A DNA stretch of 27,101 nt from a virus: positions 1 to 27,101 of the IMG/VR virus record IMGVR_UViG_3300024273_000328. One strand, written 5' to 3'. This document shows positions 1 to 27,101 of the stretch, one piece after another. Position 1 is the first letter of the stretch; the number at the start of each line of letters is the position of its first letter. The notes under the pieces were generated by a model that saw only the letters and a list, made by a program, of their open reading frames with translations, was not told the DNA's origin and did not search any database. A program made the position numbers and the translations under genes.

Positions 1-183
1 TACGCAAAATTCAATGTCGATGGTAAAGAAATTACCTTTGAAGGCGAAACTTTAGATATAGGCTTTGCAATGGCAACTGCTAATCAACACTTTAGGGCAG
101 TACTAGGGCAAGGCAAATGGGAACATAATGAGAAATCTTATATCGTTGAGCATAATTGGATAAGGGGTAATTTCTTTGACTAA
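1..183 (+). CDS. C-terminal part of a small phage protein of unknown function
   Basis: The frame is open from the first base and stops with TAA at 181-183, giving 60 residues with no start in the window. The fragment is polar and ends in an aromatic and acidic stretch (HNWIRGNFFD). A methionine at residue 24 is internal to continuous coding-like sequence and has no ribosome-binding site, so the gene most likely begins left of the window. It precedes a 63-bp gap and then the early gene cluster. I do not recognise the family. Confidence 0.6.
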   Translation, partial: YAKFNVDGKEITFEGETLDIGFAMATANQHFRAVLGQGKWEHNEKSYIVEHNWIRGNFFD

Positions 184-188
184 ATGAC

Positions 189-217
189 TTGACAGCAATT
201 AGCTAATATGATTTAAA
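189..217 (+). promoter_or_regulatory. Candidate sigma70-like early promoter
   Basis: The 63-bp gap after the first stop codon contains a perfect TTGACA at 189-194, then 17 bases, then TTTAAA at 212-217, a weak -10 match. It lies about 30 bp upstream of the gene at 247. Its intergenic position supports promoter function. The poor -10 and the many chance TTGACA words inside genes of this AT-rich sequence weaken the case. Confidence 0.3.
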
Positions 218-246
218 CAACTTAACAGCAACAAAAGGAACAGAAA

Positions 247-594
247 ATGCGTAAAGTAACAAGAGAAATAGTCAAAGCCTTTCGTAATGGCAAAGCAAAA
301 TCGATTGCAGCAACATATACCACAGGCAACGAAGTTTACTTACATCAAAATAAGATTGCATGGCGTGATTATGATGGTGTCAAGTTTAATATGTGTGGAT
401 GGGGCTCAGTCACAACACGCGAACGAATCAACGGTATGCTAGAAGAATTCGGCTATCCTTATTGGGGTATATCGCAGCGCAAGGGCAAGCAATGCCTAGT
501 CTATAAAGCTAAAGTAGTTGAAGTAATAGAAACAAGAGAAACAATTAGCCTTCGTGATCTTGATGTTTGGGAACGCGAATATAACTTAGCATAG
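247..594 (+). CDS. Conserved small phage protein of unknown function (115 aa)
   Basis: The start follows an AAAAGGAAC ribosome-binding site by a usual spacing. The N-terminus (MRKVTREIVKAF), the LHQNKIAW stretch and VTTRERINGML near residues 55-64 resemble a small protein found widely in tailed phages; this is recognition from memory. That family has no known activity. The protein is basic at the start and rich in beta-like segments, with no signal peptide or membrane helix. It opens a run of small early genes, where host-modifying proteins usually lie, so an early regulatory or takeover role is a guess. Confidence 0.8.
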   Translation: MRKVTREIVKAFRNGKAKSIAATYTTGNEVYLHQNKIAWRDYDGVKFNMCGWGSVTTRERINGMLEEFGYPYWGISQRKGKQCLVYKAKVVEVIETRETISLRDLDVWEREYNLA

Positions 595-602
595 GAAAGC
601 AA

Positions 603-776
603 ATGAACTTGACAGATGAACAAAAGCTAGTGATAGTTAGAGAGGGCCTTGAGTTTGTGCATTTCGCAATACAAGAGGCACAGGCTGGCAACATAAATGA
701 GCTTGATAGTGCATTAGAAGTGCTTGAGCTTATGAGAGAGACTAATAAGGATGCTCCCATTGTTTACATTATTTGA
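603..776 (+). CDS. Small acidic early protein (57 aa), unknown function
   Basis: ATG at 603 follows AGGAAAGCAA, a good ribosome-binding site, 8 bp after the previous stop. The product (starts MNLTDEQKLV) is predicted to be almost wholly helical, with many Glu and Leu residues and no cysteine. Its 3' end overlaps the next small frame, a tight coupling typical of the cluster. Coding probability rests on ribosome-binding site, spacing and position only. No family is recognised. Confidence 0.6.
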   Translation: MNLTDEQKLVIVREGLEFVHFAIQEAQAGNINELDSALEVLELMRETNKDAPIVYII

Positions 777-849
777 AGAAATAATCATGGCTATAACGCT
801 ATGTGCAGCAGCAGCGACTTGGGTATATTTTGTCTGTAAAGACTCATAA
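751..849 (+). CDS. Very small single-helix membrane protein (32 aa or 20 aa)
   Basis: The frame overlaps the end of the preceding gene and encodes one hydrophobic helix (MAITLCAAAATWVYFVC) followed by a short polar tail, KDS. ATG at 751 sits directly against AAGG, which is too close. An internal ATG at 787 has GAAGA about seven bases upstream and would give a 20-residue product. Either start yields a one-pass membrane peptide. Tiny membrane proteins are common in early regions of T7-like phages, but the family is unknown. Confidence 0.45.
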   Translation: MLPLFTLFEEIIMAITLCAAAATWVYFVCKDS

Positions 850-858
850 GGATAGCTA

Positions 859-1077
859 ATGAAACTTAAAGTTACAGACTATTTAGTACATCATGCAATG
901 GACAACCTACTTCATGGAAGGGAAGTAACTTTAGAAGGATGGACAATCACCTTTAATTGGGCAGATGGATACCGCGCAAGCAATGGTGATGAAAATATTG
1001 ATGACTTTGATAACTTAACAAACTTATTGACAAAGCTAAAAGAAAGGATTAAAAATGTTGATAGTAGCAATATTTAA
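859..1077 (+). CDS. Small early protein (72 aa), unknown function
   Basis: ATG at 859 follows AAGGATAGCTA, a clear ribosome-binding site. The protein begins MKLKVTDYLVHHAMDNLLHG, has a central beta-like part (VTLEGWTITFNW) and ends in a charged helix. It looks like a small globular cytoplasmic protein with no membrane segment. Its last codons overlap the next gene by 23 bp in another frame. No family is recognised. Confidence 0.65.
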   Translation: MKLKVTDYLVHHAMDNLLHGREVTLEGWTITFNWADGYRASNGDENIDDFDNLTNLLTKLKERIKNVDSSNI

Positions 1078-1204
1078 ATTTGGGCTTATAGTATTAGTAG
1101 CACAAACTATTATAGTTGAGCATCAAAACAGGAATACAGATGCTTACCAATGGCACCTTGAACGAATCGAACAAATGGAAATTAATGATAATGAAGGATA
1201 TTAA
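1055..1204 (+). CDS. Small one-pass membrane protein (49 aa)
   Basis: ATG at 1055 lies inside the end of the previous gene and follows AAAGGATTAAAA, a good ribosome-binding site. Residues 1-22 form a hydrophobic helix (MLIVAIFKFGLIVLVAQTII), followed by a polar, Gln- and Glu-rich tail ending NDNEGY. The likely topology is an N-terminal anchor with a short soluble tail. It is one of at least four very small membrane proteins in this early region. Function unknown. Confidence 0.6.
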   Translation: MLIVAIFKFGLIVLVAQTIIVEHQNRNTDAYQWHLERIEQMEINDNEGY

Positions 1205-1214
1205 AGGCTAGACA

Positions 1215-1382
1215 ATGATTGATGAATTTGATATAAACCAATTACTAGATGGACTTGGGTTCACAGAAACAAGTAACTTACAAGCCATCGAAGACATTGC
1301 GGGGACTAATCTTTATCTATTGACATTAACCAAAGGATACTTTAATGACCCAAGAAATGCAAATGATGAGGTTCCTTTCTAA
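1215..1382 (+). CDS. Small acidic protein (55 aa) coupled to thyX
   Basis: ATG at 1215 follows AAAGGCTAGACA. The product starts MIDEFDINQLLDGLGF and ends DEVPF; it is acidic and without membrane segments. Its TAA overlaps the thyX start in a TAATG arrangement, so translation of the two genes is probably coupled. The DExPF-like end resembles the acidic, aromatic tails of phage replication proteins, but that may be chance. No family is recognised. Confidence 0.6.
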   Translation: MIDEFDINQLLDGLGFTETSNLQAIEDIAGTNLYLLTLTKGYFNDPRNANDEVPF

Positions 1383-2044
1383 TGATTGAGGCAACTTACA
1401 TCGACCATATGGGCAGCGACTTATCAACAGTCAATGCCGCTAGGGTAAGCTTTGGAAAGCAAAGCGATTGGCAACAAGAAAGCAAAGGGGAACCACCACA
1501 ACTATCAGCAAAGGACGATAAACTTGTTGGATATCTTGCAAATCATGGTCATTTTTCACCATTCGGCCATGCAACTGCTACTTTTCATGTAAGAGCACCT
1601 ATCTTTGTAGCTAGACAGCTAGTCAAGCATAAGTTTCTAAGGTGGAATGAGATATCAAGGCGCTACGTTGATGATGACCCAGAATTCTATAGTCCTAACG
1701 CATGGAGAAAGAAAGCTGGTGATAAGAAGCAAGGTAGCTCAGACGAAATGCCTTTTAGCAGCAACATACACAACAGCATTTTGCAGCATAATATGTCATC
1801 AGCTAATTTATATAAATACTTACTAAATCTAGGGGTATGTGAGGAGCAAGCAAGAATGGTACTACCAGCCTCACTTATGACTGAATGGTATTGGACAGGC
1901 TCACTTGACGCTTTCGCTAATATGTGTAATCTTAGGTGCAAGCCTGACACACAGCAAGAGACACGCCTAGTAGCTAATCAAATTTGTGTTAAAATGAGAG
2001 AGTTATTTCCTGTCTCATGGTTAGCACTAAGAGGGTTGCAATGA
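1382..2044 (+). CDS. thyX: Flavin-dependent thymidylate synthase ThyX
   Basis: ThyX makes dTMP from dUMP with methylene-tetrahydrofolate, FAD and NADPH, supplying thymidine for phage DNA. The 220 residues match the usual family length. Visible features are the N-terminal AARVSF-like stretch (19-24), HFSPFGHATATFHVRAPIFVARQ (57-79), the signature region at 82-95 with Asn-89, Glu-90, Ser-92 and Arg-94, and the C-terminal EEQARMVLP...TEWYWTGSLDAF part (154-179). The family signature RHR-x7-S appears here as KHK-x7-S (82-92): both arginines are lysine. This fold is unrelated to classical ThyA. The start overlaps the upstream stop. Its early placement suggests production before replication begins. 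Confidence 0.93.
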   Translation: MIEATYIDHMGSDLSTVNAARVSFGKQSDWQQESKGEPPQLSAKDDKLVGYLANHGHFSPFGHATATFHVRAPIFVARQLVKHKFLRWNEISRRYVDDDPEFYSPNAWRKKAGDKKQGSSDEMPFSSNIHNSILQHNMSSANLYKYLLNLGVCEEQARMVLPASLMTEWYWTGSLDAFANMCNLRCKPDTQQETRLVANQICVKMRELFPVSWLALRGLQ

Positions 2045-2090
2045 CTACTAATACGATAGTATCATTAATCAACCTAAAAGGGCTATTACT

Positions 2091-2100
2091 AACACTATAA
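2091..2100 (+). promoter_or_regulatory. Candidate phage-type promoter core upstream of the small-gene cluster
   Basis: The 76-bp gap after thyX holds AACACTATAA at 2091-2100, close to the ACACTATAG core of the SP6 promoter. It overlaps a TATAAT word (2096-2101) with no -35 partner at the right distance. Similar words lie in two other gaps, at 7567-7576 and 21226-21235. The ribosome-binding site TTTAAGGGG follows. This is a motif guess, not a mapped start. Confidence 0.25.
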
Positions 2101-2120
2101 TATTATTTAAGGGGATTGTA

Positions 2121-2273
2121 ATGAAACGAATACCAATGAAAGGCGGTGCTGAATATGATGGACTCACTAAGGCGCGTAGGTTTTTGATTTGGAAAAGCGG
2201 TCAGTTAAAAAAGATTAAACGTGCGTATAACAAGAGGTTTCGTAAATATAGCAAGGAGATAAAGGATGAATAA
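2121..2273 (+). CDS. Small basic phage protein (50 aa), conserved type
   Basis: ATG at 2121 follows TTAAGGGGATTGTA. The protein is strongly basic: it begins MKRIPMKGGAEYDGLTKARR and ends with a Lys/Arg-rich helix (KKIKRAYNKRFRKYSK). The pattern PMKGGxEYDxxTKxRR followed by KxIKRxxNRR is familiar from small proteins of many tailed phages, recalled from memory and without known function. Nucleic-acid binding is possible from the charge but not shown. It overlaps the next gene by 8 bp. Confidence 0.7.
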   Translation: MKRIPMKGGAEYDGLTKARRFLIWKSGQLKKIKRAYNKRFRKYSKEIKDE

Positions 2274-2421
2274 CGATATTAAAATATCTGATATAATAGA
2301 TAATGATGATGGTTCAGCTACATTAACACTTGACTTAGATGCAGAAACATACCATAAAGTCTTTGAATATGGCTTCGTAAAGCTTATTATGAAGGGCATA
2401 GAATCAGAGGAGAGTTTATGA
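2266..2421 (+). CDS. Small acidic protein (51 aa), unknown function
   Basis: ATG at 2266 lies within the end of the preceding gene, with AAGGAG about 11 bases upstream. The product starts MNNDIKISDIIDNDDGSATL and has two beta-like stretches followed by a helix, EYGFVKLIMKG. The DDGSAT...DLD pattern looks like that of other small phage proteins. It overlaps the following gene by 4 bp (ATGA), indicating coupled translation. No function is recognised. Confidence 0.6.
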   Translation: MNNDIKISDIIDNDDGSATLTLDLDAETYHKVFEYGFVKLIMKGIESEESL

Positions 2422-2549
2422 GTTATGATAATGAAAAAGATACACCTAGACCTGACGATCCCTGTGATGATTGGACGAAAAACCTACCGCTACCTAAGAA
2501 ACATTATGGTAGAAACAAGCATCCTTTTCAACGTAATACTTGGGGGTGA
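2418..2549 (+). CDS. Small Pro- and Asp-rich protein (43 aa)
   Basis: ATG at 2418 follows AGAGGAGAGTTT, a strong ribosome-binding site, and overlaps the previous stop. The product (MSYDNEKDTPRPDDPCDDWT...) is polar and probably disordered, with one cysteine and a basic C-terminal part. The strong ribosome-binding site and ATGA overlap argue that it is real. Its last 44 bp are shared in another frame with the next gene. Unknown function. Confidence 0.55.
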   Translation: MSYDNEKDTPRPDDPCDDWTKNLPLPKKHYGRNKHPFQRNTWG

Positions 2550-2703
2550 GCTACACCAATCATTTAGTGGTAGAAACTATGAGCGAGAAAAGAACAACAA
2601 GCCCAATCTTTGTAGAATAATCGATGCTATATTTGGTGATTACCACTGCCAAGATTCTTGGGTACATTGGAAGCTAGTAGAAAGAAAAAGGAATAGGGGG
2701 TGA
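2506..2703 (+). CDS. Small conserved-looking phage protein (65 aa)
   Basis: The frame is open further left, to 2425, but that part lies under the well-supported gene at 2418, so I take the internal ATG at 2506. The residues LGGELHQSFSGRNYE and IIDAIFGDYHCQDSWVHW resemble a small tailed-phage protein with an Arg-Asn-Tyr/Trp motif and an HCxxSW end, recalled from memory and of unknown function. The ribosome-binding site is weak (AAGAAA), so initiation may depend on translation of the upstream gene. Start uncertain by up to 27 codons. Confidence 0.6.
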   Translation: MVETSILFNVILGGELHQSFSGRNYEREKNNKPNLCRIIDAIFGDYHCQDSWVHWKLVERKRNRG

Positions 2704-2792
2704 TAGAGCAAGCATTATTCACAACTTTTATAATCTATGTTGGTTATCGTCTTGGTAAATACTACTTTAAGAATCGGGGTAAACCAAAATGA
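2700..2792 (+). CDS. Very small membrane protein with GTG start (30 aa)
   Basis: GTG at 2700 has AAGGA seven bases upstream, which decides this start. The product is one hydrophobic segment (IEQALFTTFIIYVGYRLG) followed by a basic tail, KYYFKNRGKPK, giving a probable one-pass topology with the positive tail in the cytoplasm. It overlaps both neighbours by 4 bp. It may affect the host membrane during early infection; that is inference only. Confidence 0.5.
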   Translation: MIEQALFTTFIIYVGYRLGKYYFKNRGKPK

Positions 2793-2908
2793 AAATGAGA
2801 ATGTACAAGAAAACCTATGTTGTCTATGATGACGATGGTGCTGTTGTAATTATAACTAGAAACAAGAGACTAGCTTTAGAGTACGCAAGAGGTGAACACC
2901 GTGTATAA
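2789..2908 (+). CDS. Very small basic protein (39 aa)
   Basis: ATG at 2789 overlaps the previous TGA, and GGGGTAAACC precedes it as a weak ribosome-binding site. The product begins MKMRMYKKTYVVYDDDGAVV and ends LEYARGEHRV, a likely beta hairpin plus helix. The alternating pattern resembles other tiny early proteins here. It overlaps the next GTG start by 8 bp. Function unknown, and coding status rests mainly on the unbroken chain of overlaps. Confidence 0.5.
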   Translation: MKMRMYKKTYVVYDDDGAVVIITRNKRLALEYARGEHRV

Positions 2909-3062
2909 AGTCACTATATCAGACAGTAACGGCCAAGAACTTTGCTACGTCTTGGTGAATGACAAAAAGAAGGCCCAAGAGATTGAAGCTAAGTACATTA
3001 AATTCCTAAAGAAACGACTAAAACTACACGTTGTGGTAGAGAGACTTATGGGGGTGTGCTGA
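2901..3062 (+). CDS. Small basic protein with GTG start (53 aa)
   Basis: GTG at 2901 has AGAGG about nine bases upstream. The product begins VYKVTISDSNGQELCYVLVN and continues as a Lys-rich helix (DKKKAQEIEAKYIKFLKKRLK). A beta hairpin followed by a basic helix is common in small phage proteins that bind host targets, but no family is recognised. TGA overlaps the next ATG by one base. Confidence 0.55.
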   Translation: MYKVTISDSNGQELCYVLVNDKKKAQEIEAKYIKFLKKRLKLHVVVERLMGVC

Positions 3063-3163
3063 TGTGGTGGATTTTCTTTTGGATAATAATGTTTGTTTAT
3101 CTAGCTATCCTTGCATCAATGTGCTTGGTATTTGGTCTAACAAAGGATAGTGATGATGAGTGA
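3062..3163 (+). CDS. Very small one-pass membrane protein (33 aa)
   Basis: ATG at 3062 follows TATGGGGGTGTGCTG, with a GGGGGTG ribosome-binding site. About 25 residues form one hydrophobic helix (WWIFFWIIMFVYLAILASMC...), ending with an acidic tail, KDSDDE. It overlaps the next gene. It could be a holin-like or membrane-targeting peptide, but it is far from any lysis genes and too short for a normal holin, so I leave the function open. Confidence 0.55.
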   Translation: MWWIFFWIIMFVYLAILASMCLVFGLTKDSDDE

Positions 3164-3335
3164 ACCAGTAGCCTACCAATTACTTGACAACGATGAGGTT
3201 GTGTTATACGTTACAAAAGCATACAACATCATGGTTTCTAGGGTCTTTAGTGTTAGCCCAAGAGGTATTATGTGCAATGACTTAAAGACTTACATTAATT
3301 TCGACAAAGCAGTAGAAACAGATTTCACAGATTGA
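3156..3335 (+). CDS. Small protein (59 aa), unknown function
   Basis: Three in-frame starts lie together: GTG 3150, ATG 3153 and ATG 3156. AAAGGA ends at 3147, so 3156 has the best spacing (8) and gives MSEPVAYQLLDNDEVVLY. The residues suggest a small mixed alpha-beta protein. MSEPVAY-type openings occur in many phage proteins built around a short beta sheet, but no function is known. It overlaps the preceding membrane peptide by 8 bp. Confidence 0.6.
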   Translation: MSEPVAYQLLDNDEVVLYVTKAYNIMVSRVFSVSPRGIMCNDLKTYINFDKAVETDFTD

Positions 3336-3345
3336 AAGGGACAAA

Positions 3346-3564
3346 ATGAATAAATATATTATAGAGGTTGCTGCACGGGTTACAAATGCTATCTTTATTG
3401 AAGCTTTTGAAGTCGAGGCAGATTCAGAGGAAGATGCTAGGGAGCTTGTGTGTGAGGGTGAGGGAATACTACTATCATCATTTATCTCAGACGAAGGCGA
3501 AACTATGTCTGAGGAAGTTATTTCTTGCTACGAAAAGATCAAACGCACAGGACTAGAAAAATGA
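3346..3564 (+). CDS. Small acidic protein (72 aa)
   Basis: ATG at 3346 follows AAAGGGACAAA. The product begins MNKYIIEVAARVTNAIFIEAF and has an EADSEEDAREL helix, giving a strongly acidic protein with a likely beta-alpha-beta arrangement. VEADSEEDARELV is a phrase common in small phage proteins of unknown function. It overlaps the next gene by 4 bp (ATGA). Another open frame (3368-3556) inside it has no ribosome-binding site and is treated as a shadow. Confidence 0.65.
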   Translation: MNKYIIEVAARVTNAIFIEAFEVEADSEEDARELVCEGEGILLSSFISDEGETMSEEVISCYEKIKRTGLEK

Positions 3565-3761
3565 ATAATTACACAAAGATATCAGACAAACTATCAAGAG
3601 TTGGTAGGAACTTTAAAGTCGAGCGACTAGACAACGGCTATTATGTCGATGTTAGTGGTAATAACAGAGGTGCATTTGATAGGATTATGATTCTATGCAA
3701 AACACCAGAGGAAGTTATCGAACTCTTTAAAGAATACAATGAAATGGACTACTACCTGTAA
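3561..3761 (+). CDS. Small protein (66 aa), unknown function
   Basis: The frame extends left to 3525, but ATG at 3561 overlapping the previous TGA is the likely start, giving MNNYTKISDKLSRVGRNFKV. The product shows alternating beta segments around DNGYYVDVSGNNRGAFDR and ends in an acidic helix, PEEVIELFKEYNEMDYYL. No membrane segment or known motif is seen. It is the last of the small cluster before phoH. Confidence 0.6.
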   Translation: MNNYTKISDKLSRVGRNFKVERLDNGYYVDVSGNNRGAFDRIMILCKTPEEVIELFKEYNEMDYYL

Positions 3762-3770
3762 GGAAATAAA

Positions 3771-4475
3771 ATGGCCCGACTTAGAAAAGCTCGCAACCCT
3801 CTAAATGACGCTAACATGGACTTGTATAAGGTTGACCCACTAACAGCTAACCAAGCCTTGTTCTTTGAAAACTACGCTTCAGATAAGTCACAATTACTAC
3901 TAGGATATTCTGGGACTGGTAAGACCTTTATGGCTATGTATAAAGCTTTCCAAGATATGCAGAATAATAGTGGCTACAAGCGGATTGTCATTGTTCGTAG
4001 TGCAGTGCCTACAAGGGACATTGGCTTCCTAAAGGGTACTGAAGCTGAAAAGGGTGCGGTCTACGAGCTACCATATAAGAAAATCTGTAGCGAACTATTC
4101 CATAGGGACGATGCCTATGAAATCCTAGTGAAACATGATGGCGTTAGGTTTATGCTTACCAGTTTCATTAGGGGCTTAACGATAGATCACAGTATTGTTA
4201 TTGTCGATGAATTCCAGAACCTAACAGCCCACGAAGCTGACTCAGTTTTGACAAGAATCGGTAGTAATAGTAAGATTGTAATATGTGGTGATATACTGCA
4301 ACGAGACTTTACTAAGATTTCTGAAAAGAATGTCGAAAAGTTCCTACAAGTAGTCGAAAGTATGCCAAGTCGGTTTGATTTCAATTACTTTAACGAAAAT
4401 GATATCGTAAGAAGCGGTTTAGTTGGTGATTATATCAGAGCTAAACATAAAAAATACCCTAATGGATTTGAATAG
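3771..4475 (+). CDS. phoH: PhoH-like P-loop ATPase
   Basis: PhoH-family proteins are cytoplasmic P-loop ATPases related to the ATPase part of superfamily I helicases. They are frequent in marine phages, where their role is unsettled (RNA metabolism or phosphate stress). This 234-residue protein has Walker A GYSGTGKT (45-52), Walker B IVIVDEFQN (142-150), and the typical TRIG...SKIVICGDxxQ block (161-177) ending in a DIVRSGLV region (211-218). Length fits the core family, with no extra RNase domain. The ribosome-binding site is TAAGGAAATAAA. It lies 12 bp from a secreted protein gene and upstream of the RNA polymerase, so it is probably expressed early. Confidence 0.92.
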   Translation: MARLRKARNPLNDANMDLYKVDPLTANQALFFENYASDKSQLLLGYSGTGKTFMAMYKAFQDMQNNSGYKRIVIVRSAVPTRDIGFLKGTEAEKGAVYELPYKKICSELFHRDDAYEILVKHDGVRFMLTSFIRGLTIDHSIVIVDEFQNLTAHEADSVLTRIGSNSKIVICGDILQRDFTKISEKNVEKFLQVVESMPSRFDFNYFNENDIVRSGLVGDYIRAKHKKYPNGFE

Positions 4476-4486
4476 GAGAACACAAG

Positions 4487-4945
4487 ATGATTAAAGTTAT
4501 TTTGCCTATCGCTATTGTAATGGGCCTAACAACACCTATATTAGCCGAACCTGTGGGCTCAACATCAGTCCACCATGTGTATAAGAGTGAGGAGCAGCGT
4601 ACACCAAGGACTAAGCGGATATGCAAAGAGATTGATGTGCCTATCTACGAGCAACGTAAGCGCCAGACAAGGGGTAGTGATGTTTTAGGCGGGGCTATCA
4701 TAGGTGGACTGCTTGGCAAGGGTCTGACGGGTCAGGATAACGGCGCTGCGTTCGGTGCTCTAGCTGGTGGTATGTTTGCAGCTGACGCTAACAGGACAGA
4801 GAATGTCATTGTTGGCTATCGTAAGGAGCAAGGAGATTGCACCAATGAGACTTACTACACCTACAATACACACCGTGTTTACAGCCATAGTGTAATGTCC
4901 TTCACACTTGATGGTGTGCAATATAAGTTAGACTTCGAAAGGTAA
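4487..4945 (+). CDS. Secreted glycine-zipper protein
   Basis: Residues 1-20 form a signal peptide (MIKVILPIAIVMGLTTPILA), with a likely cut after LA and no lipobox cysteine. The middle part at about residues 66-97 is a glycine zipper with GGAIIGGLLGKGLTGQ and GAAFGALAGGMFA, like the two-helix module of small bacterial envelope proteins (17-kDa-antigen type). The mature form has two cysteines, Cys-46 and Cys-117. The ribosome-binding site is AGGAG. The protein probably reaches the periplasm or outer envelope. A secreted protein between phoH and the RNA polymerase is not part of the T7 plan. It could alter the envelope or block superinfection, or be a captured host gene; none of these is shown. 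Confidence 0.8.
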   Translation: MIKVILPIAIVMGLTTPILAEPVGSTSVHHVYKSEEQRTPRTKRICKEIDVPIYEQRKRQTRGSDVLGGAIIGGLLGKGLTGQDNGAAFGALAGGMFAADANRTENVIVGYRKEQGDCTNETYYTYNTHRVYSHSVMSFTLDGVQYKLDFER

Positions 4946-4950
4946 GCTTT

Positions 4951-7479
4951 ATGCTTAACATACTTGACCGACAACTAAAGCTTGAGATGGACGCAAATGA
5001 CTATAGCTACGAAAGGTTAATGAAGGAAATCAAAAGCAGAATTAAGGCTGGTCAAGCAGATGAATTGGCAGAGGGACGCTTAATCCTTATTCATAGCATT
5101 AACTTACTAGCCGAAAAGATTATGGAATATTTTGATAGAGATATCAGAGGTAAGATGAAAATTGCCCGTGATATTGTTGCTATAGAATTCTACAAATCAC
5201 CTAAAGACCTAGCTTTTATTATTATTGCAACTATTGTCAGGAGTATTAGCCGTGATGTTCACGTTCCTACTATATCTCTTGTCAAGCAAATAAACAGATC
5301 GATCTACGATAGCATTTTAGTTCGTAGGCTTGATCGTGATGATAGCACCTTTGGGGCTTTTGTTGACAAACGGTTTAAATCTAGGAGCGAAACCTTTAGG
5401 AGGCGTGAGAAAATTAAGATTGTCAAACGCCAAGCAAGCTTAGTCGATTCTGATTTAGATGATGTTACAACCTACCTAGCTGGCACATTGCTAGACTTAG
5501 TAGTAAAAAGTGGTAGTAACATTATAGAAACTAAAGTAGTTTACAGCAAAGGGAGGAGAGCACACTATATAGTCTACACCGAAGAATGCTTTAGAATGGT
5601 CTTGCAATCTAGGGAGAAATTACTAGCAGACTATCGTAAGTTTCCAATACTTATAGTTAAGCCAACTGATTGGGTATCGTTTGATGGAAGCGGTGGTTAT
5701 CACAACAAAGCTATCTACCAACTACCAATCATTAAGTGCCGTACAGGCTCTAAGGCTCTGCTACAAGGCTTCTTTAAGAACTCTGATACATCTGCGGTCT
5801 ACGACTTGCTAAATACTATGCAATCAACGCCTTGGCGTATTAATAGTAGGGTCTATGGGGTGATGAATAAAGTGTTTCGTGATAACATACTTGATCCCGA
5901 AGCAATGCCTAACAATCCTTACTTACTTGGAAAGTTGCCCTATAACGAGAAGAAAGACCCAGAAGACTTTATTAACATTCACAACTATGGGGAGATAAAT
6001 ACCGAAGGCTCTTACAAAGGACTGCCTAAAGACAAGAAGATGACGCGAAAGTACTTCAAGGATATTGAAACCCAAAAGGATTTAATCCTATCTAATATGG
6101 GTAAAGCTATTATGCTAGATTTGGTTCTATTCAATGCCCGTGAATACTTAGAAGAGGAGGAATTCTTTTTCAGCTATCAATATGACTTTAGAGGCAGGGT
6201 TTATCCAATCCAACAGCACCTACAGCCACAAGGGGGGTCAGAAGTTAAGGCGCTGTTGGAATTTAAAAAGGGCTACAAGATTGAAACACCAGAACAACTA
6301 CGCTTATTTCTAATACATGGGGCTAATTGCTTTGGGTTCGACAAAGACCCATATGATATAAGAGTTCAAAAGATAAAGGAGAAAACTAATGAAATCAGAG
6401 AAATCGCTAACGACCCGATCAAAGGACAGCGGTATTGGAAAGGCGCTGACGATCCTTATCTTTACCTCGCTTGGTGCTTTGAGTATAGCGATTATCTTTC
6501 GGACAGTGTTAGTTTTCGCTCACATATTCCAATAGCTCTTGACGCTACCTGTAGTGGTATCCAAATATACTCAGGATTACTTAGGGATGCTGATGGTGCA
6601 AAGGCTGTTAATGTAATTGGAAAGGATAGGAATGATATCTATGACCAAGTAGCTAAGAAAGTAAATGGCTACCTCTATGCTGGTGATTACCCAAAGACGC
6701 TATCTTATAAAACCTCTGATAAAATAAAACATGAGGTATCAACGCAAGCTATTGCTGATAGTATCAAGGGTAAGATCACTCGACAACTAACCAAACGTAA
6801 TACAATGACCCAACCATACTCAGTCACCCGCTTTGGGATGTACGAACAACTTAAAATTGAACTATCTGATATGGAAAATGATAATAAGAGATTTTGGGTA
6901 GGTGAAACGTGGTTAGTAGCAAAGCTTCTTACAGAGCTCAACGACCGCGCTATAGCGGATGTAGTGAAAGGAGCTAGGGTGGGTCAGGAATATCTCAAAG
7001 AGGTCACACAGGACGTTGTGAGGGACGGTAAGTGGGTATTCTTTACCACACCTATTACAAACTTTCCTGTCCTACAGAAAATACACAATACAAAGCTTGA
7101 AAGGATAACCACACCAATCGGTAAACTGTCTATTAGGAAAGCAGTAACTGAGCTACATCAGATTAAAATGATTAATGGTATAGCACCAAATTTCATCCAT
7201 AGTCTTGACGCAACTTTGCTTTCCCATACTGTAGCTAAATTAAAAGCAGATGGTTGTATTGACTTTCACCTAATACATGATAGTTATGGTGTTCCTATTA
7301 CTTTTGTTGAGAATTTAAACAAACGAGTTCGTGAGGCATATATTGAATTATTTGAATGTGAGCCTCTAAAGAAGTTTATTAATCAAGTCCATCCTAAATT
7401 CGAAAAACCTGTTGACAGTATAATGATTAATACGCTAAACCTAAATGAAGTTACTGAAAGTGAGTATATTTTTAGCTAA
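4951..7479 (+). CDS. T7-like single-subunit DNA-directed RNA polymerase
   Basis: This enzyme transcribes phage genes from phage promoters and is the hallmark of the group. Its 842 residues compare with 883 in T7. DFRGRVYP (412-419) matches T7 DWRGR. LDATCSGIQ (530-538) carries metal-binding Asp-531 (T7 Asp-537). RQLTKRNTMTQPYS (611-624) carries Lys-615 and Tyr-623 (T7 Lys-631, Tyr-639). HDSYG (776-780) carries Asp-777 (T7 Asp-812). The C-terminus ends SEYIFS, aromatic like the T7 foot. All catalytic residues are present. The ribosome-binding site GAAAGG overlaps the preceding stop. Promoter specificity cannot be read directly from the sequence. Confidence 0.97.
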   Translation: MLNILDRQLKLEMDANDYSYERLMKEIKSRIKAGQADELAEGRLILIHSINLLAEKIMEYFDRDIRGKMKIARDIVAIEFYKSPKDLAFIIIATIVRSISRDVHVPTISLVKQINRSIYDSILVRRLDRDDSTFGAFVDKRFKSRSETFRRREKIKIVKRQASLVDSDLDDVTTYLAGTLLDLVVKSGSNIIETKVVYSKGRRAHYIVYTEECFRMVLQSREKLLADYRKFPILIVKPTDWVSFDGSGGYHNKAIYQLPIIKCRTGSKALLQGFFKNSDTSAVYDLLNTMQSTPWRINSRVYGVMNKVFRDNILDPEAMPNNPYLLGKLPYNEKKDPEDFINIHNYGEINTEGSYKGLPKDKKMTRKYFKDIETQKDLILSNMGKAIMLDLVLFNAREYLEEEEFFFSYQYDFRGRVYPIQQHLQPQGGSEVKALLEFKKGYKIETPEQLRLFLIHGANCFGFDKDPYDIRVQKIKEKTNEIREIANDPIKGQRYWKGADDPYLYLAWCFEYSDYLSDSVSFRSHIPIALDATCSGIQIYSGLLRDADGAKAVNVIGKDRNDIYDQVAKKVNGYLYAGDYPKTLSYKTSDKIKHEVSTQAIADSIKGKITRQLTKRNTMTQPYSVTRFGMYEQLKIELSDMENDNKRFWVGETWLVAKLLTELNDRAIADVVKGARVGQEYLKEVTQDVVRDGKWVFFTTPITNFPVLQKIHNTKLERITTPIGKLSIRKAVTELHQIKMINGIAPNFIHSLDATLLSHTVAKLKADGCIDFHLIHDSYGVPITFVENLNKRVREAYIELFECEPLKKFINQVHPKFEKPVDSIMINTLNLNEVTESEYIFS

Positions 7480-7510
7480 CTTTAAAAGAAACGACATTCT
7501 AGTTGAACTC

Positions 7511-7529
7511 TCTTTAAGAATCTTAAAGA
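7511..7529 (+). repeat. Perfect 19-nt inverted repeat after the RNA polymerase gene
   Basis: Nine-base arms (TCTTTAAGA and TCTTAAAGA) flank one central A. As RNA this could form a short A-U-rich stem, followed by TATTTTG, which is a poor U-tract. It could instead be a protein-binding operator next to the promoter at 7534. The symmetry is exact, and it sits 32 bp after the polymerase stop in a 126-bp gap. Function unproven. Confidence 0.55.
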
Positions 7530-7533
7530 TATT

Positions 7534-7576
7534 TTGACTATTACTACTAAGATAACTATAGTAGTTTATACTATAA
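7534..7576 (+). promoter_or_regulatory. Strong sigma70-like promoter overlapping a phage-type promoter core
   Basis: TTGACT (7534-7539), 17 bases, then TATAGT (7557-7562) is close to the bacterial consensus. A second inverted repeat, TATAGTA/TACTATA (7557-7563 and 7569-7575), overlaps it. TATACTATAA (7567-7576) resembles the SP6-type core. The element lies 44 bp upstream of the SSB ribosome-binding region (AAAGGAGAAAC). It probably starts transcription of the replication module; which polymerase uses it is open. Confidence 0.5.
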
Positions 7577-7605
7577 GAACTTAAAGCTATTTAAAGGAGA
7601 AACAA

Positions 7606-8238
7606 ATGGCTATGAAACCAACTAAACCTTTCGCAGTAAAAGGCATGAACGTAGTAACACCTAAAGGTAAGGCTATGTGGTGTAAGGTAGTAGAACCTGA
7701 TCGTAAATATAATGCAGATGGTGAGTTTTCAACCTCATTGGTGTGTGACCCAAACGACCCTTCCGTTTTGGCTTTCTTGGATAAACTAGAGCAACTACGC
7801 GATGTGGCGCTTGCTGAAACCAAAGAGTCGATGGGAGCTAAAGGTGCTCAGTATCAACCAAGGGCTGTTAGCACACCTGAGTTTGACCAAGATGGCGCAC
7901 CAACTGGTATGATTATCCTAAAGCTCAAGCTGAAAGATATCGACAAACGCTCAGAGACAGGCCAACAAGACCGTGTTGTGGTTGTGGACGCTAAGAAAGA
8001 GGTTGTGAGCCCTGTGCCGCTAGTTGGTAATGGTTCGATCATTCGCTGTGCTGCCTACGCCAATCCCTACACGATGGCAAATACCAAAGAGGTAGGCATT
8101 AGTATGATTTGGACTAAAATGCAGATCATTGAGCTTGTTAGCTTTGGTAGTAACGATGATGGGTTCGAGGAAGAGGACGGCTTTGAGTCCCACACTTCGC
8201 AATCCTACCATAACTTCAATGAAGAAACAGATTTCTAG
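7606..8238 (+). CDS. Single-stranded DNA-binding protein, T7 gp2.5-like
   Basis: The position right after the RNA polymerase and before the resolvase and helicase matches gp2.5 of T7. The 210 residues form a beta-rich core (for example MIILKLKLKDID near 102-113) and an acidic C-terminal tail from about residue 185 (NDDGFEEEDGF) ending NEETDF. In T7 the acidic tail with C-terminal Phe contacts polymerase and helicase and is needed for function; the same signal is seen here. The AAAGGAG ribosome-binding site is strong. It coats single-stranded DNA and aids annealing and lagging-strand coordination. Confidence 0.85.
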   Translation: MAMKPTKPFAVKGMNVVTPKGKAMWCKVVEPDRKYNADGEFSTSLVCDPNDPSVLAFLDKLEQLRDVALAETKESMGAKGAQYQPRAVSTPEFDQDGAPTGMIILKLKLKDIDKRSETGQQDRVVVVDAKKEVVSPVPLVGNGSIIRCAAYANPYTMANTKEVGISMIWTKMQIIELVSFGSNDDGFEEEDGFESHTSQSYHNFNEETDF

Positions 8239-8642
8239 TGGAGAAACAGGCATTTAGTGTGCCTATAAAGCTAGAGGTTGGGTTAGTAAAAAAGAAAACT
8301 TACTATCTCAACCTCAACGGCTATAGGAATTGGCAGTTTCAACTTAACAACCAGTTAAAGAAGCTGTTTAAAATTGAAGTAGCAGAGGTTATTAGAAAAC
8401 TAAAGCCAGTAGTGGGGGTGTGTCGGGTGACGTATATAATTTATTACCCAACTAAACGAGCCTTCGATATTGATAATGTGGGAAGCGTAGTCACAAAGTT
8501 TACCCATGATGCTTTGGTTGAATTTAATATCCTTGAGGATGATAACTACCATTTCGTGAGCGAGATACGCTATGAATTTGGTGGTGTTGATAAGGAGAAT
8601 CCAAGATGTGACGTTATAATTGAGGTGCTAAATGATGAATAA
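8238..8642 (+). CDS. rusA: RusA-type Holliday junction resolvase
   Basis: RusA-family endonucleases cut Holliday junctions and other branched DNA. The 134-residue protein has the family core RAFDIDNVGSVVTKFTHDALVE (about 75-96), with Asp-78 and Asp-80, then DDN (101-103), giving the acidic metal-binding set. The region FGGVDKENPRCDVIIE (114-129) is typical of phage members. It starts with GTG, sharing its G with the SSB stop TAG. It stands where T7 has gene 3 endonuclease I, so it probably replaces that enzyme in resolving branches before packaging. A later GTG at 8259 is possible but would lose the conserved FSVP start. Confidence 0.85.
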   Translation: MEKQAFSVPIKLEVGLVKKKTYYLNLNGYRNWQFQLNNQLKKLFKIEVAEVIRKLKPVVGVCRVTYIIYYPTKRAFDIDNVGSVVTKFTHDALVEFNILEDDNYHFVSEIRYEFGGVDKENPRCDVIIEVLNDE

Positions 8643-8802
8643 ACAGGACTACATTCGTGATCGTGTATCTGACCTAATGTATGAGGACAGTAGCCTAACA
8701 AGGGCAGAGGCATATGATAGAGCACTACGCGGTTATGATAAATTTTTAAATGAAGAGACATTCTTAGTTAATTCTTTTGTTGAAGAGGATGAGTATGATT
8801 AA
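8635..8802 (+). CDS. Small acidic protein between resolvase and helicase (55 aa)
   Basis: Two adjacent ATGs occur (8632 and 8635). GAGGTG upstream gives better spacing for 8635. The product, MNKQDYIRDRVSDLMYEDSS..., is largely helical and ends acidic (FVEEDEYD). It overlaps the resolvase end by 8 bp and the helicase start by 8 bp. Such linker genes are common near T7 genes 3 and 4. No function is recognised. Confidence 0.55.
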   Translation: MNKQDYIRDRVSDLMYEDSSLTRAEAYDRALRGYDKFLNEETFLVNSFVEEDEYD

Positions 8803-10423
8803 TGAAGAAAGTCAGTTCCTACATCACGGCCCATGCGGTAGTTGCGGCAGCTCAGATGCTAATGCCAGCTACTCAAACGGAACCCATTTTTGCTTTGCCT
8901 GTAGTAAGTGGACAAAGGATGACGATGCGACACTTACCGTAACAACTAGGACAAGGGGCAATAGAATGGACTTACTAACATACGAATATCAGGCACTAGC
9001 CAAGCGAAAGATACCTGATACTATTGCCAGACAGTATCGCTATGGTATAGGTCAGGATAAGTATGGAGTTATGTGCCACATTGCCAACTACTTCAATGAT
9101 GAAAAAGAAATTGTTGCACAAAAACTACGCTATCCCGACAAAACTTTTAAGTTTATTGGTGATACTAAGGATGCAACTCTATTCGGTCAACAGCTATGGG
9201 GTGGTACAGGTAAGAAGGTTGTGATTACAGAGGGTGAGCTTGATGCCTTATCAGTCGCAACAGCATTCGATGGAAAATATCCTGTTGTTAGCGTTAAAGG
9301 CGGTAGTAACTCAGCTAAGAAAGAGATAGCCCAACAACTAAAATGGCTAACAGGACACGAAGAAATTTATCTTTGGTTCGATAACGATGAAGCTGGTAGA
9401 CAAGCAGTAGCAGAATGCGTAACCATTCTCCCTGCTGACAAGGTGCGTATTATACGTCACCCAGATCACAAAGATGCAAGTGATGTGTTGGTCTACAAAG
9501 GTAAAGCTGGTGTTGTGAATGCGTTTTACAATGCTGAGAGATACCAACCAGATGACATTGTTCGACCTTTAGACTTAATTGATTCAGTCGCAGAGCCTAT
9601 CGAAATTGGCTTTCCGTATTGCTACAGCAAACTAACGAGTATGTTGTATGGCAGACGGTTTGGTGAGGTTGTTGTGGTTGGTGCTGGTGTAAGTGTAGGC
9701 AAGACAGACTTCGTTATGAGCCAGTTAGCTTTTGACTTAAAAGAGGGCTGGAAAGTTGCTACCTTTATGCTTGAGCAATCAACTAAAGAAACTCTACTAC
9801 GGGCAGCTGGTAAGGTTGATGGTATCCACTACCACTTACCAAATGCTAACCCAGACAAAGATAAGCTAATTGCAACTGTCACAAGCTTTCAAGATAACTT
9901 GTTTATGTTTGATAATTTCGGCAGTAATGACTGGACTACTATAAGCGATAAAATACGATATATGTACCACAACTACGGATGTCGTATTGTTTACATTGAT
10001 AACCTTACTGCACTAAATGCCCATGCTACAGATGAACGTAGGAACTTGGATGCACTGATGGCCGAAGTAGCTGGGATTGCAAAAGAGCTCGACATTTGGG
10101 TGCTGCTAGTATCACACTTGAACCCACCTAAATCTGGGCCAAGTCACGAAGCTGGTGGCACTACGGAGCAAGGGCAGTTTACAGGCTCTAGGGCTATCAT
10201 GCGGTGGGCCTATGCGATGTTTGGTATCGAGCGTAACACTTTGCACGAAGACCCCATAGAACGCAACAAGGGGCTTATCAGGGTACTTAAGGATCGTTTC
10301 AGTGGGGCCGCTACGGGCAAGACAGTGGGCTTTCTATACGACAAAGACACTGGTATCGTCCACCAACTAGATGAAGAGTTCGAGATAGAACAGACAGAGG
10401 GCAACGATGAGAGCGATTTTTGA
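8795..10423 (+). CDS. Bifunctional DNA primase-helicase, T7 gp4-like
   Basis: It unwinds the fork and makes primers. ATG at 8795 is preferred because AGAGG sits six bases upstream and the protein then opens like T7 gp4. Domains of the 542 residues are: zinc motif C14-C17/C33-C36; TOPRIM with Glu-147 (ITEGELDAL) and DND at 196-198; RecA-like helicase with Walker A GAGVSVGKT (296-304), Walker B IVYIDN (398-403), VSHLN (439-443) and probable arginine finger Arg-480 (FGIERN). The tail is acidic and ends ESDF, as in T7 gp4, where it docks on polymerase. The last 17 bp overlap the polymerase gene. Confidence 0.96.
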   Translation: MINEESQFLHHGPCGSCGSSDANASYSNGTHFCFACSKWTKDDDATLTVTTRTRGNRMDLLTYEYQALAKRKIPDTIARQYRYGIGQDKYGVMCHIANYFNDEKEIVAQKLRYPDKTFKFIGDTKDATLFGQQLWGGTGKKVVITEGELDALSVATAFDGKYPVVSVKGGSNSAKKEIAQQLKWLTGHEEIYLWFDNDEAGRQAVAECVTILPADKVRIIRHPDHKDASDVLVYKGKAGVVNAFYNAERYQPDDIVRPLDLIDSVAEPIEIGFPYCYSKLTSMLYGRRFGEVVVVGAGVSVGKTDFVMSQLAFDLKEGWKVATFMLEQSTKETLLRAAGKVDGIHYHLPNANPDKDKLIATVTSFQDNLFMFDNFGSNDWTTISDKIRYMYHNYGCRIVYIDNLTALNAHATDERRNLDALMAEVAGIAKELDIWVLLVSHLNPPKSGPSHEAGGTTEQGQFTGSRAIMRWAYAMFGIERNTLHEDPIERNKGLIRVLKDRFSGAATGKTVGFLYDKDTGIVHQLDEEFEIEQTEGNDESDF

Positions 10424-12248
10424 TATTGAAGCTAATGGTCTGTATTACGAATTAAAAAAAATCCATTGTATTTCCATCAAAGTCGATGATGGTGCTACAA
10501 AAGTATATACGTCTAAAAATATTGAAGGGTCTGATGGTACGCTGCAACAAGGTCTAGCTGTTCTAAGCGAAGCTGATGTTATCATTGGTCACAATATTAT
10601 CAACTACGATATCCCAGCTATTGAAAAAATATTTCCTAAGTGGACATACAAAGCTTGCTTGGATACACTCCTAATGAGCCGACTAGCTTACCCAAATATG
10701 TTGATGGCAGACGCTAATCGTAAATCAATACCACCTAAGTTTAAAGGTGGTCACGGTCTAAAGGCTTGGGGTTATAGACTTCGTAAGCTGAAAGGTGAAT
10801 ATGAGGAACAGTGGGATATACTAACACCTGAGATGGTTGAATACTGCCGACAAGACTCTGAGGTAACATACGCTCTACTCGAAAAATTAGAGAGTCGTGG
10901 ACTAACTGATGAGGCTATGTGGCTTGAGCATGAGTTTGCTAAGATCATCAACAGACAAGAGAAGTACGGAGTTTGGTTTGATATTGAGAAGGCTCAGAAG
11001 CTACACGTTGAACTCCTAGAGGAAGTTGACGAAGCAGAGCTAGAACTATTCAAAGTATTTACACCACTAAAAACTTGGATGCCTAAAACCTATCCTAAAA
11101 TAGCTACTAAGAAAGATGGTCAGAAATCACAAGTCTTGATTAACCAAGAAAACCTAGGCTACCACTTCAATGAGGCTGGTGAATGGGGGTGCTATGTTGA
11201 TATCCATTATAATCCTAGTAGCAGACAACATACCGCACGGTGGCTAAAGGAAGTTTACAACTGGAAACCAACTGAGTTTACAGAACACAATACGCCTATT
11301 GTAAACGAGAAAGTATTAGAGCAACTTGACTTCAAAGAGGGAAAGATACTAGCACATTACTTTAACGTCACTAAGCTAATCGGCCAGCTTGCAGAAGGGA
11401 AGAATGCTTGGATGAAAATGGTCAAAGACGATCAACGCATTCATGGAAGTGTTAATACACTAGGCGCAGTGTCCCGTAGGTGTACGCATTCAAACCCTAA
11501 TATGGCCCAAGTGCCAAGCGAGAGGGCTTACAAGGGACACGAAGCTAGGGAGCTATTCTCAGCACCTAAAGGCAGGGTCTTGGTTGGTTGTGATGCTGAT
11601 GGCCTAGAGCTACGAACACTATCACACTATATGGCTAGGTTCGATAACGGGAAGTATGGCAAGGCTGTTGACAGTGGCAAGAAGGAAGACGGAACCGATA
11701 TCCACAGCGTAAACCAGAAAGCTGCTGGACTACCTACGCGCGATACTGGGAAAACATTTATTTACGCATTTCTTTATGGGGCTGGTGATGGCAAGATTGG
11801 TCAGATAATTAACGGCTCTGAGGTAGAAGGTAAGAAACTTAAGGAACGATTCTTTAAGAGTACACCAGCTATCAAGCTACTGATCGATCAGGTTGCAACT
11901 GTCTACAAGACTACTAAAACTATCAAGGCGCTGGACGGAACTCCCTACCATATTAGGAGCTCTCATTCGGCACTCAACACCTTGCTCCAAGGGGCTGGGG
12001 CTCTGGTTATGAAATATTATTTAATTTTTCTTGACCGAAATCTAAAAGCTAAATACAAATCAGGTGAGCAGTATGAGTTTGTTCTCAATGTTCACGATGA
12101 GGTACAGATAGAATGTGACGAAACCATTGCTAAAGACGTAGCTACTATAGCTGAGACTAGCTTTGACGATGTTACTAACCATTTAAAGTTTAGGATACCC
12201 ATTAGAGGCACAGCTGCTATTGGAAAGTCTTGGGCCGAAACACACTAA
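10407..12248 (+). CDS. T7-like family A DNA polymerase with 3'-5' exonuclease
   Basis: It copies phage DNA with proofreading. Exonuclease motifs: Asp-6/Glu-8 (FDIEANG), GHNIINYD (61-68), and Asp-150 (EYCRQDSEVT). Polymerase motifs: A with Asp-396 (GCDADGLELR), B with Lys-450 and Tyr-453 (RDTGKTFIYAFLYG), C with His-563/Asp-564 (NVHDEVQ). The NPSSRQH stretch (269-275) matches the T7 thumb region. Length is 613 against 704 in T7; by my alignment from memory part of the deficit lies in the zone equal to the thioredoxin-binding insertion (about 220-268 here). Dependence on host thioredoxin is therefore uncertain. Tyr-453 predicts poor discrimination against dideoxynucleotides, as in T7. Confidence 0.96.
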   Translation: MRAIFDIEANGLYYELKKIHCISIKVDDGATKVYTSKNIEGSDGTLQQGLAVLSEADVIIGHNIINYDIPAIEKIFPKWTYKACLDTLLMSRLAYPNMLMADANRKSIPPKFKGGHGLKAWGYRLRKLKGEYEEQWDILTPEMVEYCRQDSEVTYALLEKLESRGLTDEAMWLEHEFAKIINRQEKYGVWFDIEKAQKLHVELLEEVDEAELELFKVFTPLKTWMPKTYPKIATKKDGQKSQVLINQENLGYHFNEAGEWGCYVDIHYNPSSRQHTARWLKEVYNWKPTEFTEHNTPIVNEKVLEQLDFKEGKILAHYFNVTKLIGQLAEGKNAWMKMVKDDQRIHGSVNTLGAVSRRCTHSNPNMAQVPSERAYKGHEARELFSAPKGRVLVGCDADGLELRTLSHYMARFDNGKYGKAVDSGKKEDGTDIHSVNQKAAGLPTRDTGKTFIYAFLYGAGDGKIGQIINGSEVEGKKLKERFFKSTPAIKLLIDQVATVYKTTKTIKALDGTPYHIRSSHSALNTLLQGAGALVMKYYLIFLDRNLKAKYKSGEQYEFVLNVHDEVQIECDETIAKDVATIAETSFDDVTNHLKFRIPIRGTAAIGKSWAETH

Positions 12249-12257
12249 GGGGATAAT

Positions 12258-12602
12258 ATGACACACTACGATTTAGAAGAATATGAACGCAATGTAATTA
12301 GCTGGTCACGCTCTCGCGGTATCTTAACAAACTCAACACCAAGCCAACAGTTTCTAAAACTTGTTAGTGAGATGGGGGAGCTTGCAGATAACATTGCAAA
12401 GGGCAGGGACATTAGAGATGATGTTGGTGACTGTCTGGTAGTGCTAACTAATATTGCTGCGCTAACACACACAAGTTTGAATGAATGTTTCGCGGTAGCT
12501 TGGGAAGACATTAAAGACCGCACAGGATACTTGAACGAACATGGCGTATTTATCAAAGACGCTGCTAACGATAACACTCAAATGAGTTTAAAATATGATT
12601 AA
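12258..12602 (+). CDS. mazG: MazG-like nucleotide pyrophosphohydrolase
   Basis: MazG-type enzymes hydrolyse NTPs or dNTPs to monophosphates, and in phages may lower alarmone or adjust dNTP pools. The 114-residue protein has the metal-binding pattern SEMGEL with Glu-38 and Glu-41, followed by DDVGDCLVVL with Asp-55 and Asp-58 (Asp-55 standing where Glu is usual). This is the short single-domain form typical of phages. The ribosome-binding site is AAGGGGATAAT. It lies between polymerase and the reductase genes, fitting a role in nucleotide supply. It overlaps the following gene by 8 bp. Confidence 0.82.
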   Translation: MTHYDLEEYERNVISWSRSRGILTNSTPSQQFLKLVSEMGELADNIAKGRDIRDDVGDCLVVLTNIAALTHTSLNECFAVAWEDIKDRTGYLNEHGVFIKDAANDNTQMSLKYD

Positions 12603-12819
12603 GCAAAACGATGGTGGACACTACACTATGAAACAAGTTGGTGGTGAGCATTACATTATGCCTATCCAGCCTATTGAATTTATAGTAAAAAATAATTTAC
12701 CTTATCGTGAAGCTAATGTTATAAAATATGTATGTCGGCATAAAAATAAAAATGGAAAACAGGATATTGAGAAAGCTATTCACTATCTTGAAATGATCTT
12801 AGAGGAATACAATGCTTGA
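12595..12819 (+). CDS. DUF3310 small protein
   Basis: The core VGGEHYIMPIQPIEFIVKNN (15-34), followed by VIKYVCRHKNKNGKQDIEKAIHYLEMIL (42-69), is the DUF3310 signature seen in many phages, sometimes as part of nucleotide-kinase proteins such as T7 gp1.7 (from memory). Here it stands alone with 74 residues. An alternative start at 12628 keeps the whole domain. Its place between mazG and nrdA suggests nucleotide metabolism. The last 8 bp overlap nrdA. Confidence 0.8.
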   Translation: MIKQNDGGHYTMKQVGGEHYIMPIQPIEFIVKNNLPYREANVIKYVCRHKNKNGKQDIEKAIHYLEMILEEYNA

Positions 12820-14548
12820 TTTTGCAAAAGAATTATTAAATAAACACTACTGCCGACCTAACGAATCTATTGATGATGCTTTCAAACGTGCCTGTGATTG
12901 CTTTGCTACCGATGCGGCACATAGTCGCAGACTACAAGACTACCTACGCAAAGAATGGTTTATGTTTAGTTCACCAATTCTAAGCAATGCTCCAGCTGCG
13001 GGAGAGAAGCCCAAGGGGATGCCTATTAGCTGCTTCCTTACCTTCGTACCTGACAGCATCAAGGGGCTCTGTGACCACACTACAGAGGAGCGCTGGCTAT
13101 CTGTTAAGGGTGGTGGTGTAGGGGGACACTGGTCGGCTGTACGTTCAATGTCCGATAAAACTCCAGGGGTTAACGGTTTCCTTCACACTGTTGATGCTGA
13201 TATGGTTGCTTATCGTCAGGGCAAAACACGGCGCGGTAGCTATGCAGCTTACTTAGATATCTCACACCCTGAGATTATTGAATTCATTAAGATGCGTACA
13301 CCAAGCGGAGACTTAAACCGTAAGAACCTTAACCTACATCACGGGGTAAACATCACCAAAGCCTTTATCGAAGCTGTTGACAACAACCTTGATTGGAGCT
13401 TAATCGATCCACATAGTAATGAAGTGTTGGAGACTGTACGAGCTAGAGAACTTTGGGAAGAAATCCTTACTGCTCGTTTCCGTACTGGTGAGCCTTACAT
13501 CAACTACTTGGACGAAGCTAACGAGAGAATGCACCCTGCCCTCAAAGAACAAGGCTTACGCATTCATGGTAGCAACCTCTGCAACGAAATCCACTTGCCT
13601 ACAAGTGAAGACCGTACAGCTGTTTGTTGTCTCTCGTCTGTTAACTTAGCTAAGTACGATGAGTGGCGCTCAAGCAATGACTTTATTGGTGATTTGATTG
13701 AGATGTTAGATAACGTACTACAATTCTTTATCGACAATGCACCTGATGAATTAGCAAAAGCTATCTACTCTGCTAAACGTGAGCGTAGTCTTGGCCTAGG
13801 AGCTATGGGTTTCCATGATTACTTGATGGAGCACAACATACCTTTTGAGTCTGCAATAGCCTTGAGCATTAACAAGAATATGTTTAAGAATATTAAGACC
13901 AAAGCTCTTGAGGCTACACAGGAACTAGCTACAACTCTTGGCGAAGCACCTGATGGTGATGGCTATGGTGTTCGTAACTTACACTTGCTTGCTATTGCAC
14001 CAAATGCTAATAGTAGTATTATTCTAGGGGTATCACCAAGCATTGAGCCGCGAGCTTCTAATTGCTACACACACAAAACAAGAGTTGGTAGTCACCTAGT
14101 TAAGAACCCTGCTCTTGAGAAACTACTAGATGGCCTAGAGATGAACACACAGAAAATATGGGATTCGATCATGTCCAACGATGGTTCTGTGCAGCACCTA
14201 GACTTCCTAGATGATGATACTAAGTCTGTCTTTAAGACTGCTTTTGAATTAGATCAACGGTGGGTAGTAGAACACGCACGGGCTCGTCAGCAATATCTTT
14301 GCCAAGGTCAGTCCGTAAACCTATTCTTCCCATCAGGTGCTGATAAATCTTATGTCAACACAGTACACCGAAGAGCCTTTAAACCAGCTGATGATGTTGG
14401 TGTTCCTCTAAAGGGCCTGTATTATCTGCGTACTGAGTCGAGCCGTAAGACTGAGCAAGTCAACGTCAAGATTAAACGTGATGCCCTACAAGACGGATAC
14501 CAAGGTGTCCAAGGTGCATTGAATGAATGCCTAGCGTGTGAAGGATAA
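12812..14548 (+). CDS. nrdA: Class I ribonucleotide reductase large subunit
   Basis: With NrdB it reduces ribonucleotides to deoxyribonucleotides. The 578 residues show redox Cys-74 (PISCF), the active-site set Asn-255/Cys-257/Glu-259 (NLCNE), the second redox cysteine at 272 or 273 (VCCLSS), the radical-transfer pair Tyr-537/Tyr-538 (KGLYYLR) and a C-terminal CxxC at 573-576 that passes electrons. The usual N-terminal ATP cone (about 90-100 residues) is absent: the protein starts near the catalytic core. Loss of that control domain suggests no overall shut-off by dATP. It is followed after 3 bp by nrdB, so subunits are probably made in balance. Confidence 0.96.
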   Translation: MLDFAKELLNKHYCRPNESIDDAFKRACDCFATDAAHSRRLQDYLRKEWFMFSSPILSNAPAAGEKPKGMPISCFLTFVPDSIKGLCDHTTEERWLSVKGGGVGGHWSAVRSMSDKTPGVNGFLHTVDADMVAYRQGKTRRGSYAAYLDISHPEIIEFIKMRTPSGDLNRKNLNLHHGVNITKAFIEAVDNNLDWSLIDPHSNEVLETVRARELWEEILTARFRTGEPYINYLDEANERMHPALKEQGLRIHGSNLCNEIHLPTSEDRTAVCCLSSVNLAKYDEWRSSNDFIGDLIEMLDNVLQFFIDNAPDELAKAIYSAKRERSLGLGAMGFHDYLMEHNIPFESAIALSINKNMFKNIKTKALEATQELATTLGEAPDGDGYGVRNLHLLAIAPNANSSIILGVSPSIEPRASNCYTHKTRVGSHLVKNPALEKLLDGLEMNTQKIWDSIMSNDGSVQHLDFLDDDTKSVFKTAFELDQRWVVEHARARQQYLCQGQSVNLFFPSGADKSYVNTVHRRAFKPADDVGVPLKGLYYLRTESSRKTEQVNVKIKRDALQDGYQGVQGALNECLACEG

Positions 14549-14551
14549 TTA

Positions 14552-15484
14552 ATGCTAACTGAATCTAGTCGTACCTACAAACCACTACAATACCAACAAG
14601 CTGAGAATTTCCGTCTACAGTCTGAGGATATTCATTGGGTTGTGAAAGAAGTTGAGATGTCGAAAGACGTTGAAGATTTCAAATCTGCCTCTGCCGAAGA
14701 AAAAGAATTTATTAAAAATATTTTATCCATCTTCACACAGAGTGACTTTAATGTTGCAGCTGGCTACCTACCTCTTATTAACTCACTAAAAAATAATGAG
14801 GTACGGGGTATGCTCACTAGCTTTATGGCTCGTGAGTTTATCCACCAAGAGGGCTATGCCCACCTAAATGAGAGCTTGGGCTTCCCTGACTCATACTACA
14901 CAGACTTCTTAAAGCATAGCGAGACACTTGAAAAAGATTCGTATATGGCAAACAACCAGTTCAAAGATAACTTTGGGCTATCACTCGCAAAGGGGATATT
15001 ACTTGAAGGCATTTCTTTATTCGGCAGCTTTGTTATGCTCAAAAACTTTGAACGACATGGCAAATATCTGGGGATGTGTACGATCAATGAGTGGTCGCTG
15101 CGTGACGAAACTCTCCACGTTGAAGGCAACGCTTGGCTCTTCCGTACTTGGTGTCAAGAGAATCCCCAAGCGGTTGATGACACATTTAAAATGCACATAT
15201 ACAACATGGCTAGGAGTATTGTTAAGATGGAAAAGGACTTTGTCGATTTCGCTTTTGGTACTTACCAGCCAAAGGATTTACAAAAAGGCCAAGTCAAAGA
15301 TTACCTCGAATACATAACTGATCGTAGGCTGTTACAGCTTGGTCTAAAGCCTAACTACGAACGATCATCTAACCCACTACCTTGGATGGATGTATTAAAT
15401 AATGGTAGCTCTCACGCTAACTTCTTTGAGAAACGTGTGACAGACTATTCGGTTGCTGGTATGTCAGGTGACTACGGCTACTAA
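14552..15484 (+). CDS. nrdB: Class I ribonucleotide reductase small subunit
   Basis: This subunit holds the di-iron centre and tyrosyl radical. The 310 residues show probable ligands Asp-65 (TQSDFNV), Glu-95 and His-98 (REFIHQ), Glu-152 (LLEGISLFG), and Glu-186 and His-189 (RDETLHV). Tyr-102 falls at the E. coli Tyr-122 position, so a normal radical tyrosine is present rather than the Phe of class Ic. The C-terminus ends YSVAGMSGDYGY, a tail that would dock on NrdA. It is shorter than E. coli NrdB (376), like other phage forms. The first ligand is the least certain assignment. Confidence 0.95.
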   Translation: MLTESSRTYKPLQYQQAENFRLQSEDIHWVVKEVEMSKDVEDFKSASAEEKEFIKNILSIFTQSDFNVAAGYLPLINSLKNNEVRGMLTSFMAREFIHQEGYAHLNESLGFPDSYYTDFLKHSETLEKDSYMANNQFKDNFGLSLAKGILLEGISLFGSFVMLKNFERHGKYLGMCTINEWSLRDETLHVEGNAWLFRTWCQENPQAVDDTFKMHIYNMARSIVKMEKDFVDFAFGTYQPKDLQKGQVKDYLEYITDRRLLQLGLKPNYERSSNPLPWMDVLNNGSSHANFFEKRVTDYSVAGMSGDYGY

Positions 15485-15504
15485 GTATAAATAAGGAGAC
15501 TACT

Positions 15505-16275
15505 ATGGTTAAAACACTAATCCTAGACATTGAAACATCCCCCATTATGGGGAAGGTGTGGTCGCTATGGGAACAAAACTTGTCGTTAGATCAAATCGAA
15601 AACGATTGGTTTATAATGTCATATGCAGCTAAGTGGCTAGATGGTGAGGATATCTACTACAACGATTGTCGTGAGAATATCGGGGAAGACTTTGAACTTC
15701 TCTCTGACCTACACGGTCTTCTAACTGAGGCAGATATAGTCGTAGCACATAACGGGGATAAGTTTGATATCCCTAAGATCAACGCTAGACTATTACTAAA
15801 TGGGCTACCACCACCTAGCCCTTACAAAACTATTGATACACTCAAGATGGCTAAACGCACCTTTAAGTTTACATCTAACAAACTAGCATACTTGACAGAT
15901 GCTTTGTGTACCAATAAAAAACAGAAGCACGTTAAGTTTGCTGGTTGGACACTTTGGAATGAGTGTATGGCTGGTAATGACGAAGCTTGGGATGAGATGT
16001 ACGAATACAACTGTATGGATGTAATTTCCTTGGAAGAGTTATATTTGATCCTACGTCCTTGGATGCCTAACCACCCGACTATTGGGGCCTTCGATGACCT
16101 AGAAGTATGCAGCTGCCCTAAGTGTAACAGCAGTAAAGTTGTTAAACGCGGTTTCTATCACACCAGCAAAGGCAAATACCAACGCTACATATGTACTGAC
16201 TGTGGTGGTTGGTCATCAGCTACAACAACTATCAACACAAAAGAAAAACGACAGAGCTTATTGGCAAGTCGATAG
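15505..16275 (+). CDS. DEDD 3'-5' exonuclease with C-terminal zinc ribbon
   Basis: An RNase H-like exonuclease fold is seen in residues 1-185: Asp-8/Glu-10 (LDIETSP), AHNGDKFDIP (81-90) and Asp-172 (YNCMDVISLEELY). This is the arrangement of predicted 3'-5' exonucleases of the RNase_H_2 type. The last 60 residues carry a separate zinc ribbon with CPKC (204-207) and CTDC (230-233), like those used to bind DNA or RNA. The ribosome-binding site is AAGGAG. It follows nrdB and lies two genes before a flap-type nuclease. Degradation of host DNA or replication repair is likely. Confidence 0.85.
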   Translation: MVKTLILDIETSPIMGKVWSLWEQNLSLDQIENDWFIMSYAAKWLDGEDIYYNDCRENIGEDFELLSDLHGLLTEADIVVAHNGDKFDIPKINARLLLNGLPPPSPYKTIDTLKMAKRTFKFTSNKLAYLTDALCTNKKQKHVKFAGWTLWNECMAGNDEAWDEMYEYNCMDVISLEELYLILRPWMPNHPTIGAFDDLEVCSCPKCNSSKVVKRGFYHTSKGKYQRYICTDCGGWSSATTTINTKEKRQSLLASR

Positions 16276-16283
16276 GAGACAAA

Positions 16284-16703
16284 ATGAGTTTATTTAAAGC
16301 ATACAAACTACTAAGCACCCGACCAAGGGGTGTTATCTTGGAGGAATTCAAGGCTGTCATCGATGAGATTATGGAAGACAGTGACAACGTAAAACCAACA
16401 TCCCTCACCAAGTTGGTCTGCCTGTATTCGGAGTATAGCACCTCATATCTAAGTGAGGTTGCAATGACTTTCCAAGAGCCCAAAGATGCTAATGCTACGA
16501 TGAAGTTTATGAATAGCTACATTGCAGAAGTAACTAACAGAGTTAACCTACATTATTTTAATGCACAACAGGGCTTTTCTATCATTGACAAGTCGGTACA
16601 AGCTGCGCTAGATAATGGTGGTATTGTTACTTTCGAAGCAGTACAAGCTATCATTAAAGAAATCGAAGATTCTTACATCGAAGAAACCGAAGAAGAGGAA
16701 TAA
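16284..16703 (+). CDS. Helical protein of unknown function (139 aa)
   Basis: The frame extends left to 16209, but ATG at 16284 has AGGAG eight bases upstream and avoids overlap with the exonuclease, so it is preferred. The product starts MSLFKAYKLLSTRPRGVILE, appears mostly helical, and ends in a very acidic tail (IEETEEEE). It sits between the two nucleases and 2 bp before the flap nuclease, so it may act with them. No family is recognised. Confidence 0.7.
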   Translation: MSLFKAYKLLSTRPRGVILEEFKAVIDEIMEDSDNVKPTSLTKLVCLYSEYSTSYLSEVAMTFQEPKDANATMKFMNSYIAEVTNRVNLHYFNAQQGFSIIDKSVQAALDNGGIVTFEAVQAIIKEIEDSYIEETEEEE

Positions 16704-16705
16704 GT

Positions 16706-17497
16706 ATGCTGGCCTTAGTAGACGCTGATTCGCTTATCTATAAAGTTGGATTTGCAATAGAAGACAAGACGTATTGGAATGAAGCCGAAGTTATGGCTGG
16801 TATTGAACAGGAGAAAGATATTACCTACGATACCAACATAGCAGTTTGCTACACAACACTCGACCAACTTGTATCAAATATTGTATTTGCAACTGGTTGT
16901 GATTCAGCTGTTCTGGTATTCTCTGGTGGTGTTAACTTTAGATATGATTTCCCAATATCATACAAAGCTAACCGCAAAGCTTCGAGAAGACCAGAAGGCT
17001 ACGAAGAAATCTTGGCGTATGCTAGGGCCAAATACAATACCTTCACAACAGATGGAATTGAAGCTGATGATTATGTTGTCTATCTAAAAACTAAATATCC
17101 AGAGGACTATCTGCTATGTGCGATTGATAAAGATGTTCTGTATCAAACCGCAGGGACTCATTATAATTACAATAAAGATGAGGAAGTAACTGTTTCTGAG
17201 GGGGATGCGACTAGGTACGCATACTTCCAGACGCTTACTGGTGATACGACAGATGGGTATAGAGGATGTTATGGTATAGGCGCTGCTAAAGCTACAAAGA
17301 TTTTAGCTGAATGTGAGACTGACTATGAGATGTGGCAAGCTGTGTTGGAAGCTTATGAAAGTAAAGACCAAACTGAGGATGAGGCTTTATGGACTATGCG
17401 TCTAGCACAGATGCACCAATTCAACGGTAAGTCGATTGAACTTTGGAATCCGCCTGTAGCACCTGTAGATGCTACTTTGAATGAAACGACTATCTAA
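16706..17497 (+). CDS. Flap / 5'-3' exonuclease, T7 gp6-like
   Basis: It removes RNA primers and degrades DNA from 5' ends. The 263 residues show the FEN pattern: Asp-6 and Asp-8 (LVDADSLIY), the basic YKANRKASRR stretch (86-95), GIEADD (117-122), IDKD (140-143) with Asp-141 and Asp-143, then the helix-three-turn-helix region GDTTDGYRGCYGIGAAKA (179-196). These acidic residues form the two-metal site. In T7 the equivalent gene 6 also follows polymerase. The start is 2 bp after the preceding stop. Confidence in the fold is high; the exact substrate preference is inferred. Confidence 0.92.
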   Translation: MLALVDADSLIYKVGFAIEDKTYWNEAEVMAGIEQEKDITYDTNIAVCYTTLDQLVSNIVFATGCDSAVLVFSGGVNFRYDFPISYKANRKASRRPEGYEEILAYARAKYNTFTTDGIEADDYVVYLKTKYPEDYLLCAIDKDVLYQTAGTHYNYNKDEEVTVSEGDATRYAYFQTLTGDTTDGYRGCYGIGAAKATKILAECETDYEMWQAVLEAYESKDQTEDEALWTMRLAQMHQFNGKSIELWNPPVAPVDATLNETTI

Positions 17498-17533
17498 GAT
17501 AAATGGGTAATTTAATTACTCAAAGGAGTTTAT

Positions 17534-17701
17534 ATGAAGTTAGCACCTAATGTTTTAAAGCATTTGCTAGACCTTCTATTTGAAAGATACCCTAATAGTA
17601 TTCCTACTAAACCTACTACTGAGATTGAACTAAGTCGTTTAATAGGACAACAAGATGTTATTCGATTTATCGAAGAGCTACTAGAACGAAACGAAAACTA
17701 A
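17534..17701 (+). CDS. Small protein (55 aa) at the head of the structural region
   Basis: ATG at 17534 follows AAAGGAGTTTAT, a strong ribosome-binding site, after a 36-bp gap. The product MKLAPNVLKHLLDLLFERYP... ends LIGQQDVIRFIEELLERNEN, a helical protein. GQQDVI(R) near the end is a pattern I recall from small proteins preceding structural genes in related phages, without known function. Its stop overlaps the following ATG by one base. Confidence 0.65.
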   Translation: MKLAPNVLKHLLDLLFERYPNSIPTKPTTEIELSRLIGQQDVIRFIEELLERNEN

Positions 17702-18171
17702 TGTCAACTATTGAAATCGTAATGTATTCTAAGGAGTACAAAGAAGCACTAAAGGAAGTGCTTATCAAATTTAGCCAAGAATTATTTGGGGCTGGTACGG
17801 TTCATATAGATGAATTTATTGATTACCATTGGTGTGTTTACTTAGCAATGAAGGACGGTAAAGTAATAGGGTTTACAAGCTTTACGTTTAATACTTACTA
17901 TGGACTACGACCACCTACTGTTGGTAATGATTACAACTATGTATTGCCAGAGTACAGGGGTGGTAGGGCTATGTATCTACTATCTATCCAAGCTGGTATG
18001 GTGAGTGTTGAAAATAACTTACCTCTCGAACACTACTACGCTTCAGAAGCCACACGAAGACTAAGCCGCAAGATGACAGGTGTAAAAGCCTATGAAGCTT
18101 ACATTTATGATGTAGAGGAAGTTAGACGTATCTACACCAAACTACTAACCAAAGTTAAATTTAAGGACTGA
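17701..18171 (+). CDS. GNAT-type N-acetyltransferase-like protein
   Basis: The 156-residue protein has a GNAT outline: N-terminal helices, beta strands VYLAMKDGKVIGFTSFTF (about 46-63), and YNYVLPEYRGGRAMYLLS (80-97), where RGGRA matches the acetyl-CoA pyrophosphate loop (Q/RxxGxG/A). The third Gly of the classical loop is replaced by Ala. Such genes occur just before the portal gene in several T7-like phages. The acceptor could be a host or virion protein; this is not visible. The start shares one base with the previous stop. Confidence 0.75.
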   Translation: MSTIEIVMYSKEYKEALKEVLIKFSQELFGAGTVHIDEFIDYHWCVYLAMKDGKVIGFTSFTFNTYYGLRPPTVGNDYNYVLPEYRGGRAMYLLSIQAGMVSVENNLPLEHYYASEATRRLSRKMTGVKAYEAYIYDVEEVRRIYTKLLTKVKFKD

Positions 18172-18173
18172 AA

Positions 18174-18524
18174 ATGAAACAAATCCTAGCCTTTTTCGAT
18201 AATATCTTTGCTAACTTCGGGCAACCACAGTTCGCCCATGTTAACGGTTTCAAATTTGATATCAAACCACAAGTACAAGAAGACGAAAAACTTAAAAATA
18301 TTATGTTTAAAAAGGGTGGTACAACTGTAGTTGAGAAACCAACCTACACACCACCACCCCCTGCCCCAGCACCAGCTAGTGCTGCTACGCAAGAAGCTGC
18401 AATGACACCCGAAGAAGAAGCCAAGCGTAAACTAGAAGCTCAAAAAGCTGGCGCTAAATCTCTTCAAATCCCTGTAACTGGCGCTACAGCTGGCACAGCA
18501 CAAGTAGGCACAGGCACTGCTTAG
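18174..18524 (+). CDS. Pro/Ala-rich protein, possibly T7 gp7.3-like
   Basis: It lies directly before the portal gene, the position of T7 gene 7.3, a tail-assembly and host-range virion protein. The 116 residues have a short hydrophobic N-terminus, a Pro-Ala linker (TPPPPAPAPASAA, about 59-71), and an EEEAKRKLEAQKAGAKSLQI segment (80-99) followed by a Gly/Thr/Ala tail. The AGxKSLxI part resembles the GKKSLSV end of gp7.3, recalled from memory. Most of it is probably disordered. The start is 2 bp after the acetyltransferase stop. Confidence 0.6.
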   Translation: MKQILAFFDNIFANFGQPQFAHVNGFKFDIKPQVQEDEKLKNIMFKKGGTTVVEKPTYTPPPPAPAPASAATQEAAMTPEEEAKRKLEAQKAGAKSLQIPVTGATAGTAQVGTGTA

Positions 18525-18552
18525 TAAGTTAGAATTAGATTAAGGTATAACA

Positions 18553-20115
18553 ATGGCGGAACAAACTTTTACCGTAGAGGAGCTTTTAGTTAAGCATTCC
18601 CCTTCGCGTGAGAAGTTTTCAAAACTAGATGCAGATAGGACTTCTGTACTTGACAGAGCTAGAGAGTGCTCTAAACTGACGATCCCATCTGTAGTAACAG
18701 ATAGTGGTCACACAGAATCAGATGATTTAGACACTCCCTATCAGGCTGTTGGCAGTAGACTTGTTCACAATCTAGCAAGTAAATTACTTCTTACACTACT
18801 ACCACCTAACACCAGCTTCTTCCGTCTGTTACCAGACCCAGAAGTTATCCAGCTTGCACAACAACAACAGCAAGGTGGCAAAGATCAACTAGAGAAAAGT
18901 CTAGTGACCCTTGAGCAAGAGATTATGAAGCAGATCGAACGTGAGGCCCTACGGGTGCCTATATTCGAATCTATCAAATCCCTTATTATCTCTGGTAATG
19001 CTCTGCTATACAAAACGCAGACAGGACTTAAAAGCTATAAACTAGCAAACTATGTTATCTCCCGTGACTTTAGTGGTAATCCGATTGAGATTATCTGCAA
19101 AGAGGAAGTTACAAAAGACACACTACCAGAGGATATTCTACAGCAGATTGAGAATGACCCTGCTATCCAAGATTCAACTAGGGCTACTATCTATACCCGT
19201 GCTATTAAAAAGCTAGGTATCTGGTATGAATTCCAAGAGGTTGAAGGTATCCTTGTAGAAGGCTCAGATGTAAGCTACGGCGACCCTAAAGAACTACCAT
19301 TTATCCCCCTACGCTGGACTTCAATCAATGGTGAAAGCTATGGTCGTGGTTTGGTCGAACAGTATCTAGGTGACTTCCGTTCCCTTGAGGCTCTCTACCA
19401 ACTACTCCTAGAAGCCTCGTCTGTGATGGCCCGTGTTATCTTTGGGAAACGTGCTGGTTCTACAGTCGATGTTGATGATATCAATGGTGCTGAGAATGGC
19501 GTATGTATCCTAGGTGACTTAGAGCAAGATATCACCACCCTTCGTGTTGACAAGGGCTCTGACCTTCGTGTTCCTATGGATATGGTACAAGAGCTTACCC
19601 GTAGGCTAGAGCAAGCCTTCCTAGCGGCCTCAAGTGCCACCCGTGACTCTGAGCGTACAACTGCTACCGAAATCCGTTACATGGCAGCAGACCTCGAAAA
19701 GAGCCTTGGTGGTGTATACTCAATCCTATCGCTCGAACTACAACGCCCACTAGCTTACCAACTACTAGCCCAGACCAAAGTTGACTTGTCCTCTTTAGGT
19801 ATTGAGTTAGTAATCGTAACAGGTGTTGAAGCTCTAGGTCGGAATGTAGAACTTGACAAAATCAGACAGTTTAACCAACTAATTCAAGAGTTGGGAAGCC
19901 CAGAGATTATACTTAGCCGACTAAATGTTGGTGTGTATATTGCTAAAATTGCTAATAGTTTGGGTCTTGATACCTCTGACCTCATTAAGTCAGATGAGCA
20001 AATCCAACAGGAACAGCAAGCCGCACAACAGCAAGCATTACTACAGCAAGGCGCTGGTAGTATGGCTCAATCAGCTGGTGCTGCTGCTGGTCAACAAGTC
20101 GTTCAACAAGGCTAA
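18553..20115 (+). CDS. Head-tail connector (portal) protein, T7 gp8-like
   Basis: Twelve copies form the ring through which DNA enters and leaves the capsid. Length 520 compares with 536 in T7. Recognisable stretches include TPYQAVGSRLVHNLASKLLL (57-76), with the usual LPPNTSFFRL after it, GESYGRGLVEQYLGDFRSLE (258-277) and TATEIRYMAADLEKSLGGVY (362-381). The C-terminus is Gln-rich (EQQAAQQQALLQQ) and probably flexible. The ribosome-binding site is AAGGTATAACA. It is followed by a small gene and scaffold, as in the T7 assembly block. Confidence 0.95.
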   Translation: MAEQTFTVEELLVKHSPSREKFSKLDADRTSVLDRARECSKLTIPSVVTDSGHTESDDLDTPYQAVGSRLVHNLASKLLLTLLPPNTSFFRLLPDPEVIQLAQQQQQGGKDQLEKSLVTLEQEIMKQIEREALRVPIFESIKSLIISGNALLYKTQTGLKSYKLANYVISRDFSGNPIEIICKEEVTKDTLPEDILQQIENDPAIQDSTRATIYTRAIKKLGIWYEFQEVEGILVEGSDVSYGDPKELPFIPLRWTSINGESYGRGLVEQYLGDFRSLEALYQLLLEASSVMARVIFGKRAGSTVDVDDINGAENGVCILGDLEQDITTLRVDKGSDLRVPMDMVQELTRRLEQAFLAASSATRDSERTTATEIRYMAADLEKSLGGVYSILSLELQRPLAYQLLAQTKVDLSSLGIELVIVTGVEALGRNVELDKIRQFNQLIQELGSPEIILSRLNVGVYIAKIANSLGLDTSDLIKSDEQIQQEQQAAQQQALLQQGAGSMAQSAGAAAGQQVVQQG

Positions 20116-20135
20116 ATATTCTAAAGGAGAATTAA

Positions 20136-20330
20136 ATGGCTAAAACACAATCTCTCTACGAGCTTAAACAAGCTGGTATGAAAAAAAAGAATCCTAATAC
20201 TATTACGGATGCAGACTACTACCTACGGGATAAGGAAGAGGAAGCTTTAAGGGGATACCCTAATAGCGTCGATATGACCCCTCAAATCGCTTCACCAGCT
20301 AAGAAGCAATCCTTACCAAAGGATGAATAA
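20136..20330 (+). CDS. Small basic protein between portal and scaffold (64 aa)
   Basis: ATG at 20136 follows AAAGGAGAATTAA, a strong ribosome-binding site. The product MAKTQSLYELKQAGMKKKNP... is charged, Lys-rich and has no membrane segment. A PQIASPAKKQSLP stretch near the end suggests disorder. T7 has no gene here. Its position suggests a minor virion or assembly factor, but this is inference. The next start comes 2 bp later. Confidence 0.65.
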   Translation: MAKTQSLYELKQAGMKKKNPNTITDADYYLRDKEEEALRGYPNSVDMTPQIASPAKKQSLPKDE

Positions 20331-20332
20331 GT

Positions 20333-21175
20333 ATGGATGAAAATGCACCACAAGTAGAAGGTGAAGTTGCCCAAGAAGCTGATGTTTCTGGGCAACCACA
20401 ACTTTCTGATCGTGAGCGTGTAGAGCAAGAGGCTATCCAACGCTATCGTGAGTCACAAAAGACAAGCGATGAGAAAGCTGCGGGTATGCCTGATGGCTAC
20501 AACGATGACGGCACACAGAAAGAAGACTTAATTGCTGGTAAGTTCAAGTCACAAGAGGAACTCTTGAAGGCTTACAAAGAACTCGAAAGCAAGCTAGGTA
20601 AACCTAAAGAAGAATCTACCGACAAACCAGCAGATAAAGTAGAGGAAGCGCCTACAGAGGCAGCTGCTAATCTACAGGTTGCAAAGTATGAACAAGAATT
20701 TGTTGATAATGGTAGTCTTTCTGATAAGTCTTACGGCGACCTCGAAAAGATGGGGTTCACTAAGCAACAGGTTGACCAGTATATTCAAGGCCAACAATCA
20801 TATGCCAATAATATGCGAGAGAGTGTTTACTCCTCTGTTGGTGGTCAAGAGGAATATACTTCTATTATTAATTGGGCATCTGAAAACTTGCCCTCAGATA
20901 TTATTAAGGATTACAACGATTCAGTCGATTCGATGAATCAGGAGAAAATACTCCGTAATCTTGAATACATGAAGTTTAAAAAAGAACAGACTGTGCCATC
21001 ACAAGCTGCACCTCGTAGGTTAGAAGGAACAGCCGCTTCAAGCGGTGTCCAGCCTTATGGTGATAAGAATGAGTGGCAACGAGCACAGACTGACCGCCTC
21101 TATGGGAAAGATGCTAAGTATACCAATATGGTAGACCAACGCTATCTTGCTGCCCGTAAAAGAGGTATTCTTTAA
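20333..21175 (+). CDS. Capsid assembly scaffolding protein, T7 gp9-like
   Basis: It guides assembly of the capsid shell and leaves before packaging. The 280 residues are acidic and Gln/Glu-rich with long helical parts. DGYNDDGTQKEDLIAGKFKS followed by QEELLKAYKELESKLG (about 54-90) is a typical phage scaffold signature. The C-terminal YGKDAKYTNMVDQRYLAARKRGIL part would bind coat protein. It lies between portal and major capsid as in T7. Ribosome-binding site AAAGGA is about ten bases upstream, within the previous gene. The stop is inside the start of a structured intergenic segment. Confidence 0.9.
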   Translation: MDENAPQVEGEVAQEADVSGQPQLSDRERVEQEAIQRYRESQKTSDEKAAGMPDGYNDDGTQKEDLIAGKFKSQEELLKAYKELESKLGKPKEESTDKPADKVEEAPTEAAANLQVAKYEQEFVDNGSLSDKSYGDLEKMGFTKQQVDQYIQGQQSYANNMRESVYSSVGGQEEYTSIINWASENLPSDIIKDYNDSVDSMNQEKILRNLEYMKFKKEQTVPSQAAPRRLEGTAASSGVQPYGDKNEWQRAQTDRLYGKDAKYTNMVDQRYLAARKRGIL

Positions 21176-21177
21176 GA

Positions 21178-21228
21178 ATTGGGGGGATTCACGTTTTGTC
21201 TCCTTTGGTGTTTCCCTCCATCCCCAAT
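21178..21228 (+). repeat. Long-span inverted repeat in the capsid leader
   Basis: ATTGGGG (21178-21184) pairs with CCCCAAT (21222-21228), and GGA/TCC can add pairs inside with a bulge. The 5' arm begins two bases after the scaffold stop. No U-run follows, so it is not a standard intrinsic terminator. It may protect or structure the capsid mRNA 5' end or mark an RNA processing site. The rest of 21229-21451 has no credible gene. Confidence 0.45.
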
Positions 21229-21235
21229 ACTATTA
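21226..21235 (+). promoter_or_regulatory. Candidate phage-type promoter core upstream of the capsid gene
   Basis: AATACTATTA at 21226-21235 resembles TATACTATAA at 7567 and AACACTATAA at 2091, all near the SP6 core ACACTATAG. Its place, about 220 bp upstream of the major capsid gene, fits the strong promoter usually found there in T7-like phages. The match is short and AT-rich, so chance is possible. Confidence 0.25.
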
Positions 21236-21242
21236 AAGGTAG

Positions 21243-21260
21243 ACAACTTAGCTAAGTTGT
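21243..21260 (+). repeat. Perfect 18-bp palindrome upstream of the capsid gene
   Basis: ACAACTTAGCTAAGTTGT is its own reverse complement. Nearby TACAG-TAT-CTGTA (21275-21287) makes a second small stem. A perfect palindrome without a spacer suits a dimeric protein-binding site better than a hairpin loop. It lies in a 276-bp gap without a supported gene, about 190 bp before the capsid start. Confidence 0.5.
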
Positions 21261-21343
21261 ATTGTAGATATGTGTACAGTATCTGTAAGACACTTAAAAA
21301 CCCTAGTAACCTTTATGCTTGTATTTATGAGTATTCTGTAGGC

Positions 21344-21375
21344 CCGTTTTCGATGATGCGTTCTGAACAAAACGG
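21344..21375 (+). repeat. Stem-loop in the capsid leader
   Basis: CCGTTTT (21344-21350) and AAAACGG (21369-21375) are exact 7-bp arms around an 18-nt loop. The A-rich stretch up to the AAGGTAATTT ribosome-binding site follows. It could be a transcript-processing stem of the kind RNase III cuts in T7, but the stem is short for that. No U-tract follows. Confidence 0.4.
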
Positions 21376-21451
21376 ATAACTTAAAGATAACTAATAAACA
21401 TAGCAATGATTACAAAATACAAACTAAATCAAACATTTAAGGTAATTTAAA

Positions 21452-22420
21452 ATGGCACTACTCGTAAATAACATCGGCAACAACTCTGCGGGAACTCGCG
21501 GTCTTCCTACTGATATGGACAACGCTCTACAAATCTATTACGGCTCAGTCTTGACTGCATTTGACCGTAAGCAGGTTTTCCTTGATCTTGTAACTACAAA
21601 GTCAATCGACAGCGGTTCTTCTATCTCTATCCCAGTTATCGGACAATCTTCGGACGCTAACACAAATACGCATGTCCCAGGAACTGAGCTCACCATGAGC
21701 ACTATCCCTGTTAAAGAGCGTATCATCAACATCGATGCTCTTGAGTATTATGCTTTGGCTGTTGATAAATTCGAAGAGAAAGTACTACACTTCGAAACTC
21801 GCGGTGAACTAGCTAAACAAGCTGGTGAAGCTTTGGCTGTTAAAATCGACAAAGCAGTTGCTGCTCTGTTGGTAACAGCTTCGCAAACTTCGGGAACCAT
21901 TGGTGGTTCGGCTGTTCAAGCTGACGGTACAGAAGTTAACAATGATGCTATCGATTCTGGCGCTACTCCTAAAGCTAAAGGCGATGCTTTGATTGAAGCA
22001 GTGTTTGAAGCTGTATCTGCTATGGAAGAAAAAGATGTATCGGGTGAGAAGTATCTAGTTGTAACTCCTCGTATCTATTCTTACTTGGCACAATCTGATG
22101 CTGTTAACAAAGACGTAACAGCTGGTACTAATGGTGGCTTGGATAAAGGCACTGTTATGGAAGTTGCTGGTATCCGCATTTACAAATCGAACTACCTACC
22201 AGTAGATTCAACAGTAAGTGTTGGTGGTACTAACAAGAAACTGAAAGCCTTGATCTTCACTTCTGAGGCTGTTGCTGTTGCTAAATTGATGGACGTTACT
22301 TCTGAAGTAAACTACATCCCAGAGCAACTTGCTACTTTGATGACCACATACTACTCGTATGGTATGGGCGTATTGAAGCCAGCTTGTTCTTGCGTAATCA
22401 CAGGCGGCACAGTCGTTTAA
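21452..22420 (+). CDS. Major capsid protein, T7 gp10-like
   Basis: It builds the icosahedral shell. The 322 residues (T7 gp10A 345) have the HK97-type outline of this group: an N-terminal arm with DMDNALQIYYGSVLTAFDRK (21-40), a GSSISIPVIG strand, then VKERIINIDALEYYALAVD (86-104), and a C-terminal VNYIPEQLATLMTTYYSYGM (285-304). Codon choice looks more uniform and C-ending (AAC, ATC, CGT) than in neighbours, fitting very high expression. Ribosome-binding site is AAGGTAATTTAAA. A long structured leader and a downstream terminator-like hairpin isolate it as a high-level transcript. Confidence 0.95.
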   Translation: MALLVNNIGNNSAGTRGLPTDMDNALQIYYGSVLTAFDRKQVFLDLVTTKSIDSGSSISIPVIGQSSDANTNTHVPGTELTMSTIPVKERIINIDALEYYALAVDKFEEKVLHFETRGELAKQAGEALAVKIDKAVAALLVTASQTSGTIGGSAVQADGTEVNNDAIDSGATPKAKGDALIEAVFEAVSAMEEKDVSGEKYLVVTPRIYSYLAQSDAVNKDVTAGTNGGLDKGTVMEVAGIRIYKSNYLPVDSTVSVGGTNKKLKALIFTSEAVAVAKLMDVTSEVNYIPEQLATLMTTYYSYGMGVLKPACSCVITGGTVV

Positions 22421-22433
22421 TCTACCCACAGGG

Positions 22434-22455
22434 CTCTCCCTCGCAAGAGGGGGAG
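22434..22455 (+). terminator. Terminator-like hairpin after the capsid gene
   Basis: A nine-pair stem, CTCTCCCTC with GAGGGGGAG, one G-U pair, is closed by a GCAA tetraloop. It begins 14 bp after the capsid stop, the position of the T7 late terminator T-phi, which partly stops phage polymerase. The following bases, TACCGTCTATG, lack a U-run, so partial termination or 3'-end protection is more likely than full termination. Confidence 0.6.
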
Positions 22456-22460
22456 TACCG

Positions 22461-22507
22461 TCTATGTATAGGAATACTGTAGGCATATGGGTATCCCTAT
22501 ACATAGA
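22461..22507 (+). repeat. Second, near-perfect 17-step hairpin after the capsid gene
   Basis: TCTATGTATAGG (22461-22472) is exactly complementary to CCTATACATAGA (22496-22507). After one A-C mismatch the stem continues ATAC/GTAT, leaving a 13-nt loop. It ends 13 bp before the tail tubular protein A start, just ahead of its ribosome-binding site AAGGAATC. It may be an RNase III-type processing site or a protective stem. The tandem arrangement with the preceding hairpin is clear in the sequence. Confidence 0.6.
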
Positions 22508-22520
22508 TAAGGAATCTAAC

Positions 22521-23087
22521 ATGACAGAAATCGACGCAATTAATAGGATGCTCCGTTACATCGGGGAACTTCCTATCCCATCAGGTACTACTATTGATAG
22601 TTTACCAGAAGGCCATGAAGCTGTTTTAGCTCGTACTATTCTAGCAGAAACTCTGCGTGAAGAGCAAGAGAATAAATTTTGGTTTAATACTTTTACAGTT
22701 ACCTTCGTACCTAATACAGAAGGTAGAATCACACTCCCAAATAACGTAATTGCTTTTGAGAGTACTCAGTACTTTAAAGAAGGTGGCGACCTTTATGATA
22801 AAACTACATTGTCCAGCGTATTTACAGAGGCTGTAGAATTAATAACTCGCCTTGAAATAACCTTTGACAACATCCCAGATATCTTTCGTACCTATATGGT
22901 ACTTGTAGCTGCTAAACACCTTCATGTTTACTTGAATGGTGATGAGACTACACAACGGGAACTAGAGAATAAAATTAATATCCAGCGTGTTAAATTAGAG
23001 CGTGAGCAACTTAAGCAATCTAAATTTAATTTGATTCGTGGGACAAGACTTATTGATCGTGGAACTAATCCCACACCAGTTATTTAG
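22521..23087 (+). CDS. Tail tubular protein A, T7 gp11-like
   Basis: It forms the ring joining portal to tail. The frame is open from 22464, but that start lies inside the hairpin; ATG at 22521 has AAGGAATC upstream and gives the family opening, MTEIDAINRMLRYIGELPI. The product has 188 residues (T7 196). Motifs include LARTILAETLREEQENKFWF (about 36-55), a W/F pattern typical of the family, and IPDIFRTYMVLVAAKHLH (118-135). Position after capsid and before protein B matches T7. Confidence 0.92.
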   Translation: MTEIDAINRMLRYIGELPIPSGTTIDSLPEGHEAVLARTILAETLREEQENKFWFNTFTVTFVPNTEGRITLPNNVIAFESTQYFKEGGDLYDKTTLSSVFTEAVELITRLEITFDNIPDIFRTYMVLVAAKHLHVYLNGDETTQRELENKINIQRVKLEREQLKQSKFNLIRGTRLIDRGTNPTPVI

Positions 23088-23096
23088 GAGCAATGA

Positions 23097-25268
23097 ATGC
23101 CTAAGATTAACAAAGTTTATCCAGCGTTTTTCAATGGCGTTTCACAGCAAAAACCTGAGCTTATTTTGGATAGCCAATGTAAAGACATGGTTAACTGTGT
23201 GCCTGATTTGGTAGTTGGACTAACCAAGCGTCCACCCGTTACTCACACAAAGACGTTTACTTATGCTACGAATCCTGAGATGGAAACATCCACTATCTTT
23301 CATACCTATGATCGTGGTGAGGATGCTGAAGAATACATCTTTATGAATTCTGACGTAGCAGATCACCCATTACACGTTTTCCATCGTGATGGTACAGAGA
23401 TGACTGTTGTATATGAGCCCTCAACAGAAACAGCTGTTAAAGCATATTTAATGAATGGCTCTCTAAAAGGCTTAACGGTACAAGATAGAACTTGGGTATT
23501 CTCTAAGACAGCTGTTATTGGCTTAGATTATGGTATTACCGCACCTTTAGATGTTAACTACGACAAAGTAGCCTACTACTGGTTAAAACGTGGTAGTGGT
23601 GATCGTTACAACCCATACAACTACGCTGTATACTTGAATGGTGTTACATATCAATGTAGCCCTAACAAGCCTAATAGTACAGATACTGACCCCGCTACAG
23701 GCTTCGAAGACTCTGACCATGCTGCAAACTACTTGCGTGGTATTATTAATGGTGTAGCTGGATTTAGTGCAGAAGCTATTGGTTCAATCCTTAAGATATG
23801 GAGAGCTGATAACGCAGACTTCACATTCAGCACATGGGACTCATGGGGCAACCAAGCTTCTGAAAGCTGGAAAGGTGCTGTGAATAAGATCACAGACCTA
23901 CCTAAAGATATGCCATTTACAGATGTATATGTAGAAATCAAAGGTCAAGAAACAAGTAGCCTTAACTCCTACTATGTTAAGTGGGCTGGTTCATCTTGGC
24001 AAGAATGCTTAGACCCAGCAGCTGATCGTGGGCAACTATCCAATATGCCTATTAAGATTGATCGTATTAGTCTTGTAGGTGGTATTGCTACCTTTAAAGC
24101 TGACCTTATCGATTGGTCACTACCTTTGGTAGGTAATCTTGATAATAACCCTGATCCATCCTTTGCTCCTACACCAGCTGGTTTAACTAGCACCATACAG
24201 GATATGTTCTTCTATAAGAATCGCCTAGGTATTGCATCACAGGATAGCATAGTTCTATCTGAGACAGCTAACTATACAAACTTCTATGTTACAAGTGCTA
24301 TTGATCTTCTTGATACAGATATTATCGATATTACAGTGGCAACTAATCAAGCTAGTAAAATCTACTATGCTAAACCTTTTAATAATTCTCTTTATATCTT
24401 TACAAAATACGCTCAATATGAGCTAGTTAATGAAGGGGCTTTTGGCCCTAATAGCGTATCGCTAAGTAACGCCAGCAACTATCCAATGTCTGTTGGTGTA
24501 GAACCAGTGGTAGTTAACGATAGTCTTTACTTCATTTCAACTACGGATAATAGACAACAACTTCGTGAGTATATTAAAACAGATAAGCTAACAGTTAAGG
24601 GTATTGATCTTAATATTAGTACACCAACTTATATGACTGTACCAGTTAAATCTCTGGTCGCTAATGGTGTGCTTGGTTATGTATTATGCTGCACTGAAAC
24701 AAACCTAATTTATCTATATAACTATAAAGAAGATGGTGAGAAACGTATTCAATCTGCTTGGAATAAATGGGAAGTTCTAAACACCTTAGTTGTTACAGCT
24801 GGTAGCTACCAATATAATGTTATTGATTCATTTGTAACTATTGCTTGTAAAACTGATGCTGAATTTAGACTGCACCAATTACAGTTAGATTACAATATTC
24901 CAAATCAAAATGTCGATAAGTCTTCCGCAGACGATATACTTATTGATCTAATACCCTATGAAGCTAAAATCATCTTACCAGATTACTACCCACAACTGGG
25001 TACTGTTAGAACACCTTTGAATAAAGTGCTTATTAAACAGATTACAATTAGTGGCGAAGGTAATTTTGATGCAGAGCTTTATCGAAGAGATTATGATAAA
25101 ACTTACTACAAATCACACACAAGCTCAATGCGAGATATGAACTTAAATGTGGCTTCTAAAGTAGGCAATGCAGTAATCACAATTAAAGATTCATCTATCG
25201 ATGATTTTATGATATCCTCAGTTGTTGTTGAAGGCTTGTTCTCTGCAACTTCTCGTGAAATGAAATAA
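23097..25268 (+). CDS. Tail tubular protein B (nozzle), T7 gp12-like
   Basis: It forms the tail nozzle. Length 723 compares with 794 in T7. The opening KINKVYPAFFNGVSQQKPEL, then CKDMVNCVPDLVVGLTKRPP (27-46), is the standard family start. The middle shows DMFFYKNRLGIASQDSIVLS (about 367-386) and TNFYVTSAIDLLDTDIID (392-409), also typical. The end, VVVEGLFSATSREMK, is short. Ribosome-binding site is TTAGGAGCA. It is followed after 9 bp by the tail fibre rather than by internal virion proteins, a change from the T7 order. Confidence 0.95.
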   Translation: MPKINKVYPAFFNGVSQQKPELILDSQCKDMVNCVPDLVVGLTKRPPVTHTKTFTYATNPEMETSTIFHTYDRGEDAEEYIFMNSDVADHPLHVFHRDGTEMTVVYEPSTETAVKAYLMNGSLKGLTVQDRTWVFSKTAVIGLDYGITAPLDVNYDKVAYYWLKRGSGDRYNPYNYAVYLNGVTYQCSPNKPNSTDTDPATGFEDSDHAANYLRGIINGVAGFSAEAIGSILKIWRADNADFTFSTWDSWGNQASESWKGAVNKITDLPKDMPFTDVYVEIKGQETSSLNSYYVKWAGSSWQECLDPAADRGQLSNMPIKIDRISLVGGIATFKADLIDWSLPLVGNLDNNPDPSFAPTPAGLTSTIQDMFFYKNRLGIASQDSIVLSETANYTNFYVTSAIDLLDTDIIDITVATNQASKIYYAKPFNNSLYIFTKYAQYELVNEGAFGPNSVSLSNASNYPMSVGVEPVVVNDSLYFISTTDNRQQLREYIKTDKLTVKGIDLNISTPTYMTVPVKSLVANGVLGYVLCCTETNLIYLYNYKEDGEKRIQSAWNKWEVLNTLVVTAGSYQYNVIDSFVTIACKTDAEFRLHQLQLDYNIPNQNVDKSSADDILIDLIPYEAKIILPDYYPQLGTVRTPLNKVLIKQITISGEGNFDAELYRRDYDKTYYKSHTSSMRDMNLNVASKVGNAVITIKDSSIDDFMISSVVVEGLFSATSREMK

Positions 25269-25277
25269 GGAATTATT

Positions 25278-27101
25278 ATGGAAACACCTTCCCGCCATTC
25301 CTTTGATCTTGATGGATCACTTAGGGTTTTCCCTATACCGTCACCAATCAAAGGCGATAATTATTGTAGACTAGAAGTTGATAATGTAATTGTAAATGAC
25401 CGTGCTAAATATGATATTGTTAATAACTCTATTGTTTTCCTTAGTGTGGCCGATGTTCCCAACGGGAGCCAGTTAGATGTACTTGTTGTACAATCTGAGG
25501 AATCCATTGGGCAACTAGCAATTTCATCTAATATGGATATTGTTGCACAAAACATTGCTAATATTAATACAGTTGGAATCAGTATTGCAGACGTTAATAC
25601 CGTTGCAGATGCTGATACTGACATTGCATTGCTTGCTGATATCCAAGATGGTACAATAGCTACAAATGCTATCACAAACGTAAATACTATTAGAGCTAAC
25701 GTAACTACGGTTGCTGGTATATCTGGTAATGTAACTACAGTTGCAAACAATAATGCTAACGTATCCACAGTTGCTGGTATAAATGCTAACGTAACTACAG
25801 TTGCTGGTATAAATGCTAACGTAACTACAGTTGCAAACAATAATGCTAACGTAACTACAGTTGCAAACAATGACGCTAATGTTACAACAGTCGCTGGTAT
25901 TTCTGGCAACGTAACCACAGTAGCTGATATTTCTGGTAATGTGACAACTGTTGCTACTAACAATGCTAACGTAACCGCTGTTGCAAATAACTCAGTTAAC
26001 ATTAATGCCGCTGTTGCTAATACAGGTAATATTAATGCCGCTGTAGCTAACACAAGCAATATTAATGCTGCTGTTGCAAATGCAACCAATATTAATACTG
26101 CCGTTGCTAATGAAGCAAATATTAATGCAGCTGTTGCTGACGCTACGGATATTGGAATAGTTGCCACTAATATTGCTAACGTAAATACAGCGGCTGGTAA
26201 TACAACTAACATAAATGCTGCTGTTGCCAATGCTACTAATATTAACGCTGTAGTCGCTGATGCTGTTGATATTGGGACAGTTGCTTCTAACATTGCCAAT
26301 GTAAATATAGCTGCTGGTAACACAACAAACATTAATGCTGCCGTTGCTAACGCTACCAATATTAACGCTGTAGTAGCTGATGCTGCTGATATAGGGGCAG
26401 TTGCTACTAATATTGCCAACGTAAACACAGTGGCTACCAACGATGCAAATGTCACAACGGTTGCTGGTATAAACGCCAACGTAACTACGGTTGCTGGTAT
26501 TTCAGCGAATGTCACCACAGTCGCAACTAACAATGCAAATGTGACTGCTGTTGGTACTAACATTGCAGATGTTTCTTTGGTTGCTGCTGAGATTTCTAAC
26601 AATAACCTACAGACAATAGCGGCTGATATTGCTGCCGTAATAACTGTAGCTAACGACCTAACTGAAGCTAGTTCTGAGATTGATACTGTTGCTAATAGCA
26701 TTGCAAATGTTGATGCTGTTGGTGGAAGTATTGCTAACGTAAACACGGTTGCTGCTAACTTAGTCAACGTAAATAACTTTGCGGATACCTATGCGATTGC
26801 GGCTACTGCACCCGCTGGTGCTACAGTAGGCGACCTTTGGTTTGATACTTCAGCACAAGCTATGAAGGTCTATGGAGATAGTGGCTGGCAGAACGCTGGT
26901 TCAAGCGTTAACGGAACAGCAGAACGTGTAACTTATACTGCTACCGCTGCTCAAACTAACTTTGCTGCAACATATGATGCTGGCTATGTAGATGTGTGGT
27001 TGAATGGTATTAAGCTTACCGCTGGTACAGACTTCACCGCAACTAATGGTACATCCATTGTGCTTGCTGTTGGGGCTGGTGCTGGTGACTTGCTGGATAT
27101 T
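25278..27101 (+). CDS. Tail fibre protein, N-terminal 608 residues (cut at the window edge)
   Basis: The frame is open from ATG 25278 (ribosome-binding site AAGGAATT) to the last base, without a stop. Residues 1-85 form a beta-rich head (RLEVDNVIVNDRAKYDIVNN...) of the kind that attaches fibres to the tail. Residues about 86-505 are a Val/Ala/Asn repeat shaft. Then come VGDLWFDTSAQAMKVYGDSGW (517-537) and YVDVWLNGIKLTAGTDFTAT (570-589), modules common in marine phage fibres. The receptor-binding tip lies beyond the window. A 468-residue frame on the other strand is a shadow of the repeats. Recognition of host surface is inferred from fibre architecture. Confidence 0.88.
   Translation, partial: METPSRHSFDLDGSLRVFPIPSPIKGDNYCRLEVDNVIVNDRAKYDIVNNSIVFLSVADVPNGSQLDVLVVQSEESIGQLAISSNMDIVAQNIANINTVGISIADVNTVADADTDIALLADIQDGTIATNAITNVNTIRANVTTVAGISGNVTTVANNNANVSTVAGINANVTTVAGINANVTTVANNNANVTTVANNDANVTTVAGISGNVTTVADISGNVTTVATNNANVTAVANNSVNINAAVANTGNINAAVANTSNINAAVANATNINTAVANEANINAAVADATDIGIVATNIANVNTAAGNTTNINAAVANATNINAVVADAVDIGTVASNIANVNIAAGNTTNINAAVANATNINAVVADAADIGAVATNIANVNTVATNDANVTTVAGINANVTTVAGISANVTTVATNNANVTAVGTNIADVSLVAAEISNNNLQTIAADIAAVITVANDLTEASSEIDTVANSIANVDAVGGSIANVNTVAANLVNVNNFADTYAIAATAPAGATVGDLWFDTSAQAMKVYGDSGWQNAGSSVNGTAERVTYTATAAQTNFAATYDAGYVDVWLNGIKLTAGTDFTATNGTSIVLAVGAGAGDLLDI
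25698..26597 (+). repeat. Thirty tandem 30-bp (decad) repeats in the tail fibre gene
   Basis: Residues 141-440 of the fibre form 30 consecutive ten-residue units, each beginning with Asn or Asp and followed by Val or Ile (NVTTVAGINA type and NINAAVANAT type). Units at 26178-26297 and 26298-26417 form a 120-bp higher-order copy, with 36 of 40 residues equal. At DNA level several 30-bp units are nearly identical. This is likely an elongated trimeric shaft that can change length by recombination. Confidence 0.9.

Follow-up and report, generated by a model that had tools for sequence, protein, structure and literature searches.

Comparison with related phages points to the leader of a major capsid gene, together with a compact hairpin of distant phages, as an overlooked control element of capsid production. 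The window is the whole stretch of DNA analysed here, 27,101 nt of IMGVR_UViG_3300024273_000328, and all coordinates refer to it. The original prediction had picked out 21176–21451 as the longest gene-free stretch and as a densely structured leader. This 276-nt gap is real, lying between the scaffold stop codon and the capsid ATG, and it is the longest gene-free stretch in the window by an ORF check of the + strand. It alone among six gaps examined has no ATG ORF of at least 25 aa on that strand; the gaps of 304, 380, and 446 nt seen with a 60-aa cut-off each hold one and therefore are not gene-free. A TTG-start frame of 66 aa does run across the gap. The leader frame 21179–21379 was rejected, as by eye it is broken in L008, L011, L014, L040, and L012. 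Elsewhere in the window, a long array of repeats with a 30-nt period (25600–26800) lies inside an ORF starting at 25278, and an antisense ORF of 468 aa overlaps it.

The genes and leader elements are listed here with the evidence for each.

20333–21175, + strand: scaffold protein gene, upstream of the leader (PF05396, E 8.8e-15)
21180–21220, + strand: hairpin P1, 21180–21187 with 21213–21220 and 21190–21192 with 21208–21210 (fold, comparison)
21198–21244, + strand: putative pseudoknot PK, loop GTCTCCTTT at 21198–21206 with AAAGGTAGAC at 21235–21244 (arm swap)
21243–21260, + strand: perfect 18-bp palindrome, able to form a hairpin, within the variable region (site of a tRNA in some relatives)
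21310–21328, + strand: left strand of helix P3, whose first half pairs with the Shine-Dalgarno sequence (arm swap, shuffled arms)
21335–21387, + strand: core domain (fold, arm swap, block order)
21339–21342 with 21380–21383, + strand: core helix A, with outer pairs 21335–21337 with 21385–21387 (fold)
21343, + strand: single C of the core, followed by the stem 21344–21350 with 21369–21375 (fold)
21357–21360, + strand: TGCG in the core loop, with the bulge ATAA at 21376–21379 (fold)
21424–21442, + strand: right strand of P3, holding the capsid Shine-Dalgarno sequence AAGG at 21439–21442 (arm swap)
21452–22420, + strand: major capsid gene, downstream of the leader (PF21703, E 2.4e-27)

Pairing within the leader

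Relatives were collected by a capsid protein search of viral contigs, which gave 57 loci. The distance from scaffold stop to capsid was measured in 53 of these and in the window; two had no scaffold gene, and 48 of the remaining 52 leaders were 204–365 nt long, the four exceptions being L050, which has a tRNA, and three loci that carry an inserted gene. Leaders were compared in 51 sequences including the window (38 distinct; three limited to 325 nt). The test set comprised 24 of 41 leaders, less than 90% identical to one another, with a few added from later searches.

Pairing was assessed by an arm-swap test, where the duplex energy of a phage's own arms (cognate) is compared with that of arms exchanged between phages in 20,000 permutations that ignore the relatedness of the phages. 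Three unrelated region pairs used as a control gave no signal. The L049 segments were mis-cut in the swap tests of P1, core, PK, and P2, and the P3 figures use the corrected L049.

Folding energy by itself is ordinary. The whole leader has a z of −0.54 and 55 of 200 shuffles fold as well, so that the folding-energy check failed and the proposed excess of stems over chance was not confirmed. On the other hand, paired changes in relatives uphold a structured leader in both the arm-swap and the shuffled-arm tests. The evidence for a structured leader is comparative. Among the stems named beforehand, the palindrome, the 5-bp stem at 21275–21287, and the 7-bp stem 21344–21350 with 21369–21375 are in the sequence as claimed; the last is the conserved core in relatives, the 5-bp stem appears by eye not to be common to them, and the palindrome centre TTAGCTAA is present in 8 of 24. 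Complementary letters exist for a long-span stem at 21178–21228 too, but in relatives this 5′ arm is kept and pairs with a 3′ arm closer by.

P1 has a pyrimidine-rich loop (21193–21207). Its cognate arms pair at −18.78 kcal/mol versus −8.65 kcal/mol when swapped among the 24 relatives (0/20000 permutations), and against shuffled arms of the same phage the mean z is −2.81, with 20 of 24 below −2. Taken as a segment by itself, P1 of the window has a z of −1.1, and only 9 of 24 segments in the window family fall below −2.0 (segment values were computed for 33 of 35 sequences, that of L208 being mis-centred). PK would join the P1 loop to a downstream strand. Its cognate energy is −8.34 versus −7.69 kcal/mol swapped (39/20000), and paired changes are seen by eye in L043 and L048. 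Judged from sequence comparison, support for PK is weaker than for P1, core, and P3.

The inner arms of the core pair at −10.89 kcal/mol as cognates and −7.95 kcal/mol when swapped in the 24 relatives (0/20000). The ordered blocks GCC..UNCG..GAYAMY occur in 20 of 24 relatives versus 0.10 expected in shuffles, the pattern having been written after seeing the same leaders. The outer helix P2 gives no cognate–swapped difference in the window family (9201/20000), because it hardly varies; a few changes in L034, L048, and the L044 group support it by eye.

P3 brings the capsid Shine-Dalgarno sequence into the structure. As a whole helix in 24 leaders it gives −9.44 versus −6.72 kcal/mol (0/20000), and against shuffled arms a mean z of −2.64, with 14 of 23 below −2. 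The signal is in the Shine-Dalgarno half (1/20000), and the inner half gives none (8882/20000). At least three of the four Shine-Dalgarno bases are paired in 23 of 24 best P3 duplexes, a count made without a null model. When ten 3′ domains were folded, the Shine-Dalgarno sequence was paired with a probability of 0.64–1.00; the value is 0.83 in the 3′ domain of the window, where only the Shine-Dalgarno half of P3 forms. Thus, within the window family only, comparison of sequences shows a conserved potential of the capsid Shine-Dalgarno sequence to pair.

The minimum-energy fold of the whole window leader pairs the P3 left strand with the PK right strand, not with the Shine-Dalgarno sequence, and a switch between these two pairings is conceivable. 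The PK strand and the P3 left strand show no covariation (6493/20000), their conserved letters being able to pair in all leaders. Pairing of the P1 loop with the Shine-Dalgarno sequence was also rejected for lack of covariation (18024/20000). By eye, L034, L035, and L048 keep P1, PK, and core and have lost P3, so hiding the Shine-Dalgarno sequence would not be the whole function of the leader.

An AUG inside P3 opens a short frame, MLVFMSIL, and such a leader peptide could control the capsid gene via attenuation or coupling. By eye, the window and several relatives have this frame open, but it is missing in L012, L013, L018, L040, L050, and L076 and shifted in others, again by eye, which leaves this mechanism very improbable.

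Core-like blocks also occur outside the window family. The capsid of Roseobacter phage CRP-143 is 44.8% identical to that of the window over 88%, and a hairpin with the loop TTTTTCTCTCCTTTT, then TAAGCCC..TACG..GGATAACTTA, precedes its gene. By eye the same arrangement occurs in nine loci found with the CRP-143 capsid, two of which have the variant GGAGAACTT, and in L196. In this group and L196, P1 grows to a long stem with z of −3.4 to −6.2 (8 correctly centred members). Here P1 covers the AAGCCC strand, and therefore the long hairpin and helix A are mutually exclusive.

A compact hairpin in distant autographiviruses

The capsid leaders of 23 other named autographiviruses were compared for a compact core, C-C[stem]tetraloop[stem]G-AYAM-Y, lying no more than about 120 nt ahead of the capsid ATG. 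The capsids of 22 of the 23 are 31.1–42.7% identical to that of the window, T7 not being among the matches listed. The strict core is found in 15 of 23 leaders, 65–89 nt before the ATG, and in 200 shuffled sets its mean number is 0.06 and its maximum 1; the motif was written after reading the same 23 leaders and was selected on its stem. It is absent in T7, ProddE, YIMV22061, S39-C11, Lo5R7ANS, LUZ100, Lau218, and HTVC025P. One core is common to three of the 15 phages and another to two, leaving 12 distinct cores. Their stem (helix 2) pairs by construction. Helix A played no part in the selection; 91.7% of its cells are paired, and it shows three both-side changes.

R1, a covariance model of the 12 cores, detects HTVC025P (E 1.4e-4), whose hairpin overlaps a small annotated ORF, and gives a weak match to Lau218 (E 2.2). 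With E up to 10 allowed, it misses the cores of the window, its family, and the CRP-143 group; its third match (L018 2602–2658, E 6) is not in a leader. Outside these leaders the strict core matches once on the + strand of CRP-143 (28609) and once on the minus strand of the window, and 12 matches occur in the 757,934 nt of loci L001–L099.

An independent test used the pattern GGCCNNNTGCGNNNGACAACC, in which pairing is not required, and scanned viral contigs with it, giving at least 120 stretches. Among the matches listed, the three N's pair to complete the stem in 113 of 120 (27 sequences). A major capsid homologue, judged with 19 reference capsids, lies downstream in 110 of these 113 and in 0 of the 7 without a full stem, both among the matches listed. 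From the compact hairpin to the estimated capsid start there are 74–118 nt (median 88; 108 measured, among the matches listed). A loop-permuted control pattern gave 21 stretches in all, 3 with a stem and 0 with a capsid. Many listed stretches are related: of the first 80, 71 were usable, and these reduce to 39 representatives at less than 80% identity. The full stems without a capsid match are L280, which ends after 47 nt, L303, which lies in coding sequence, and L323, with none in 1500 nt. L323 has core and leader, and by eye a terminase-like frame follows soon after, as if rearranged. A longer pattern in bacterial genomes matched 12 times; two matches had the stem, one before a capsid homologue (L373) and the other in a tandem repeat (L377). 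In two earlier pattern searches, 12 of 18 new loci were coding coincidences in one and 8 of 25 were capsid leaders in the other. Stem completion and position together show the compact element to be an RNA hairpin tied to the major capsid gene.

Other pairing around the compact core is less clear. A flanking helix gave 0/20000 in the swap test, but base composition can drive that test, and against shuffles its mean z is −0.76 with 4 of 39 below −2; it was rejected. A hairpin with a U-rich loop upstream of the core, in 16 of 39 versus 4.6 expected, is only suggestive.

The longer core of the window may be the same element. It has GCC, UGCG, G-AUAA, and helix A in the same order and position, with a stem that is longer and interrupted, and the strict motif and R1 miss it. 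LUZ100 has a core-like hairpin with a longer stem, GCC..UGCG..GGACAACC, which overlaps an annotated small ORF and by eye reads as an intermediate form between the compact and window cores. We infer membership of the window core in the compact class from the order and position of the blocks, from helix A with its AYAA bulge, and from the intermediate look of LUZ100.

Promoters and inserted genes around the leader

A matrix of phage-polymerase promoters was built from 7 family sites. A promoter had been among the roles suggested for the gap, besides transcript processing and a small non-coding RNA, and one for the phage polymerase is not supported, as the leader reaches a maximum of 5.1 bits versus 16.1–32.3 bits at the three best sites in the window. 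The second best is at 8745 (20.8 bits), and the other two are listed below.

7481–7507, + strand: best promoter-like site, just after the RNA polymerase gene (32.3 bits; a member of the matrix)
17476–17502, + strand: nearest upstream promoter-like site, about 4 kb before the capsid gene (16.1 bits)

A site of 9.7–31.6 bits lies 3.7–4.4 kb before the capsid gene in 8 of 14 relatives scanned, four being members of the matrix, and the upstream scan found nothing above 6.4 bits in 6 of the 14. L040 has an 11.6-bit promoter-like site 223 nt before the capsid gene; in the other relatives scanned (14 with L040) no site exceeds 4.0 bits over the 420 nt that precede it. CRP-143 repeats a promoter sequence of its own at 5120, 7596, 17391, and 41821; the match at 39673 is poor, and no copy precedes the capsid gene. 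A scan for host-type promoters over 17000–23500 found 14 versus 14.1 expected by chance. Incidentally, a similar-looking element after the RNA polymerase gene (7480–7605) was set aside, having by eye no structure in common with the leader. A stem with a GCAA loop and no U-run is seen by eye between the capsid gene and the next gene (22421–22463), a place that matches where T7-like phages end the capsid transcript.

The leader could instead act at the DNA level, for example as a promoter or a replication site. Relatives keep several short blocks almost unchanged, as would suit a DNA signal, and L040 has its promoter-like site. However, the stems vary yet stay paired, in the 27 compact sequences among the matches listed and likewise in P1, and the window leader is without the family promoter motif. 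We consider a DNA signal very unlikely.

RNA genes have entered the leader in several lineages. The variable part holds a tRNA-Arg (GCG) in L016 and L019–L021 and a tRNA-Ser (CGA) in L050 by ARAGORN; the L016 tRNA reaches the Rfam threshold and the L050 tRNA does not. L272, 1 of 71 compact leaders scanned, has two tRNAs, Arg-CCT and Asn-GTT, and this pair is all that was found in 618 kb of the 71 compact loci. LUZ100 (L223) carries a tRNA-Asn in its capsid leader. Just after its scaffold gene, CRP-143 has an abiF RNA (L101 1659–1696; RF03085, 50.8 bits with a gathering threshold of 37), which is absent from its relatives L201 and L203–L209 and may serve as a decoy or antitoxin RNA; the 53 annotated CDS of CRP-143 include none named AbiF. 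L243 has a glutamine-II riboswitch aptamer on the minus strand (2348–2401; RF01704, 37.1 bits) upstream of the core in its capsid leader. An endonuclease VII family gene lies between core and capsid in L034, L035, and L048 (PF02945, E 8e-25, in a Pfam search of L048 alone). RNA genes seem to insert repeatedly into the capsid leader.

With tRNA, abiF, and aptamer sequences in some relatives' leaders, one may ask if the leader itself releases a trans-acting small RNA. The compact hairpin, however, keeps within 74–118 nt of the capsid start (108 measured, among the matches listed), as is typical of cis elements, and such a fixed position beside one gene favours action in cis. We regard a released small RNA as unlikely.

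Transcript maturation or stability is a more substantial alternative, in which a discrete capsid mRNA is cut from a long late transcript and the leader tags or shields its 5′ end, thereby replacing the local promoter of the T7 type. It is a tentative but serious possibility. T7 has a promoter at this place, but the scan found no family promoter motif in the leader. Genes for tRNA lie inside the leaders of L016, L019–L021, L050, L272, and LUZ100, and tRNA genes in a leader would be cut by tRNA-processing enzymes, although the L050 tRNA is below the Rfam threshold. P1 is a long stem in the CRP-143 group and L196; in the window family it is short for RNase III by established knowledge. Retention of the core where P3 is lost, as seen by eye, also fits maturation.

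LUZ100 bears on maturation in both directions. Its record places promoter phi7 at 20586–20635 and the tRNA-Asn between promoter and capsid gene, and features labelled terminators T14 and T15 overlap and follow this tRNA; that they are processing ends is a guess. On the other hand, LUZ100 has the core-like hairpin despite its local promoter. The published account (PMC10134795) likewise reports a local promoter and a strong terminator around the capsid gene.

Proposed control of capsid synthesis

Our preferred reading is that the leader acts in cis and controls the capsid mRNA post-transcriptionally, the P3 gate being a local addition. We hold this reading at slightly less than an even chance. 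Comparison within the window family shows that the leader folds as RNA into the 5′ hairpin P1, the core hairpin, and the long-range P3 on the capsid Shine-Dalgarno sequence. A phage or host protein may make contact with the invariant residues of the core (GCC, the UNCG loop, and GAYAAY), and its binding or release would decide in the window lineage whether P3 hides the Shine-Dalgarno sequence. Capsid output could in this way be tuned after transcription of the long late transcript; the tuning is placed after transcription because the family promoter motif was not found before the capsid gene. Translation gating and transcript maturation are both compatible with the leader, and they may act together.

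The leader of T7 gene 10 occupies the same place between scaffold and capsid genes in the same phage family. It has the phi10 promoter and a 5′ stem with no strict core, whereas the window has the core and no family promoter motif. The MS2 coat operator and the T4 gene 32 pseudoknot, both translational operators of phage mRNAs, likewise place a small hairpin or pseudoknot ahead of a start codon and have unpaired bases that do not vary; their sequence and fold differ from those of the window leader, whose binding protein is only presumed here.

Database and literature searches gave no name for the element. Rfam 15 has no match for the window at gathering thresholds and none for 21100–21520 at E up to 10. 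Among 20 loci of the window family and CRP-143 group it finds only the L016 tRNA, and among 20 loci with or near a compact core only tRNA and the glutamine-II aptamer. Letters resembling a Pistol ribozyme, noticed in the CRP-143 group, were dismissed, as L101 and L208 have no such Rfam match. The literature searched gave no description of the capsid-leader element.

We would put it at an even chance that an ancient and undescribed class of cis-regulatory RNA controls major capsid synthesis across a large part of the Autographiviridae, including phages of Pelagibacter, roseobacters, and cyanobacteria. One conserved factor would be recruited to the UNCG hairpin with its AYAM bulge, and in some lineages the leader would have come to accept insertions of tRNAs, a defence-related RNA, and a riboswitch aptamer. 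Few products of such phages are as abundant as the major capsid protein. If the reading is true, an RNA signal at a fixed place before the capsid gene in many lineages of the family would be a shared post-transcriptional step of virion production that ordinary reporters could test, and it would offer a handle for finding its partner.
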